A stretch of DNA of 64,000 nt from Thermocoleostomius sinensis A174 (GTDB taxonomy: Bacteria > Cyanobacteriota > Cyanobacteriia > Elainellales > Elainellaceae): positions 3,511,026 to 3,575,025 of the forward strand of contig NZ_CP113797.1 of NCBI RefSeq assembly GCF_026802175.1. The letters run 5' to 3'. A model generated the notes under the pieces. That model did no database searches and was not told the origin of the DNA. It saw only the letters and a program-made list of their open reading frames with translations. Position 1 is the stretch's first letter. Every line of letters starts with the position of its first letter. Both the position numbers and the translations under genes were made by a program. Shown in pieces: positions 1 through 64,000 of this stretch.

Positions 1-1978
1 ATATCAAAATAACCCATTAGATACACAAGCAGAAATTGTCAAGTCGTTATCAGTCCTAGAAGCAACGATTCAAGCGCTAAATTTGACCGATGAAGAAGGG
101 GAACCAATCAAGCCTCAGGATTTAGCTGAACAATTGCAAGTGAAAGGAATTCCAGGCACAGACGTTCTGACAATTGCCTACGAATCAAATGATCCGGAAG
201 AGGCAGCGTTAGTCGTCAACCGCATTATGGAGGTATACCTAAAAGAAAATGTGCAGTCCAATCGGGCGGAGGCAGCCTCTGCCCGTGAGTTTATTGTGTC
301 GCAGTTGCCGAAAACAGAAGCGGCTGTTTTACAGGCGGATTTAAACCTGCGCCAGTTCAAGGAAGTAAACAATGTCATTGTTTTAGAGGAGGAAGCCCGA
401 TCGGCTGTTGAAACGATTTCCAAGTTAGAGGATCAAATTGCCCAAGCTCAGGCTCAACTGGCAGATTCAACGGCTCGTGTACAGCAGTTGCAAAGCCGAG
501 TTGGGCTGGTTCCTCAGCAGGCGGTTGCGCTCTCTGCTCTCAGTCAGTCAACGGGTGTGCAAGATGTGCTGGTGCAGTATCAAGAGGTACAGCGCCAGCT
601 TGCTGTGGAACAAACTCGCTATCGAGAAGGACATCCAGCGATTGACAATTTGCAGCGGCGCATTGATGCCTTAGAAGCGTTACTCCAAGAGCGCGTAACT
701 CAGGTGCTTGGCAGCCGCCAGTCAGTCTCATTCGGTGATTTGCAGTTGGGTGATGTCAAACGAGAACTAATCACGGACTTGGTGCAAACTGAGGCAGAAA
801 GATTAGGCATTGCGGGTCGGTTAAATGCGTTGCAGGGTGCTCAAGCTGTTTATAGAAGTAGAGCCAGTTCTCTCCCTCGCCTAGAGCAGACACAGCGCGA
901 ATTGGAACGAAAGTTGCAAGCAGCCCAGACCACCTATGAGGCCCTGTTGACACGATTACAGGAAATTCAAGTTGCAGAAAATCAGAATATTGGTAATGCT
1001 CGAATTGTTTCCCCAGCCATTATTCCCGAAGATCCAGTTGGCCCTCGAAAAGCGTTGATCTTAGCAGCAGGGGGAATGGCAGGCTTGCTATTGGCGATCG
1101 CCGCTGCGTTCGCTATTGACTTGGTCGATCGATCTGTGAAGACAGTCAAAGAAGCCAAGGAGCTATTTGGTTATACAGTTCTGGGAATTATTCCGGCATT
1201 AAGATCAACTGATAAAGCTCAACTGTATCAGGGGCAGACCGATTTATCGATTCCAAGCGTGATTACGCGCGATATTCCCAGATCACCCATCAGTGAAGCC
1301 TATCGGATGCTGCAAGCGAATCTGAAGTTTCTCAATTCAGACAAGCCGCTCAAGACGATTGTGGTGACGAGTTCAATTCCTAAAGAAGGAAAATCAGAAG
1401 TTGCTGCCAATTTAGCTACAGCGATTGCTCAGGTAGGGCGGCGAGTGTTACTGGTGGACGCAGATATGCGTCGTCCTGTGCAACATCATGTCTGGAATTT
1501 GACGAATTCAATCGGACTGAGTAATATCATCGTAGATCAAATTGATATTCGCAAAGCTGTACGAGAAGTTGTTCCGAATCTGGATGTACTGTCGGCAGGA
1601 GTAATACCGCCAAATCCTGTAGCTTTGCTAGATTCAAGACGGATGGCAGTTTTAGTATCAGATTTTGCGGAACAGTATGATTTTGTGATTTTTGATACGC
1701 CGCCGCTGTCAGGTACGGCCGATGCGGCTGTGCTAGGCAAAATGTCTGATGGAATGTTACTGGTTGTGCGTCCAGGTGTGATTGACTCAACTAATGCAGA
1801 GTCGGCTAGAGAGTTCTTGGTGCAATCCGGACAACGAGTTTTAGGTATGGTTATCAACGGGGTAGATGCAAAAACTGAACCCGATAGTTATTTCTATTAC
1901 GTTAAAGAATTTGATGCTGCTAGCTTGAATGGTGGAAATACCAATGCGATCGAAGAAGCAGTAGAAGCTCGACGCTAA
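1..1978 (+). CDS. Polysaccharide co-polymerase / tyrosine autokinase (Wzc type), 5'-truncated by window
   Basis: The reading frame is open to base 2, so the true start lies before the window. The visible part is the end of a Wzz-type chain-length domain: a long Gln/Glu-rich periplasmic coiled coil (to about base 990), a Pro-rich stretch and a second membrane helix (about 1050-1120). A cytoplasmic BY-kinase domain follows, with Walker A (SSIPKEGKS), Walker A' (VDADMRRP) and Walker B (VIFDTPP). The tail has a small tyrosine group (SYFYYV), the usual autophosphorylation region, though weaker than in E. coli Wzc. The family controls chain length and export of capsule or exopolysaccharide at the inner membrane. 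The Wza-type gene follows closely, so the two are probably co-transcribed. Family assignment is firm; the polymer is unknown. Confidence 0.93.
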   Translation, partial: YQNNPLDTQAEIVKSLSVLEATIQALNLTDEEGEPIKPQDLAEQLQVKGIPGTDVLTIAYESNDPEEAALVVNRIMEVYLKENVQSNRAEAASAREFIVSQLPKTEAAVLQADLNLRQFKEVNNVIVLEEEARSAVETISKLEDQIAQAQAQLADSTARVQQLQSRVGLVPQQAVALSALSQSTGVQDVLVQYQEVQRQLAVEQTRYREGHPAIDNLQRRIDALEALLQERVTQVLGSRQSVSFGDLQLGDVKRELITDLVQTEAERLGIAGRLNALQGAQAVYRSRASSLPRLEQTQRELERKLQAAQTTYEALLTRLQEIQVAENQNIGNARIVSPAIIPEDPVGPRKALILAAGGMAGLLLAIAAAFAIDLVDRSVKTVKEAKELFGYTVLGIIPALRSTDKAQLYQGQTDLSIPSVITRDIPRSPISEAYRMLQANLKFLNSDKPLKTIVVTSSIPKEGKSEVAANLATAIAQVGRRVLLVDADMRRPVQHHVWNLTNSIGLSNIIVDQIDIRKAVREVVPNLDVLSAGVIPPNPVALLDSRRMAVLVSDFAEQYDFVIFDTPPLSGTADAAVLGKMSDGMLLVVRPGVIDSTNAESAREFLVQSGQRVLGMVINGVDAKTEPDSYFYYVKEFDAASLNGGNTNAIEEAVEARR

Positions 1979-2051
1979 TACGGTGCAGAACCAATCGTTG
2001 AGCAATCAAAAATATATTTGCCTATCTATTCATCACATTCTCTATAAATTG

Positions 2052-3086
2052 ATGAGCATCAAGTATTTACTTTCAAGCATCGTTCTTGGAACGTTCTTGA
2101 TCCAATCTCCAACCTGGAGCCAAATTCAGCCAACGCCATCATCTTCGAATTCTGAAACTTATTCCAGTTTCACCAATCCAAGTTATGTTCTAGGTCCGGG
2201 CGATCAGGTACAGATTAGGGTCTACGACTATGAAGAATACACTGGGCAAAAAGTGATTCTGCCAGACGGCACAATCGCTTTACCTCTGATTGGTTCGTTG
2301 AATGCCGCTGGTTTGACAATAGAACAGTTAGAGCAAGCATTAACAACTCGCCTGCAAACATTGTTGGTGAACCCTGTGGTGACAGTAGAATTGTCCACAA
2401 CGCGTCCGGTGGTAGTTACCGTAGCAGGAGAAGTGCGTCGTCCTGGTCCAACTGAGTTGCAAGCATCCGCGACAGAGGGAGGGGTTCCGACTCTCAGTAA
2501 GGCGCTAAATGCAGCTGGTGGAATTACTCAAGACGCAGATATTCAACAGGTAACAATCAATCGACAAACCGCTAATAGTGGCTCACGGACAATCACGGTG
2601 AACTTGTGGGAGGCAATTTCTTCGAGTAATGCAGAATCAGATGTGATTTTGCTAGAGGGAGACTCGATTTATGTGCCGCGCTTGTCTGCGGATGCTCAGA
2701 TCGATCGCCGATTACTCGCTCGTTCTAGTTTTGCTCCTGAAACGATTCGCGTTCGAGTTGTTGGTGAAGTGAAAAATCCGGGTGAAATTCAAGTACCGCC
2801 TGAGAGTACGCTTTCCAGTGCGGTAGCGATTGCAGGAGGCCCAACCGAGGATGCCAGACTGAGTCGTGTTGCCTATATTCGCCTAAATGAAGAAGGTAGA
2901 GTTGAACAAGAGACGATCGATTTGCGCAACTTAACTGATAATTATCAAATTCAAGAAGGAGACGTTATTATTGTGCCGAAGCGATCGGATGTTTCAGTGA
3001 TTGATTTTGCAGGTCGCTTGTTTGGACCTTTAGGCGCGTTTTTAAACTTGATCAATGGTGCAAACAGTCTTTTTCAGAGTTTTTAA
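2052..3086 (+). CDS. Polysaccharide export protein, Wza type (Poly_export + SLBB)
   Basis: Periplasmic/outer-membrane export component paired with the upstream autokinase. I place the start at the ATG at 2052 because it begins directly with a signal peptide (MSIKYLLSSIVLGTFL, cleavage near SPTWSQ). A GTG at 1983 would add 23 residues with no secretory character. The mature protein opens with the Poly_export domain (YVLGPGDQVQIRVYDYEEY). It continues with SLBB-like beta-grasp repeats (VVTVAGEVRRPGPTEL and VRVVGEVKNPGEIQVPP). It ends with a hydrophobic segment that may sit at the membrane. There is no Cys right after the signal, so a lipoprotein form is not supported. About 345 residues is normal for cyanobacterial Wza homologues. 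Confidence 0.92.
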   Translation: MSIKYLLSSIVLGTFLIQSPTWSQIQPTPSSSNSETYSSFTNPSYVLGPGDQVQIRVYDYEEYTGQKVILPDGTIALPLIGSLNAAGLTIEQLEQALTTRLQTLLVNPVVTVELSTTRPVVVTVAGEVRRPGPTELQASATEGGVPTLSKALNAAGGITQDADIQQVTINRQTANSGSRTITVNLWEAISSSNAESDVILLEGDSIYVPRLSADAQIDRRLLARSSFAPETIRVRVVGEVKNPGEIQVPPESTLSSAVAIAGGPTEDARLSRVAYIRLNEEGRVEQETIDLRNLTDNYQIQEGDVIIVPKRSDVSVIDFAGRLFGPLGAFLNLINGANSLFQSF

Positions 3087-3410
3087 ATTTAAGCAATGGT
3101 ATTAACGGTATCCTTCGGGCTAATTTTTTATTCATCGCTAGGTGTACCATGAAAGAATCTAACTCAATTAGACTATCTTCTTTACATTCATTAAATAGTT
3201 CTATAAAATAGACCCAAACAAGACGATCCTTAATTCTGTTTTAGTTTACCTCTCTAGTTTTTGCTTAACGTAAAAGCTGGTTGCTAAATTGAATATTTAG
3301 AGTTAAATTTTCGGATTTTCTTTAAGGAGTTGGGCTTCGACGGTTGTTCAATCTCAGTCCCTCCCTCAAAGCCTTATCGTGGATAAATTGTACTATTCCA
3401 GGAGGCAACA
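3087..3410 (+). other. Intergenic, AT-rich, no gene seen
   Basis: This spacer holds no convincing ORF or RNA gene. It ends in a strong Shine-Dalgarno (AGGAGG, 3400-3405) placed five bases before the TTG at 3411, which decides the start of the next gene. Confidence 0.6.
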
Positions 3411-3827
3411 TTGCAGAAGAGGTGTGACCGAAATCGAAAACGATCGAAACGGCGAGCAATTTATTGTCCAATTCATCACTGTTATTTGGATAGTGTCAGT
3501 CAAAAATACCCGTTGTTTACCGATCGAGCCGGGCAACTCCAACAGCGGGGAATGAATCGTAGAGATGCGTTGCTGCTTATTGCCGATCGAACGGCTGTGC
3601 CATTACAGGGAGAATGGTTGGAAGCATTTTGGTGCAATCGATGTCAGAAAACGAAGTGGTATCATGTGTGTAAAAAAGGTGATTGCGCTTACACGGTAAG
3701 CACTGCGTCTAAAGAACTATGGTGCCAAGTCAGTGGAATAATTCATCCATCAAGTAATCCATCGGTGAGCGAATTTACCCAAAGGCAAGCTCGAGGAATT
3801 ACATTTAATAGATCAAATAATTTTTAA
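3411..3827 (+). CDS. Small Cys/His-containing conserved hypothetical protein
   Basis: A 138-residue basic protein starting at TTG. The start is fixed by AGGAGG five bases upstream. Two Cys/His groups are visible: YCPIHHCYLD (residues 18-27) and FWCNRCQKTKWYHVC (about 73-87), with further cysteines at about 92 and 104. This looks like a small zinc-binding fold, which is inference. The segment LFTDRAGQLQQRGMNRRDALLLIADRTAVPLQGEWLEAF resembles, from memory, hypothetical proteins recurring in cyanobacteria; no function is known to me. It lies between the Wza/Wzc pair and the flippase, on the same strand, so it may regulate or belong to the polysaccharide locus. The C-terminal 30 residues look disordered. 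Confidence 0.75.
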   Translation: MQKRCDRNRKRSKRRAIYCPIHHCYLDSVSQKYPLFTDRAGQLQQRGMNRRDALLLIADRTAVPLQGEWLEAFWCNRCQKTKWYHVCKKGDCAYTVSTASKELWCQVSGIIHPSSNPSVSEFTQRQARGITFNRSNNF

Positions 3828-4247
3828 TTTGTTTATTAAGTAGTAGCAAACCTTCTGTAAAGAGTGAAATTGAATTATCTAATTTCTGATGTTTTGGCTA
3901 AAAATAACCTAAGAATAGCTCAATTTACTGAATCCTTCTTTAAGGAATTCCTTTATTCTTTGCCAAGAACTTCTCTTCTAAAAAGACATATTTGTCTTGT
4001 TTAAGCAGAGCAAAATGATCGAGCTATTTTTGAAAATTGCCAATACAACCTAGATCTTTGTTAAACAAAGTATCGCAAAACTGAACTTGATTTACAGATG
4101 GCTTGTTTTCTTAAATTGATTTGATCACTGATATTTAATTCTGTGTTGAGCGCTGGTATTTATGATGCAAGTACTGAGATACTGACAACGAAAATAATGT
4201 TTTTATGCAACAAAATTTCTGCTTAAATTGCCAAACTAGACTTTTTT
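3828..4247. other. Intergenic, AT-rich; short palindrome
   Basis: No gene is supported. The only visible structure is a perfect 12-base palindrome (AAGGAATTCCTT, 3942-3953). The sequence is strongly AT-rich and probably carries the promoter of the flippase/glycosyltransferase run, but I cannot point to a reliable box. Confidence 0.4.
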
Positions 4248-5618
4248 ATGTCTTTGGAGGTACGTCATCTCTATGCTGAAGGGAGAATCTTAGTGATTAG
4301 TAGGGTATCTGTGTTAGTACAGAAACTTAGTCCTAGTTTACGTAAAGCAGCAGGCAATGCAACATGGTTGTTAGTCGATCGACTATTGCGATTGTTTCTA
4401 AGCTTACTGGTTGGTGCTTGGGTTGCTCGCTATCTTGCTCCTTCGCAGTATGGACTTTACAACTATGGGTTTGCCTTCGTCAGTTTATTTCAAACCTTTA
4501 CTGGCTTGGGGCTCCAACAAATTTTGGTTCGAGATCTAGTAAATAATTCAGAAGAAAAAGATGCAATTTTAGGTACTGCATTTTGGCTAAGAATAATAGC
4601 AGGGATGGTAACAGTGCCCCTCATCGTAGGACTAAATATATTGCTACGCCCAGATGATGCTATGGCACACTGGATAGTTGGTGCAATTTCATTAAGTCTT
4701 ATTTTCCAACCCTTTGATGTTATTGAATTTTGGTTTGTATCTCAAGTTCAATCAAAACAGACGGTTATTGCCAAAAGTGCAGCATTTTTTATAATTAATG
4801 CTTGTAAAGTGATATTGATTGTTTTAAGTGCACCTGTTTTAGCCTTTGCCATTGCTGTATCTGCAGAAGTGGCACTAAACGCTGTAGGTTTGGTCATTGC
4901 GTATCGTGCTCAAAGCAACTTCATGAAAATGTGGTTTTTTAGTTGTCGATGGGCTAAGAAATTATTGAAGGATAGCTGGACACTCATACTGTGTGCAATG
5001 GTCATTTCTATATACATGCGCACAGATCAATTGATGCTTGCACAGATGTCAGGAGATGAAGTGGTAGGACTATATTCAGCAGCAGCGAAGGTATCTGAAA
5101 TGTGGTTTTTTATTCCTGCAGCTCTAGTGCAATCAGCTACACCATCAATTATTGAAGCAAGACAATTTAATATGCGTTTATATTACAAACGCATTGAGAA
5201 ATTATTGAAAGTTATTGTTTTTTTATCTTACTGCATAGCCATTATTGTAACCCTTGGCTCTAGTTATGTAATCATTCTACTGTTTGGTGAGGATTTTAGT
5301 GATTCTGCTTCTATTCTTTCCATTCATATTTGGACAGGGGTATTTGTTTCTATGGGACTCGTTGCAGGTGTTTGGACAACGACGGAAGGACTTATGATAT
5401 TCTCATTTGTTGCAACGGCATCAGGAGCGGTGCTTAACATTTGCTTGAATTTGTTGCTTATCCCAATCTATGGAGGTATAGGTGCAGCAATTGCTACCGT
5501 TATTGCTCAGGTTATGGCTTCCTTCGCTGCGTTTTTAGTGTTTCCGCAAGCAAGATGCTTCTTCTTTTGCCAACTGAGAGCATTGTGCCCTAATCCATTT
5601 GTGCTTTTAAACAGATAA
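4248..5618 (+). CDS. Wzx-type oligosaccharide flippase (MOP superfamily)
   Basis: A very hydrophobic protein of about 456 residues with 12 or so predicted membrane helices, of the Polysacc_synt family that flips undecaprenyl-linked repeat units to the periplasm. Family features include the N-terminal helix with WVARYLAPSQYGLYNYGFAF, the DLVNNSEEKDAILGTAFWLR loop and the GEDFSDSASIL region before the last helices. The ATG at 4248 is listed, but a GTG at 4293 has a better-spaced Shine-Dalgarno (GGGAG 4281-4285, seven bases away) and would give about 441 residues. With the Wzy-like gene at 15058 and the Wza/Wzc pair it makes a complete Wzx/Wzy export route. Confidence 0.9.
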   Translation: MSLEVRHLYAEGRILVISRVSVLVQKLSPSLRKAAGNATWLLVDRLLRLFLSLLVGAWVARYLAPSQYGLYNYGFAFVSLFQTFTGLGLQQILVRDLVNNSEEKDAILGTAFWLRIIAGMVTVPLIVGLNILLRPDDAMAHWIVGAISLSLIFQPFDVIEFWFVSQVQSKQTVIAKSAAFFIINACKVILIVLSAPVLAFAIAVSAEVALNAVGLVIAYRAQSNFMKMWFFSCRWAKKLLKDSWTLILCAMVISIYMRTDQLMLAQMSGDEVVGLYSAAAKVSEMWFFIPAALVQSATPSIIEARQFNMRLYYKRIEKLLKVIVFLSYCIAIIVTLGSSYVIILLFGEDFSDSASILSIHIWTGVFVSMGLVAGVWTTTEGLMIFSFVATASGAVLNICLNLLLIPIYGGIGAAIATVIAQVMASFAAFLVFPQARCFFFCQLRALCPNPFVLLNR

Positions 5619-5947
5619 CCACAAATAGAAAATGTGAATGTCGTGATGGTTTAGTCATAGTGAGTGTGCTGTTTATTTCACTGTTCCACTTAACTGTGAT
5701 TGTTAACTGTGATTGAACAGATTTAATGATTCTGTTAATGCAAAAAAACTTTTGCATTAAATATGAAAATTTAGTATGTCGCAGTTTATTAAAACTAGAA
5801 ATACCTTAAACTATAGATGTTGAATTTAGTTGATTCCCAAACGCTATGTTTGTATCTTGAGATGAGGTATTTGGTACTTAGTCTTTGTAACTACCTGTTC
5901 ATTTCTAATACTTTTCTCTCTTTTTAGTTGCTAAATTTATAAATGTT
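5619..5947. repeat. Intergenic with 13-bp tandem repeat and 10-bp hairpin
   Basis: The 13-mer TTAACTGTGATTG occurs twice in tandem at 5690-5702 and 5703-5715. Just downstream is a perfect 10-bp hairpin (TAATGCAAAA 5736-5745, loop AAAC, TTTTGCATTA 5750-5759). It is AT-rich and has no T-run, so it is a poor intrinsic terminator. No gene is seen. Confidence 0.6.
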
Positions 5948-6880
5948 ATGAGATGTCCTAAATTAAGCGAATTACCTCCTCCTCCTCCTGGAAAGGAAGG
6001 TTGGCCATGGACTGAAGAAAGTGATGCTTTACCCGATCGAATGCTAAACGGTAAGCCTTGGCCTTTAATTAGCATTGTTACTCCTTCCTACAATCAAGGA
6101 GAATTTATCGAAGAAACCATTCGCTCTCTCCTGCTACAAGGTTATCCAAACCTGGAATACATTATTATTGACGGAGGTAGTATAGACAACAGTATCGAAG
6201 TGATCCGGAAGTATGAACCTTGGATAACCTACTGGACTAGTGAACCTGATCAAGGACAATCTAACGCTGTTAATAAAGGATTTCTCAAGAGTCATGGAAC
6301 TATATTGGCATGGCTTAATAGTGATGATACCTATGAGAAGAATGCGCTGTGTTCAGTGGCAACGCTGATGGTGCAAAAGCCGAATGTTGATGTAGTGTAT
6401 GGAAATGTGAAAGTGATAGATGAAGTCGGACAAACGCTAACTGAAGTTAGAACCGTTCCTTTTAATTCTCAAGCTTTTCTCTATGAAACTGTTCACATTG
6501 TTGCGCAAAGTGCGGTATTTTGGCGAAGTAAGTTGTTCTTTGAGGTAGGTAAGCTCAATGAAGAACTCCATTACTCAATGGATCGCGATTTGCTAGTCAA
6601 GTTTATGGAAAAAGGTGCTAATTTCGCTTTTCTAAGAGCACCACTTGGAACATATAGATGTCATCAGAGTAGCAAAACATTTGGAACGTCTAGTAAATCT
6701 CGTGCAGAGTTGTTGTCGTTAATACCATTTTCCAATGTGGTTCAACGTTCTGATTACACCTTTTGGCGATTGATTTATCGGTTACGCCAGATTGCTTATT
6801 TAAGCATTCAGGGTGATCTTCCTTATATGATTGCTCGACTGATTGCGCGATTTAAACCAAGCGCTTTTGACCGCTTGTGA
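5948..6880 (+). CDS. Glycosyltransferase family 2
   Basis: GT-A fold transferase of 310 residues. The nucleotide-sugar domain begins at about residue 37 (LISIVTPSYNQGEFIEETI). It continues with the acceptor Asp in IIIDGGSIDNS and the metal-binding motif in AWLNSDDTYEK. After that comes the usual FWRSKLFFEVGKLNE loop and an Asp (DRDLLVKF) of the catalytic-base type. It should add one sugar of the repeat unit on the cytoplasmic face; donor and linkage cannot be read from the sequence. The ATG at 5948 is the only sensible start. The Pro-rich N-terminus (LPPPPPGKEGWPW) is common in this GT2 subgroup. Confidence 0.9.
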   Translation: MRCPKLSELPPPPPGKEGWPWTEESDALPDRMLNGKPWPLISIVTPSYNQGEFIEETIRSLLLQGYPNLEYIIIDGGSIDNSIEVIRKYEPWITYWTSEPDQGQSNAVNKGFLKSHGTILAWLNSDDTYEKNALCSVATLMVQKPNVDVVYGNVKVIDEVGQTLTEVRTVPFNSQAFLYETVHIVAQSAVFWRSKLFFEVGKLNEELHYSMDRDLLVKFMEKGANFAFLRAPLGTYRCHQSSKTFGTSSKSRAELLSLIPFSNVVQRSDYTFWRLIYRLRQIAYLSIQGDLPYMIARLIARFKPSAFDRL

Positions 6881-6916
6881 ATTCCTGTTGTATTCACGCA
6901 ATATGGAGGTTAATTA

Positions 6917-7891
6917 ATGAATTCTCTACCAGAAATTGATGTGGTTCTATTATCTTGGAACCGTTCTCAAATGACAATTGAAACAATCAAAAGCATTCTT
7001 GAACAACAGGGAGTTAATCCAAAGATCTGGATTGTTGATCAAGGCAGTAAACGAGAAGAGCTTCAGTACCTCAAAGCGTTTATTAAACCCTATTCCAATA
7101 TTCACATCACTGAACTTGACCAAAATGTAGGTGTTCCTGGGGGGCGAAATATCGGTACTTATATGGGTAAGGCTCCCTATGCTGTTAGCATTGACAACGA
7201 TGCGGTCTTTGAATCAAACGACGCGCTCGAGAGAGTTGTTGAAATTTTTGACAGTGAACCTGAGATTGGTGTTATCAGTTTTCGCATCAAGAATTTTTAT
7301 ACGGGTCAGGATGACGAGTTATCATGGGCGTTTCCCAAAAAATTGAAGGAAAATTGCGAGTCACGGTTTTTTGCAACTTGTTTTGTTGGGTGTGGACATG
7401 CAATTCGTCGTAACATTTTTGAAACGGTTGAAGGATATGATGATGCTCTGTTTTTCTATTGGGAAGAAACCGACTTTTCATATCGTGTGATTAATCTTGG
7501 GTATCGATTAATTTATGAACCGCACATTTCAGTGCTTCATAAGGTTTCTCCAGAAGCCAGAATTAGTTGGGAAAACAACCGTTTTTATTACCTAGTTAGG
7601 AATGCAATATATATTGACTACAAGTATTATCAACAGATACCTAGAGTTGCTATTATTGCTTTAGGTTATTGTACAAAAGGTATCTTTAACTTCTTGCCTA
7701 AACAAACCGTTTTGGGCATTATTGATGGAACTAAAATGTGTTTTTCTCTAAAGCAAAGAAGGAATTTATCTGAATTGAATCTTACAGAATCATCTCGGCA
7801 ATATATTTGGCAACACAATCTTAGATATAGAGGAAGTTTTTGGCATCGAATTAGAAATGAAGTTCTGGTTAGCTTACCAGGACATAAATAA
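6917..7891 (+). CDS. Glycosyltransferase family 2
   Basis: A 324-residue GT2 enzyme, 36 bases behind the previous transferase with a good Shine-Dalgarno (ATGGAGG) upstream. Motifs are VVLLSWNRSQMTIETIKS at the N-terminus, the WIVDQGS strand, the NVGVPGGRNIG nucleotide-binding loop and the DND metal site (SIDNDAVFE, about residues 92-100). Further on are the GCGHAIRR and YWEETDFSYRV motifs typical of rhamnosyl-type GT2 enzymes. The likely role is adding a sugar to the lipid-linked repeat unit. The donor is not predictable. Confidence 0.9.
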   Translation: MNSLPEIDVVLLSWNRSQMTIETIKSILEQQGVNPKIWIVDQGSKREELQYLKAFIKPYSNIHITELDQNVGVPGGRNIGTYMGKAPYAVSIDNDAVFESNDALERVVEIFDSEPEIGVISFRIKNFYTGQDDELSWAFPKKLKENCESRFFATCFVGCGHAIRRNIFETVEGYDDALFFYWEETDFSYRVINLGYRLIYEPHISVLHKVSPEARISWENNRFYYLVRNAIYIDYKYYQQIPRVAIIALGYCTKGIFNFLPKQTVLGIIDGTKMCFSLKQRRNLSELNLTESSRQYIWQHNLRYRGSFWHRIRNEVLVSLPGHK

Positions 7892-8299
7892 TCATGAGTT
7901 CTATTAAAATCATCAGGGATAGTATTTAGTATAGTCTTTGAGTTGGAGAGAAAATAGCTTAACTCAAGTAAATTGAGCTACAAAATAAGCAAGTTTTGTC
8001 AGCCGACTTGTTGTAGTTTTTTCAAAGGCTTCTATGTTTGTGCGAGGCTCTTTTTCCATAGTATCTCTTCACGCACAAACTGTTGAACTTAAGCTTTGAA
8101 TTGATGGGATTGAAAGCTTGAAAAATTGACTGAGCATTTTCTTACTCTAGTAAGCCATTGATTACGGTCTCTACAGTTACTTATTACCCTATCGCTCCTT
8201 AGCTTCGCTCCTTAGCTCGATCTACGTATCGCGCTGAGCGACCTATCTAGTTCTCTACAAATAACTTCTACACTAAATAATGCGAGGTTTCATTGAATT
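7892..8299. repeat. Intergenic with 13-bp tandem duplication
   Basis: No gene is supported in this 408-base spacer. The 13-mer TCGCTCCTTAGCT is present twice in tandem (8192-8204 and 8205-8217). It is followed by a further CG-rich degenerate stretch, resembling a short tandemly repeated element. The next gene starts 82 bases later. Confidence 0.55.
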
Positions 8300-9100
8300 A
8301 TGGGGTCAACTATACAAAAATATCCGGAAATCAAACTTCTTCACACACGTTTTCATCAAATTACTTGTTGCGAACTACTCGATTACATTACTGATGTGGC
8401 AAAGCAACGCAAGAAAACAGTAGTTGGTAATGTAAACATACGAGCAATGAACTTTGCCTACACACAACCTTGGTTCCAAGATTTTATTAATACATCTGAC
8501 TTGGTTTTCTGTGATGGGTTTGGTGTTTTATTGGCAAGTAGATTGAGTGGATACAAGTTGGAATCGAAACATCGAACTACCTGTGCAGACTATCTTGACA
8601 AGCTGGCTAAAGCTTGTGAGAAGGAGAGTCTATCATTGTACCTGCTAGCAGGGAAACCCGGCGTTGTTGATCGAGCAATTGCTAAACTTAGTATCGTTGC
8701 ACCTAACCTTAAAATAGGAGGACATCACGGTTACTTTGAGAAGGAAGGTCATGAAAATGAAGCAATTGTTGCCGAGATCAACCAGTTTAAGCCTGATATT
8801 CTTTATGTTGGTTTTGGAATGCCGATTCAAGAACGCTGGATTCTTGACAATATGCACAAAATTGATACCCGTGTATTTCTGCCGCTTGGTGCTTGCCTCG
8901 ATTTCTATACAGGTACTCTGCCGCGTGCTCCTAAGTGGATTACTGATTCTGGGCTAGAATGGCTAGCGCGTTTGCTGACAGAGCCACGCCGACTTTGGGT
9001 GCGATATGTGATTGGTAATCCTCTTTTCTTTTACCGGATCTTCAAAGATATACTCTCTGAGCGTCTGAGAGCGTTAATGCAGCGCCCTGTCTCACTCTGA
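8300..9100 (+). CDS. WecG/TagA/CpsF family glycosyltransferase (GT26)
   Basis: A 266-residue transferase of the GT26 family, which includes WecG (UDP-ManNAcA) and TagA (UDP-ManNAc). The hallmarks are in order: VVGNVNIRAMNFAYTQP, the acidic FCDGFGVLLAS loop, RTTCADYLDKL, the LAGKPGVVDRA Rossmann turn, ILYVGFGMPIQERWI and FLPLGACLDFYTG. The C-terminal EWLARLLTEPRRLWVRY segment is the amphipathic membrane-association tail of the family. It probably adds the second sugar to a lipid-linked primer, which makes the loss of the initiating transferase downstream (16410) notable. The ATG at 8300 matches the family start. Confidence 0.93.
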   Translation: MGSTIQKYPEIKLLHTRFHQITCCELLDYITDVAKQRKKTVVGNVNIRAMNFAYTQPWFQDFINTSDLVFCDGFGVLLASRLSGYKLESKHRTTCADYLDKLAKACEKESLSLYLLAGKPGVVDRAIAKLSIVAPNLKIGGHHGYFEKEGHENEAIVAEINQFKPDILYVGFGMPIQERWILDNMHKIDTRVFLPLGACLDFYTGTLPRAPKWITDSGLEWLARLLTEPRRLWVRYVIGNPLFFYRIFKDILSERLRALMQRPVSL

Positions 9101-9145
9101 TGTAGTTCGACTTGAAACATTAAGTGCCTCTCTTGATTAGACAGT

Positions 9146-10357
9146 ATGAACAGCAGTAACCGATGTCTTAACATGACTAGACGGCAAACTTTGGGGTTAG
9201 GTATTGCCTCGCTCTTATCAACTTTTGCTGGGTATTCTGGTACTGAAAACTCCTCAGCTAAAAACTTTACTGAATTATCTGAATATGAACAGTCATCTTC
9301 TGAACTAACCGACTTGTGTTCAATTTCAGAGCCTACGTGTTCCCTAGGAAGTTACGCTAAAGAGCAGGGTATTCTATACGGCGCGGCTGCAAAACACAAT
9401 ACATTATCCTCTGATTCTGAATTTGCAACAATCTTTTCACAAGAATGTCGCGTTCTTGTTCCTGAAAATGATTTGAAGTGGGAAGTTGTACGCCGTGAAC
9501 CTGGGCAATTTAACTTCTCTAAAGCAGACTGGATGGCAGAATTTGCTCAAAGCAATAATTTACAACTGCGAGGACATACTCTGCTTTGGCACCATTATTT
9601 TCCACAATGGGTTGAGCAAACTTTAGGAGCTGATAATGCAGAGGATATGCTGATTGAGCATGTTCAAACAGTAGTCAAACGCTATGCAGGGCGGATGCAT
9701 TCCTGGGATGTTGTGAATGAAGCAGTTGATCACGAATCTTCACGGCAGGACAGGCTGAGAACGTCCCCATGGTTAAGTTTCATCGGCCCAGAGTACATTG
9801 ATCTTGCCTTCTGGACTGCTCACGAGGCTGATCCTGAAGCAATCCTTGTCTATAACGACAATGGGCTCTGGTGGGATGCTCCGGAAGGAGAAGCAAAGAA
9901 AGCAGCTGTTCTTCAGTTGCTCGAAACTTTGAGGAGCCAAGGAACCCCAGTGCATGCTTTGGGCATTCAAGGTCATCTTTTGGGACATGAGATGCACCAG
10001 ATGAATCCAGAAAAACTAAGGAAATTCCTATCAGATGTGTCAAGCTTGGGGCTAGAAATTATGATTACTGAGTTAGATGTGAATGACCATAACCTGCCCG
10101 ACGATGTTGGATTGCGCGATCGTTTGGTAGCAGAGGCATACTATAATTTCCTATCGGTTGTCCTAGATGAACCTGCTGTCACAACAGTAGTAACTTGGGG
10201 ATTGAGCGATCGTGACACGTGGTACTCTGGATGGGGGCGCAAAGAGAATGCTCGTCCTTTACCGTTAGATCGAGATTTGAATCGTAAACTGGCTTGGAGG
10301 GCGATCGTCGAAAGTTTTATTAGTACCTCTCACCAGGGTGATAACATCTACAGCTAA
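9146..10357 (+). CDS. GH10 endo-1,4-beta-xylanase-like glycoside hydrolase, secreted
   Basis: A 403-residue protein with an N-terminal twin-arginine-like signal (TRRQTLGLGIASLLSTFAG, residues 11-29), a Ser/Glu-rich linker and a GH10 barrel from about residue 70. Both catalytic glutamates are present: the acid/base E192 in SWDVVNEAVD and the nucleophile E309 in IMITELDV. Substrate-subsite motifs RGHTLLWHH and TWGLSDRDTW are intact. GH10 enzymes cleave beta-1,4-xylan and related glycans. Between glycosyltransferase genes it more likely trims, releases or edits the exported polymer than digests plant xylan; that is inference. Confidence 0.93.
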   Translation: MNSSNRCLNMTRRQTLGLGIASLLSTFAGYSGTENSSAKNFTELSEYEQSSSELTDLCSISEPTCSLGSYAKEQGILYGAAAKHNTLSSDSEFATIFSQECRVLVPENDLKWEVVRREPGQFNFSKADWMAEFAQSNNLQLRGHTLLWHHYFPQWVEQTLGADNAEDMLIEHVQTVVKRYAGRMHSWDVVNEAVDHESSRQDRLRTSPWLSFIGPEYIDLAFWTAHEADPEAILVYNDNGLWWDAPEGEAKKAAVLQLLETLRSQGTPVHALGIQGHLLGHEMHQMNPEKLRKFLSDVSSLGLEIMITELDVNDHNLPDDVGLRDRLVAEAYYNFLSVVLDEPAVTTVVTWGLSDRDTWYSGWGRKENARPLPLDRDLNRKLAWRAIVESFISTSHQGDNIYS

Positions 10358-10426
10358 ATCCTTTCCACATCCTACTTTCGTCAATGCCAGAATGTTGTGA
10401 CTCTAGCATCAAAAGCTTTTAATTTT

Positions 10427-11335
10427 ATGACGATTCAGTTTCTGCCACTTGTTAGCATTGGAGTTCCTACGTATAACCGTCCGAAAACCTTAGAAAAAAC
10501 CCTGGCTAGTCTTGTTCGTCAGACTTATCCAAACATCGAGATTATTGTTTCTGATAACTGCTCACCAACTCCGGATACAGAACAAGTCGTTAGAGAATAT
10601 ATGGAAAGAGATTCTCGAATACGCTATTTCAAGCAAGAAAGAAATATTGGAGTGTTTTATAATTTTAAGTTTGTTTTTGATGTTTCTACTGGAGACTATT
10701 TTACCTGGGCTGCTGATGATGATACCCGTGCTGATAACTACATTGAGGCTTGCATGAACATATTTCAGCAGGCAGATCAATCTTCAGAACTATTACTAGT
10801 GAACTCCTATTCACAAATGGTTGATCCAAATCTTCAACATGTGCTTAAAGTTGATCGTGGCTGTACTACTGTAGGTCTGAAACCTTCACAACGCTACTAT
10901 CGATACTTGTCTTCAATTTACACCGAGCAGGCTGCTATCGGTGATTTGATCTATGGTGTTATCAAATCTCAGCCTCTTAAAGAAGTGATGGAAAAGCAGC
11001 CAAACATCTTAGATTGGGATCACATTTTCTTGGCAACTCTAGCAATTGAAGGGGAATTTCTTTCAATCCCCGAGCCATTAATGACTTCTTCTCCTGGTGG
11101 TATGTCCACTTTGCAAGATGCAAAGAAAATGGCAAAGATACAACTAATTCAAAATCCCTTGTACATCAACAAGGCACAATGGGTCCGCTGCTTATTTCTA
11201 CAGCAAAGGGTTTGGAGTTCTTCGAAAATATTTATATTTAACAAAATAAAATTATCAATTTGGGTGATATTTGATACGCTTGTCAAGCATTTCATGAGAA
11301 GTTCTTCTAAAATTAAAGTAAAAGTAAACAACTAA
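10427..11335 (+). CDS. Glycosyltransferase family 2
   Basis: GT2 enzyme with LVSIGVPTYNRPKTLEKTL at the N-terminus, IIVSDNCSPTPDTE and a triple-Asp metal site (WAADDDTRADNY). I use the ATG at 10427; a GTG at 10397 would add ten residues, and neither has a convincing ribosome site. The C-terminal 60 residues are basic and partly hydrophobic (IKLSIWVIFDTLVKHFMR), suggesting peripheral membrane attachment. It sits between the GH10 gene and the acyltransferase on the same strand. Donor and acceptor are unknown. Confidence 0.88.
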   Translation: MTIQFLPLVSIGVPTYNRPKTLEKTLASLVRQTYPNIEIIVSDNCSPTPDTEQVVREYMERDSRIRYFKQERNIGVFYNFKFVFDVSTGDYFTWAADDDTRADNYIEACMNIFQQADQSSELLLVNSYSQMVDPNLQHVLKVDRGCTTVGLKPSQRYYRYLSSIYTEQAAIGDLIYGVIKSQPLKEVMEKQPNILDWDHIFLATLAIEGEFLSIPEPLMTSSPGGMSTLQDAKKMAKIQLIQNPLYINKAQWVRCLFLQQRVWSSSKIFIFNKIKLSIWVIFDTLVKHFMRSSSKIKVKVNN

Positions 11336-11669
11336 AACATCATAGACAAAAAACAAATAATTTACTGCTATATTTAAGTCAACTTGATTTTAAGGATTTA
11401 TTTTTGACTGTATTCAAACACAGGGAGCCTTTCAAACTTTTTCGTCTACACTGAAGTTTAAACAGATAACCCATATGATGTATCTCGAAAACTAGACGAA
11501 AACTAACATGGAGTTGTTTATATAAAAACTGACTAAGACTACAAAAATAGTCGGAATTATGCGGCAAAATGGTACAGTGCAAATTTGTTCAAGGCTAATT
11601 TTGTAAGGGATTTGACTATCTTCTTAAATATTCTCCTAGTAGAAACTATTATCATGCGGAGTATTGCTA
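11336..11669. other. Intergenic, AT-rich, nothing identified
   Basis: No gene, RNA or clear repeat is seen. A GGAG at 11658-11661 serves as the ribosome site for the ATG at 11670. Confidence 0.5.
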
Positions 11670-12470
11670 ATGTCTCTGATAGAGTCAGATGATTTGAGAG
11701 AGAAATTTAGTAAATATCGTAAGGATTTTCTCACACTCAATCTACCTGCTATTGAGAACCATATTATTCGGAGAACTAAATTTCGAATTCATTACGAACC
11801 AAGCTCGATTCTATCCTACTTTATAGAATCTACTGTTCTTAGGAGTGTTGGTTGGGTTCCTGGATTGTTTGGCGCTTTGTTGCGCAATCTAATTTATCAA
11901 CCTCTATTCGCAAAAATGGAACTATTAGCTTTTATTGAAGCTGGAGTAGAGATTAAGTCTGCCGGATCTATTGAGTTGGAGAAACAAGCGCTCATCCATA
12001 GAGGAGTTTACTTGAACGGTTGGCACAAAAACAGTAGAATTTGCTTGAAGGAACGTGCTTATCTGGATCGCAACGTTACAATTACAGTTCATGAGAATGG
12101 TTATATTGAAATTGGAAAACTAACCTATATCGGACCATCAACCTGTATAGCCGGTCCTGGACCTGTAAGAATAGGCAGCTATTGCTTAATATCCTCTGGT
12201 TGTGGGATTTATGGCAATAACCATGTGTTTGATGATCCAACGATTTTAATTCGGGAACAAGGATTTACCAACAAAGGAATTACGATTGAGGACGATTGCT
12301 GGCTTGGAACAGGTGTTAAGGTTTTGGATGGAGTTACGATCGGTAAGGGTAGTGTGATCGGCGCTGGTGCGGTAGTTACTAAGGATATACCTGCCTATTC
12401 TGTTGCTGTTGGTGTTCCTGCTCGAGTAATTTCTAAACGCGGCGTTAAAGGAAGTTCTCTTGAGAAGTAG
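11670..12470 (+). CDS. Left-handed beta-helix acyltransferase (sugar O-acetyltransferase-like)
   Basis: About 266 residues with a C-terminal run of hexapeptide repeats. The repeats run from about residue 90 and end in the family signature ITIEDDCWLGTGVKVLDGVT, IGKGSVIGAGAVVTKDIP and SVAVGVPARVI. The loop YGNNHVFDDPTILIREQGF carries the His expected as the catalytic base in xenobiotic/galactoside-type acetyltransferases. It probably decorates the exopolysaccharide repeat with O-acetyl groups. The ATG at 11670 is eight bases after a GGAG; a TTG at 11664 is too close to that site. The N-terminal 85 residues are outside the helix and unassigned. Confidence 0.85.
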   Translation: MSLIESDDLREKFSKYRKDFLTLNLPAIENHIIRRTKFRIHYEPSSILSYFIESTVLRSVGWVPGLFGALLRNLIYQPLFAKMELLAFIEAGVEIKSAGSIELEKQALIHRGVYLNGWHKNSRICLKERAYLDRNVTITVHENGYIEIGKLTYIGPSTCIAGPGPVRIGSYCLISSGCGIYGNNHVFDDPTILIREQGFTNKGITIEDDCWLGTGVKVLDGVTIGKGSVIGAGAVVTKDIPAYSVAVGVPARVISKRGVKGSSLEK

Positions 12471-12506
12471 TAAATTTCTGTGCTCAAGCCAGTTGTAGCT
12501 TCCAAC

Positions 12507-12808
12507 GCAAAAAACACCGATGCTTGCTGGACGAAGGAGGGAAATCAGAGCTACTTCGGTTACAAAAAACATATCGGCATTATCGAGACAGACCCAAAGT
12601 ACGCCCTCAGAGTCGAGTCAAATTAGTCTGTTCAGTAGGTTTAGTCCGAGTTAAGGCGACTCTGGGACTGAAAAATCTGACCCACAACTTGGTGCATCAC
12701 ACGTTTTTACAGACTCAATGTGCTTGCCAAGGCAGAACGTTGAAGCTCAAGAGTGCATTGGAGGATTCTGTTGACCTCATAAATTTGAGGTTGATGGAAT
12801 GGCTCTAG
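12507..12808 (+). pseudogene. IS5-type transposase C-terminal remnant, frameshifted
   Basis: The C-terminal part of an IS5-family DDE transposase survives in two frames. One frame, 12507-12626, reads DACWTKEGNQSYFGYKKHI and stops at TAG (12624). It matches the family's DARWTKK..YYGYKNH motif that includes the last catalytic region. From about 12629 a second frame, in phase with the ATG at 12524, reads GLVRVKATLGLKNLTHNLVH, the usual terminal motif. A frameshift near 12625 therefore separates them. The N-terminal two thirds are gone and I see no terminal inverted repeats. The remnant sits between two polysaccharide genes. Family assignment is from memory of the motifs. Confidence 0.75.
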
Positions 12809-12884
12809 TACAACATTGTTTTTCGGCTTATTTGAGCTCTAATCTCTCCTCAAAACAGGTTAATCGAGGGTTCCTGCGATCTGT

Positions 12885-13826
12885 ATGAAAGTAGTCTATT
12901 TAATTCAAACATACTGGAATGCTCAACAAATATATCGACTGGTAAGAACGCTTAAGCAGGCAAGTCCGAATTGCTTCGTGTTAGTCTACCATGATGCTAG
13001 TGTTTTTGAACTGGATTCTGCACCTATTCAGAAATATGATGATGTTGTTGTAATTAATACTAAAATTCAACCTAGGCGCGGTCGATTTTCTTTAGTGCAG
13101 TGTTATCTAGATGCGGTTAATTGGTTGTTCCATCACCATATAGATTTTGATTGGCTTTGTAATCTTTCAGGACAAGATTATCCAATCCAACCTTTGTCTG
13201 AAATTGAAGAATATTTATTCACTACTTCGTACGATGGTTTCATCGAATATTTCGACGCTTTATCTACTGAAAATAGTAGCTTATGGCAACACCAAGAAGG
13301 GATAAGTCGCTACTTTTATCAATACAGATGGTTGTTTGATGTCTCAACAGACTGGCTAAGAACACTATCTAAACCTGTAAAGATAATAGTGAACCATGGG
13401 CAAACTTTTTTAAAGATTCAAACGACCTATGGTATCGCGGTAGGTGTTCGAGCTAACCCAAGCCCATTTGACTCTGATCTGATTTGTTATGTAGGATCGG
13501 ACTTCAAAACACTTTCAAAAAAATGCGTTCAGTTTATTTATGAAACCTTTAAAGAAAATGGAAGTTTAGTTGAATACTATAGAAAGACATGCTTGCCTGA
13601 AGAATCTTTTGTTCAAACCATCCTAGTAAATAGCAAAAAATTTAACCTGCTCAACGACAATAAACGATTTATTAAGTGGGGAAATCAATCTCAGGGACAT
13701 CCTCAGCTTTTAGTTACTACCGACTACTTGAGCTTAACTAAGACTGATGCCCATTTCGCGAGGAAGTTTGATTGTAACAAGGATAGTAACATCTTAGATT
13801 TGTTAGATTGCAAGATTCTGAGTTAA
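12885..13826 (+). CDS. Core-2/I-branching-type beta-glycosyltransferase (GT14, Branch family)
   Basis: A 313-residue transferase of the Branch family (PF02485), related to beta-1,6-N-acetylglucosaminyl- and xylosyltransferases. The diagnostic segment is FDWLCNLSGQDYPIQPLSEIEEYL (about residues 85-108, given in part). Others are the N-terminal MKVVYLIQTYWNAQQIYRLV, the LVYHDASV strand and the C-terminal CLPEESFVQTILVNS motif, whose glutamates match the catalytic region. The enzyme is metal-independent in known relatives. It may introduce a branch in the repeat unit. A xylosyl role would suit the neighbouring GH10 enzyme, but that is speculation. Confidence 0.85.
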   Translation: MKVVYLIQTYWNAQQIYRLVRTLKQASPNCFVLVYHDASVFELDSAPIQKYDDVVVINTKIQPRRGRFSLVQCYLDAVNWLFHHHIDFDWLCNLSGQDYPIQPLSEIEEYLFTTSYDGFIEYFDALSTENSSLWQHQEGISRYFYQYRWLFDVSTDWLRTLSKPVKIIVNHGQTFLKIQTTYGIAVGVRANPSPFDSDLICYVGSDFKTLSKKCVQFIYETFKENGSLVEYYRKTCLPEESFVQTILVNSKKFNLLNDNKRFIKWGNQSQGHPQLLVTTDYLSLTKTDAHFARKFDCNKDSNILDLLDCKILS

Positions 13827-13974
13827 CTTCTCACTTAAAGCTACATGAGTTAGTTACTATTAATTATTTAAATTTGAGTTGAGGTATTAATTCATAACTT
13901 GAAAAAATGCCTGTTTTCAAAAATTTATACGATAAAATTTTTAAGAATTTTTTCTTGGTAAGAACTAATTTTGT

Positions 13975-14895
13975 ATGACTAAACTGACTCCTTTACAAGT
14001 TCCTGTTGTATTAATTATTTTCAAGCGACCTCATACTACTCAGCAAGTTTTGAATGCTATTCGAATCGTTTGTCCTAAAAAGCTAGTCGTCATTGCTGAT
14101 GGACCTCGTTTGGATCGGGAAGGAGAAGCAGAAGCGTGTGCCAGAACCCGAGCTGTTATTGATCAGGTTGATTGGAATTGTGAGGTGATAAAACATTACT
14201 CTGAAATCAACCTTGGCTGCGGTGTGCGTCCAGCTACAGGATTAGATTGGGTTTTTGAACAGTTTGAAGACGCCATTATCCTTGAGGACGACTGCTTACC
14301 TGATCCAACTTTCTTTTATTTTTGTGAAGAGTTACTAGAGAAATATAGGCATGAATCTAAAATTATGTCGATTTGTGGTAGCCGATTTGTCCCCAGTACT
14401 ACACCCTTCAGCTATTACTTTTCTCACTATGTTAGTTGTTGGGGATGGGCAACTTGGCGTCGAGCTTGGCAACATTTTGATTTTGAAATAGGACAATGGT
14501 CTAAGCTCCGTGAATCGGCATGGCTAGAACAGTACCTACAAAATCAGAAGGTTGCTGATTGCTGGAGTCAGCGGTTTCAGAGTGTTTACCGGTCAGGGCA
14601 AAATCATATTTGGGACTATCAATGGCAATTTGCCTGTTGGCTTAACAAATCTTTAAGTATTCGTCCCAATGTCAATCTAATTTCAAACATTGGAATTGGT
14701 GCAGATTCAACTCACACGCTCCAGAATTCTAGTGGGGCAAAAACTCGGAAGCTTGAAGCAATGTCTTTTCCCCTACGACATCCGGGCATAGTTGATCGGG
14801 ATATACAGGCAGATTTACTTGTAGAAAAGGAATGTTTTACCAGACCTAGCTTTCTAACTCGTGCTTACCAAAAACTTTACAGATTATTAGCATAA
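13975..14895 (+). CDS. Glycosyltransferase, HlpA-like (GT-A fold)
   Basis: 306 residues. The start is PVVLIIFKRPHTTQQVLNAI, then VVIADGPR. The metal motif is in IILEDDCLPDPTFFYF (about residues 101-116). Aromatic-rich loops follow (SHYVSCWGWATWRRAW). Related cyanobacterial proteins are often labelled hemolytic protein HlpA or glycosyltransferase; the EDD motif and position in the locus support the transferase reading. Donor and acceptor are unknown. The ATG at 13975 is the first in frame, after an AT-rich leader with no clear ribosome site. Confidence 0.82.
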   Translation: MTKLTPLQVPVVLIIFKRPHTTQQVLNAIRIVCPKKLVVIADGPRLDREGEAEACARTRAVIDQVDWNCEVIKHYSEINLGCGVRPATGLDWVFEQFEDAIILEDDCLPDPTFFYFCEELLEKYRHESKIMSICGSRFVPSTTPFSYYFSHYVSCWGWATWRRAWQHFDFEIGQWSKLRESAWLEQYLQNQKVADCWSQRFQSVYRSGQNHIWDYQWQFACWLNKSLSIRPNVNLISNIGIGADSTHTLQNSSGAKTRKLEAMSFPLRHPGIVDRDIQADLLVEKECFTRPSFLTRAYQKLYRLLA

Positions 14896-15057
14896 GCAAC
14901 ATAAATTTTAACAAGTAAGCAATTATAATCGTGATTTAAAGAGTGCAGTTAGTACAAGCTTAGTTTACCGACGAAGGTTTGAATTTCATGCCTCGGCTGT
15001 GTTTACACCTATTTCCAATTGCTTTAAAGTCTGCGATCGATTTACGTTACTAGAAAT

Positions 15058-16410
15058 ATGAGAGACTTAGTAGTAGGGTTGGTGAGCAATCCTGTTATTG
15101 TAATCAGTAGTGGCATCTTTGTTGTTTTATTTTCAATGCTTGTTTTAGCTTGGACAAATAAGAGTAAAAAAAACTTAGAACAACTTGAATTTTGCTTTAT
15201 TGTATTCATTTTTTTTTGTCTCACACCTATTAATTTAACTCCATTCATTCATTGGAGACCAAACTATTTTTGGGTGCCTCCTCCTAATGCCATTTTATCT
15301 AGTTTTCAAGTTCTTATTTATGCTTATATATTGCTTGTCTCACGTAAGAAATTATCCGCTTTTTTGATACGAGAACTAATTCCATATTTAAGATGCAGTA
15401 TCATTCGAAATCCTTTTTTTTGGGGCTTGAGTTTCTTAGGAGTTGCTTCGTCTTTTTGGTCAGAAACTCCTTTAATCACCTTTAAAGCAGGGCTTATTTT
15501 ACTAATAGCGAACCTTTCTTTTCTTGCTATTTGCAAGTATTCCGACTTTTGGCAAATTTCAACGTTTGTTCGTTGGAGTGCTGTGCCAATAGCAATCTTA
15601 AGCTTTATCATTCGTCGTAAAACCAATGATGGTACAACAGCTGGTGGAGGTCTAGCTGGTATCCTCTTCTCAAAAAATGAGCTAGGGGCTTTGATGGCTA
15701 TAAGCATTATATTGTGGGTTTTGACCGCTATCTATGTTCCTAAAGCACGCCTTTTTTCTTGTCTAATCTCAATAGTGTTTACCCTTCTTCTTATTCAAGC
15801 TAAATCCGGAGGGGCAATCGTTCATTTGTTTATACTGTTCTTGCTAATTCTCGCCGTTCAATTTACTAAGAAACTGAGAGATAAAGTTGCGGTATTAAAC
15901 ATAATTTTCTGTATATTGGTTGCATGTATTGCTTTTTCATTTACTATTACTAATCTAGGGTTTATTCTACAGAGGTTTCTTGGCAAAGATTTGTCTTTTA
16001 CAGGACGGACAAATATTTGGCCACCTGTTTGGGATGCAGTAACTCATCGAATGTGGACTGGTTATGGTTTACACGGCTTTTGGCAAGAGTGGCGTGGTGC
16101 GAACAATCCTGCATTAGATTGGTATAAAGGATTTTGGTATCCTCCTAATGCTCACTTTGGTTTTCTTGACGCCTGGGTACAACTGGGCGCATTCGGAGTC
16201 TTAATTCTAATTACTGCAATTTTGCTTAGTGTGTTTCAAGCGGTTTCCTATCTTATCCGCTCTAAATGTAAGCAAGCAGTGATTCCCATATTTTTTGTTA
16301 CCTATTTTATACTAGCCAATCTTTCTGAAACCCGTTTGTTGGATTTTAATTTCGTGTGGGTTACATATAGCATTACATCGATTAAGTTATCTCTCGAATC
16401 AAACACATAA
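15058..16410 (+). CDS. O-antigen ligase/polymerase family membrane protein (Wzy/WaaL type)
   Basis: 450 residues with about 11 membrane segments and a large periplasmic loop (about residues 300-370, TGRTNIWPPVWDAVTHRM... to ...WYPPNAHFGFLD). That loop pattern and the motif GRTNIW with a following YGLHGFW are typical of the O-antigen ligase (PF04932) superfamily. In a locus with a Wzx flippase and a Wzc co-polymerase it most likely acts as the Wzy polymerase, joining repeat units in the periplasm. Its TAA stop overlaps the ATG of the next frame by one base (16410), so the downstream stump could be translationally coupled. Confidence 0.87.
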   Translation: MRDLVVGLVSNPVIVISSGIFVVLFSMLVLAWTNKSKKNLEQLEFCFIVFIFFCLTPINLTPFIHWRPNYFWVPPPNAILSSFQVLIYAYILLVSRKKLSAFLIRELIPYLRCSIIRNPFFWGLSFLGVASSFWSETPLITFKAGLILLIANLSFLAICKYSDFWQISTFVRWSAVPIAILSFIIRRKTNDGTTAGGGLAGILFSKNELGALMAISIILWVLTAIYVPKARLFSCLISIVFTLLLIQAKSGGAIVHLFILFLLILAVQFTKKLRDKVAVLNIIFCILVACIAFSFTITNLGFILQRFLGKDLSFTGRTNIWPPVWDAVTHRMWTGYGLHGFWQEWRGANNPALDWYKGFWYPPNAHFGFLDAWVQLGAFGVLILITAILLSVFQAVSYLIRSKCKQAVIPIFFVTYFILANLSETRLLDFNFVWVTYSITSIKLSLESNT

Positions 16411-16613
16411 TGTGTAAAACATACTTACTTTGCCACAAGGTCCTACCAGGAATTACTGGTCTTTGGCAAGTTTCAGGCCGATCGGATATTGACAACTTTG
16501 AAGATGTGCTACGGTTGGATATTCGCTACATTGAAAATTGGTCACTATGGCTTGATCTTCAAATTATTCTTAAAACTATTCAAGTAATTTTGAAAAAATC
16601 TGGAGCGTATTAG
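16410..16613 (+). pseudogene. Initiating sugar transferase (WcaJ/WbaP type), C-terminal stump
   Basis: A 67-codon frame whose residues 10-67 match the extreme C-terminus of bacterial phosphoglycosyl transferases: LPGITGLWQVSGRSDIDNFE, RLDIRYIENWSLWLDLQI and a terminal KKSGAY. A full enzyme has about 200 residues in the catalytic domain alone, with or without extra membrane helices. The reentrant helix and the catalytic Asp-Glu pair are absent here, so it cannot start lipid-linked synthesis. The stump begins right at the stop of the polymerase gene, as expected after a deletion or recombination at the cassette edge. A tiny coupled ORF of another role is possible but unlikely. Confidence 0.82.
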
Positions 16614-16953
16614 TTCCCACCTTTGTTTTGAACTTAATCTATTCCCTGTCCTAATTTGCTTAGCTAGCCCCTCAATAAAATCCGGCATCATTCACTTAAG
16701 TGTCTAAAAAGAGTCATTGATTCAGGGTGCTTCTCTACACAACTTTACAAATTATCCTTCATTGATACGTTAAGCTTAACGTCTATTGAAATATTCATTA
16801 CGGATATTGTCTGTGGGCAACACATCTCTCAGTAAAGTCGATCGCCTAAAAACTCACCAGCCGCCAGAAAAATAGTTGTTCTATCCGATAAACTGAGTAA
16901 ATCCCTAGAACAGCTATCCTGATTCTTCGAAGGATAGAAGTTATTCACTTCCT
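16614..16953. other. Intergenic at the end of the polysaccharide cassette
   Basis: No gene is supported. Base composition shifts here from the AT-rich polysaccharide block to the more GC-balanced flanking genome, so this is a candidate cassette boundary. Confidence 0.4.
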
Positions 16954-18240
16954 ATGCGGCGTTCTTCCATGACCAACACGATCGCACTGATTGCCCACGA
17001 CTCGAAAAAAGATGACATTGTTGAGTTTGCCCGCCAGTACACTCCCCTATTGGGACGCTATCGATTAATTGCAACAGGAACCACCGGGCAACGAATTGAA
17101 GTAGCAACAGGACTGCCCATTGAACGCCTGTTGTCTGGACCCTTAGGAGGGGATGCTCAAATTGCGGCAGAAGTGGCAACAGGCGGGGTACTTGCCGTCA
17201 TCTTTCTAGTTGATCCGCTGTATGCACAACCGCACGAACCAGACATTCAAGCATTGTTGCGCATTTGCAATGTGCATAATGTGCCGTTGGCGACCAATCT
17301 GGCTACCGCGGAAGCTATCGTCGCTCGATTTGCTAAGACGCTGATTGCCCACCTCATCTACAATCCGGTGTCTGGACAAGGGAATGCCGAGCAGGATTTA
17401 GACCTGATTCGTCAGTTGCTAGAACCCCACTTACATTTGCATGTGCATGTCACTGAACCAGACGATGATCCAGGGGAATTAGTGCGGGCGGCGATCGCCG
17501 CAGAAGCCGATTTGGTGATTGCTTCGGGTGGAGATGGAACCGTCTCTGCCGTTGCCGATGCTTTAATTGGCACGGGTGTTCCCCTGGGGATTATTCCACG
17601 CGGTACAGCCAACGCCTTTGCCGTATCCCTTGGAATTTCCAGATTTTTGCCAATTCGTAATGCTTGTCAGGTCATTTTGGGAGGTCATACCCGTCTAGTA
17701 GATGCAGCGCGTTGCAATGGCTATCCTATGATTCTGCTAACGGGGGTGGGCTACGAGGCCGTGACCGTAGAAATGGCCAGTCGAGAATTAAAAAATCAGT
17801 GGGGTGCGCTTGCCTACTTTATGGCCGGGTGGCAAGCACTGGAAGGCCAAGAATTATTTGAAACTGAGATTGAAACCGAGGGGGATGTTTACACGTTTCA
17901 AGCCCATGCGATTACGATCGCCAATGCCGCCCCTCCCACCTCAATCTTGGCTCAAGGAGCTGGCGAAGTGGTATTTGATGATGGGCTGTTAGATGTCACG
18001 ATCGCGTCGGCTGAAAATCGTTTACAGGGCATCACCACCATGTTTCGCATGTTGGGCGGAGCAATCACGCGAACCAACATTGAGCAACAAAACGTGGTGC
18101 ATGTGCGAACGCCTCGTCTCAAAGTCACCACAACTCCTCCACAAAAAGTGGTGGTAGATGGCGAAATCGTCGGCACAACCCCGATCGAGGTGGAATGTAT
18201 TCCAGCCGCACTGTCAGTCTTTGCACCTAAACCTTCCTAA
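16954..18240 (+). CDS. Methylglyoxal synthase - YegS/BmrU-type lipid kinase fusion
   Basis: Two enzymes in one 428-residue chain. Residues about 8-125 are methylglyoxal synthase: [10 protein letters not shown] (His15), the phosphate loop [16 protein letters not shown] with catalytic-type Asp67, and [18 protein letters not shown] with His94 and Asp97. Residues about 132-425 are a diacylglycerol-kinase-type catalytic domain: [12 protein letters not shown], the ATP motif [15 protein letters not shown] (192-196 GGDGT), [12 protein letters not shown], and the C-terminal [15 protein letters not shown]. The first would convert dihydroxyacetone phosphate to methylglyoxal; the second would phosphorylate a lipid. 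ATG 16954 is used; ATG 16969 is equally plausible. I recall this fusion in other cyanobacteria. Confidence 0.9.
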
Positions 18241-18277
18241 ATAGGGACAGATTTAACCAAAGCACTGAATCAATCGT

Positions 18278-19138
18278 TTACTCTGTTTCGACATCAGGTG
18301 GTATAGGTCGAGCAATGCTGACTCGTGCTCCTTCAAATAACTTGGCATATTGATTGCGTTGGCAGTCATAGTCATACATACAGTAGAGCAACCAAATCTT
18401 TTTCCACAGTTCATCTTTGGCATCCAAGAAGGTGACGGTTAGCCCTAGGCTCTTTACTTCTTCGGCATTGATAACGGCTCCATGAGAGGAATAGCTTTGG
18501 GCTGAAGAAATCTGATCAACCAAGCTGCTAATTTTATTCAGCGGCTCGCCTTGCAGCATTCCCTTACTCAACACTTGGTTTGCCAGTTTTCGAGTTCGCG
18601 CAATCGCGCTTTCAGCAATTTGGCGAATGGGGTACTGCTGGGCCGGGTCATCTCGAATATATTCGGCTGGAATCCCATTGAATTGAGGATCAATCGGCCC
18701 TAATTCAGAATTGACCCCCATAACGATTTCGCTGGCTGCCAACGCAATGATTGTACCTGCACTCTTAGCCCAGCTTGGAATCAACACTCGATAGGTATTG
18801 ATTCTGAGTCGAAGTACGCTAATTACCTTTTCACAAGCATCAATAATGCCGCCGGGGGTTTGCAACAGTAAATCCACATCGCGGGTGCGGCAATCGTCTA
18901 AAATTTCCGAGATATCATCAGCGTCTCGAAAATCGATCATCCCTTCATTGGTAAAATAAACAATCAGTTCTCGTTGAGTAAGTTCCTGAATGTCTTCAAT
19001 CAGTAATTGCCTAAGGTAACGATCTTTCTCCTTAACCCAATACTTAGGAGATTGCAGCGGTAACTGGTTGGTTCTAGGAAAGCTAAGATTTCTGACAACT
19101 AACGGTGTGGTAAATGGTTGGTTCTCTGCTGGGTTCAT
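18278..19138 (-). CDS. Clp-fold serine protease-like protein (SDH/SppA-related family)
   Basis: 286 residues with a ClpP/crotonase-like core. The core includes VDLLLQTPGGIIDACEKV (an oxyanion-type GG loop), then IPSWAKSAGTIIALAASEIVMG, where the Ser of KSAGT matches the nucleophile position in SppA/SDH proteases. SELGPIDPQFNGIPAEYI follows. Proteins of this group are cytosolic or membrane-peripheral and poorly characterised. No signal peptide or membrane helix is seen here. It converges on the methylglyoxal synthase/lipid kinase gene, with 37 bases between stops. An overlapping upstream frame (19083-19301) on the same strand complicates the 5' end; the ATG at 19138 follows a CTC/AAAG-poor site, so the start is moderately sure. 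Confidence 0.82.
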   Translation of the reverse strand: MNPAENQPFTTPLVVRNLSFPRTNQLPLQSPKYWVKEKDRYLRQLLIEDIQELTQRELIVYFTNEGMIDFRDADDISEILDDCRTRDVDLLLQTPGGIIDACEKVISVLRLRINTYRVLIPSWAKSAGTIIALAASEIVMGVNSELGPIDPQFNGIPAEYIRDDPAQQYPIRQIAESAIARTRKLANQVLSKGMLQGEPLNKISSLVDQISSAQSYSSHGAVINAEEVKSLGLTVTFLDAKDELWKKIWLLYCMYDYDCQRNQYAKLFEGARVSIARPIPPDVETE

Positions 19139-19301
19139 GAGGAAAGAGCGATCGGCTGTTTAGATCTTCTGGAACAGAAGATGGGTAGACCAGAGGAGTA
19201 GATAACAACCCTTTTTCCTCTAAATTTCGGACAACTACGTCATACTGAGAATTTCGTCGAACTGCCACTCGTTTTGTTCCAATCATCTTAAACATGCTCA
19301 T
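19083..19301 (-). CDS. Small hypothetical protein overlapping the protease-like gene
   Basis: A 72-codon frame whose 3' end overlaps the next gene by 56 bases in another frame. Its N-terminus (MFKMIGTKRVAVRRNSQYDVVVRNLEEKG) is basic and looks coding, while the last 20 residues do not. It may be a small regulator gene, a coupled leader or the displaced 5' part of an older fused gene. I recognise no family. Confidence 0.35.
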   Translation of the reverse strand: MSMFKMIGTKRVAVRRNSQYDVVVRNLEEKGLLSTPLVYPSSVPEDLNSRSLFPHEPSREPTIYHTVSCQKS

Positions 19302-19800
19302 TCACCGTTAATATAAATGACTTCAATTGTAAAATCTTGTTAAAGTTAAGTTCGTAGAGCTAGCCCTAAGACTAAGTTTTGCCTAGGCCGTTCAAGCTAA
19401 TCTCCAGCGTCCTCACCTAGCTTGTAAAAAACACAAAATTGAAGCGGAGCGCTTGATTTGGATATTACTAAGCCCACGCTTTTAATTCTCAATTGCGAGT
19501 AATTTTTAGTAACTCCGGGCTACGGTCATTGCACCCTGCTAACGCGGCTCTAGCCATAGGAACATATAAAACTATAGCAAGAACCCCCTGCGGAACAACA
19601 CCCCCATCCGATCAATCTTCATCGCTGATACTTCAATCGATCGCGACGCTGAAATCGTAGATGGTTAATCCTAATCCACTTCGCTGAAAGTGGGGGATCT
19701 ATCGTTAGAATGAAAGCTGCTCCTATGTCATGCTAGGACATAGGGTAAAAATCCTCGTTAGCATTGATCGAAACCGATCGTAATTTACTGAGCGTACTCT
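19302..19800 (+). other. rpoZ upstream region with an 8-bp hairpin
   Basis: A 499-base spacer between divergent genes. A perfect 8-bp hairpin (CCTATGTC 19722-19729, seven-base loop, GACATAGG 19737-19744) lies 57 bases upstream of rpoZ, in its probable leader. No coding frame is convincing. Confidence 0.5.
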
Positions 19801-20028
19801 ATGTTGAAACGTTCCACTCTAGATACCACCCAACTCATGCGTCGTGCAGAAGATCTGATCAGCGCTGCTTCCAATCGATACCGCATCACAGTACAGGTGG
19901 CTAATCGGGCCCAACGTCGCCGCTATGAAGAATTTGATAACCTTGATGATCCAAAGATGAAGCCTGTGATTCGGGCCATTATCGAAATGTCCGATGAACT
20001 GACTCAACCCGAAATCATTGGTGAATAG
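19801..20028 (+). CDS. rpoZ: DNA-directed RNA polymerase omega subunit
   Basis: 75 residues, the usual length for cyanobacterial omega. The core contains the conserved helix [20 protein letters not shown] (residues about 22-41, with the family's [10 protein letters not shown] motif), then [19 protein letters not shown]. Omega binds the beta' subunit and helps RNA polymerase assembly and sigma use. The ATG at 19801 matches homologues. It is followed 53 bases later by a secreted-protein gene on the same strand. Confidence 0.93.
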
Positions 20029-20081
20029 GCTGCATCAATAGGATGTATTGGGGGGAAGCGAAAGTGGGGTAACGGTTGCAA

Positions 20082-20771
20082 ATGGTGTCTAAACTGATGT
20101 TCAACCTTCAGCAAACGAGGAGCCAGCGAATGGCGATCGGGTTTGCTAGCCTAGGACTTATCTTGCTGTCCACCCTCATGCCCACCCCCCACCCATCTCG
20201 GCAAATTCCCCTAGGATTGCACTCGGTGACATCTCTGTTTTTGCCATTTGTACCTCAAGCAGCTCAGGCACAGCGCTTTGATCCCTTGACAGTATGGCAG
20301 CAGGTTTATCAACAGCTTGATCTGCCCCTAGAAAACCAATATATCGACCGTAGAACCGGAGAAGTTGCTGAAGATAACACGTTGGTTGGGCGCTTCATTC
20401 GCTACCACATTTATGTCCAAGGTCGTGCTCCTCTCTATCGGCTGGATTGGAAGCTAACCATGGCAGATTATTTAGGCGCAAACGAATTTATTGCGGCATC
20501 CACCTACCCCAGCAGCGATTCACTGACGGTGAACCCTATGGAGGGAGATATGGCAGCCATGAAAAATCTTAGCCGTGCTGAGCGAGATGCCTTAATTCAA
20601 GCGATCGTAGACATTTTCCGAGCCTCTTATCGTCCCTCTGGTGATTCGTCTGACCAGCGAACCGCTCCAACCGAATCTTCTCCAATTCCAGCGCCGCCGC
20701 AGTCGTCACCTAGCACTCCTGCATCCCCTAGAACGCCTCAACCAGGCGATGCTGATCTGTTGCTCCCCTAG
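20082..20771 (+). CDS. Secreted conserved hypothetical protein, cyanobacterial
   Basis: About 229 residues. An N-terminal hydrophobic segment (AIGFASLGLILLSTLMP) and a long secretory-like leader end near PQAAQAQRF, an AxA-type cleavage site. The mature domain (VWQQVYQQLDLPLENQYIDR, then VGRFIRYHIYVQGRAPLYRLDWKLTMADYLG) resembles proteins found widely in cyanobacteria, but no function is known to me. The C-terminus is a Pro/Ser-rich tail (SSPIPAPPQSSPSTPASP) that may cross the periplasm or be disordered. ATG 20082 is used over the TTG at 20076. Confidence 0.75.
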   Translation: MVSKLMFNLQQTRSQRMAIGFASLGLILLSTLMPTPHPSRQIPLGLHSVTSLFLPFVPQAAQAQRFDPLTVWQQVYQQLDLPLENQYIDRRTGEVAEDNTLVGRFIRYHIYVQGRAPLYRLDWKLTMADYLGANEFIAASTYPSSDSLTVNPMEGDMAAMKNLSRAERDALIQAIVDIFRASYRPSGDSSDQRTAPTESSPIPAPPQSSPSTPASPRTPQPGDADLLLP

Positions 20772-20791
20772 CTGTTGCTGTCGGTGAATGT

Positions 20792-21157
20792 ATGTCTCGT
20801 CAAGTGAAAAGCGGTCATGGTTGGCGATTGGGATGGAACCCACATGCAGAGCATTTCTGTGGTCTATTAGGGGGGGAAGAATGGGCGATCGAAGTGACCA
20901 CTGCCGAACTAGATGATTTCTGCCGCCTTGTGGTTCAACTAGCTACAACCATGCAGCAAATGGCCCAAGAACTGATGGATGCAGAGCGAATCTGTTGTGA
21001 AGTTGAAAGCCCCTTACTTTGGCTAGAAGCCCAAGGCTATCCTCATGCCTATAGCCTCCACTTCATTCTATTAACTGGGCGGCGCGGAGAAGGAACATGG
21101 TCAGAAGCAGCAGTTCCTGGCTTGGTGCAGGCGGCTCAAATCCTTAAAGTCTTTTGA
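20792..21157 (+). CDS. DUF1818 family protein
   Basis: 121 residues matching the cyanobacterial and plastid DUF1818 family: GWRLGWNPHAEHFCGLLGGEEWAIEVT near the N-terminus and YSLHFILLTGRRGEGTW toward the end, finishing with VPGLVQAAQ. No catalytic motif is visible and the function is unknown. It lies 20 bases behind the secreted protein gene, so the pair and possibly rpoZ form one unit. Confidence 0.85.
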   Translation: MSRQVKSGHGWRLGWNPHAEHFCGLLGGEEWAIEVTTAELDDFCRLVVQLATTMQQMAQELMDAERICCEVESPLLWLEAQGYPHAYSLHFILLTGRRGEGTWSEAAVPGLVQAAQILKVF

Positions 21158-21238
21158 TCTTCACAGTATTGCCACTTCTACAGGTTGAAATCAAACCTAG
21201 AGCAATGTGCTATGCTTGTAAAGCATTGAACTAAAACA

Positions 21239-21312
21239 CGGGGCGTAGCGCAGCTTGGTAGCGCACCACTTTGGGGTAGTGGGGGTCGTGGGTTCGAATC
21301 CCGCCGCTCCGA
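21239..21312 (+). tRNA. tRNA-Pro (anticodon GGG)
   Basis: Full cloverleaf: acceptor CGGGGCG (21239-21245) pairs with CGCTCCG (21305-21311, one G-T), the D stem is GCGC/GCGC and the discriminator is A. The anticodon stem CCACT/AGTGG closes the loop TTGGGGT, giving anticodon GGG (Pro, CCC/CCU codons). The T arm is GTGGG-TTCGAAT-CCCGC. CCA is not encoded. It stands alone, with no neighbouring tRNA. Confidence 0.95.
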
Positions 21313-21783
21313 TCGCAGAGCAAAACAAGTAAATCGATGGATGACAACTTTGCATGGATAGCTGTAACTAGCCGTATTTTTCAGGAGTTGAATACGTTGT
21401 TTCAAAAGAATGTAAGTGACTGAAAAACGTATTTTTACGGTAGCTTCTTGAAGCCAAAAACTAGCACTATAGAATGAGTTGAAGCTGTTGAAAAATGGCA
21501 TCCATGTCATCGATAGCCCATCTGCATCTATAGGAAATGCAAATTGAAGCCGTTTAGGTAAGCCTTCTGATTTCGATGCAATCGCTGGTTTGCCTACCAA
21601 ATCAATCTAATTATTACTCAACTAACTGTTGATCTAGCCCAATTTAATCTACTGCTAGATTGTCTTCCCAGGCTAGCTTCGACTACCTCTTCTACGGTAG
21701 GTGGTCAATTTTTACATGCGTTTTTCTACGTTCTTTTTCCTTTCGGCAACTGTCCACCTCTCCCCTCACTCATCGGTGAACTT
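21313..21783. other. Intergenic after tRNA-Pro
   Basis: About 470 bases with no supported gene. Sites 3' of tRNA genes are frequent integration targets, but I see no integrase and no second copy of the tRNA 3' end here. Confidence 0.4.
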
Positions 21784-23055
21784 ATGCGTATTCTGATTTA
21801 TTCCTATAACTATCATCCAGAACCGATCGGGATTGCTCCCCTCATGACCGAATTAGCAGAGGGGCTGGTTGCACGCGGCCATGAGGTGCGAGTTATTACA
21901 GGAATGCCAAATTATCCTGAGCGCCAAATTTACCCTGAGTATCAAGGCAAATTTTACTGTACTGAGGAACGGAATGGAGTCATTGTTCAGCGAAGTTGTA
22001 TATGGGTTCGTCCCAAGCCAGGACTGATAGACCGGATGCTACTAGATGGAAGTTTTGTCACCACCAGCATTTTTCAAGCGTTGAAAGGTTGGCGACCAGA
22101 CGTAATTCTGCTTACGGTTCCGCCCTTGCCAGTCTGTTTGCCAGCATCGTTCTTGGGTTGGCTCTACTCGTGTCCAGTTGTACTAAATTTGCAAGATATC
22201 TTACCAGATGCCGCTGTCCATGTTGGATTGCTCAAAAGTCATGTGGCAATTCGTATGTTTAAACAACTGGAGCGATACGCCTATCACACAGCCCATACAA
22301 TTAGCGTAATTGCCGATGGGTTCACCGAAAATTTGGGCAACAAAAACGTCCCTATCCACAAAATTCGGTGTATCCCAAACTGGGTTGATACAAAATTCAT
22401 CCGCCCTCTACCCAAAGAAGCCAATGCATTTCGGCGAGTTCACCATCTAGAGAATAAGTTTGTGGTGATGTACTCCGGTAATATTGCCTTGACTCAAGGG
22501 TTGCAAACCGTGATTCATGCAGCCACTCAGTTGCAGCACATACCAAATATTATTTTTGTGGTTGTTGGCGAAGCAAAGGCTTTAGATACCTTGTGGCAAC
22601 TGTGTGCTGAATATAAACTCGATAATGTCTTGTTGTTGCCATTCCAGCCAAGAGAACAACTTCCTGAAATGCTTGCAGCCGCAGATATTAGTTTGGTTAT
22701 GCAAAAACGTAATGTGGTTGCCTTCAACATGCCGTCCAAAATTCAAGTGCTTCTAGCTAGTGGGCGACCAATTGTTGCATCGGTTCCTAGCACCGGAACA
22801 GCCGCTCGGGCGATTCGCCAAAGCAGAGGCGGAGTTGTGGTAGAACCTGAAGACCCGCAACTGTTGGCAGAAGCCATTCTAGATCTATACAACAACCCTG
22901 TTAAGGTAGAAATGATGGCCCACCAAGGGCGGCAGTATGCGGTCTCTCAGTATTCATTTGAACAAGCACTCAGCCGATACGAAGATTTGTTTTACGAGGT
23001 GACAGCCATGGGAATGCCAGCTAGGGCTTTACCTGAACTCAACTCTGAGAACTGA
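21784..23055 (+). CDS. WcaI-like glycosyltransferase, GT4 family
   Basis: 423 residues, GT-B fold. The N-terminal domain begins MRILIYSYNYHPEPIGIAPL, with the GHEVRVITGMPNYPERQIYPEY segment typical of WcaI-type enzymes (colanic acid fucosyltransferase group). The C-terminal domain has VVMYSGNIALTQGLQTVI and the donor-binding region SGRPIVASVPSTGTAARAI and GGVVVEPEDPQLLAEAI, where the glutamate of the EX7E-like motif falls. Monocistronic, with an intrinsic terminator 31 bases after the stop. The acceptor is unknown; it may serve either polysaccharide locus. Confidence 0.88.
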   Translation: MRILIYSYNYHPEPIGIAPLMTELAEGLVARGHEVRVITGMPNYPERQIYPEYQGKFYCTEERNGVIVQRSCIWVRPKPGLIDRMLLDGSFVTTSIFQALKGWRPDVILLTVPPLPVCLPASFLGWLYSCPVVLNLQDILPDAAVHVGLLKSHVAIRMFKQLERYAYHTAHTISVIADGFTENLGNKNVPIHKIRCIPNWVDTKFIRPLPKEANAFRRVHHLENKFVVMYSGNIALTQGLQTVIHAATQLQHIPNIIFVVVGEAKALDTLWQLCAEYKLDNVLLLPFQPREQLPEMLAAADISLVMQKRNVVAFNMPSKIQVLLASGRPIVASVPSTGTAARAIRQSRGGVVVEPEDPQLLAEAILDLYNNPVKVEMMAHQGRQYAVSQYSFEQALSRYEDLFYEVTAMGMPARALPELNSEN

Positions 23056-23086
23056 TTGTTGCTCGCCTAGTGCTCGCCTTGTTTTT

Positions 23087-23116
23087 GACACTCTCTCTTT
23101 CCCAAGAGTGTCTTTT
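23087..23116 (+). terminator. Intrinsic terminator after the GT4 gene
   Basis: Perfect 8-bp stem (GACACTCT 23087-23094 with AGAGTGTC 23105-23112) closing a ten-base pyrimidine-rich loop, followed by TTTT. Confidence 0.8.
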
Positions 23117-23312
23117 CCCTTTTGTAAAGATTTCTATTAATAAAAATCTCTTGAAAGAAAGGTTGCCTCCTTTGAAGAACGATTGAATAAATTTGATAAG
23201 TTAAAAAAGGTTGCAAAATACGCTTGTGATGATTTAATGATTGGTGTTTGGGCGATCGCGTTTTGTCAGCTTTCGATCTTATTGCTCTATCAGGTGCTAG
23301 GACGCATCAACC

Positions 23313-24107
23313 ATGCTTAAAAACCAGCCAGCGATCTTGGCCCTCGATTTTGATGGTGTCGTTTGTGATGGACTCATCGAGTATTTTCAAACAGCGTGGC
23401 AAGCCTACTGCCAACTCTGGAAACCTGCTGAGACAGTTCCTCCCCAGGGCTTAGATGCCAAATTTTATCGCTTGCGCCCCGTTGTGGAATCGGGCTGGGA
23501 AATGCCAGTACTGATTCAAACAATCCTAGACGGTCTTCCTGAAGCGGAGATTTTGGCGCACTGGGGTACACTGGCTTCCTACAAGGCTCAGGAGGCGAAC
23601 CTAACCCCGATCGAGATTGCTGCCACAGTCGATCGAGTGCGAGACGAATGGATCTCGCGAGATGTAGACCACTGGTTGTCACAACATCAATTTTACCCAG
23701 GTATAATTGCGCGAATCCAACAAATGCTTGCGGATTCAATTGATGTTGTAATTATTACAACAAAGGAAGGGCGATTCGTTCGCCAGTTACTTCAGCAACA
23801 ACAAATTGATTTGCCAGAAAATTGCATTTTTGGTAAAGAAGTCAAACAGCCAAAATCACAAACGCTTCGAGATTTGCTGTCTGCTTTACAGCAGGGTGAC
23901 GCTCCAACAACAGAGATTTGGTTTGTAGAAGATCGGTTAAAGACTTTACAAGCGATTCAAGCCGCCTCAGACCTCGATCGCGTTCAACTGTTTTTGGCAG
24001 ATTGGGGCTATAATACGCCCTACGATCGGGAACTTGCTGACCGCACAACCGGTATTCACCTTTTGTCACTGTCAACCTTCGTACAAGCGTTCTCACAGTG
24101 GTATTAA
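23313..24107 (+). CDS. HAD-superfamily hydrolase
   Basis: 264 residues. Motif I is ALDFDGVVCDG (residues about 10-20, nucleophile and acid Asp). Motif II is VVIITTKEGR (Thr), motif III Lys is in FGKEVKQPKS, and motif IV is IWFVEDRLKTL. A helical cap of about 100 residues lies between motifs I and II. The substrate is probably a small phosphate ester, but no sequence feature names it. The arrangement resembles phosphoglycolate-phosphatase-like HADs. ATG 23313 is the natural start. It is a single gene flanked by spacers. Confidence 0.87.
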   Translation: MLKNQPAILALDFDGVVCDGLIEYFQTAWQAYCQLWKPAETVPPQGLDAKFYRLRPVVESGWEMPVLIQTILDGLPEAEILAHWGTLASYKAQEANLTPIEIAATVDRVRDEWISRDVDHWLSQHQFYPGIIARIQQMLADSIDVVIITTKEGRFVRQLLQQQQIDLPENCIFGKEVKQPKSQTLRDLLSALQQGDAPTTEIWFVEDRLKTLQAIQAASDLDRVQLFLADWGYNTPYDRELADRTTGIHLLSLSTFVQAFSQWY

Positions 24108-24818
24108 AACCACCTCAGCAAAAGGATGATACGTGATCGACCACTCGTAGAATCACGGTTTATCGTTTGTAGTGCAAGGTGCCATTACAATACGGAGCAA
24201 AATACAGTTTAAGGCAGGTTGCTTTGAACGGTAGTCATCAAATAAAACTTAATTTCATTGTCTCAATTTGTACCTGTCTGTCTGTAGAATTGACTAGCAA
24301 ATTTGTAGTTTTAATGACCGCAAGTAGAGCCTTAATATCAAGACTTTCTACCTCTCAGTATCTAAAGGCTATCTCCGTAATTATCTAGATCGATCGGGTA
24401 ATTCATATGACTGAATACCGCTTAAAACAGGCAAAGCATTGGTGTTTAAAGCCCCTATGAAGGTCTCTCGAACTTCTCACAGAGAATTTATAAAAGAGCT
24501 TCTTTACGAATAGAGAAATGATGTTATTTATAGGATATTGAGAAATTTGGTAGGCGTGAATTCTTTGCGGCTAGATAGTGGATCTAATTTATTTTATGGG
24601 AATTCTAGGTTAGCCAGTATCAAACTAATATGCGTGCTGTGATGGAAGATCACCCATACCAAAAGAAATTCTCATTCGTCGAAACTCAAATAAAATCCAG
24701 CTAGTTTGTTCAACTAGTTAAAGGTGATTGATTGCAAAAATGCAGCAAATGCAGATAGTTAACCGTGTATTCTTAGTTCGCTCTTGACCTTTCTAGCACA
24801 GTAGGGGCTGGTACTTGT
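24108..24818. other. Long AT-rich spacer before the Npun_R1517-family gene
   Basis: 711 bases without a convincing gene. A 69-codon frame at 24179-24388 has no coding character. The length suggests a long leader or complex promoter for the small regulator that follows, but I see no clear promoter boxes. Confidence 0.45.
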
Positions 24819-25100
24819 ATGAAATCAACATCCTTAGAAGACTATCAAGCAGTTGATTCTGGATTTGCTGTTTATGATTGTGAAATTCGCCTCAAATTTA
24901 GGCTGATTGAAGAAAAGCGCGTCTTGCACGATCGTGAACAGCTTTTAGAGATGTTGCTTGATGCTTTCTCCTATGGTGCAGATGAGTATCTTGAATCGGT
25001 AGATGCTCAAGTTGAAACGTCAGAAGTCCCTGAAACAGATGCTTCGCCGCGAATGCGCCGTCAACTGATTCGGTTGCGCAACTCCAAAGACGTTGTCTAA
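24819..25100 (+). CDS. Npun_R1517-family small regulator-like protein
   Basis: 93 residues, acidic. The core VYDCEIRLKFRLIEEKRVLHDREQLLEMLL and the end ASPRMRRQLIRLRN match what I remember of the Npun_R1517 family, annotated as a heterocyst-differentiation transcriptional regulator. Members occur also in cyanobacteria that make no heterocysts, so the name should not be read as proof of heterocysts. No DNA-binding motif is obvious. It converges on the TIGR01777 oxidoreductase gene, with 74 bases between stops. ATG 24819 fits the family start. Confidence 0.72.
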   Translation: MKSTSLEDYQAVDSGFAVYDCEIRLKFRLIEEKRVLHDREQLLEMLLDAFSYGADEYLESVDAQVETSEVPETDASPRMRRQLIRLRNSKDVV

Positions 25101-25174
25101 GCCAAAGTTGTCTAAGCAAATTCCAAATCGTTTCACTCAGTATTTCCTTGCATGTTGTTTGCTTCGATTCCTGT

Positions 25175-26101
25175 CTAGGCACGATTAAGAATTTCTGCTA
25201 GAGCTTGTTTAACCGTTGGATACTGATATTCAAATCCAGAAGCCTGAGTTCGTTTCGGTAAAACCTGTTGTCCCTCCAAGACAACTTGAGCTGCATCACC
25301 CAACAGGATCTCCAATGCAAAATTGGGAACAGGCAACCATGATGGTCGGTTCATCAGTTGTCCTAGCGTTTGACAAAGCTCTGCCATCCGAACCGGATTG
25401 GGGGCAGTTGCATTAAAAACCCCTTCCCTATCAGGTTGTGTCAACGACTCAAGAATCAAGTTAACGAGGTCATCACGATGAATCCAGGAGAACCATTGCC
25501 GACCGCTTCCTAATGGCCCTCCTGCAAACATCCGAAAGGGAACTAGCAGTTTGGCAAGTGCACCTCCCATGCCTAGGACAATACCCGTCCGCAAGATTAC
25601 CAAACGAGCACCGCTTTCTTTAACTTTTGTTGCTTCGGTTTCCCAAGCTTGACAAACTTGTGCTAAGAAATCGTTGCCGGGGGAACTGGTCTCATCAAAG
25701 GTTTGAGTTTCGCTAGTGCCATAGTATCCGATCGCGGAAGAATTGACGAGAACAGTAGGTTTTGGATTGACGTTGGCAATTGCCTCAACGATTTTTTGTG
25801 TTCCGATCGTGCGGCTTTCTAGAATCTCTTGCTTGCGCTCTGGTGTCCAACGGCTTTCGGCGATCGGTGCACCCGCCAAGTTAACAACTCCGTCGCAGCC
25901 AGCTAGGGACTGTTGCCAAACACCGGACTCCAAAGGGGAATAGCCAACGATTTCAATTTTTGGGAAAGCGGTCGCAGGAAAAACCTGTTGAGCGTGATCG
26001 GGCTTGCGGCTCAGTGCTAAAACGTTGTGCCCCTCCGCTTGAAGCCGTTCAACTAACCGTTTGCCGACGAATCCTGTTGCACCAGTGACTGCAATCTTCA
26101 T
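25175..26101 (-). CDS. TIGR01777 family NAD(P)-dependent epimerase/oxidoreductase (YfcH-like)
   Basis: 308 residues, extended SDR. The Rossmann motif is MKIAVTGATGFVGKRLVERL. Further features are VVNLAGAPIAESRWTPERK, the active-site stretch LVNSSAIGYYGTSETQTFDE, and the C-terminal DUF1731-type segment LGDAAQVVLEGQQVLPKRT. Start: ATG at 26101, whose ATGA overlaps the stop of the Psb28-family gene by four bases. An upstream in-frame ATG at 26191 would lie inside that gene. The overlap indicates one transcript with translational coupling. Plant homologues of this family include GIANT CHLOROPLAST 1 (division/biogenesis), so a link to photosynthetic membranes is possible but inferred. Confidence 0.9.
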   Translation of the reverse strand: MKIAVTGATGFVGKRLVERLQAEGHNVLALSRKPDHAQQVFPATAFPKIEIVGYSPLESGVWQQSLAGCDGVVNLAGAPIAESRWTPERKQEILESRTIGTQKIVEAIANVNPKPTVLVNSSAIGYYGTSETQTFDETSSPGNDFLAQVCQAWETEATKVKESGARLVILRTGIVLGMGGALAKLLVPFRMFAGGPLGSGRQWFSWIHRDDLVNLILESLTQPDREGVFNATAPNPVRMAELCQTLGQLMNRPSWLPVPNFALEILLGDAAQVVLEGQQVLPKRTQASGFEYQYPTVKQALAEILNRA

Positions 26102-26493
26102 GAGTTTTCTTCCTGCGGGTTGCCTGTTTCTCCGTACACCATGCCGTTTGCTTCGGCATAGCGGTGCATAAATCGCATAAATCGTTCCCAATGGTCTTCG
26201 CGATCAATCTCAAATTTGCATTCAACTCGTTGCAAATCGTCTCCTTCAGGGCCACCAAAGCGAAAAAACTGCACAGAGGAGGGTTCGATGTTGATTCTGC
26301 CTTCTTCATCGGTTAAACGCAGCGCATTGGCAAACCGAGTCGTGTAACTTCTGAAGCGTTCGATCGACTTTAGGGTTTTGAAGGTTAGGAGAACCGTGCG
26401 AACGCCAGTTGATCGATTGCGCCTTAAGCTGACATCACTCAGTTCTTCGGGAATGCCTTCAAAAAACTCAATTGCGGGAACCAAATCAGCCAT
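26098..26493 (-). CDS. psb28: Photosystem II assembly protein, Psb28 family (Psb28-2-like)
   Basis: 131 residues matching the Psb28/Ycf79 family: AIEFFEGIPEELSDVSLRRN at the start, then FFRFGGPEGDDLQRVECKFE and the signature DHWERFMRFMHRYAEANGM. Psb28 binds the cytoplasmic side of PSII intermediates (CP47/RC47) during assembly and repair. The sequence looks closer to the Psb28-2 paralogue than to Psb28-1, a judgement from memory. It is the first gene of a two-gene overlapping unit with the oxidoreductase. Start ATG at 26493. Confidence 0.88.
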   Translation of the reverse strand: MADLVPAIEFFEGIPEELSDVSLRRNRSTGVRTVLLTFKTLKSIERFRSYTTRFANALRLTDEEGRINIEPSSVQFFRFGGPEGDDLQRVECKFEIDREDHWERFMRFMHRYAEANGMVYGETGNPQEENS

Positions 26494-26589
26494 GGAAAAC
26501 TAGATGAACCTATGGAAACAGTATAAAACCGGATGGGACGGCTTCCACTTTCAGCCGATAGCGGCGATTGACATTTGTTTTTTTGTTTT

Positions 26590-29043
26590 TTATGGTTTCG
26601 ACGGTTTGAATGTCCGACGCAGCAGCAGCGAATTGGTCACAACACTGACCGAACTAAACGCCATAAAGGCACCCGCCGTTGCGGGGCTGAGAACAATCCC
26701 CAAGGTTGGCAGCAGGAATCCAGCGGCGATCGGAATTCCTAGCAGGTTATAAGCAAACGCCCAAAACAAATTTTGACGAATTTTATTGAAGGTGGCTTGA
26801 CTGAGGTGAATTGCCTCAACAACATCATGGAGACGATCGCGCATCAACACAATCCCAGCAGTTTCAATGGCCACATCGGTAGCTGAATGCAGGGCAATGC
26901 CAACCGTTGCTTGGGCTAACGCTGGAGCATCATTAATGCCATCGCCGACCATTGCCACTTGTTGCCCTTGCTGTTGTAGTTCAGCAATCATTGCCCCTTT
27001 CTGGGAGGGACGGACGTTTGCTAGAACGTCTTGTGTTGGTAAGCCCAACGAACTGGCAATAGCGTTGGCGGCAGCAGCGTGATCTCCAGTCATCATCATC
27101 ACCCGCAACCCCATTTTTCGCAGGTGGTCAATCGTCGATTGAGCATCGGGACGCACTGTGTCTTGAACCGCAATCAGCCCTACTAACTTTCCCGCGACAG
27201 CAACATAAACCACTGTTTTACCATCAGCGGCTAACTGCTGCGCCTGAGCATCGGCAGTATCAACATCAATGTGATGCTGAGTCAGCCATGCCGGAGTTCC
27301 TAACACAACTGCTTGTTCACCCACTAATGCAGAAACGCCCATTCCTGCTTCTGTATGAAACTGGTGAGCCAGCAGAACCGGAAGCTGCTGTTGTTTCGCC
27401 TGGGCTTGGATTGCCTTTGCCACTGGATGCTGCGTTCCGCTCTCTACACTGGCGGCGATTTGCAAAAGTTCAGCACCAGTGAGGGTATCGGTAAGAACAA
27501 TGCAGTCTGTAACCGTCGGGTTGCCCACTGTCAGAGTTCCAGTTTTATCGAATATGATTGTCTGGAGTTGATGCACCTTCTCTAATACATCACCACCCCG
27601 AATTAGCAACCCTTGCTCAGCCCCAATTCCCGAACTGACTAAAATCGCGGTTGGGGTGGCTAATCCTAAGGCACAGGGGCAAGCAATAACCAACACTGCG
27701 ATCGCCAGTTTGAGACTGAGTAGGAGGGGTGTTGGGGAAAGTATTGGTACAGAGGATGGCATGGGCATGGCATGAGCACTACCCACCGACCAAGGATGAT
27801 GGGCAAGAAGTTGATCAGACCAAAGCGGAAACCCGACGAAATACCAAAACAGAAATGTCAGAATGGCGATCGCGATGACGCCGTAGGTAAAATACCCAGC
27901 CACGACATCTGCTAGTTTCTGGATCGGAGCTTTCCGAGTTTGGGCTGCTTCGACCAGTGCAATAATTTGTGCCAAGGTTGTATCTGTACCCGTGCGGGTT
28001 GCTCTTAGAACAATCGCACTTGATAAATTCAAGCTGCCAGCCGTCAGTGAGTCTCCAGGCTGCTTGAGCACTGGCATAGATTCCCCAGTCAACATTGACT
28101 CATCCACTGTTGTCTGCCCAACCACCAGTTCACCATCTACCGGCACTTTTTCCCCTGGTAAAACCTGAAGCCATTCGCCAACTTTGACTTGATCGGCTGG
28201 GATTTCGATCGAGCTAGAGTGGAGCATGGCATTCTCGTTGGCGGGCTGTTGACCGCTGTTTGTTTGATGAGTTCTAACAATCTTGGCGGTTGTGGGCTGG
28301 AGAGCAATCAACGATTGAAAGGCGGCAGCAGCTTTACTTCTGGCCTGCTGCTCTAAGGCTCGTCCCAGTAGAATAAACCCGACCAACATGACGGGTTCAT
28401 CAAAAAAACATTCCCACCCTAACTGAGGAAATAGCAGCGCAATGACGCTGGTGGTATAGGCAATTAATGCTCCCAATCCTACCAAGGTGTTCATAGTAGG
28501 AGCGTTGTGGCGCAGTCCTCGCCAGCCGTCTGTCAGGATCGATCGCCCTGGCCCTAACAAGGCCGAGGTAGCTAGCCCCCAGTGCAGCCAAATGTTGCCC
28601 AATCCTGGAATGGTTAGCCATCCAAACTGATCGAGATGCCCAAGGGTAGAGAAGAACAATAAGGCTACGGCGATCGTGGCTTGACGAATCTGTTGCTGAG
28701 TTTCTTGCCGCTGTTGCTCTGCTGGATTGAGTGATGGCCCTGCTGAACGGCGACTATCCACTGAGCGGGGTCGAGTGGGAAAGCCAGATTCTGTAAGAGC
28801 CTCGGCGAGTGCGTCCGGACGCACCGTTCCTGCCTCACACGTCACCAAGGCTACCTCTGTCACCAAATTGACCGTTGCTGACACGACGCCAGGCTGCTGA
28901 GTCAGTTGCTTCTCAACTGTCTTGACACAACCTGCACATTTCATGCCTTCTACATCTAACGCAAAACTCTCTAGCTCAGCTTTTGACAATGACGGGGATA
29001 CGTCAAACTCAGGTGATTCTATCGACTTCGGAGCAATCTGCAT
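26590..29043 (-). CDS. Copper-type heavy-metal P1B-ATPase (CtaA/PacS/CopA-like)
   Basis: About 817 residues. An N-terminal metal-binding domain has the GMKCAGC site. About eight membrane helices follow, with the CPC transport motif (VIACPCALGLATP). Also present are the actuator TGES (MLTGESMPV), the phosphorylation site DKTGTLTVG, the HP motif (TQHPVAKAI) and MVGDGINDAPALAQ. CPC specifies Cu(I)/Ag(I) transport, at the plasma or thylakoid membrane. I use the ATG at 29043 because an AGGAAG lies nine bases upstream; an ATG at 29085 would add 14 residues with an extra CDC pair. Import versus export cannot be settled from sequence. Confidence 0.93.
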   Translation of the reverse strand: MQIAPKSIESPEFDVSPSLSKAELESFALDVEGMKCAGCVKTVEKQLTQQPGVVSATVNLVTEVALVTCEAGTVRPDALAEALTESGFPTRPRSVDSRRSAGPSLNPAEQQRQETQQQIRQATIAVALLFFSTLGHLDQFGWLTIPGLGNIWLHWGLATSALLGPGRSILTDGWRGLRHNAPTMNTLVGLGALIAYTTSVIALLFPQLGWECFFDEPVMLVGFILLGRALEQQARSKAAAAFQSLIALQPTTAKIVRTHQTNSGQQPANENAMLHSSSIEIPADQVKVGEWLQVLPGEKVPVDGELVVGQTTVDESMLTGESMPVLKQPGDSLTAGSLNLSSAIVLRATRTGTDTTLAQIIALVEAAQTRKAPIQKLADVVAGYFTYGVIAIAILTFLFWYFVGFPLWSDQLLAHHPWSVGSAHAMPMPSSVPILSPTPLLLSLKLAIAVLVIACPCALGLATPTAILVSSGIGAEQGLLIRGGDVLEKVHQLQTIIFDKTGTLTVGNPTVTDCIVLTDTLTGAELLQIAASVESGTQHPVAKAIQAQAKQQQLPVLLAHQFHTEAGMGVSALVGEQAVVLGTPAWLTQHHIDVDTADAQAQQLAADGKTVVYVAVAGKLVGLIAVQDTVRPDAQSTIDHLRKMGLRVMMMTGDHAAAANAIASSLGLPTQDVLANVRPSQKGAMIAELQQQGQQVAMVGDGINDAPALAQATVGIALHSATDVAIETAGIVLMRDRLHDVVEAIHLSQATFNKIRQNLFWAFAYNLLGIPIAAGFLLPTLGIVLSPATAGAFMAFSSVSVVTNSLLLRRTFKPSKP

Positions 29044-29273
29044 ACAATCGCACTTCCTGGGAACAGCTAGCTGAATGGCAGCCATACGAAAGTTGTATCA
29101 CTTTGCAACAGTTCAGCCTCTTCTTTAGAGAGTAGGCGAAGAATTGTCAAATTGCCCAGAAGGTAAAGATTTTTCTAATAGGTGATTTAGCGTATTACGC
29201 ATATACGCCCTACACAAGGAATGTATAGTTTCAGGACCCAATTTCCATTCTTCCTGCCAGTTACTTCCGGTGA

Positions 29274-29993
29274 TCACTCGTCGCTAGAGAGTTGTAGTCC
29301 GAAAACGCTTTCATACGCTGCAATGTAAGTGCAGTAGCTGAGGGGAATGGTAATTAGCAATCCCAATCCGAAGGGCAATAGTCCAACCAGATTAATCAAA
29401 AACAGCAATAATCCTAGCCCAAAGAATGAAAACCAGCGCTTCGTAATCACGCGGCGACTAGTCTCCATAGCTTGCCAAAAGTCCATTTTGCGCTCAAGGA
29501 TCAGCGGAAAGACAAGCCCATAAGCAACCGCCAAATAGATCCCTGGAATAATCAGCAGCAGAAAGCCGAGAACAATTAAAATCGAAGTGACGAGTCTAGC
29601 TAGCAGCAGGGGAAGAAAGTAGTGAAAGCCCCGAAAGAAGTCGCTAAAGCTTGTCAATCGCTGTTTGGCAAGCTTAAGGGCAACTAAATAAAACCCAGCT
29701 TCTAACGCTGGAGAAACAATAAAGCTCGCAGCATTCAGCAGAGGCGCAATGCCAGTTGAAGGACGATTAGTAGACGGATCAACCGAGGCGGGGTCCAGAA
29801 TAGCGGCAATGATGGCGAGGGCGATCGGAATAACGAACACAAAAATCGCAGTAAAGCCAATGAAACTCCCTAGCTTTTGCTGCAACAGATCCCAGCCGCG
29901 CCCTAGATAGCTGCTGATGTCTGTCGCATATCCTTCTCGAATGAGAGAATCAATGCTTTTAGGACTCTCGTTAGGACTCTCGCGGTAGGACAT
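29274..29993 (-). CDS. Multi-helix membrane protein, conserved hypothetical
   Basis: About 239 residues with roughly six membrane segments. They include FIGFTAIFVFVIPIALAII, the pair around LIVLGFLLLIIPGIYLAVAY, and the C-terminal GLGLLLFLINLVGLLPFGLG and ITIPLSYCTYIAAYESVFG. The motif FWQAMETSRRVITKRW between helices is the conserved cytosolic loop of a family of integral membrane proteins widespread in bacteria (glycerophosphodiesterase-membrane-domain/DUF975-like). No function is assigned. The ATG at 29993 (MSYRESPN) is preferred over the one at 30086, which adds 31 residues of non-membrane, basic sequence. Confidence 0.75.
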   Translation of the reverse strand: MSYRESPNESPKSIDSLIREGYATDISSYLGRGWDLLQQKLGSFIGFTAIFVFVIPIALAIIAAILDPASVDPSTNRPSTGIAPLLNAASFIVSPALEAGFYLVALKLAKQRLTSFSDFFRGFHYFLPLLLARLVTSILIVLGFLLLIIPGIYLAVAYGLVFPLILERKMDFWQAMETSRRVITKRWFSFFGLGLLLFLINLVGLLPFGLGLLITIPLSYCTYIAAYESVFGLQLSSDE

Positions 29994-30079
29994 GCCTAAA
30001 CTCCCACTGGTTGCCCGAACCAACGCGCTCGACCAAATTATACTTCGCCGCTCACGGAACTGGAAGAAAAGTTCACATC

Positions 30080-30385
30080 TCAACAAGACGTTGATTCGGT
30101 GATCGATTCTGTTACTGCCCCAGAAATAGGAACAGATGAAACAGATGAAGATGTTTGCATTTCATGGAGTGGTTGCCATCCAGCTTGCCAGAGCGATCGT
30201 TTTTTCAATTGTTGAGCATTAATCCAAAATCGAACCGACGGATCACAAGCGGCCACCAGTTCAGCAAATACCCACTGTCCTTGATTTTTACGATTCATTA
30301 CCTGAAAATGCCGCCATCCCCAGGTTGGTTGCTGTGCTGTCCATTTGGACCCAACTAAATGCGGGAACTTTTGCTTCTTAGACAT
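30080..30385 (-). CDS. TIGR02450 family Trp-rich protein
   Basis: 101 residues, rich in Trp. The conserved part is KFPHLVGSKWTAQQPTWGWR, HFQVMNRKNQGQWVFAELVA, ACDPSVRFWINAQQLKKRSL and WQAGW. This matches the small Trp-rich TIGR02450 family known from cyanobacteria and gamma-proteobacteria, with no known function. The C-terminal 28 residues are a low-complexity Ser/Thr/Val tail. It lies 86 bases upstream of the membrane protein on the same strand. Confidence 0.85.
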   Translation of the reverse strand: MSKKQKFPHLVGSKWTAQQPTWGWRHFQVMNRKNQGQWVFAELVAACDPSVRFWINAQQLKKRSLWQAGWQPLHEMQTSSSVSSVPISGAVTESITESTSC

Positions 30386-30955
30386 TTGTTAACGTTTAAG
30401 GAATATTTGAATCTGCCTTATTTGTCATCTTAATCAATGCCAAAAATATCAGAAATTCGTGGGTCAATCAGTCCCCGATTTAGGTAATGTTCGGTTATGC
30501 TGAGTTCATTAGAATGGCTGAACTTGCTTGACCTGCAATCTAGCTACGTTAAAAATCAATTGAACTTGCTGCCTGACTTGTTGTGAAGCCTATATTTTTG
30601 TCGAATCCGTGCAACTACTCTACTTTGAGCTTATCCTGTACTCATGTGCCGTTTATTCGGGACATAAAACTGGAAAAAGTGATAGCAATTTTTGTGAGAA
30701 AAGTTACAATCGGAGAGGTCTCAACAAAATTCAGAGGCAGTGAAGTTCCGCACTGGTGCTTTTCCCAGTCTTTCTGGCGAGAAGCGATCGTGCCTCTTAA
30801 GGTTGATTGCAGGGAACTGAGGTTTTTGACGGATTGGCGTCCATTGGCAATTCAGTGATTGAATCAAGTTATTGGAACGCTATTGAGGTCGTGATATTCC
30901 CTAAATTAATACTGTTAACCTGATCGTTTGACACAAGGAGCATGAGGAGCGCGGC
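30386..30955. other. sigA upstream region
   Basis: 570 bases between divergent genes with no supported ORF. A 91-codon frame at 30583-30858 lacks coding character. A ribosome site (AAGGAG, 30936-30941) lies before the sigA start. Confidence 0.45.
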
Positions 30956-32092
30956 ATGACCCAGGCTAACGACGTACTCGAAACCATTGACCCGTCTGAG
31001 AGTGATTTTGAGGGACTCTTAATAGATGAAGGAGATGATCGAGACGATATTTTTGATGCACAGCCTGACGAAGAGGACGGTAAAGAGGGAAAAGGTTCTT
31101 CTCGCCGTCGAACCCAAGCAAAGAAAAAGCATTACACCGAAGATTCGATTCGACTCTATCTCCAAGAAATTGGTAGAATCCGACTGTTGCGTGCCGACGA
31201 AGAAATTGAACTAGCTCGCAAAATTGCGGATTTGTTGGAGTTGGAACGGGTTCGAGATCGGTTGTGCGAACGCTTGGAGCGTAGCCCACAGGACCTTGAA
31301 AAGGAACTAGAGCTTTGGGCGAATGAGGTGAATCAACCTCTCCCTAAGTTCCGCAGGCGCCTGCATGAGGGACGACGGGCTAAGGAAAAGATGGTGCAAT
31401 CTAACCTGCGGTTGGTTGTCTCAATCGCTAAAAAGTACATGAATCGAGGATTGTCCTTTCAAGATCTCATCCAAGAGGGCAGCTTGGGGTTGATTCGAGC
31501 CGCTGAAAAGTTTGACCACGAGAAAGGCTACAAGTTTTCAACCTATGCTACGTGGTGGATTCGTCAAGCTATTACTCGGGCCATTGCCGATCAATCTCGG
31601 ACAATTCGGCTTCCGGTTCACCTTTATGAAACTATCTCTCGAATTAAGAAAACAACCAAATTGCTGTCTCAGGAAATGGGGCGTAAGCCGACTGAAGAAG
31701 AGATTGCAACTCGCATGGAGATGACAATCGAGAAGCTGCGGTTTATTGCTAAGTCCGCTCAATTACCGATCTCACTGGAAACGCCGATCGGGAAAGAGGA
31801 AGACTCTCGCTTGGGAGATTTTATAGAATCTGACGGTGAAACTCCAGAAGATCAAGTTTCAAAAAATCTACTACGGGAAGATTTAGAGAGTGTCCTGGGA
31901 ACACTCAGTCCTCGCGAGCGGGATGTGCTGCGGTTACGCTATGGACTGGATGATGGCCGAATGAAGACTCTAGAGGAGATTGGACAGATCTTCAACGTCA
32001 CCCGCGAGCGCATTCGCCAAATAGAGGCCAAGGCTTTACGCAAATTGCGTCATCCGAATCGTAACAGTGTTTTGAAGGAGTATATCCGTTAA
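30956..32092 (+). CDS. sigA: Primary RNA polymerase sigma factor (group 1)
   Basis: 378 residues, the short SigA/RpoD typical of cyanobacteria. An acidic N-terminus (to about 50) precedes region 1.2 ([16 protein letters not shown]). Region 2 follows ([20 protein letters not shown], then [20 protein letters not shown], which binds the -10 element), then region 3. Region 4 has the -35-binding helix [19 protein letters not shown]. Group 1 status is inferred from the complete region 1.2 and the housekeeping context. The start ATG at 30956 sits 15 bases after an AAGGAGC site. An intrinsic terminator follows 28 bases after the stop. Confidence 0.92.
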
Positions 32093-32120
32093 TTAGATCA
32101 ACAATTTTATAAAGTTTATG

Positions 32121-32150
32121 GGGCAGGAATTTCCTGCCCTATTTTTGTTT
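32121..32150 (+). terminator. Intrinsic terminator of sigA
   Basis: Perfect 8-bp GC-rich stem (GGGCAGGA 32121-32128 with TCCTGCCC 32132-32139), three-base loop, then TATTTTTGTTT. Confidence 0.92.
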
Positions 32151-32271
32151 GCCTCACTAATCTCTGATTAGGTCAAAGTTAAGTTTCCCATCGACCCACT
32201 ATATGAATTGATTCACTGCTTCTCCATTCAACGGTTTTGGCAGTCGCACTGCCACACTTCTGCTTTCGTTT

Positions 32272-35200
32272 CTACTTTGCTTCCATCCAGTTTTCCCCAG
32301 CGCGTACTTCAACCTTGAGCGGCACACTCAAGTCCACTGCCGATTCCATCGTGTCTTTAATGTGAGGTTGCAACTGCTGCCAATCTTCCGGATGGACTTC
32401 AAAGACGAGTTCATCGTGTACTTGCAGCAATAGGTGAGCGCGATAGGATTTCAGCAGTTCGTGCAGTTTTACCATGGCAATTTTAATGATATCGGCGCTG
32501 GAGCCTTGAATGGGAGCGTTGGCAGCAGCGCGCAGTAGCTGCGCATCGTACTGATCGCGGAATTTAATTTTGCTTAGATCAATATCGTTGGGGTTCTTGC
32601 CCCGCAATGACTTCAGGTTGTTGCTGGCAAAGTTGAAATAGCGCCGCCGACCTTTGATTGTTGTGACATAACCATTGCCGATCGCTTCTCGTTGCATTTG
32701 TTGCAAATAGGCAAAGACATTGGAATATTCTTGGTTAAAGCGTTCAATAAAGACTTTGGCTTCAGAGGTAGACGAACCCGATTCACGGGCAAATCGCTGG
32801 GCACCCATGCCATAGATGACACCGAAGTTAATCACTTTTGCCAGACGCCGTTCCTCGGGTGTGATTTCGTCTTTTTGGAACAACAAGCGAGCCGTTAGTG
32901 CGTGAATATCCTGATTGTTTTTGTAGGTTTCTAGTAGCACGGGTTCTTGGCTCAGGTGGGCTAGAATCCGCAGTTCAATTTGTGAATAGTCTGCCGCCAC
33001 GATGAGCCAATTTGGTTCGGGAATAAATGCAGCCCGAATCTGCCGACTAAATGCTGTGCGAATCGGAATATTTTGCAAATTGGGATTGGAGGAAGACAGT
33101 CGCCCGGTGGTCGTAATTGCCTGGTTAAAGTCTGTATGAACTCGTTGCGTGTCCGATCGAATCAAGTTGGGCAACGCATCTACGTAGGTAGACTTGAGTT
33201 TAGACAACGTGCGATGTTCAATCACACTACTCACGACTGTGTATTGCCGCTGTTTTTCTGTCAAAGCGTCTGATTGATTGCTCTGTTTTAGCGTTTCAAT
33301 TTCTGCCTCAAGGCGATTTTGCAGTTTTTCTAATGTGGCTGCGTCGGTAGAATATCCAGTTTTGGTTTTGCGCGACAACTTGCGATCGAGTCCTAGTTTT
33401 TCAAACAGCAATTCTGCAAGTTGCTTGGGAGAACCAAGGCTAAATTTATCGCCGGCTGCTTCGTAGGCCTGTTGTTCGATTGTGTGGAGGTCTTGCTCTA
33501 GGCGCTTGGAAAACTGTTGAAGATAGGTGCGATCGACGCGAATGCCTGTGTATTCCATTTCGGCCAGAACAGGCTCTAGCGGTTGCTCAATGTCTAAGAG
33601 CAGTTCGTAGAGATGCGGAATTGCCTGTAGCTCCGATCGCAACTTGGGGACGAGTTGGAAGGCGACATAGGCATCCATGCCACAGTAGTTGGCCACAGAC
33701 TGCACATCTAGATCGGCGATTGTTTTGCCTTTGGGGACTAAATTCTCATAGCTTTGAGACAGCAGATTCAGATACTTTAGGCCCAAATCTCCCAAATTAT
33801 GGCTATTTTCTGGATTTAATACATAGCTAGCCAGCATCGTATCAAACACTACGCCACGCAGGGTAATCCCTTGACAACGAAGCACGAGGCGATCGAATTT
33901 GGCATTTTGTAGCACTTTGGGATAGTCGGCGCTTTCCAAAATTGGACGTAGGGCATCGAGCACCAACCCTTTGTCGAGGTTGGTGCCTTCGCGATGGTTG
34001 ATTGGAATATAAGCCATGTCCGATCGCCCCGTTCCCCAACAGCAACCAATTCCTACCAATTCTGCGTCTCGGGGTTCTAGTGCGGTCGTTTCGGTATCCC
34101 AAGCAACCGGATTAGAAGTATCTTTGTGCGTGACAAGGGTGTTGACCAGAGCGGTTAGCTTTTCAGGAGAGTCAACAATCTGCGGCAAAATGGTAGCGGT
34201 GGTGGCTCGTTGGCTAGCTTCGGTTTCTTCAGCCGTAAAGAAGTCTAGGTCGTCGTCAACATCAAACTCAACTGCTTGGTTGGAATCAGTCCGAGTCGAA
34301 TCGTCTGAGGAAGACTCTTCCTCCATGAGTTTTCCACCCAAAAGTTGCTGAATGTGGTTAATGCGGCTAGCAAATTGCCGAAATTCTAGTTTCTCTAACA
34401 GTGGGGCTAGGGCTTCTACATCAAAGCCCTTTAGTTTGAAGTCGTCTAAGCTCAAAATCACTGGCACATCCAAATGAATTTGGGCCATGTACTGCGAATG
34501 TAGGGCGGATTCTTTGCCCTCCTCCAATCTTTTTCTGACCGCACCTTTAATTTGATCCAATGAAGCATACACATGCTCCAACGACCCGTAGGTATTGAGG
34601 AGTTGCACGGCCGTTTTATCGCCAATGCCCTTGACACCGGGAATATTATCAGACGGATCGCCACATAGTGCTTTATAGTCAACCACCTGCGAGGGCAGGA
34701 TGCCCATCTTTTGTTTGACTTGCTCTAACCCAAATTCCTTAGGAGGGGGAGTGCCTTTACCGAAGGTTGTACTGAGGTAGAGTACGGTAATGTGCTGCTG
34801 CGGATCAACTAGCTGGAATAAGTCTCGATCGCCCGACAGAATTTTGACTCGAAAGCCTTCAGCACTGGCCCGACGCGCAATTGTGCCAATCACATCATCC
34901 GCTTCATAGCCTGGAGCGGTGACAATGGGAAGCTGGAGCGCTGCCAGCAATTCCTGAAGGTTCTTCAAATCGGGAATAAAATCCTCGGGGGTTTCCGGTC
35001 TGCCGGCTTTGTAGGTTTCGTCGGCTTCGTGGCGATAAGTAGGACCACCTAAATCGAAGGCAATCATGACATGTTCAGGGCGTTCTGCTTCCAACGTATC
35101 CAAAAGGGCTTTGAGAAAGCCGTAGGAAACACTAGTAGGAATGCCAGTCTTGGTTCGCAGTCCCCCTTCTCGACCTTTGGCATACGCGAAATAGGCCCGA

Positions 35201-35286
35201 AAGGCAAGGGAATGCCCATCGATCAACAAAATTTTTGGAGAGGTTGGGGTCGGGGACATAGGCAAGGAGAATGAGTCGGTTGCCAT
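32272..35286 (-). CDS. polA: DNA polymerase I
   Basis: About 1004 residues with all three domains. The N-terminal 5'-3' exonuclease has ILLIDGHSLAFRAYFAY, GYEADDVIGTIA and GDPSDNIPGVKGIGDKTA. The 3'-5' exonuclease keeps its acidic pair (AWDTETTALEP), so proofreading looks active. The family A polymerase has VAADYSQIELRILAHLS (motif A), RRLAKVINFGVIYGMGA (O-helix) and LLQVHDELVFEVH (motif C). It fills gaps and removes RNA primers. ATG 35286 is listed; ATG 35259 is an alternative, while the one at 35325 adds 13 unrelated residues. Convergent with sigA. Confidence 0.95.
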   Translation of the reverse strand: MATDSFSLPMSPTPTSPKILLIDGHSLAFRAYFAYAKGREGGLRTKTGIPTSVSYGFLKALLDTLEAERPEHVMIAFDLGGPTYRHEADETYKAGRPETPEDFIPDLKNLQELLAALQLPIVTAPGYEADDVIGTIARRASAEGFRVKILSGDRDLFQLVDPQQHITVLYLSTTFGKGTPPPKEFGLEQVKQKMGILPSQVVDYKALCGDPSDNIPGVKGIGDKTAVQLLNTYGSLEHVYASLDQIKGAVRKRLEEGKESALHSQYMAQIHLDVPVILSLDDFKLKGFDVEALAPLLEKLEFRQFASRINHIQQLLGGKLMEEESSSDDSTRTDSNQAVEFDVDDDLDFFTAEETEASQRATTATILPQIVDSPEKLTALVNTLVTHKDTSNPVAWDTETTALEPRDAELVGIGCCWGTGRSDMAYIPINHREGTNLDKGLVLDALRPILESADYPKVLQNAKFDRLVLRCQGITLRGVVFDTMLASYVLNPENSHNLGDLGLKYLNLLSQSYENLVPKGKTIADLDVQSVANYCGMDAYVAFQLVPKLRSELQAIPHLYELLLDIEQPLEPVLAEMEYTGIRVDRTYLQQFSKRLEQDLHTIEQQAYEAAGDKFSLGSPKQLAELLFEKLGLDRKLSRKTKTGYSTDAATLEKLQNRLEAEIETLKQSNQSDALTEKQRQYTVVSSVIEHRTLSKLKSTYVDALPNLIRSDTQRVHTDFNQAITTTGRLSSSNPNLQNIPIRTAFSRQIRAAFIPEPNWLIVAADYSQIELRILAHLSQEPVLLETYKNNQDIHALTARLLFQKDEITPEERRLAKVINFGVIYGMGAQRFARESGSSTSEAKVFIERFNQEYSNVFAYLQQMQREAIGNGYVTTIKGRRRYFNFASNNLKSLRGKNPNDIDLSKIKFRDQYDAQLLRAAANAPIQGSSADIIKIAMVKLHELLKSYRAHLLLQVHDELVFEVHPEDWQQLQPHIKDTMESAVDLSVPLKVEVRAGENWMEAK

Positions 35287-35461
35287 CACTGACAGTATGT
35301 CTAACTGGCAGCATTGGCTCGTCAATTGACGATAGCCGTTGACAGGCAGTATTGACTATTGACTATAGAGACACAAAATTTCCGTCTCTGCAACTCAGTG
35401 TCCTTGACCTGATGATTCCCTTGATCACGAGATGACCTACATGAGATGACCTAGATGCGTC

Positions 35462-36094
35462 CTACGACTGCTTGGGTTTAGGTTCAAGCAGCTTGGCTGG
35501 AATGCCAACCGCCGTATAGCCGGCCGGGATATCTTTGACGACGACTGCATTGGCCCCGATCGCAGCATCATCACCAATGGTCACATCCCCTAAAATTTTA
35601 GCTCCGGCCCCAACATTGACTCGGTTTCCCAACTTGGGGGCGTCTAAGGGGCGATCGAGATAACGATTTCCCAACGTCACCCCTTGCCGAATGATGCAAT
35701 CATCGCCAATGATGCAATGCCCATGAATAATAATCGCTCCCTGATGTTCAATCACTACGCGCCGCCCCAGTTGCACCGTATAGGGCAGATCGATGCCGTA
35801 GGTATTGCGAACCTTGCGATACAACATGCGATAAAACACGCTGAACGGAGCGCGTAGAAGCTTGGGTTCAAGGGTCATCCGCCATACGCCAAATCGTTGA
35901 ATCGCAACGGCCCGAAATCCTGGCTTTGTCCAATCGCGACCGTGGGCTTCCCAGTCTTCCTTAATTTGTTGCCATAGACCCAGCGAACCTGGCTGCGTTG
36001 CGGTAGAACTATTAGAATTCGCAGAGGATTCCGAGTTGCTAGTGTCAGGTGCGATGGCAACCTGTCCATTGTCACGAGTGTTGAGAGGACTCAA
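35462..36094 (-). CDS. Serine-acetyltransferase-like hexapeptide acyltransferase
   Basis: 210 residues. A short CysE-type helical N-terminus (LWQQIKEDWEAHGRDWTKPG) precedes a left-handed beta-helix with TVQLGRRVVIEHQGAIIIHG, CIIGDDCIIRQGVTLGNRY and VGAGAKILGDVTIGDDAAIG, ending KDIPAGYTAVGIPAKLL. The His in the IEHQGAIIIHGHC region is the likely catalytic base. Cysteine synthesis (CysE) is one reading. The four-base overlap with the glycosyltransferase gene and the nearby Wza/Wzc genes favour a polysaccharide acetyltransferase (compare WcaB/EpsC-like enzymes). The Ser/Asn-rich leader of about 30 residues is not part of the fold. Confidence 0.83.
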   Translation of the reverse strand: MSPLNTRDNGQVAIAPDTSNSESSANSNSSTATQPGSLGLWQQIKEDWEAHGRDWTKPGFRAVAIQRFGVWRMTLEPKLLRAPFSVFYRMLYRKVRNTYGIDLPYTVQLGRRVVIEHQGAIIIHGHCIIGDDCIIRQGVTLGNRYLDRPLDAPKLGNRVNVGAGAKILGDVTIGDDAAIGANAVVVKDIPAGYTAVGIPAKLLEPKPKQS

Positions 36095-37080
36095 ATTTCT
36101 ACCCCCTTTACAAGTACGCTATTGCGCAGGAAATCGATCAAGAAATTGGGTGGATCTTCATCGGGCTTGCGTTGAATGGCTCGCCGCAATCGCCACAGGC
36201 TAAAGCTAAATGTCCAAACAATTTCGGTCAGTAGTGCATACCACCAGCCATAGTTTTTAACAAAAAACCGTCGCCGCGAATCAAACCAATAGGTGGGACG
36301 ACGTTTAGGTTTAATTTTAGTATCGGTTACACCGGAACTTTGCCCGACATAATGAATGACTCGGCTCTCGGGAACATACCAGCACGGCCATCCCGCCCGG
36401 TTGGCAGCCAGACAAAAATCAACTTCCTCGTAATAGAGAAAGTATTTTTCATCCATTAAACCCACATCATCAAACACTTGGCGGCGAATAATCATACTGG
36501 CCCCCGCCACCCAATCGGTTTGACAAGGCACGTCAGACACCGGAGGGGCTACAATCCAACGGGATAACAGCTTAGTCACAATGCCAAGCCGCAAGCCACC
36601 GTCCAACTCAGCTAAAAGATTGGGAAACCGAAACGCCGATCGCTGTGGGGTGCCATCTGGGTCTTCAAGCCGGCTACCGGCAATGCCCACCTCTGGATGC
36701 GCATCCATGAATGCGACTAGGGTTTTAACGGCACCTGGATAGACCACCGTATCGGGATTGAGCAGCAGAATATAGTCCGGAGGAGGATCAGTCGCCAAAG
36801 CCGGCCGAATCGCAGCATTGTTACCAGCGGCATAGCCGCCATTGTGATCAAGGGGCATAAAAGATACCCAATCACCCCAGTTTTCAGTCGCAATTGCCCG
36901 TTGAATTCGTTCGACTGAGCCATCATTAGAGGCATTATCCACTACTACTACCTGGGTATTGGGTAAAGCTGCCACTTCATCCACAAGCGATCGCAAACAA
37001 TCAACGGTAAGATCAGGCGTTCGGTAGTTGAGAATTATGATTGTCAGACGAGGTGCACCTAACTTAATAACGTCAGTCAT
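36091..37080 (-). CDS. Glycosyltransferase family 2 (rhamnosyltransferase-like)
   Basis: About 329 residues: LTIIILNYRTPDLTVDCLRS, VVVDNASNDGSVERIQ, the GGYAAGNNAAIRPAL loop and the metal-binding LLLNPDTVVYPG. Then come WVAGASMIIRRQVFDDVG and DEKYFLYYEEVDFCLAANRA, the hallmark of WbbL-type dTDP-rhamnosyltransferases. One hydrophobic segment (WWYALLTEIVWTFSFSLW) lies near the C-terminus. The start at ATG 37080 (MTDVIKLG) is preferred; ATG 37125 would add 15 residues. Its stop overlaps the acyltransferase start (ATGA, 36091-36094). The pair diverges from the Wza/Wzc genes. Confidence 0.88.
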   Translation of the reverse strand: MTDVIKLGAPRLTIIILNYRTPDLTVDCLRSLVDEVAALPNTQVVVVDNASNDGSVERIQRAIATENWGDWVSFMPLDHNGGYAAGNNAAIRPALATDPPPDYILLLNPDTVVYPGAVKTLVAFMDAHPEVGIAGSRLEDPDGTPQRSAFRFPNLLAELDGGLRLGIVTKLLSRWIVAPPVSDVPCQTDWVAGASMIIRRQVFDDVGLMDEKYFLYYEEVDFCLAANRAGWPCWYVPESRVIHYVGQSSGVTDTKIKPKRRPTYWFDSRRRFFVKNYGWWYALLTEIVWTFSFSLWRLRRAIQRKPDEDPPNFLIDFLRNSVLVKGVEI

Positions 37081-37547
37081 AGGGATGTCGTTGAGAAATT
37101 GTGATTTTCCTGGAGACAAGAACATTGTTCAATTTAGACAGGTTGCCCTCTTTAACCACACTAGTCACGATCCCTGAGAAAGATTGTGAAAGCTTGGGCA
37201 GTACTCTAATAAGTTATACAAAGATTTGAAAAAGAAATTGCTTTGAGTTGATTAAAAGCAGTGAGAGAGCGGCAATTTCTATCCCTTATGGCAAATTCTT
37301 GTGATAGCGTGGAACGATAATTCCACAGTTACTGTACAGGTAATATTTGGGATCTACCAATGAGTGCTATCACAGGGTGTCCGGATTGTTCTGGTTCAGA
37401 AAAGAACTAGAACATAGTTAGGGAACGATGTATCGGTTTATTTATACAATCTCCCATCTACCCTTCTCTACCCATGAACTTTGTTCAGTCAAGATCGTCA
37501 ATCGAATCGAGCTTTGAAGTTAGTTAGCCCAGAGTGCTTCATTAGAG
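37081..37547. other. Divergent promoter region of the second polysaccharide block
   Basis: 467 bases between the divergent GT2 and Wza-type genes. It should hold both promoters, but I can name no boxes with confidence. No gene is seen. Confidence 0.45.
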
Positions 37548-38918
37548 ATGATAAGAACTATAGTGAAAGTTCGACCTGCTCGGTTGTATAGAGTGCAACA
37601 GAGCGTTGCTTCCTCTAAACGGGGTGGGATTGCTCAATTACCTATTCGATCGGTTTCGTCAACAGCGGGGTTGGTGCTTTCAACCTTGGCAACCATGGCT
37701 TATGCGCCTGCAAGTTTGGCGCAAGTTCCCGCGTCTGATCCATTGATTCCAATTAGTCCAACTGAAACGCCGATCGATATTCCCGTAGAATCGACACCTC
37801 GACCTAATACCCTCACAGAGCCACCAGGAGAAGGAGCGATTCAGGTGCCTGAGATTGTGCCGATTCCACCACGTTCGGTTCCCATAGAACCCCTGGCACC
37901 ACTACCAGGTTCAGTGTTTGACTCTCCAGTGCGGGAAGAAGACACATATTTGTTGGGTCCGGGCGATCGCATTGTGGTAGATATTTTTGATGTGCCCGAA
38001 TTCAGTGGTGAAAACGGCACATATACGGTTCTTGTCGATGGTACAGTAACGTTTCCGTGGATCGGGCGCATTCGGATGCAAGGGCTGACACTGGAAGAGG
38101 CAGGAGCGCTACTAGAACGAGAGTATGGTGGCAGAGGTCTGATTCTGGAACCCCTAATCTCGGTGAATTTGGCTACGGCTCGATCGCTCAAAGTCAGTGT
38201 GGTTGGAGAAGTAAAACGCCCAGGACCTTACGCCATTAGCCCAACTGGAGGAACAGCCGAACCCCTGCTGACGGCTACGGCCGGTGGTGTTGCCGTGGAT
38301 CAATGGCCCAGTGTGGTAGATGCCATTCAAGCGGCTGGCGGTATTACCCAACTTGCCGACCTCAGAAATGTGCAAATTCGCCGACCGTCGCGCACAGGAT
38401 CAGAGTCTCTTATTGATGTGAACCTCTGGGAATTATTGCGCAGTGGTAACTTAAATGAAGATATCACGCTACGGGATGGTGATACGTTGGTTATTCCAAC
38501 CGCCGTTGCCTTAAGCTCGGATGAAGCAATTTTGCTGGGTTCTGCTAATTTTGCACCAGAGACGATCACCATTAATGTGGTTGGAGAGGTGATTTCACCG
38601 GGTCCCATCGAAGTTCCTCCTAACATTTCACTGAATCAAGCGATTCAAGCGGCCGGAGGATTCGATCGCCAACGTGCTCGCACCAATCGCGTGGATTTAA
38701 TTCGACTGAACCCCAACGGCACGGCGGTGCGGCGTCGCATTCAACTCGATTTAGCCGCTGGGATTAATGAAGAAAATAATCCTGCGTTGCAACCGGGTGA
38801 TACCGTCATTGTTGGGCGATCGGGCATTGTTTCGTTTGCCGATAGTGTGAGTCCTATCACAGGTACGATCGATAGCATTTTAGGGGTTTTCGATATCTTT
38901 ACCGATTTATTTGACTAA
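37548..38918 (+). CDS. Polysaccharide export protein, Wza type (second copy)
   Basis: 456 residues, larger than the copy at 2052. An N-terminal signal-like segment (TAGLVLSTLATMAYAPASLAQ, residues about 40-60, preceded by a long basic leader) is followed by a Pro-rich linker of about 80 residues. The Poly_export domain is YLLGPGDRIVVDIFDVPEFS, then VTFPWIGRIRMQGLTLEEAG. Two SLBB repeats follow (VSVVGEVKRPGPYAISP and INVVGEVISPGPIEVPP). The long leader makes the exact start uncertain. It is followed by the partner autokinase gene. Confidence 0.9.
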   Translation: MIRTIVKVRPARLYRVQQSVASSKRGGIAQLPIRSVSSTAGLVLSTLATMAYAPASLAQVPASDPLIPISPTETPIDIPVESTPRPNTLTEPPGEGAIQVPEIVPIPPRSVPIEPLAPLPGSVFDSPVREEDTYLLGPGDRIVVDIFDVPEFSGENGTYTVLVDGTVTFPWIGRIRMQGLTLEEAGALLEREYGGRGLILEPLISVNLATARSLKVSVVGEVKRPGPYAISPTGGTAEPLLTATAGGVAVDQWPSVVDAIQAAGGITQLADLRNVQIRRPSRTGSESLIDVNLWELLRSGNLNEDITLRDGDTLVIPTAVALSSDEAILLGSANFAPETITINVVGEVISPGPIEVPPNISLNQAIQAAGGFDRQRARTNRVDLIRLNPNGTAVRRRIQLDLAAGINEENNPALQPGDTVIVGRSGIVSFADSVSPITGTIDSILGVFDIFTDLFD

Positions 38919-39143
38919 GACTCACCCTGAGCCGACAAGGTAGGGATTGCGTCTTTGCATCTCTCGGCTAATTATCTAGACTTAGTGTTTTAACAAACAA
39001 TCAGTGGTGTAGCTACAACGTCCAGTTTTGTGTCCAATTTTGTCAAAACCCTCCAACCAGCAAGCAGTTTATCGGTGGTTTAATCCAGCATACCAACGGC
39101 TCATTTGTTAGGGGTGAATAACTTAAGATACGTAGAGGTCAAC

Positions 39144-41447
39144 ATGGAGACAGAGCAAACATCCCAAGCTTTGACATCTAGTGTACGGAATCGGTCACTA
39201 ATTCAACCGTCAGTTGTAGATTCTGATGAGGTTGACAATCAGTCTAATCGCGGATTAAATCTACGCTCCCTTGGCAGAACGGTTCAACGCCAGGCCCTTC
39301 TCATTGCTGGTGTTGCAACTCTGGTAGCCGTTGGTGCAAGCTACCTAGCAATGCAGGAAGCGCCCGTATATGAAGGGGATTTTCGCATCTTGGCAGAACC
39401 CGTTACCAATGTGGCGCGGGCCGTCGATCCATTCCTGGTCAGCCGTGGACGGGATGATTTGCCCGGACGAGATGCCTTTTCGCTGGACTACACGACGCAA
39501 ATCCAGATTTTGCTGAGTCCAGGCATGTTAAATGACATTGTTCAAGAAGTCCAGACTCAATATCCCAACTTCAGCTTCGAGGATTTACAACGGGGGTTAG
39601 AGGTTCAACGATTAGCCGTAGAGGGGTCTACCGATCCGACTCGCATCATTCAAGTTACCTACGCTGGTGAAGATCCGGGTCTGGTTCAAAAGGTCTTGCG
39701 AGTCACCGCCGATCGCTATTTGCAGTACAGTCTAGAGGATCGGAAAACGCGCACGGGCGAAGGCATCAAATTCCTAGAAGATCAGCTACCAGCGCTGGAG
39801 CAACGAGTGAGCCAAATCCAGGATGAAATTCAACAACTGCAACAGCAGAATGACTTGATCGATCCCGATCTTCAGGGCGATCAACTTTCGACGCAGTTGA
39901 ATGACATCACGACCTTGGCATTGGCTACCGATCGCGAGCTTCAAGAGCAACAGCAGTTGTATTCAAACTTACAGCAGCAAGTAAGGCTGAATCCAGAACA
40001 AGCGGTGGCAGCTTCTGCGTTAAGCGAAGATCCTAATTATCAGGCGTTGCAAACTCAGTTGGTGGAATTGCAAGGGCAAATTGCCGTTGAATCAGCCCGG
40101 TTTGGAAGCAACAGTCCGGTGCTGCGATCGCTGGAGGCCCGTCGAGCAAATATCGAAGCGCTGCTTGCGTCTCGGGCCGAAGCGGTTGTTGGTCCTGGCA
40201 ACACAGGTAATCCGCAAGTCCAAGCGTTTCAAAACTCTGTTCGCCTTGACTTGATTGGGCAACTGATCACTGCCCGCAACCAAATTCAGGTTCTTGAGGT
40301 ACGGAAGCGGGAAATTGAGCAGGCAAGACGACAGTATCAGCAGCAGTTCCAGCGATTTCCAGAAGTGGCTCGCCGTTACAGCGACCTGACACGAGAACTA
40401 GAGATTTCGGTAGAAACTCTTGATCGGCTGCGAACTCAGTTGGAAACGCTCCGAGTAGATGCGGCTCAAACTGAAGTTCCTTGGGAATTGATTTCTGAAC
40501 CCTTGATTCCCCGCGATTCTCAAGGCGATCCAATTCCTGAACCCTCTAAAGCTTCACGAATTGTGATTGCAGGAGCCGCCCTGGGTCTGATTTTAGGGGC
40601 GTTGCTGGCGCTGCTGTTAGAACGCTATCGCAACGTGTTCTACACAGTGGATGACATTTACGAGTCAATTCCGTTACCGCTGGCTGGAGTGATTCCCTTC
40701 TCAAGAGGGGCAAAGCAGTCCTTTGATTTTCCATCTGCCTTTAGCGCCGAAGATATTGATGATAGTCGGTTAGGAACGGCTTCGTTCCGAGAGGCATTCA
40801 CGGATCTCTATTCCAATATTCGGTTGGCCGAACCGCCCGTCCGATCGCTGATGATCTGCTCGGCCGAACCTGGTGATGGCAAAACCACGATCGCGCTTTA
40901 CCTGGCTCAAACAGCAGCCGGGGCTGGGCAAAAGGTGCTGCTCGTTGACACGAACCTGCGGCTACCTCAAGTTCACCATCGATTAGATCTACCGAATACG
41001 CGCGGCTTGAGCGGTCTTCTGTCTGCTGATCACAAGCTAGAGGGCTTTATTCAACAATCGTCTCTGGCTGATACGCTCTATGTGTTAACTGCTGGCCCTT
41101 CCATTCCGGGTTCTGCCAGACTGCTAGGCTCCGATCGCATGAAACAATTGATGGAGAAATTTGAGAACGAGTACGATTTGGTCATTTACGACACCCCTCA
41201 CCTCTATGGTCTGACCGACGCCAGCTTCCTGACCACCCAGGTTGACGAGATTTTGATGGTAGTTGCCACCAACAAAACCAATCGAACCGTTGTCGATCAG
41301 GTGCTCAACAAACTCACAACCGTTCGACCGACGGGTGTTAGCGTCGTTGCCAATTACCTCAAGGAAAATAATGCGAGTGGACCCTACACTCGCTATAATC
41401 CGCCGGGTGGACGACCACGCCGAGACGTGCAAATTGAAAGGGTGTGA
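39144..41447 (+). CDS. Polysaccharide co-polymerase / tyrosine autokinase, Wzc type (second copy)
   Basis: About 767 residues. An N-terminal membrane helix (ALLIAGVATLVAVGASYLAM) and Wzz domain lead into a long coiled coil rich in Gln/Glu (about 210-430). A second helix (IVIAGAALGLILGALLALLL) precedes the kinase domain with Walker A SAEPGDGKTT and Walker B LVIYDTPHL. The Walker A' site reads VDTNLRLPQ rather than the usual DADxRxP, so kinase strength may be altered. The C-terminus is basic with few tyrosines (GPYTRYNPPGG). The ATG at 39144 follows AGAGG by five bases; the TTG at 39105 is less likely. Confidence 0.9.
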   Translation: METEQTSQALTSSVRNRSLIQPSVVDSDEVDNQSNRGLNLRSLGRTVQRQALLIAGVATLVAVGASYLAMQEAPVYEGDFRILAEPVTNVARAVDPFLVSRGRDDLPGRDAFSLDYTTQIQILLSPGMLNDIVQEVQTQYPNFSFEDLQRGLEVQRLAVEGSTDPTRIIQVTYAGEDPGLVQKVLRVTADRYLQYSLEDRKTRTGEGIKFLEDQLPALEQRVSQIQDEIQQLQQQNDLIDPDLQGDQLSTQLNDITTLALATDRELQEQQQLYSNLQQQVRLNPEQAVAASALSEDPNYQALQTQLVELQGQIAVESARFGSNSPVLRSLEARRANIEALLASRAEAVVGPGNTGNPQVQAFQNSVRLDLIGQLITARNQIQVLEVRKREIEQARRQYQQQFQRFPEVARRYSDLTRELEISVETLDRLRTQLETLRVDAAQTEVPWELISEPLIPRDSQGDPIPEPSKASRIVIAGAALGLILGALLALLLERYRNVFYTVDDIYESIPLPLAGVIPFSRGAKQSFDFPSAFSAEDIDDSRLGTASFREAFTDLYSNIRLAEPPVRSLMICSAEPGDGKTTIALYLAQTAAGAGQKVLLVDTNLRLPQVHHRLDLPNTRGLSGLLSADHKLEGFIQQSSLADTLYVLTAGPSIPGSARLLGSDRMKQLMEKFENEYDLVIYDTPHLYGLTDASFLTTQVDEILMVVATNKTNRTVVDQVLNKLTTVRPTGVSVVANYLKENNASGPYTRYNPPGGRPRRDVQIERV

Positions 41448-41658
41448 CTTGAACGCAACCACCGATTCAGACAGTTGAGGACAATCCGAGAATCTGAGAC
41501 GAGGGCAACCCTTCAACTCGGTTTTCGGATTGCGCCTTTCGATTCGGGTTTTGCGTGATGCGTCAGTTCTTTCTACCTGCCTTAGGTGAGGGAATAAAAG
41601 AGACAAGAGAGACGGTATCCATCATAGGCTGACGGTTGGCTGAGCTAATGATGAAGGG

Positions 41659-42486
41659 CTAAGTTAAGGTGATAATAGTCACCTCAGGCGGACAAAACAG
41701 CCGCCCCGGATAGTACGTTCCCAGACCCCGGTTTACATACAGTTGATTACTTCCCACTCGATGAAAGCCTTGCGCCCACTCCCAATGGCGCATGACCTTG
41801 TGACAATCTTCCCGCATGTAGGGAACCCAACGGCGCAGACCCTTAGGAGTATACCGACGGATAGTTTGATACCAGGTTGGAAAGGGGCCCAATCCAGGAA
41901 TGACGATTTGCCCTCCATGCGAGTGTCCTGAAAGCTGTAGATCTACACGCCAAGGCTGTAACCGAACAGCACTATCGGGATTGTGAGACAATACAATCCG
42001 AGGAATAGCCGGATCAAGATTATCCATTACAGGGGCAGGATTGAACTCTTTTGACCAATAATCAGCCAAGCCGACGATCGGTAACTCTGGGCCCAAAGGG
42101 TAAGCAATTTGATTCCACAATACGGAAATTCCACTTTCCATCAGGGCGGTTGTAATTTCTGTCTTTGCCCGGGGTGAGTAAATGTCATGGTTCCCCAAGA
42201 CAGCAAACGTCCCAACTCGACTTTGTAACTTTTGTAACCACTGAGCTAGTCCGTGAATGGGAGAAGGATCGTCGGTGACATAATCCCCAGTCAGCATGAC
42301 CAGGTCAGGCTGAGCTTGATTGCTGGCAGCGATCGCCTCAGCGAGTAGAGCCTCTGACAAACGCAACCCATCAAAATGTAAATCTGAAAGTTGTGCCAGT
42401 GTAGTTCCCTGAAGGGATGCGGGAAGCCCATCTATGTGAACGGTTAGCCTTTCAATGCTCAGCTTGCCTGACAACAGTCTGTGCAT
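41659..42486 (-). CDS. Calcineurin-like metallophosphoesterase
   Basis: 275 residues with the complete metal-binding set: LAQLSDLHFDG (Asp, His), VMLTGDYVTDD, AVLGNHDIYSPR, VLSHNPDSA and LSGHSHGGQIVIPG. This pattern fits the YkuE/YpbG-type class III phosphoesterases, which act on phospholipids or peptidoglycan-related phosphates in known cases; the substrate here is unknown. No signal peptide or membrane helix is apparent, although relatives are often membrane-linked. It converges on the second autokinase gene. The ATG at 42486 is the first in frame. Confidence 0.88.
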   Translation of the reverse strand: MHRLLSGKLSIERLTVHIDGLPASLQGTTLAQLSDLHFDGLRLSEALLAEAIAASNQAQPDLVMLTGDYVTDDPSPIHGLAQWLQKLQSRVGTFAVLGNHDIYSPRAKTEITTALMESGISVLWNQIAYPLGPELPIVGLADYWSKEFNPAPVMDNLDPAIPRIVLSHNPDSAVRLQPWRVDLQLSGHSHGGQIVIPGLGPFPTWYQTIRRYTPKGLRRWVPYMREDCHKVMRHWEWAQGFHRVGSNQLYVNRGLGTYYPGRLFCPPEVTIITLT

Positions 42487-43058
42487 AGCTTTTTTTCCAA
42501 AAGGGCAACTTCAGCTTAGCAGAGCAACGAAGCAGTGGCAGTGTTAGCCATACAACACCTACGAGAAAATTGTTTCCTTTACCCTAGATCTTCACGGTTC
42601 CTTCTTATTGTTGACCCAGGCATCAAACCTAGCGACGAGCGTTTCCACAGCAACCTGATTAACCTCGAAGTTATCTAGCGTAGGACAGACAACCCAGTCT
42701 CTACCTCGGGGGCAAGCCTGTTTGTGCGCTAGTCAAGGATAAGGAGGATTGGCTCTAGATTAAACCCCGATCTGGGCGCTCTTTGCATCTGAAGAAGTTC
42801 GTAATTTTTATAAAAAAGTAGATGGATTCCTTCGTTTTGGCGACAAGATAAGGCATAGATAGGTTAAAAGATAGATGTTTAAACAGCGTTAAATCTATGA
42901 AAAGTTCATTGAAAATAGAGCAAAAATATGATAAGGGGAATTAATTTCTTTGTAACATTTCTTTAATAAATTGGGAAACTGTGCCAATTAAATTGGGGCA
43001 GTTTAAGTCAGGTGGCGAGACACGAAAATCCTTAGAATGTTGAGCTTAATAGAGTTAG
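42487..43058 (+). other. AT-rich upstream region of the secretion cassette
   Basis: 572 bases with no supported gene, clearly AT-rich in the last 250 bases. It should contain the promoter of the isomerase/ABC/HlyD run; I cannot identify its boxes reliably. Confidence 0.45.
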
Positions 43059-43811
43059 ATGACTGTAGTTCTACAAATTGGCGATCGCGCTATCACAGCC
43101 GAAGAACTGTTGCCCCTCATGGCGGGCTATCAGATGATGCCCCGCTTCATTCAAGAAATTTTGATCGATCAAGCGATTGCCTCGATCGAATGCACTCCAG
43201 ACGAGGCGGCAGAGTCTACTCAGCAGTTCTATGCGCAAAACCAAATTGCTGAGGCGGGCGCTCGTCAAGCTTGGTTAGAGCGACATGGCATGACAGAAGC
43301 GCAACTTCAATCGTTGGCAACGCGAGAATTGCGCATCGAAAAATTTAAGCAAGAAACTTGGGGACCAAAGCTGGAATCTTACTTTTTGAGCCGAAAAGAT
43401 CAATTAGACAAGGTGATTTATTCGCTGATTCGCACCCGTGATGTTGGCATTGCCCAAGAACTCTATTTCCGCATTTTGGAAGGAGAGCAGTCGTTTGCAG
43501 AATTGGCTCGATCGTACTCCCAAGGACCAGAAGCTCAAACCGACGGGCTGATTGGCCCCGTAGAATTAAGCGTGCCTCACCCAACGCTGGCACAGTTGCT
43601 GTCCCTCAGCCAACCCGGACAACTGTGTCCACCCACTCGGGTAGGTGAGTGGCTGGTGCTAGTTCGACTGGAAAAATTTATTCCAGCCCAATTGGATGAA
43701 TCCATGCGTCGCCGCTTGTTAGATGAATGCTTCAACAACTGGTTAAAAGATCAGTTTGATAAGTTTGCTCCCTTTAAACTCACTGAATCCACTGCTGCCA
43801 CTGCCCCATGA
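43059..43811 (+). CDS. Parvulin-type peptidyl-prolyl isomerase (SurA/PrsA-like)
   Basis: 250 residues: an N-terminal chaperone-like helical domain (LIDQAIASIECTPDEAAEST, then AWLERHGMTEAQLQSLATRE) followed by a parvulin rotamase domain (VIYSLIRTRDVGIAQELYFR, then FAELARSYSQGPEAQTDGLI, GPVELS). Unlike SurA there is no visible signal peptide, so it probably acts in the cytoplasm on the exported substrate. The stop overlaps the ATG of the ABC exporter by four bases (43808-43811), indicating a coupled secretion cassette. The ATG at 43059 is used. Confidence 0.87.
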   Translation: MTVVLQIGDRAITAEELLPLMAGYQMMPRFIQEILIDQAIASIECTPDEAAESTQQFYAQNQIAEAGARQAWLERHGMTEAQLQSLATRELRIEKFKQETWGPKLESYFLSRKDQLDKVIYSLIRTRDVGIAQELYFRILEGEQSFAELARSYSQGPEAQTDGLIGPVELSVPHPTLAQLLSLSQPGQLCPPTRVGEWLVLVRLEKFIPAQLDESMRRRLLDECFNNWLKDQFDKFAPFKLTESTAATAP

Positions 43812-46800
43812 CCTATACAAAAACCTCGGTTCAAGAATTTTTAGCGACAATCCCCCCGTTTGATCAACTCTCGCCGAGTGCTATTTCGTATCTAACGGAA
43901 CGACTTCAGCTATTGCGCTATCGTATGGGGCAAGCTGTCCTGGTGCGAGACAAGCTTCCCGCCCAGATTTCAATTCTCTATGAAGGTCAAACCCGTCTGC
44001 TAGGTTATGACCCTCGCACTCAGAAACCAATCACGCTAGAACTTTTGCGGCCGGGTGTAGTGATTGGCTGGATTGGGCTGCTGCGCGGCGTTCCCTGCGA
44101 AACGGTGATTGCCTCGACTGAATCGATTTGTCTCACCATTGAAGCGGCAGATTTTTTGGCGTTGTTAGAACGGGAACCCCAGGTTGCTCTAGCATTGCGG
44201 CAACAGTGTCCGTTGATTGAGGTGTTTGATCTGTTGGGGGCAGAACTGCATCGACAGGCAATCGGCGATGCCGACTTAAAGGAACTGGCGGTTCGGGCCG
44301 CTTCGTCTGCGGTGGTCTGTAATTTACCGCCCGGTAGAACCCCACTCAACCAACTCGAAAAAGATCGCATTTGGCTAGTTAGTGGCGGCGAGATTACTCA
44401 TTTTCCCGTTAACAGTCGGTTGAATGTCAGCGGTAAGTCGGCTGAAATGGGTGCGTATTTAGAAGTCACCAGCGATCGACCTGCCCGCGTCGTCGGATTT
44501 CCCCTGACGGTAACAGAACAGATGGCGGCGGCGGCGGAACCCGCCATGTCGTTGACGGAATCTCCAGCGCTGGAACCCGATGAACTCGACATTCCCTATG
44601 CGCCCGATCGCCCGCCGGAACTGGAACCGTCATTGCGAGCCAGTGGCAACCAAAAAAACCTGCAAAAATACCCATTTGTGCGGGGTAAAGGCCAACCAGA
44701 AGCAGCCATGGCCTGTTTTCAAATGCTGTGCCAACACCTGAATGTGCCGTTCCGCCGCGACATCATCAAGCGGGTGTTGCTGAACCAGATGCAGCGATCG
44801 GGCAAAATTTCCCTGGAACTGTGCGGTGCGGTATCGGAGATGATTGGTTTGAATGCGCAATTGGTCACGGTTCCAGCGAGTGCGATCGGGCGATTGGAAG
44901 CCCCGGCCTTGGTGGAATGGCAAGATAGCCTGGCGATTCTCTTCAGCATCAATGAGCGGGAACTGGTGATCGCGGTGCCGGAACTGGGCATTATTCGCCG
45001 CAAACCTGCTGACTTCATCGAAACCTGGGGAGAGCGAGGCGATGTGCTGCTGGTGCAGCCCACCCGACAAACTCCGCAAAAGCGGTTTGGGCTTCAGTGG
45101 TTTTTGCCATCACTCCAGCGCTATCGCAAAGTTTTGATTGAAGTGTTCGTGGCGTCATTCTTTGTGCAACTGTTCGCCCTGGCTAATCCACTGATGATAC
45201 AGGTGATCATCGACAAGGTGATTGTACAGCAGAGCGTTAGTACGCTGCATGTGTTGGGCGTGTTTTTGCTGGTGATTGCCATCTTTGAAGCCATTCTCAG
45301 CAGTCTACGAACGTATCTGTTTGTCGATACCACCAACCGCATCGACATGGCGTTGGGTTCCGAGATTATCGATCACCTGTTCCGGTTGCCCTTGCGCTAC
45401 TACGAACGTCGCCCGGTGGGTGAGTTAGCAACTCGGATTAACGAATTAGAGAACATTCGCCAATTCTTGACCGGCACCGCGCTAACGGTAGTCCTGGATG
45501 CTGTTTTCTCTGTAATCTATATCATCGTCATGCTGCTCTATAGCTGGGTGCTGACGCTGGTATCACTGCTGACCATTCCCTTATTTATTCTGCTGGCGGT
45601 AGTGGCTTCGCCATTAATTCGTCGCCAACTGCGAGTCAAAGCCGAGCGCAACGCTGAAACGCAATCTTACCTGGTTGAAGTGGTTTCAGGGATTCAGACT
45701 GTAAAAGCCCAAAACATGGAACTCCGGGCCCGCTGGCAGTGGCAACAACGCTATGCCCGCTATGTTAGCGCTGGTTTTAAGACGGTGTTGACCTCCACAA
45801 CCGCTGGCTCGGCTAGTAATTTTCTAAACCAATTATCTGGCTTACTGGTGATTTGGGTCGGGGCTTACTTAGTTCTCGATAATCAGCTAACGTTGGGACA
45901 GTTGATCGCATTTCGGATTATTGCTGGGTATGTTACCAGTCCGTTGCTGCGGTTGGCCCAACTTTGGCAGAACTTCCAGGAAGTGGGACTGTCGATCGAA
46001 CGCTTAAGTGATATTGTGGATGCCGCGCCGGAAGCCGATGAGATCGATCGTCAAAATATTCCCATGCCGGCCATTCAAGGAGCCGTTAAGTTTGACGATG
46101 TTTCCTTCCGGTTTGGCACCAGTGGACCCTGGCAATTATCGAATGTCAACCTAGAGTTTCCTGCTGGCTCGTTTGTCGGCATTGTGGGACAGAGTGGTTC
46201 TGGTAAGAGTACGTTGATGAAACTCCTGCCGCGTTTGTACGATCTAGAAATGGGTCGCATCTTAATTGACGGCTATGACATCAGCAAGGTAGAGCTTTAC
46301 TCGTTGCGCCGACAGGTGGGGATTGTGCCGCAAGAACCCCTCTTGTTTGAGGGAACTGTGCAGGAAAACATTGCCATCACTTGCCCGGATGCCTCACCCG
46401 AAGAAATCATTCGCGCGGCTGAGATTGCTGTGGCCCACGAGTTCATCATGAAACTGCCCAACGGATATAACACACGAGTGGGTGAACGGGGTGCGTCACT
46501 GTCCGGTGGGCAACGGCAGCGAATTGCTATCGCTCGCACCGTGTTGCAGAATCCGAATTTGTTGATTTTAGACGAGGCTACCAGTGCCTTGGACTATGAT
46601 TCTGAACGGCGCGTCTGCCTGAACTTGGCAGAAGCCTTCCGCGATCGCACGGTGTTCTTTATCACACACCGACTCAGCACCATTCGTAATGCGGATGTGA
46701 TTCTGTTGATGGACAAAGGTTCGCCTGTTGAAATCGGGGTTCACGATGAATTAATGGCGCTGCGTGGGCGTTACTACTGCCTCTACCAGCAGCAGCAAGC

Positions 46801-46813
46801 CAGCGAAACCTAG
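43808..46813 (+). CDS. ABC exporter with cNMP-binding-like and C39-like domains (type I secretion)
   Basis: 1001 residues. Domain order: a cyclic-nucleotide-binding-like domain (about 15-130), a second regulatory segment (150-235), a Pro/Glu-rich linker, and a C39-peptidase-like domain (about 285-420). A six-helix ABC transmembrane domain (about 440-720) and an ATPase with GQSGSGKST (about 794-802), LSGGQRQR (about 898) and LILDEATSALD complete it. In the C39-like domain the segment GQPEAAMACFQML has Ala where the catalytic Cys should be, and no catalytic His is evident. It should therefore bind substrate rather than cut leader peptides, as in HlyB. With the isomerase and HlyD gene it forms a type I secretion unit. 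Confidence 0.92.
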   Translation: MTYTKTSVQEFLATIPPFDQLSPSAISYLTERLQLLRYRMGQAVLVRDKLPAQISILYEGQTRLLGYDPRTQKPITLELLRPGVVIGWIGLLRGVPCETVIASTESICLTIEAADFLALLEREPQVALALRQQCPLIEVFDLLGAELHRQAIGDADLKELAVRAASSAVVCNLPPGRTPLNQLEKDRIWLVSGGEITHFPVNSRLNVSGKSAEMGAYLEVTSDRPARVVGFPLTVTEQMAAAAEPAMSLTESPALEPDELDIPYAPDRPPELEPSLRASGNQKNLQKYPFVRGKGQPEAAMACFQMLCQHLNVPFRRDIIKRVLLNQMQRSGKISLELCGAVSEMIGLNAQLVTVPASAIGRLEAPALVEWQDSLAILFSINERELVIAVPELGIIRRKPADFIETWGERGDVLLVQPTRQTPQKRFGLQWFLPSLQRYRKVLIEVFVASFFVQLFALANPLMIQVIIDKVIVQQSVSTLHVLGVFLLVIAIFEAILSSLRTYLFVDTTNRIDMALGSEIIDHLFRLPLRYYERRPVGELATRINELENIRQFLTGTALTVVLDAVFSVIYIIVMLLYSWVLTLVSLLTIPLFILLAVVASPLIRRQLRVKAERNAETQSYLVEVVSGIQTVKAQNMELRARWQWQQRYARYVSAGFKTVLTSTTAGSASNFLNQLSGLLVIWVGAYLVLDNQLTLGQLIAFRIIAGYVTSPLLRLAQLWQNFQEVGLSIERLSDIVDAAPEADEIDRQNIPMPAIQGAVKFDDVSFRFGTSGPWQLSNVNLEFPAGSFVGIVGQSGSGKSTLMKLLPRLYDLEMGRILIDGYDISKVELYSLRRQVGIVPQEPLLFEGTVQENIAITCPDASPEEIIRAAEIAVAHEFIMKLPNGYNTRVGERGASLSGGQRQRIAIARTVLQNPNLLILDEATSALDYDSERRVCLNLAEAFRDRTVFFITHRLSTIRNADVILLMDKGSPVEIGVHDELMALRGRYYCLYQQQQASET

Positions 46814-46881
46814 ATCTCCAAACCCAGATCTTTAACTTCCCAATTCCATTGACCCCAAACCAGTCTAAGGAGTCTTCTGTG

Positions 46882-48474
46882 ATGAACCGACGAAATGGCG
46901 ATCGTAATCACCCAGCCAAGCGAAGTGGCATCGATCCCCGACAATCTATTGTGTTAGCTTCGCGAGACGAATTAGAAGAAGTCCAAGAAGGAGAACTGAT
47001 TGAAGGCAGTTCCAATGCGCTGGTTCGCACCGAAGCCTTTGATCAACCTGTGATTCTGCAACAGCCCAGCATTTGGTCGCGCGCGATTCTTTGGGGAATT
47101 GTCGGATTTGCCAGTGCTGGCATTATTTGGGCATCGGTGGCTCGGATTGAAGAAGCTGTTCCAGCCACCGGGCAGTTACAGCCACTCGCTCAAGTACAAC
47201 CGATTCAGGCACCGGTCAACGGCGTAGTGCAAGAAATTTTGGTGCAAGAAGGACAGCGCGTTAAAAAAGGCGACTTGCTAATTCGATTTGACCCCACCAC
47301 CGCTGAGGCAGAACGAGAATCGTTAGAGAAAATTCGCACGTCCTTGCAGCGTCAAAATCAGTTTTATCGATCGCAGTTGAGCGGTTCTAGCGCTCCAACG
47401 GCGGCTGAGGTGCAACAGTTAGATTTACCCCCTGAAATTGTTTCCCTTACCGCCAACCGAGCGGCGTTAATTTCCGAAATTCGCCTCTTTCAGGCTCAAC
47501 TGAATGGAACAGCCAATGTCGCTGGACTGACAGCCGAACAAGCCGATCGCATTGAAACGGGTTTGAATGAATCGCGAACGCGGGAAGCGGCAGCCGAGCT
47601 AGAAGTATCTCAGTTGCAAGAGCAATTGAACCAGGTAATTACGCAGCTAGCTACAGCGAGACAAACCTTAGCCATTAACGAGCAAGTATTGGGAGACCTA
47701 AAACCATTGCTGGAAGAAGGTGGCATTCAGCGATTGCAGGTGACACGACAAGAACAGCAGGTATTAGAGTCTCGCTCGGAAGTAGAGCGATTGCAGCAAG
47801 AAGAGCAACGGTTGGTGTATGCCATTAACCAAGCTAGTCAAAAGTTAGACAATACGCGATCGACTACCCGCAATGATTTACTCAATAGAATTGCCGAGAA
47901 CCAACAGCAAGTGGCGGCGATCGACAGTCAATTAAATCAAAGAATTTTAGATAACGAAACTCAGATTGCTGAAATTACCAGCAAACTCAGCCAAACCGAA
48001 CAAACGTTGAGATATCAAGAGTTACGAGCACCCGTAGATGGCATTGTGTTTGATTTACAGGCTAAGGGGCCAGGATTTGTCGCCAACACCAGTGAACCCA
48101 TCCTGAAGGTGGTACCAGCAGATGGACTGCTGGCAGAGGTATTTGTCACCAACAAAGATATTGGCTTCATCGAAGAAGGAATGCCAGTTGACATTCGGAT
48201 TGATACATTTCCGTTCAGCGAGTTTGGCGATATTGAAGGCACGATCGTCAATATTGGTTCTGATGCGCTCCCGCCCGATCAGGTGCATCAGTTCTACCGA
48301 TTTCCAGTCAAGATTGAAATGTCGGGCCAAACCATCCGGGCGAACGGTCGCGACATTCCCCTGCAAGCAGGCATGTCTGTGACAGCCAACATCATTACGC
48401 GCGATCGCACTATCATGAGCATCTTCACCGATCAGTTTACCCGCCAGGTGGACAGCCTCAAGACGGTACGATAA
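46882..48474 (+). CDS. HlyD-family membrane fusion adaptor
   Basis: About 530 residues. One N-terminal membrane helix (RAILWGIVGFASAGIIWASVA, cited in part) precedes a biotinyl-lipoyl half (VQPIQAPVNGVVQEILVQEG). A long coiled coil spans residues about 130-370. The second lipoyl half (LRYQELRAPVDGIVFDLQAK) and a beta-barrel (VFVTNKDIGFIEEGMPVDIR) follow, with the C-terminal IRANGRDIPLQAGMSVTANI. It links the ABC exporter to an outer-membrane TolC-like channel, which is not encoded here. The ATG at 46882 follows TAAGGAG by about ten bases; the TTG at 46849 lacks such a site. Intrinsic terminator downstream. Confidence 0.92.
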   Translation: MNRRNGDRNHPAKRSGIDPRQSIVLASRDELEEVQEGELIEGSSNALVRTEAFDQPVILQQPSIWSRAILWGIVGFASAGIIWASVARIEEAVPATGQLQPLAQVQPIQAPVNGVVQEILVQEGQRVKKGDLLIRFDPTTAEAERESLEKIRTSLQRQNQFYRSQLSGSSAPTAAEVQQLDLPPEIVSLTANRAALISEIRLFQAQLNGTANVAGLTAEQADRIETGLNESRTREAAAELEVSQLQEQLNQVITQLATARQTLAINEQVLGDLKPLLEEGGIQRLQVTRQEQQVLESRSEVERLQQEEQRLVYAINQASQKLDNTRSTTRNDLLNRIAENQQQVAAIDSQLNQRILDNETQIAEITSKLSQTEQTLRYQELRAPVDGIVFDLQAKGPGFVANTSEPILKVVPADGLLAEVFVTNKDIGFIEEGMPVDIRIDTFPFSEFGDIEGTIVNIGSDALPPDQVHQFYRFPVKIEMSGQTIRANGRDIPLQAGMSVTANIITRDRTIMSIFTDQFTRQVDSLKTVR

Positions 48475-48500
48475 GTCAACTCAACTCACTTTAACCAAGA

Positions 48501-48545
48501 AACTATCGGGATAGTGCCCAACTGTTCCGATAGTTTTGTTTTTGC
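48501..48545 (+). terminator. Intrinsic terminator of the secretion cassette
   Basis: 11-bp stem with one G-T pair (AACTATCGGGA 48501-48511 with TTCCGATAGTT 48525-48535), 13-base loop, then TTGTTTTTG. Confidence 0.85.
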
Positions 48546-48709
48546 TCTAGGACGGTAATACTGATTTCTCAGGGTGTAAACACCGATCTTTGCGATTGCC
48601 CAGCAATCCCTACAATAGGAGCATTAAGAAAGGATGAAGAGAAAGCTAAAGGCTAAAAATCTACTCCCTATAACCCTCAATCCCTGACCCTTAACCCCCT
48701 AAAACGCCT

Positions 48710-51340
48710 ATGCAACCATCTAATCCCAACCAATTTACCGAGAAAGCGTGGGAAGCGATCGTTCGCACCACGGATATTGCCAGGCAGGCTCAGCATCAAC
48801 AAATTGAACCCGAACATCTCATGCTGGCGATGTTAGAGCAGCCAGAAGGATTAGCAACCAGTATCCTAAATAAACTTGGTGTGAACGTGCAGCGCGTGCG
48901 TGATTACACCGATGATTTTATTGGTCGTCAGCCGAAAGTGACAGGTGTGGGTAGCTCAGTGTACATGGGCCGATCGCTCGATACATTGCTCGATCGTGCC
49001 GATGCTTCCCGGAAAGAACTGGGCGACGATTATATTTCAGTTGAACACTTACTATTGGGCTATCCCAAAGACGATCGTTTCGGTCGAGCGCTATTTCAAG
49101 AATTTAAGCTGGATGAGAAAAAGTTAAAGACGGCTGTGGAACAGATTCGAGGGAATCAAAAAGTGACGGATCAAAATCCAGAAGGCAAGTATGCGTCGTT
49201 GGAAAAATATGGGCGAGATCTCACAGAAGCCGCGCGGCAGGGCAAGCTTGACCCGGTGATTGGTCGCGATGATGAAATTCGCCGCACCATTCAAATTCTG
49301 TCGCGTCGCACCAAAAACAACCCGGTGCTGATTGGGGAACCGGGTGTGGGTAAAACGGCCATTGCCGAGGGGCTGGCTCAGCGCATTGTCAACAAAGACG
49401 TGCCCGAATCATTGCGCGATCGTAAACTCATTGCCCTAGATATGGGTGCGCTGATTGCGGGTGCAAAATATCGCGGTGAGTTTGAAGAACGTCTGAAAGC
49501 GGTGCTGAAGGAAGTCACCGAGTCGGCGGGTCAGATTATTCTGTTCATTGACGAAATTCATACCGTTGTGGGCGCGGGTGCAACGCAAGGTGCGATGGAC
49601 GCCGGCAACCTCCTGAAACCGATGCTGGCGCGAGGCGAGTTGCGCTGTATTGGGGCTACCACGCTGGATGAATACCGCAAATACATCGAGAAAGATGCGG
49701 CCCTAGAGCGACGCTTCCAGCAGGTGTATGTCGATCAACCCAGCGTAGAAGACACCATCTCGATTCTGCGCGGCTTAAAGGAACGCTATGAAAACCACCA
49801 TGGTGTCAAAATTGCCGATACGGCCCTAGTAGCCGCTGCCACATTGTCCAACCGCTACATTTCCGATCGCTTCCTGCCAGACAAAGCTATTGACCTGGTA
49901 GACGAAGCGGCAGCCAAGCTGAAGATGGAAATGACCTCTAAGCCGGATGAACTGGATGAGGTCGATCGCAAAATTCTGCAATTGGAAATGGAGCGATTGT
50001 CGCTGGAGAAAGAGAGCAATGTCGCGTCCCGCGAACGTTTGGAGCGGCTGGAGAAAGAACTAGCCGATCTCAAAGAAGAACAATCGGCGCTGAATGCCCA
50101 ATGGCAAGCCGAAAAAGACGTGATCACCGATATTCAAACCCTGAAGCAGGAGATCGATCGCGTCAATATTGAGATTCAGCAAGCCGAGCGCGACTATGAC
50201 CTGAACCGTGCTGCCGAGTTGAAGTACGGCAAATTGACCGACTTGCAACGGCAACTGCAAGAAGCAGAAACCAAACTGGCACAGACGCAAACCAGCGGCA
50301 ACTCTCTGTTGCGGGAAGAAGTCACCGAGTCCGACATTGCCGAGATTATCTCTAAGTGGACAGGTATTCCGGTCAGCAAGCTGGTGGAATCGGAAATGCA
50401 GAAGCTGTTGCACCTGGAAGACGAACTGCACAAGCGCGTGATTGGGCAAGACGAAGCCGTCACTGCCGTGGCCGATGCGATTCAACGATCGCGGGCGGGC
50501 TTGGCTGATCCCAATCGCCCGATCGCCAGCTTCATTTTCCTAGGGCCCACTGGTGTGGGTAAAACTGAACTGGCCAAAGCCTTGGCTGCCTATTTGTTCG
50601 ACACCGAAGAAGCAATGGTGCGGATTGACATGTCCGAGTACATGGAGAAACACGCTGTTTCTCGCTTAATTGGTGCGCCTCCGGGCTACGTGGGCTATGA
50701 AGAAGGTGGACAGCTAACCGAAGCGATTCGTCGTCGTCCCTATGCCGTGATTCTGTTCGACGAGATTGAAAAGGCACACCCGGATGTGTTCAACGTCTTC
50801 CTGCAAATTTTGGATGATGGGCGTGTCACCGATGCTCAAGGTCGCACCGTCGATTTCAAGAACACGGTTATTATCATGACCAGCAACATCGGGTCGCAAT
50901 ACATTCTGGATGTGGCCGGTGATGATGCGCGCTATGAAGAAATGCGCAATCGGGTAATTGAGGCGATGCGATCGAACTTCCGTCCGGAGTTCCTCAACCG
51001 TGTCGATGAGTTCATCATCTTCCACAGCTTGCGGAAATCCGAACTGCGCAACATTGTCCGCCTGCAAGTCCAACGATTGCAAGAACGCCTGGCCGATCGC
51101 AAGATGGGATTACGCCTGTCGGAAGCCGCGCTCGATTTCCTCGCCGAAGTAGGCTACGACCCGGTTTATGGAGCACGACCACTGAAGCGGGCCATTCAGC
51201 GCGAACTGGAAACGCAAATCGCCAAAGCCATTCTGCGCGGCGAGTTCCACGACGGCGATACTATCTTTGTGGATGTAGGTGAAACCGAGCGTTTAGAGTT
51301 CAAGCGCTTGCCAGCAGAACTGTTAACCACGCAAGGCTAA
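48710..51340 (+). CDS. clpB: ATP-dependent chaperone ClpB (disaggregase)
   Basis: 876 residues, the full ClpB length. An N-terminal Clp-N repeat domain precedes NBD1 with Walker [16 protein letters not shown] and Walker [16 protein letters not shown]. The middle coiled-coil domain spans about 410-530 and distinguishes ClpB from ClpC. NBD2 has [30 protein letters not shown] and the sensor [17 protein letters not shown]. There is no ClpP-binding IGL loop. It solubilises aggregated protein with DnaK after heat stress. ATG 48710. A strong terminator follows. Cyanobacteria often have two clpB genes; which one this is cannot be told without comparison. Confidence 0.94.
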
Positions 51341-51379
51341 TGGCTGAAGGCTAAAGGCAACATTCAGAATATCAACAAG

Positions 51380-51412
51380 CGATCGTTCCTACCTAAAGGG
51401 ACGATCGTTTTT
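51380..51412 (+). terminator. Intrinsic terminator of clpB
   Basis: 10-bp stem with one G-T pair (CGATCGTTCC 51380-51389 with GGGACGATCG 51398-51407), eight-base loop, T5. It lies at the convergent end with the DUF3122 gene, which stops at 51393, so it is inside that gene's 3' end on the other strand. Confidence 0.85.
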
Positions 51413-52046
51413 GTTCTATAGGCTCTATCTGACAACGAGTCCAGGCAGGAAAAGCAGGATTGTGCCGCGCTTCCAGGGGAAATAGCTCGCAGGTATCAAT
51501 CAGTTGACCGGCTTCGGTGTGGGCAACGGTCTGCCATTCTTGAATCAAACCTGGTGCAATGCGTAGCCCAATTGGATCGTGATTGACGATTGGTATTTCC
51601 AAGCGCAGGCGTTGAGTGGGTAATTGCTCCAAAACTGCCGCCAGATCATATTGACCAACCGTATCTAGCGTGGTGGACATCGCCGAAATTTCCTCCGATC
51701 GATCATCCAGCAACCAAGTGTGTTCTTGAATATCGCTGAGTCGCAGCGGTTGGGGATGGGCAATTTTGCCGCGATTGGGAAAGGCCACTAACCGCAACTG
51801 AATCGTTTCAGCCGTGCCGGGTTGCACTCGTTTAAAGGCAATTACCTGCCAACTATGGTGTTTGGCATCCCACAGTGTGCGGCGAGATTGTACCACGATC
51901 GCATCGGCAGTATCAGCCGTGTGCAAAATACTGGCCGAGGACGGGGACAGATGGCCGCCACCTAGCCATAACCAGCCTATTAACCCCAGTCCCAGTAACC
52001 AGCGCCATAACCGCCGCCATTCAAAGCCAATATCTTGTCTCTTCAT
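51393..52046 (-). CDS. DUF3122 family exported protein
   Basis: 217 residues. An N-terminal membrane/signal helix (LWRWLLGLGLIGWLWLGGG) is followed by the DUF3122 core: VVQSRRTLWDAKHHSWQVIAFKR, QLRLVAFPNRGKIAHPQPL and a C-terminal region ending in a Cys pair (TCELF and TRCQIEP). The family is cyanobacterial and uncharacterised, probably lumenal or periplasmic. The gene diverges from the Lrp-type regulator and converges on clpB. Confidence 0.8.
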   Translation of the reverse strand: MKRQDIGFEWRRLWRWLLGLGLIGWLWLGGGHLSPSSASILHTADTADAIVVQSRRTLWDAKHHSWQVIAFKRVQPGTAETIQLRLVAFPNRGKIAHPQPLRLSDIQEHTWLLDDRSEEISAMSTTLDTVGQYDLAAVLEQLPTQRLRLEIPIVNHDPIGLRIAPGLIQEWQTVAHTEAGQLIDTCELFPLEARHNPAFPAWTRCQIEPIEQKRSSL

Positions 52047-52183
52047 ATCATCTCCCTCGTCTATAGAGGAGCTTATCCCGTTTACCCAGCCTTTGCCTCA
52101 GTTGGGTTGTTTTCGCAATGAAATATCTTGATTTCTTATTTTTAGAAAGATATATATAGTTTTGACCTAATAAAAATAACTTT

Positions 52184-52660
52184 ATGGATTTAGATTCTGT
52201 TGATTATAAGGCAATTCAACATTTGATGACACAAGGGCGCATCACTTGGGCAGAACTTGCAACCGTATTGGGGCTTTCAGCCCCTGCCACAGCCGATCGA
52301 GTACGGCGACTGGAAGAGAAACAGGTGATTACTGGCTATGCCGCAATCGTCAATCCCAGCGCGATCGGCTGTGATCTGTTGGCATTCATTGCCGTCACCT
52401 TGGAACATCCGCGTCATCGGGACCAATTTCTTGAAATCCTTCAGCGCCTTCCCGAAATTCAAGAATGTCACCACGTCACCGGCGACGACGACTACCTGCT
52501 GAAAGTCCGCTGTCGCACTACCCAAGATCTAGAGCATTTAATCAGCGAAGAATTGAAACGCTTACCCGGCCTCTTAAAAACCCGTACCACGATCGCCCTT
52601 TCCACCGTAAAAGAAACCACTGCATTACCCATCCAAACTCCCGATTCCCAACGCTCATGA
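52184..52660 (+). CDS. Lrp/AsnC family transcriptional regulator
   Basis: 158 residues. The N-terminal helix-turn-helix is DYKAIQHLMTQGRITWAELA, then VLGLSAPATADRVRRLEEK. The C-terminal RAM ligand domain has GCDLLAFIAVTLEHPRHRDQ and HHVTGDDDYLLKVRCRTTQD (the GDDD acidic loop). Lrp regulators sense amino acids and often control a linked exporter. Here the stop overlaps the LysE gene's start (ATGA, 52657-52660), so regulation of that exporter is the natural inference. ATG 52184. Confidence 0.92.
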   Translation: MDLDSVDYKAIQHLMTQGRITWAELATVLGLSAPATADRVRRLEEKQVITGYAAIVNPSAIGCDLLAFIAVTLEHPRHRDQFLEILQRLPEIQECHHVTGDDDYLLKVRCRTTQDLEHLISEELKRLPGLLKTRTTIALSTVKETTALPIQTPDSQRS

Positions 52661-53289
52661 ACAGCACTTTTTTCCTACGCGGACTCCTGATCGGATTTTT
52701 CATCGCCCTACCCGTTGGGCCGATCGGGGTTCTTTGCATTCGGCGCACGCTGACCGATGGTGGCGCGATCGGGCTATTGTCTGGCTTGGGAGCGGCGTCT
52801 GCGGATGCCGTATATGGGATAGTCGCGGGCTTTGGGCTGACGGTGGTGTCGAATGTGCTAGTGCAAGCGGTTTGGCTCCGGATTGTCGGTGGGTTGTTTT
52901 TGTGCTACTTGGGCATCAGGACTTGCTTGAGCAAACCCACGGCCGATGCCATCAAGCCCGATCGCCAAGCAACTACCTCCCCGCGTCGAGGATATGCCGA
53001 TGCCTATCTTTCTACATTATTTTTAACACTGACCAATCCCGCCACAATCGTGTCTTTTGCAGCAGTGTTTGCCGGATTAGGGTTGGCCAGTAGCGACGGT
53101 GATTATCTGACTGCGCTGAGTTTGGTGATGGGTGTGTTTGTAGGATCGGCGGCCTGGTGGCTCTTGCTCAGCAGTGGTGTGAATTTGCTTCGATCGCGCT
53201 TCAACCTCCATCGCTTATTGTGGCTCAACAGAATTTCAGGTTTAATTCTGCTGGGATTTGGCATAATGGCGCTCAGTCTTTCGAGATGA
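52657..53289 (+). CDS. LysE-family amino-acid exporter
   Basis: 210 residues with about six membrane helices: GLLIGFFIALPVGPIGVLCI (the family's N-terminal GPI motif), LSGLGAASADAVYGIVAGFG, then VLVQAVWLRIVGGLFLCYLG and the conserved FLTLTNPATIVSFAAVFAGL. It exports basic or other amino acids from the cytoplasm. The ATG at 52657 overlaps the Lrp stop; an upstream frame to 52465 is not coding. The stop at 53289 touches an in-frame ATG at 53286 for the M23 gene, so a third coupling is possible. Confidence 0.9.
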   Translation: MNSTFFLRGLLIGFFIALPVGPIGVLCIRRTLTDGGAIGLLSGLGAASADAVYGIVAGFGLTVVSNVLVQAVWLRIVGGLFLCYLGIRTCLSKPTADAIKPDRQATTSPRRGYADAYLSTLFLTLTNPATIVSFAAVFAGLGLASSDGDYLTALSLVMGVFVGSAAWWLLLSSGVNLLRSRFNLHRLLWLNRISGLILLGFGIMALSLSR

Positions 53290-53318
53290 GTGGCTGTTGG
53301 TTGGGAAATAGATGTGAA

Positions 53319-54596
53319 ATGATTGTGAAACATGCTACCTGTCGATCGCTTCGTTCCTGCCAATGCAGGAGCAGATTGCGTTTAACCTTCCGAAAAACGA
53401 TTGGATGGTGCGGGGTATGGTTCAGCTTGTTGTTAATTAGTTTCTGGACAACCGGATTGGCCGTCCCCAGTCGAGCCGCGCCGGGCTACTCCAATTCGTC
53501 TCTAGTAGATATATATCTCGCAGAAGCTACCGAGTCGATCGAAGACTTGCAGCAACAGCAGAAGACGATCGATCAAACGCGATCAGGAGTGCAGCAAGAG
53601 CAGGAACGTTTGCAGACTCAAGAGCAATCGGCGCAAGAGCAGCTAGGCGGTTTGCAAACTCGTATTCAGGCGACGGCAGCCCAAATTGCTGAAAACGAGC
53701 AGAAGCTTGAAGAGGCGAACGGTCGGCTGAAGGATTTGCAAAAAAAGCTAGCGGTTGCCGAAGCCACTTATCAAGACAAACAGTTCTCAACGGTGGCCCG
53801 CTTGCGCTACTGGCAGCGGCAGAAGGGCAATCAGGGATGGGCGGTGTTGTTGCAGAGCGAAAACCTAAATGAATTTCTCGATCGTCGCTATCAGTTGCGC
53901 TTAATGTATCAAGCCGATCGCAAAATTCTGGCAGAGTTGCGGCAGGATGCGGACGATCTGGAAAAACAACGGCGCGGTGTGGAATCGCAGAAAAACCAAA
54001 TCGCCTTGATTACACAAGAACTGCAAACCCAAAAGGCAGACTATCAAGCCCAAGCCAAAACCCAACAGGACTTGATTAAACGCTTGCAAGCCGATCGTCG
54101 CGCCCTGGAAGCGGCGGAAGAACAGTTGGCAAAAGATTCTGAAAATCTAGCGGCTCTGATTCAACAACGTTTGGCAGAACAGGCACGACAAAACAAAACC
54201 GCTCCCTATAGCACCGGGGCAATGGGGTATCCGTCGGGTGGCATAATTACCAGCGGCTTTGGCTATCGGGTGCATCCGGTATTGGGCTATTCGCGCTTTC
54301 ATGCTGGCTTGGATTTTGGAGCCGATTATGGTAGCCCGATTTGGGCTGCGAAAGGAGGTGTGGTGCTATTTGCGGGCTGGTATGGCGGCTATGGGCAGGC
54401 GGTGATTGTCGATCATGGGAGTGGCATCACCACCCTGTACGGACACGCCAGTGAACTGTACGTCTCGGAAGGACAAACCGTGCAACGAGGACAACTAATT
54501 GCGGCGATCGGCTCTACGGGGCTTTCCACAGGACCACATCTGCATTTTGAAGTGCGAGCCAGCGGCGAACCGATCGATCCACTCAATTATCTTTGA
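53319..54596 (+). CDS. Murein hydrolase activator EnvC-like protein, M23 peptidase domain
   Basis: About 425 residues. A signal segment (WCGVWFSLLLISFWTTGLAV, ending near PSRAAP) is followed by a long periplasmic coiled coil rich in Gln/Glu (residues about 70-310), then a LytM/M23 domain. The zinc-site residues are His and Asp in SRFHAGLDFGADYG and the HxH in GPHLHFEVR, so the domain may be active. Such proteins remodel septal peptidoglycan or activate amidases. Start at ATG 53319 (MIVKHATC) is chosen; an ATG at 53286 overlaps the LysE stop and cannot be ruled out. A terminator lies 110 bases after the stop. Confidence 0.9.
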   Translation: MIVKHATCRSLRSCQCRSRLRLTFRKTIGWCGVWFSLLLISFWTTGLAVPSRAAPGYSNSSLVDIYLAEATESIEDLQQQQKTIDQTRSGVQQEQERLQTQEQSAQEQLGGLQTRIQATAAQIAENEQKLEEANGRLKDLQKKLAVAEATYQDKQFSTVARLRYWQRQKGNQGWAVLLQSENLNEFLDRRYQLRLMYQADRKILAELRQDADDLEKQRRGVESQKNQIALITQELQTQKADYQAQAKTQQDLIKRLQADRRALEAAEEQLAKDSENLAALIQQRLAEQARQNKTAPYSTGAMGYPSGGIITSGFGYRVHPVLGYSRFHAGLDFGADYGSPIWAAKGGVVLFAGWYGGYGQAVIVDHGSGITTLYGHASELYVSEGQTVQRGQLIAAIGSTGLSTGPHLHFEVRASGEPIDPLNYL

Positions 54597-54705
54597 ATCC
54601 TGGAACAAATTCTTGACGAAAACGACACACAAATGTTCCACCAATTTCATACAAATTCGCTATCTTTAAATTAACTTTCACTTCACACTCCTCACACCAA
54701 GAGCT

Positions 54706-54732
54706 AGCCCGGCAATTTGTCGGGCTTTTTAA
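54706..54732 (+). terminator. Intrinsic terminator after the M23 gene
   Basis: 9-bp stem with one G-T pair (AGCCCGGCA 54706-54714 with TGTCGGGCT 54718-54726), three-base loop, then TTTTT. Confidence 0.88.
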
Positions 54733-54816
54733 TTCATTGCTTGCAAGACGTACTCATAATGAGTATGATATAGAAAGTATGACTTGCAGTAGGAAAAAGA
54801 GAAAAAGAAGAGACTC

Positions 54817-55077
54817 ATGCGAATTCAGGAGATTCCTATTAAAAATATCCGGCGTCCGTTGTTTCGCCAAAACGATCAGGAAAAGGTAAAAGCGCTGATG
54901 GCGTCGATCGACGAAATTGGGTTACAAGAACCGATCGATGTACTGGAAGTGGACGGCGAATATTACGGCTTTTCCGGTTGTCACCGCTATGAAGCATGTT
55001 CTCGGCTTGGGCACGAAACTATTTTGTGTAAAGTGCGCCGTGCTCCCAAAGCAGTGTTAAAAATGCACCTAGCGTAA
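54817..55077 (+). CDS. srx: Sulfiredoxin
   Basis: 86 residues with the ParB/sulfiredoxin fold: IPIKNIRRPLFRQNDQEKVK, then IGLQEPIDVLEVDG and the hallmark FSGCHRYEACSRLG, where Cys55 is the catalytic residue. It reduces cysteine-sulfinic acid on 2-Cys peroxiredoxins with ATP, a stress-recovery function known for cyanobacterial Srx. A GGAAAAAGAGAAAAAGAAGAG purine stretch before the ATG (54817) is an extended ribosome site. Monocistronic after the M23 terminator. Confidence 0.9.
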   Translation: MRIQEIPIKNIRRPLFRQNDQEKVKALMASIDEIGLQEPIDVLEVDGEYYGFSGCHRYEACSRLGHETILCKVRRAPKAVLKMHLA

Positions 55078-55163
55078 TTTGCCTTTCCAATCAGCCTCTC
55101 AGCCCTTTCCACCTTCTCCCTCTTTTCCCACTACTCCCACTTCCCCTCCCCAACGCCGATCGC

Positions 55164-55364
55164 CTACCTCACCAGGACGGTCATGTATTTGCCTGCCGCA
55201 AACGGAGCCGGAATGATGGGGGTGAATTTCACCCGATCGTTGGTCATTTTGCGCACGTAAAACTCATTCATCTGGTGTGTCACTTGCTCGCGAGAACCGA
55301 TAATCCAAATTTGTACCCGATCGTCGTCAACAATGGGCAATTGCTCGTTCCATTCTCCAGTCAT
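55164..55364 (-). CDS. Small conserved hypothetical protein, cyanobacterial
   Basis: 66 residues: MTGEWNEQLPIVDDDRVQIW, then IIGSREQVTHQMNEFYVRKM and TPIIPAPFAAGKYMTVLVR. It looks like a compact alpha/beta protein known from other cyanobacteria, with no function known to me. The ATG at 55364 is used because the upstream extension in the same frame (to 55544) is low-quality sequence with no start signal. Confidence 0.68.
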   Translation of the reverse strand: MTGEWNEQLPIVDDDRVQIWIIGSREQVTHQMNEFYVRKMTNDRVKFTPIIPAPFAAGKYMTVLVR

Positions 55365-55663
55365 GTTGGTATTCCTTTTTTGCGGATTGTGCTGCAAGCG
55401 CGATCGTGCTGAGACTTCAAGAATTGGGGGTTCCCCCACGCTCCCAGTGGAGGACGGCTGTATCTCCCGCACCCCCTCCAGAAAGGTAGAGTCAATGGGT
55501 AGAGTGGCAAGGCGGTTTGAACCCTCACACGACTCACCCATCACCGATTACCGATTACCCATTCCCCAAAGCTCGATCGCATCTCTAGAAAAAGCCCAAG
55601 GTGTGAGAGACGGCTCTCAAACTTAATTGCAGCATCAGCAAGGCCAGATGATACACTCATCAA

Positions 55664-55805
55664 AGCCTGCTTCCTGCTGGTGTCAGGAAGTTAGGTTAGC
55701 TGGTCGGGGTCGCTCGCAACTTCCCTGATCAGCGCTATACCTCACCTTGAACCGATGGGTCACTGGTCATCTCCGGGCTGGAAAAAACCAGTACTCGCCA
55801 GCATA
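55664..55805. other. Hairpin-rich spacer with two mutually exclusive stems
   Basis: Stem A: CTTCCTG (55670-55676) with CAGGAAG (55684-55690). Stem B: TCAGGAAGTT (55683-55692) with AACTTCCCTGA (55718-55728, one bulged C). They share 55683-55690, so only one can form. A third hairpin GCTGG/CCAG follows near 55777-55791. No family of structured RNA is recognised. Confidence 0.4.
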
Positions 55806-55985
55806 AAACAAACGATCGAATTACACAAGCGTAAATGGCAAAAAAGGCGTTGCCGATCGGATGGATGAATCTCGTAGGGGCGTTTCGCGAACGGCCCTGA
55901 CAGTCGGGTCAAGGGTGGCAAATCCTGCCTGAATTCAGCAACACGCCCAAAAAACTAGGCGATCGTTCAATGATGTAGAGCTATG

Positions 55986-56321
55986 GCTGGGTTGCGTTCA
56001 TCTGTGGCTGTCACCGTTATTGCATGGGCGGCTGCGTTTGCTGCAATGGTTCACGCTTTTGCAAGATCGGTTGCTTCAATTACTTGATCAGCGACTCCAT
56101 TTGCTTGATCAGCGGCTTCAATTACTCGATCGGCAGCTTCATTTGCTGTAATTGCGACAGCGTTTGCTACATTGGCTGATCAATTTGCTGTAATTGCGAT
56201 AGCATTTCTAGCATTTGCCTGAGCCGATGCAACAATGGGTCAACCCAATGCAGCATTTGTGCCAGCCTTTGCAATGTTGGCGGCATCCGTTGCTGTATTT
56301 GCGTCCTTGGCTCAATCTTTG
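55986..56321. repeat. Degenerate 21-bp tandem repeat, 16 units
   Basis: Sixteen consecutive units with an exact 21-base phase and no indel; the last unit begins at 56301. The loose consensus is GCGGCTTCATTTGCTGTATT plus one base. Because 21 is a multiple of three, every frame encodes a heptad. On the + strand one frame is open until TAA at 56149 (RLHLLDQRLQLLDRQLHLL). On the - strand another is open above TAG at 56167 (PLLHRLRQMLEMLSQLQQ). It may be the wreck of a coiled-coil gene or a non-coding array. Confidence 0.85.
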
Positions 56322-56417
56322 AAAAATTCCTAAACTCAGCGCGTGCAACGTTCGATCGCGGTAAGGTAGTCCAGGCACTATTTGCCGCAACGAGTAACAG
56401 TAACGAGTAACGAGTAC

Positions 56418-59400
56418 ATGGGTAACGCAGGAATGAAATGGCAGTGGCTTTTGGCTGGTAGCTTACTGTTCAGTGGAATTGGGCTGTTTAGTGGAATTGA
56501 CATGGGGGCAGCCGTAGCACAACCAGTTCCAGATGACACGTTGGGTGAGGAACGATCGCGAGTGCGGGAATTGAATGGCACGATCGACTTGATTGAAGGC
56601 GGTGCAACACGAGGACGCAATCTCTTCCACAGCTTCCAGGAGTTCAACATTGATGCTGGACGGGGAGCCTATTTCATTCATCAATTGGGTATCGACAATA
56701 TTTTCTCGCGGGTGACAGGCGGAACGCGATCGGAAATCAACGGGACGTTAGGAGTTCGAGGAATTGAGGGTGGAGCGTTCGTTAACTCTAGTGTCAACTT
56801 ATTTTTGATTAACCCCAACGGCATTCTGTTTGGCCCAAATTCCAGCCTGGATGTAGGCGGCTCGTTTGTTGCCACGACTGCTAATGGCATTCAGTTTGGC
56901 GAACAAGGATTCTTCAGCGCCACCAATCCAGAAGTGCCCTCGTTGCTGACGGTTGATCCGTCTGCCCTATTTTTTAATCAACTTTCGCCACCCGCTAGCA
57001 TTACGAATGATTCGATTGCTGCTGCCGGAACTCGACCTGATGGACAACCAGCCTTGGGACTGCGCGTTCCCGATGGAGAAAGCCTGCTGTTGGTAGGTGG
57101 CGATATTGACATGGGCAAAGGGGGAAACCTAAATGCCTACGGGGGCCACATTGAACTAGGGGGATTGGCGGCAGCCGGAACGATCGCCCTAGATACAACT
57201 AATCAGGCGTTTCGCCTCAGCTTTCCTGATAATGTGTCCCGATCGAATGTGCTGCTGGACAATGATTCCCGCGTAGGAGTGCGGGGTCTGGGTGGCGGCA
57301 ACATTGTCGTCAATGCCGATCGCTTTAGTGCGTTGAATGGCGGTCGCTTGGTGGCAGGAACCGAAGGCAGTGGTGATGCGGGCGATATTGTCGTCAATGC
57401 CAATCAGGTAACGCTGTTGGGGGTGGGGTCAAGTGGCTTTCAGGCGGGTTTGTACAATATCCAAGCTGGATCGGTGGATGCGGCGACCCCTAGTAATGCA
57501 GGCGATGTCATTATTAATACAGAAAGCTTGGAAGCGGGAAGCGGGTCAATTATTTCTGCCTTCACAGGCGGACGAGGCAATTCGGGTGATGTTATGATCC
57601 GGGTCCGAGAGGCGGTCTCGTTGACAGGCGGACTGATTTTCACAGGGCTGGGCACTGGGGCGATCGGCGGCGAAGGAGATGTCACGATTGAGGCTAACTC
57701 AATTTCCCTCAGCAACGGTTCGCAAATCGATGCATCTACCTTTGGGCAAGGCAATGCTGCAACTATCACACTTAACGCTCGATCGGTGTCGCTAACAGGC
57801 AGCGGCGCTGCCCTCTTCAGCAATGTTGTGGAAGGAGCCACAGGCAATGGCGGCAATATTGTCATCAACGCCGAGACGGTTTCGATTCGCGATGGGGCAC
57901 AACTCAATGTCAACACGAGTGGGCGTGGCAATGCGGGCAACATTCGTATCACGGCCCAAGATACGGTGACGTTGGATGGCGTCAGTGCCGACGGTCGAAT
58001 TTCGTTTGCCGTCAGCCGGGTTGAATCCACAGGCAACGGCAATGGCGGCAATATTACGATCGACGCGGATTCCATCTTTCTGCGCAACGGGGCCCAACTG
58101 CGAACCGACACTGATGGACAAGGAGCAGCAGGAACCATCACGCTCAATGCCCGCGATACGGTGGCATTAAGCAGCACTACTGATCAAACCAGCCTAATCA
58201 TCCACGGAGTACTCCCTAATGGTGTGGGCGATGGGGGGGCAGTGGTGATCAATGCCAATACTGTTTTGTTCAACGATGAGAGTCGAATCATTGCTAGTAC
58301 CCAAGGAACGGGCAATGCAGGTAATGTCATCATCAATGCGGGCGATCGCGTAGTATTTCAGGGAGAATTTGCAGGGGTTTCTACAACCGTGAGTCGGTCC
58401 GGGATTGGGAATGCGGGCGATGTCAGGATCAATACTGGAACCCTGAGTTTGACTGAAGGAGCGGGAATTTTTGCGGGTTCTTTAGGGCAAGGAAACGGCG
58501 GCAATGTAGTAATTACGGCGCGAGATTCAGTTTCCTTAGACACCAGTCTAATTGGCGGAGGTCCTCTGTCTACAGCCGTGGGGCAAGCTGGAAATATTAT
58601 CATCCGCACGGGTTCTTTTTCAGCCACCAATCGGTTTGGTTTGAGCGTCAATTCATCGGGACGCGGCAATGGGGGCAATATTGAGATCATAGCCCGTGAT
58701 TCTGTCTCTTTTTCAGGAGGGGGCAGCGCTCAAAGCGGCATTTCGCAGGGCGGTGTGGGCAATGCAGGCGATATTATGATCCGGGCTGGTTCGTTGTCAG
58801 TTACCAGCGGGTCTCAACTAGCAACGGCGTCGTTTGGGCAGGGTAACGCTGGATCAATCCGCCTGCGCATCCGCGATACGATTAGGCTGTCAGGTCGTTC
58901 TGGATTGCTCACCTCGTTAGGCGAAACGGGTATTGGTCGAGGCGGGGATATTACCATTCGCACTGGATCGCTGCGGGTGTTGAATGGAGCTACCATCATC
59001 ACTAGCACCTCTGGGCGGGGGGCTGCCGGTAACGTGGTCATTAATGCTAGCGATCGAATTGTCTTAGGTGGCAGACAGGGAACTTCACTCAGCGGCGTTT
59101 ACAGCACTGTAGAACCAACGGGGATTGGCAGCAGTGGCAACATTACTGTGTCGGCGCGATCGGTGGCTGCGACCAATGGAGCGCAATTCCTAGCTACCAC
59201 GTTTGGTCGAGGGGATGCAGGCAATATCACGATTAATGCAACAGATTCGGTCGTATTTGATGGGCGCAGTACTCGCTTTCCCAATGGCGGCTTTACCTAC
59301 AGTGGCGCGTTTAGTACGGTGCAGGGCAACGCCAGAGGTAATGGGCAGGATATTCGCATCAATACGGGAACGTTGTCTGTGACCAACGGTGGGCGCGTCA

Positions 59401-60653
59401 GTGCGGCCACGCTAGCACGGGGTCGGGCCGGAAACTTGATCTTGAGTGCGCGGAATGCGGTGATTGTTGATGGCATTAGCAGAGATGGATTCTCTGGTGG
59501 ATTATTTACGTCTGCTGAAAGTAATAGCCCGATTGGACGGGGCGGCACCATTCGCATCCATACCGATCGCTTTCGTGTCTCGGGTGGGGCCATTGTCAAT
59601 GCCCGCACGCAGAATCGTTCTCGGGGGGGCAATATTGAGATTAATGCCAATACTTTTGAAGCGATCGGGGGTGGACAGGTAATCACCACAACCAGCCAAG
59701 CAGGACAGGCTGGAGCTATTACCGTGAATGCCAATCGGGTGTTGCTGTCGGGTACTGATGCAAACTATCGTGAACGATTACGAGAATTTGGTGAAGAGGT
59801 AGTATTTAACCAAGGTGCAAACAGTGGGCTATTTGCTAATACACGATCGGACTCTACAGGTGATGGCGGTAGAATTACCGTCAATAGCACAAATCTAATG
59901 CTGCAAGACGGCGCTGTTGTTTCCGCGCAAAGTCAAGGACGGGGAATGGCTGGTAACATTCGCTTGAATGCATCAGAGCGATTACAGTTAATCAATGGTG
60001 ATATTACAACAACTGCCACTCGATCGTCCGGTGGAGATATCACCGTTAATGCCGATACTCCATCAGGGCTAGTGATTCTGCGTGGCGATAGTGACATTAC
60101 CACGAATAGTTTGGGAAACGGTGGCAACATTACCCTACGCGGCTCTGGTATCATCGCTTTTGACGATAGTGATATTCTGGCCCGATCGCAAGATGCGCGG
60201 GGCGGCAACATCACCCTCGATGCTTTCTTTAGCCAATCTGGTGCGCTTGGCTCTAAACCTCCCTTTGATGGCAACGATCGGGTCGATGTGAATGCGGATG
60301 GAGAGTTGGCGGCTGGAATCATCACCACACCTGATACAACTGCGATTCAAAATAGCTTAACTGGCTTACCTGATACCGCGATCGATACTGATGCTTTAGT
60401 CGCAAACAGTTGTGTTGTCCGCAGCCAAGCAGAAATTGGTACGTTCATCATCACTGGTCCTGGGGGGTTACCCCGTCGCCCTGGCAATACTCCCCCCTCG
60501 TCCTATCCCACTGCCCCTGTTCGATCGATTCCTGACGAACCCAGCGATCGCTCTTGGCAGCTTGGTGATGAGATTATAGAACCGCAAGGAGCTTATCAGC
60601 TAGAGGATGGACGCTGGATATTAAGTCGTGAATGTTCAGCGACAGAGAGATGA
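56418..60653 (+). CDS. Two-partner-secretion exoprotein (filamentous haemagglutinin-like, TpsA)
   Basis: About 1411 residues. A signal peptide (MKWQWLLAGSLLFSGIGLFS, ending near AAVAQP) leads to the TPS/haemagglutination domain: NLFHSFQEFNIDAGRGAYF, SEINGTLGV and FLINPNGILFGPNSSLDVGG with its NPNG and NSSLDVGG motifs. A beta-helix of about 30 repeats follows, each near GQGNAGNIxIxAxDxVxLxG (e.g. GRGNAGNIRITAQDTVTLDG). The C-terminal domain ends with a Cys pair (VANSCVVRS and LSRECSATE). It should be secreted through an outer-membrane TpsB pore, which is not in the window. The start is ATG 56418 or 56433; the TTG at 56382 is unlikely. Confidence 0.92.
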   Translation: MGNAGMKWQWLLAGSLLFSGIGLFSGIDMGAAVAQPVPDDTLGEERSRVRELNGTIDLIEGGATRGRNLFHSFQEFNIDAGRGAYFIHQLGIDNIFSRVTGGTRSEINGTLGVRGIEGGAFVNSSVNLFLINPNGILFGPNSSLDVGGSFVATTANGIQFGEQGFFSATNPEVPSLLTVDPSALFFNQLSPPASITNDSIAAAGTRPDGQPALGLRVPDGESLLLVGGDIDMGKGGNLNAYGGHIELGGLAAAGTIALDTTNQAFRLSFPDNVSRSNVLLDNDSRVGVRGLGGGNIVVNADRFSALNGGRLVAGTEGSGDAGDIVVNANQVTLLGVGSSGFQAGLYNIQAGSVDAATPSNAGDVIINTESLEAGSGSIISAFTGGRGNSGDVMIRVREAVSLTGGLIFTGLGTGAIGGEGDVTIEANSISLSNGSQIDASTFGQGNAATITLNARSVSLTGSGAALFSNVVEGATGNGGNIVINAETVSIRDGAQLNVNTSGRGNAGNIRITAQDTVTLDGVSADGRISFAVSRVESTGNGNGGNITIDADSIFLRNGAQLRTDTDGQGAAGTITLNARDTVALSSTTDQTSLIIHGVLPNGVGDGGAVVINANTVLFNDESRIIASTQGTGNAGNVIINAGDRVVFQGEFAGVSTTVSRSGIGNAGDVRINTGTLSLTEGAGIFAGSLGQGNGGNVVITARDSVSLDTSLIGGGPLSTAVGQAGNIIIRTGSFSATNRFGLSVNSSGRGNGGNIEIIARDSVSFSGGGSAQSGISQGGVGNAGDIMIRAGSLSVTSGSQLATASFGQGNAGSIRLRIRDTIRLSGRSGLLTSLGETGIGRGGDITIRTGSLRVLNGATIITSTSGRGAAGNVVINASDRIVLGGRQGTSLSGVYSTVEPTGIGSSGNITVSARSVAATNGAQFLATTFGRGDAGNITINATDSVVFDGRSTRFPNGGFTYSGAFSTVQGNARGNGQDIRINTGTLSVTNGGRVSAATLARGRAGNLILSARNAVIVDGISRDGFSGGLFTSAESNSPIGRGGTIRIHTDRFRVSGGAIVNARTQNRSRGGNIEINANTFEAIGGGQVITTTSQAGQAGAITVNANRVLLSGTDANYRERLREFGEEVVFNQGANSGLFANTRSDSTGDGGRITVNSTNLMLQDGAVVSAQSQGRGMAGNIRLNASERLQLINGDITTTATRSSGGDITVNADTPSGLVILRGDSDITTNSLGNGGNITLRGSGIIAFDDSDILARSQDARGGNITLDAFFSQSGALGSKPPFDGNDRVDVNADGELAAGIITTPDTTAIQNSLTGLPDTAIDTDALVANSCVVRSQAEIGTFIITGPGGLPRRPGNTPPSSYPTAPVRSIPDEPSDRSWQLGDEIIEPQGAYQLEDGRWILSRECSATER

Positions 60654-60665
60654 AATTAGGTTTGA

Positions 60666-61108
60666 TCATTCCAAGGAGACAGATTTGAGAAAATTGCAGA
60701 AGGCTTCAATATCCCGCTTGAAAACTGCAAAACACGCCGCTAATGCTTCAGCCAAGGCTACTACCCGATGTGGCTGCAAGTCAAATGTGTAAACGTTTCT
60801 GACTACACGGCGAAAGGCACGGAATTCATCGATCGTTTGACGGTTTTTTTTCAGCCTGCGCTACCTCTTCAATCGCCAACGGCGAAAGGCACGGAATTCA
60901 TCGATCGTTTGACGGGTTGCTGTTTGAGTAACGGGCGGACGTAAATCAGGAAGTTCGGCTGACATTTGCCGCAGTAGACGATGCCAATCTGTACCCGATG
61001 GAACAGTTTCATCTAACTGGCGAGCGATTTCTTCAAAGCAACGCTCAACGCCAGTGTAAAACCCATACAGGTTCAAAGCTAAGGTTCCCACATAGTCTTC
61101 TACCGACA
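60666..61108 (-). pseudogene. HepT-like ribonuclease/toxin gene, truncated and with a 72-bp duplication
   Basis: Reading on the - strand gives SVEDYVGTLALNLYGFYTGV, ERCFEEIARQLDETVPSGTD, then RQTIDEFRAFRR, a TAG stop, and the same RQTIDEFRAFRR again. After the second copy it continues VVRNVYTFDLQPHRVVALAE to a TGA at 60666. This is the HepT-like family (HEPN fold) from memory of its LNLYGFYTGVERxFE motif. A 37-base direct repeat (60807-60843, 60879-60915) marks a 72-base in-frame insertion of 24 codons with one stop. The N-terminus is missing at the junction with the IS1 remnant near 61108. A HepT normally pairs with an MNT antitoxin; none is seen. Confidence 0.72.
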
Positions 61109-61574
61109 GGCGCCCCAATCATTTCTCGGGTATTGGCATCTAACGCGAGCCACACCCATTGCGGGTTGCCTTTGTTATCGACAAACGACCAGCGTTCATC
61201 GCACTGCACGGTTAACGGCCCCTTTTTTTGGGCGCTACCTCGGCCCGAGTCGCAGTTTGGGCCGCTTTGTCATTGACGTAATCCTGAAGCCATTGCTCAG
61301 ACACCTGCACGGCTCGCGCGATACCTGCCATCGAGATCCGCTCTAACAACAGCCGGTCAATGAGTTCTCGCGTGGACTGGTCAATGCGTTTATCTGCCGG
61401 AGGCTCGACGAACTGGTAGCCGCATTGGCGGCAGAGATAGCGTTGCTTACCCGTGTGGATGTGGCCGTTTTTGACCGTACGAGTGGCTTGGCATTCAGGG
61501 TAGGTCGGCATGAGTCGTCAACGGTGGCTTCTTGATTATCTTAACAAACCCATCATTACCCTTGGGGCACTACC
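61109..61574 (-). mobile_element. IS1-family remnant with transposase InsA/InsB, one end lost
   Basis: InsA-like frame at 61212-61511 (- strand): TGKQRYLCRQCGYQF zinc-finger and helix-turn-helix region; residue 4 is Tyr where the family has Cys. At its end lies A7 (61223-61229 on the other strand as T7), the expected slippage site. The shifted frame reads LTVQCDERWSFVDNKGNPQW, the start of the DDE (InsB) part. It breaks off after TREMIGA near 61110, so the catalytic domain is mostly gone. The right end, GGTAGTGCCCC..., starts at about 61574 inside a toxin gene. Clearly inactive. Confidence 0.8.
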
Positions 61575-61620
61575 AATTAGCGAATAGTTTACGAAACTCG
61601 GTAGTAGTGCGCGACTTCAC
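61570..61620 (-). pseudogene. RelE/ParE-type toxin, N-terminal stub cut by the IS1 element
   Basis: GTG at 61620 overlaps the antitoxin stop (GTGA). The frame reads MKSRTTTEFRKLFANW then TAG. It matches the N-terminus of small RelE-like toxins that follow this antitoxin type, and is interrupted after about 15 codons by the IS1 end. Short, so family is tentative. Confidence 0.6.
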
Positions 61621-61820
61621 AGTGTCTCTGGGTCAAGTTCTTGGGTTTGACCTGCATGATATTCAGCCATTGCAGAAGCAGCCAGTTTTGCAAGAATATC
61701 TGGTGACTGAGAGAATGATTCATCCCAATGCCGATCGTCCTCAATTTCTTCCAAAATCATTGCAGCGATCGCATCCTGTTCGCTTTCAGGTAGGGCTTGT
61801 AACCTGGCGATCGCCGTCAT
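61617..61820 (-). CDS. Small antitoxin-like protein (type II TA), toxin lost
   Basis: 67 residues: MTAIARLQALPESEQDAIAA, MILEEIEDDRHWDESFSQSP, then DILAKLAASAMAEYHAGQTQ and LDPETL. This is the common cyanobacterial antitoxin type found upstream of RelE-like toxins. The start codon is the ATG at 61820, inside the fused DNA-methylase stump, so no native promoter remains visible. The toxin gene right after it was destroyed by the IS1 insertion. The frame itself is intact, so an orphan antitoxin may still be made. Confidence 0.72.
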   Translation of the reverse strand: MTAIARLQALPESEQDAIAAMILEEIEDDRHWDESFSQSPDILAKLAASAMAEYHAGQTQELDPETL

Positions 61821-61977
61821 TGTAGGTTTCAACTGGAGAGGGTTCCCGGTTGAGTAGTACAGCAGCGGAGCCTGCAAACGGCTCACAATAGTGGGTCGCT
61901 TGGGGCAATAAAGGAAGCAACCAGTTTAGGTGATTAAATTTTCCACCGTACCACCCAAATGCAATTACCTTGCCCAT
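61786..61977 (-). pseudogene. D12-class DNA adenine methylase, N-terminal stump
   Basis: From ATG 61977: MGKVIAFGWYGGKFNHLNWL, LPLLPQATHYCEPFAGSAAV and LLNREPSPVETYND. This is the N-terminus of Dam-like (D12) N6-adenine methylases, with the FxGGK and EPFxGSAAV SAM-binding motifs. The homology stops at ETYND, at the antitoxin's ATG; the remaining frame is antitoxin sequence out of phase. The DPPY catalytic motif is absent, so it is inactive. A HIP1 octamer (GCGATCGC, 61806-61813) lies at the join. Confidence 0.8.
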
Positions 61978-62016
61978 TTGCTTTCCCAACGTTGACTCTG
62001 GACAAGAAGTATACAC

Positions 62017-62461
62017 GAACTAATGCCCTTGAGACGGGGGTCGCTTGAAAACTTTATGCTCAACCAGTGGTTTCAGATACCGTCCTACAGATAACTTGAA
62101 GCCAGCTAACGGTGAAGTGCAGTGGTGGCGGATCAACTTTGCTCCCCTACAGCCAGAACTCACCAATCCGTTGCAACAGCGTTGTTAGCTCAGCGACGCA
62201 CCGTGCTGCTTCGCAGATACCGCAAGGGTCGCCCTTCAACTACGCCTCACTCACAATCTCCTGTCCGGTTTTGGGATCACCGATCGCCCCTCGCTATCGC
62301 CCTCACTAACCATGTTCTGGGTGCTTTCGCAATCACAGCTAACCCGCAAACCACGGCCTCAACTGACAACCTTCTGGGCGGTTTCGGGCTGACCGATCAC
62401 GCTAAAGAACGAGTGCAAGGTCTGGCTTACCCTACCGATAATCCTCAAGTACGAAGAGGGT
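62017..62461. repeat. Non-coding spacer with three degenerate ~56-bp repeats
   Basis: Three imperfect copies start at 62248, 62304 and 62361. Each begins like CACTAACCATGTTCTGGG and contains a run like GGTTTTGGGATCACCGATC. The peptides TxNLLxGFGITD and NHVLGAFAIT appear in differing frames, so it is not one coding repeat. No gene is supported here. Confidence 0.5.
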
Positions 62462-62860
62462 TCAAGGCTGAAAACGAAAGTTTTGAAGGGGACGCACTTG
62501 GGCAATGACTTCAAAGTCACGATCATTGTGAATCAGAAGCAAATTGTTTTCCAGTGCTGCTTGAGCAATACAGCAATCGATTGGGCTGCGAACAGTAAGT
62601 CCTTGACGGCGTAGATCAAAGTAGATACGGGCTGCTGATTGCCAAAACTGATTTGTAAGCTCAACGTAATCCTGTGTTTCGAGGTAAGTGGAAAGGAGAT
62701 CTCATTCTTGCTCATTCAAGCTGCCTTGAAGCAGTTCAAGTTGAGTAAATCGAGTGAGTAAAACTTCTCGATTGGCAATCAGGGTTTTGAGTTGCTGGCG
62801 AACTTGACCACTGCGATCGCGGAAGAGGCTGATCCAAACGGATGTATCAATCAGCAACAT
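62462..62860 (-). pseudogene. vapC: VapC-type PIN-domain toxin with an in-frame nonsense codon
   Basis: From ATG 62860 the frame reads MLLIDTSVWISLFRDRSGQV and TQLELLQGSLNEQE, then TGA (62702-62704, codon 53) where TGG (Trp) is expected. The same frame continues with DLLSTYLETQDYVELTNQFW, SPIDCCIAQAALENNLLLIH and NDRDFEVIA to TGA at 62462, 132 codons in total. The PIN acidic residues are all present: Asp5, Glu in LELLQG, Asp in SPIDCC and Asp in HNDRDF. One point mutation has probably inactivated it; the ATG overlaps vapB by 14 bases. Confidence 0.85.
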
Positions 62861-63059
62861 GACGAGTTTCGCGCAGAGCTTTATGGTCGAAATCTGGAGT
62901 GAACTGAATTTGCCCCGCGAGGTCGAGAAGGTTTTTCTTGCGGCGCGATCGCACAAATTCTTGCAGAGCGAGTTTAATCAGTTCTTCTTGAGTGGTGAGA
63001 TTGGTGAGTTGAAAGGCTTCGTTGAGAAGGGATTCGTCGAGATTGAGAGTGATTTGCAT
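62847..63059 (-). CDS. vapB: VapB-type antitoxin
   Basis: 70 residues with an N-terminal ribbon-helix-helix: MQITLNLDESLLNEAFQLTN, then LTTQEELIKLALQEFVRSRR. The toxin-binding tail is KNLLDLAGQIQFTPDFDHKA. This is a common cyanobacterial VapB (DUF2191-like). It overlaps vapC by 14 bases. The gene is intact while its toxin carries a stop codon. Antitoxins of this type repress their own operon. Confidence 0.87.
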   Translation of the reverse strand: MQITLNLDESLLNEAFQLTNLTTQEELIKLALQEFVRSRRKKNLLDLAGQIQFTPDFDHKALRETRHVAD

Positions 63060-63157
63060 AGGGTAGCTATTGGGAAATTGGTTTCAGAGGCAATTAGTTT
63101 TACTCTAGTGTAGCTACCCTCATTGTTACTTTTCCTAATTACTCTTCCTACAGTCCA

Positions 63158-63629
63158 TTAATTCACTACCGGCGGTGCTGGTGGCGGAATGAAACCTGAT
63201 TCTATCTTAAATGTGGAGTCTTGGAACGAAACGGCATCGCCCAGCGGTTCAATGAACAGATGAAATTCTCTATGGCGTATAAATCGGTTGGGAAAGTTGA
63301 AACATGCAAAAGACGATGCGGCAACATCTGAGTTGCCTGGTCGCCAAAAGAAAGTTGCATCCTCTGCAAATAGTCGATCTTGTGTTCCACTAAGAGGAGG
63401 ATTGCCTTCCTGCAACTTGAGCCGGAAATTTTGATGTCTTAAGTAATAGTTAGGGAAGTTATACTGATCTAAATGAAATGAGTCTATCATCCGCTAACCC
63501 TTGAACGATCTCAAACGTAGCATCGTTCTTATCCAACTCGCTGACAATAGGAGTGAGTTCCCCCAGAAAATTAGCATGACGTATAAAACGGTCAGAAAAA
63601 TTAATTGAACGTAAAGAAATAGTTGCCAT
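63158..63629 (-). pseudogene. AbfB-domain (arabinofuranose-binding beta-trefoil) protein, frameshifted
   Basis: From ATG 63629 (ribosome site AGGAAG): SLRSINFSDRFIRHANFLGE, KNDATFEIVQGL, then SFRSV and TAA at 63459-63461. A one-base shift near 63462 restores the second half: NFPNYYLRHQNFRLKLQEG, FAEDATFFWRPG and then NFPNRFIRHREFHLFIEP, FQDSTFKIESGF. Three FP..IRH..F repeats make one full beta-trefoil AbfB domain (PF05270), normally a carbohydrate-binding module of secreted enzymes. Here it stands alone without signal peptide or catalytic domain. A sequencing error cannot be excluded. Confidence 0.8.
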
Positions 63630-63674
63630 AGGTTCTTCCTTGCTAAAGAAAGATAGTGGATACGGAGCCAGGTA

Positions 63675-64000
63675 CTAACCAGGATTGTTAGCAATTGCCA
63701 ATCGTTCCGTCAGGACTTGATCTTCTTGTTGATAGATTGCCTTTTCTTTCTGAATAAACAAGCTGGCTAAAGCCTCATACGCTTCAGCCCATGCGGCAAT
63801 CACCTCATCGGTTGCAGCATCTTGCAAAACATCCTTCATCGCCTGCAACAACTTTTCACCAATCAGGGGATACTGCTCTGGCAAAATGCGAGTTGCAACA
63901 TGACGATGGGCAATGTGATCGACTGTCGCTGTTAATTTCTCCAAGCGATCGATGTGAGTGGCATAGGCATAAACAGCCGCTGCTAATTTGTGTGCCTGCC
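63675..64000 (-). CDS. Globin domain protein (flavohaemoprotein/Hmp N-terminal type), 5'-truncated by window
   Basis: The frame is open through base 64000, so the start is outside. Visible: AVYAYATHIDRLEKLTATVD, HIAHRHVATRILPEQYPLIG (with the proximal His) and EKLLQAMKDVLQDAATDEVI, then AWAEAYEALASLFIQKEKAI. It stops after VLTERLAIANNPG at the end of the globin fold. Flavohaemoproteins carry a reductase module after this point, so this is a single-domain haemoglobin or a truncated Hmp. The function would be nitric-oxide or oxygen chemistry in the cytoplasm. Confidence 0.85.
   Translation of the reverse strand, partial: QAHKLAAAVYAYATHIDRLEKLTATVDHIAHRHVATRILPEQYPLIGEKLLQAMKDVLQDAATDEVIAAWAEAYEALASLFIQKEKAIYQQEDQVLTERLAIANNPG

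Follow-up and report, generated by a model that had tools for sequence, protein, structure and literature searches.

The open reading frame at 16954–18240 of the window (the whole 64,000-nucleotide stretch of the Thermocoleostomius sinensis A174 genome analyzed here) is confirmed, by its conserved residues and family scores, to join an intact methylglyoxal synthase (MGS) to an intact lipid kinase of the YegS/DgkB type. Comparison with its relatives revealed an asymmetry that is new here: within this family of fused proteins, MGS catalytic residues have been lost repeatedly, whereas the kinase motifs have been kept. The features of the gene are as follows.

16954..18240, + strand: fused gene, MGS domain plus lipid kinase, 428 aa; one uninterrupted frame from the ATG at 16954 to the stop at 18240
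16972..17337, + strand: MGS domain, residues ~7–128 (TIGR00160 above cut-off; motif table)
17338..17361, + strand: junction, in which MGS helix 116–128 and one residue lead to kinase strand 130–136 (AlphaFold2 secondary structure)
17350..17715, + strand: DAGK_cat kinase catalytic domain, residues 133–254 (PF00781, E 2e-30)
17527..17541, + strand: GGDGT nucleotide-binding motif, residues 192–196 (142 of 142 aligned rows)
17746..18222, + strand: YegS_C beta-sandwich domain, residues 265–423 (PF19279, E 4.2e-17)

The fusion proposed in an initial annotation of this DNA is real: the two halves occupy a single frame, and both score above curated cut-offs. Residues 7–147 reached 184.1 bits against the MGSA family model TIGR00160 (curated cut-off 146.9), placing them within the MGS family, and residues 120–426 reached 442.8 bits against the lipid kinase model NF002033 (curated cut-off 293). 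PF00781 (105.4 bits, cut-off 23.6) and PF19279 (62.8 bits, cut-off 27) were likewise exceeded, and PF02142 (MGS) matched the 428-aa protein with an E value of 9.5e-15. These scores, together with the many relatives described below, rule out chance similarity or a frame artefact. The motifs of the MGS domain comprise H15, D16, K19, TGTTG (41–45), SGPLGGD (61–67), D87, H94, and D97, among which are the full catalytic series of H, D, D, H, and D (H15, D67, D87, H94, D97), the lysine (K19), and the phosphate loop (TGTTG); the catalytic roles of the five residues are ones that we take over from E. coli MGS, a hexameric enzyme. The kinase half combines GGDGT with the two-domain fold of YegS/DgkB lipid kinases. 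Residue numbers assigned earlier to the two active sites (H15, D67, H94, D97, and GGDGT at 192–196) proved exact, and both sets are complete in this protein. Judged by its motif content, the N-terminal half in this organism probably converts dihydroxyacetone phosphate (DHAP) to methylglyoxal with release of phosphate, and the substrate of the kinase is probably diacylglycerol (DAG) or another lipid alcohol.

AlphaFold2 (41 sequences) modeled the single chain as two folded domains, with a mean pLDDT of 85.0 and a pTM of 0.76, and joined the MGS to the kinase without a linker. Because residues 1–6 have pLDDT values below 50 and most relatives align only from residue 2–6, translation may actually begin at the ATG at 16969. 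Foldseek searches with the model returned DAG kinases and MGS, and a sequence search of the Protein Data Bank found the first half nearest to Thermus MGS and the second nearest to BmrU-type DAG kinases, DgkB, and YegS. The Thermus enzymes (1wo8, 2x8w, 2xw6) are 60–64% identical to the window MGS over nearly the whole chain but stand alone; 1wo8, at 64% identity, aligned over residues 3–121 of its 126, and its chains gave TMt values of 0.92–0.94 among the matches listed. DgkB (2qv7), BmrU/DAGK (3s40, 3t5p), and YegS (2bon) have the fold (TMt ~0.76–0.84) and GGDGT in common with the window kinase at ~21–26% identity, but carry no MGS domain.

The genome is a single contig of 5.81 Mb, and its one TIGR00160 match is the fused gene. 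PF02142 has three matches there, the fused gene and frames of 1107 and 520 aa, which by frame size alone are read as carbamoyl-phosphate synthase and PurH; no MGS other than the fused gene was found in the genome. Glyoxalase I also scores above cut-off, and PF00781 is found at five places, among them a stand-alone kinase paralogue of the same subfamily (L005, NF002033). Upstream of the fused gene lies a polysaccharide-type run of genes (9146–16410, +) that starts with a xylanase-like ORF (9146–10357, +, by eye), includes glycosyltransferase-like and acyltransferase-like genes (by eye), and extends to an O-antigen ligase family gene (15058–16410, +; Pfam). A ClpP-like SDH-type serine proteinase gene faces the fused gene from the opposite strand. 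Among the genes beside the fused gene, we found no explanation of its function and no alpha-glucan genes.

Similar cyanobacterial fusions, which the initial annotation had mentioned, do exist: relatives that encode the two halves as one frame show ~56–78% identity over their best segment, and those named include Leptolyngbya, Phormidium, Microseira, Pleurocapsa, Acaryochloris, and Spirulina. Across a sample of 386 genomes of the phylum, TIGR00160 matched in 56 and NF002033 exceeded its cut-off in 93, and 42 genomes, from 18 families, yielded 43 fusions of MGS and kinase. Non-cyanobacterial matches among the 80 loci kept covered the MGS part only. Three genomes (G005, G357, G097) hold frames that appeared fused by length but carry other extensions, at the N end in L184 and at the C end in L185 and L186, and these were therefore left out of the count; in L184 (2704–4398, +), whose kinase belongs to the same subfamily, the N-terminal extension is not an MGS, spans ~240 aa, and by eye resembles a PRC barrel. 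Unfused genes in near relatives, which had been named as evidence against the fusion, also occur: stand-alone MGS genes are present in Laspinema and in some Oscillatoria and Phormidium records (L059–L064), and kinases of this subfamily are often found alone. In the MGS tree, which has few columns and weakly resolved inner forks, the four of these six MGS that it includes nest within the fused clade.

The alignment used for the comparisons below holds 89 fused rows and 53 others. The 89 represent 84 distinct kinase sequences and are not a species count, since some organisms are probably present in both collections. Duplicates (L003/L004), kinases below 150 bits (L006–L008) or shorter than 250 aa, and broken or cut rows (L053, L054, L067) were dropped before counting, and the 53 "alone" rows include two that are probably fused, L051 at a contig edge and L055 with a frame break. 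In L053, L055, and L067 the fused gene carries a stop codon within the frame, breaks frame between its two halves, or lacks the middle of the kinase, defects that reflect either real decay or assembly error.

The architecture is already in print. Kadeer et al. (2024; PMC11897720) describe Synechocystis sp. PCC 6803 Sll0036 as an MGS motif with a C-terminal NADK motif, an arrangement present in only certain cyanobacteria; they judge kinase activity unlikely, the NE/ND site being absent, and report that deletion of sll0036 lowered cell methylglyoxal and raised mixotrophic growth. As so described, Sll0036 shares with the window protein, itself an intact example, the arrangement of MGS plus kinase-like part in one chain; the second half, called an NADK motif in that account, is here assigned to the YegS/DgkB lipid kinases, with its motifs kept. 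The likeness is drawn from this description and from two primer-matched rows rather than from the sequence of Sll0036 itself: the published sll0036 primers match both L089 and L090 closely, with 5 of 30 mismatches for one primer and 2–3 of 31 for the other, and both rows are fused MGS-kinases. A term search of the main text of PMC7407080 did not find sll0036. Within the open-access literature, we found no paper on an MGS fused to a lipid or diacylglycerol kinase and no activity in print for the kinase half. The fusion had been called unusual, a description to be tempered: 42 of 386 genomes hold 43 such proteins and, for Sll0036 as described, the architecture has been published.

The asymmetry between the halves emerges from residue counts. 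All five MGS catalytic positions (H15, D67, D87, H94, D97) are kept in 63 of the 89 fused rows, with L012 scored as kept despite an altered phosphate loop; at least one is changed in the other 26, where changed does not equal inactive, as L010, L011, and L110 have one conservative swap each. Among the 43 fused rows of the genome sample, the five are kept in 19. By contrast, none of the 142 rows lacks GGDGT, GTAN, or D402-G403 in its kinase. Loss of a catalytic set, raised by the initial annotation as a possible refutation, is not seen in the window protein or in these kinase motifs, but does affect, at one or more of the five residues, the MGS half of the 26. On our first, ten-residue scale, the 89 divide into 65 intact, 5 partial, and 19 decayed rows.

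A careful kinase tree of 81 rows recovered the fused clade with support of 100/100 (72 for the fused/alone split in a first quick tree), apart from 14 of 15 stand-alone rows. These are cyanobacterial stand-alone lipid kinases of the same subfamily (NF002033, PRK00861), which lack the MGS domain and lie on the other side of the tree; L193, a kinase without an MGS domain, sits within the fused clade, at the end of a long branch. With 21 of the 26 changed rows in this tree, the kept and lost states are separated by nine changes, at least seven of them forced by starred branches, or by six, at least four of them forced, if L010, L011, and L110, with their single conservative swaps, are scored as kept. 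We infer that the changes are most simply losses, because rows in the kept state have the same residues as stand-alone MGS. The five residues are intact in 29 of 29 stand-alone MGS, a figure biased in its ascertainment because one search pattern contained HEPD. In a fairer set, consisting of MGS without this kinase from the genome-sample search, 12 of 13 have all five, and eight further MGS-like rows without this kinase (five FHA-type and three cNMP-like) are decayed, for 12 of 21 overall.

Although catalytically altered, the decayed domains retain the hallmarks of the fold. By hhalign, five groups of them matched intact fused MGS with 96.1–99.9% probability and stand-alone MGS with 91.9–99.5%. 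The 19 most decayed rows, whose residue columns depend on the alignment, have lost the phosphate loop and, for the most part, H15, K19, and H94, but they keep the core residues L12, A14, L38, L54, L101, R103, P111, A113, N115, and A119 as well as the helix into the kinase; D67 persists in 16 of the 19, so the decay is not uniform. Gaps interrupt the decayed domain in L140 and L141, and the other decayed rows are near full length. Values of dN/dS were 0.10–0.38 for decayed domains (10 pairs, one of the partial kind) and 0.05–0.135 for intact domains (8 pairs, with two further pairs saturated), in pairs that were hand-chosen and share sequences and with ranges that overlap. By this measure, the decayed domains still evolve under purifying selection. 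They also evolve faster than the kinase, which can be read as slow degeneration as well.

Gene neighborhoods offered different clues for intact and decayed members. Across 89 loci and 616 ORFs, we found no conserved operon partner for intact members and few recurrent neighbors, and the surroundings of most intact genes, the window gene included, yielded no functional hint. Among decayed members, phosphatase associations amount to about two events. The first is family f19, with 13 decayed rows, where a metallophosphoesterase gene lies directly downstream in 10 (nine overlapping the stop and one at 13 bases) and a PAP2 phosphatase gene directly upstream in 6. The second is the pair L134 (3696–5768, +) and L140 (3635–5713, +), sisters in the tree from families other than f19, which are triple fusions of a decayed MGS, the lipid kinase, and a C-terminal PAP2. 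The presence of PAP2 fused to or directly upstream of decayed members fits lipid phosphate chemistry. Some intact members instead have alpha-glucan neighbors: glycogen phosphorylase directly upstream in four loci of family f2, a GH57 gene upstream in L013 and L098, and a divergent gene read by eye as GlgX in L009. This pattern, which was noticed after the fact and is missing from most intact loci, is no more than suggestive.

MGS and MGS-like domains were also observed in other settings. L112 (1462–2412, −) fuses a cyclic-nucleotide-binding domain (Pfam, L112 only) to an MGS with its five catalytic residues complete, and from this composition could be a cyclic-nucleotide-controlled methylglyoxal synthase. 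Related frames occur in L113–L118, L120, L121, and L123, mostly in family f19; in the open-access literature, we found nothing on MGS with cyclic-nucleotide binding beyond a Leptospira transcriptome. L127 (2040–4049, +) has an N-terminal FHA domain (Pfam, L127 only) and is one of a set of frames of 609–678 aa (L127, L128, L131–L133) that end in a decayed MGS-like domain. In L139 (3421–4227, +), and also in L138 and L142, a decayed MGS-like domain follows a weak cyclic-nucleotide-binding match, which for L139 falls below the Pfam cut-off; the genomes of all three also hold a decayed-MGS kinase fusion. Finally, L108 (1489–2856, +), of family f32 in another class of the phylum, encodes a complete-residue MGS followed by ~330 aa in which no Pfam family exceeds its cut-off.

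Taking these results together, we lean toward a reading in which the kinase is the constant function, with the MGS fold acting as scaffold or regulator for it and, in the window protein, probably still catalytic. Repeated loss of the MGS active site alongside retention of the kinase motifs is what suggests that the fused protein may often serve in this way. Under the proposed mechanism, a two-enzyme cyanobacterial protein would pair a C-terminal YegS/DgkB-type lipid kinase with an N-terminal MGS whose fold would act as a scaffold for kinase oligomers. In members with an intact phosphate site, such as the window protein, the MGS domain may report DHAP or phosphate status while making methylglyoxal; elsewhere it would have become, several times, a non-catalytic accessory domain. 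The sensor role cannot hold in the 19 most decayed rows, in which the phosphate loop is gone. There is precedent for such a use of the fold, as the MGS-like regulatory domain of carbamoyl-phosphate synthase is a non-catalytic allosteric domain. The fuller history seems to us an evenly balanced proposition: after one fusion, MGS catalysis would have been dropped about six times clearly (nine with single swaps), with the fold kept under selection as an accessory of the lipid kinase, and members like the window protein would represent the still-catalytic state, which could convey the carbon or phosphate state of the cell to the phosphorylation of membrane lipids.

Among other readings, the best surviving, though an unlikely one, is that the two enzymes cooperate so that an overflow of triose phosphate or glycogen is tied to phosphorylation of membrane lipids, and that this coupling is why they are fused. 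It draws on the complete catalytic sets of the window protein and on the glycogen phosphorylase, GH57, and GlgX-like neighbors. Since the window organism's own genome has ~25 GH13, GH57, and phosphorylase genes (same-frame fragments merged by hand), three separate alpha-glucan adjacencies exceed a rough, hand-estimated expectation. However, the glycogen link is post hoc, not all of these families act on glycogen, and none of them surrounds the window gene, which leaves the triose-phosphate-to-membrane connection circumstantial. A coupling of methylglyoxal to lipid phosphorylation, as suggested in the initial annotation, cannot moreover be the fusion's general purpose, because 26 of the 89 fused rows have changed MGS residues, the kinase motifs never change, and those proteins stay fused.

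Somewhat less probable still is an accident that placed two unrelated activities in one gene with no functional link, leaving a dispensable MGS half to degenerate slowly. The repeated residue losses, the higher dN/dS of the decayed domain, the MGS-less L193 within the fused clade, possible fission in the Laspinema-type records, and the domain gaps of L140 and L141 would all follow from it; against it, the decayed domain has kept nearly its whole length outside those two rows, its core is conserved, and its dN/dS lies well below 1. We consider it very improbable that the C-terminal half, as suggested for Sll0036 in PMC11897720, is an inactive domain of the NAD kinase kind whose role is to bind NAD and control the MGS: PF01513 is just over its cut-off (28.2 versus 25.5 bits), GGDG is present, and the NE/ND motif is reported there as absent from Sll0036, but the PF01513 E value of 2.6e-6 falls far short of those for PF00781 and PF19279, none of 13 NCBIfam matches is an NAD kinase model, and the top folds are DAG kinases (BmrU, DgkB) and YegS, followed by sphingosine kinase 1 (best 50 of 80, E ≤ 0.001). 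An NAD kinase identity is accordingly rejected, and decay of the MGS rather than of the kinase motifs is the reverse of what an NAD-binding MGS regulator predicts.

The preferred reading, with the lipid kinase as the constant function, bears on how this family is annotated and studied. Some cyanobacterial genes that match MGS models are probably not methylglyoxal synthases. The second half of a published model gene, sll0036 as described in PMC11897720, is reinterpreted as a lipid kinase rather than a dead NAD kinase, and the knockout phenotype merits a second look because the mutant has lost a probable lipid kinase as well. The fused family, running from live to decayed enzyme, provides a natural series for testing how an enzyme of metabolism is converted into an accessory domain.
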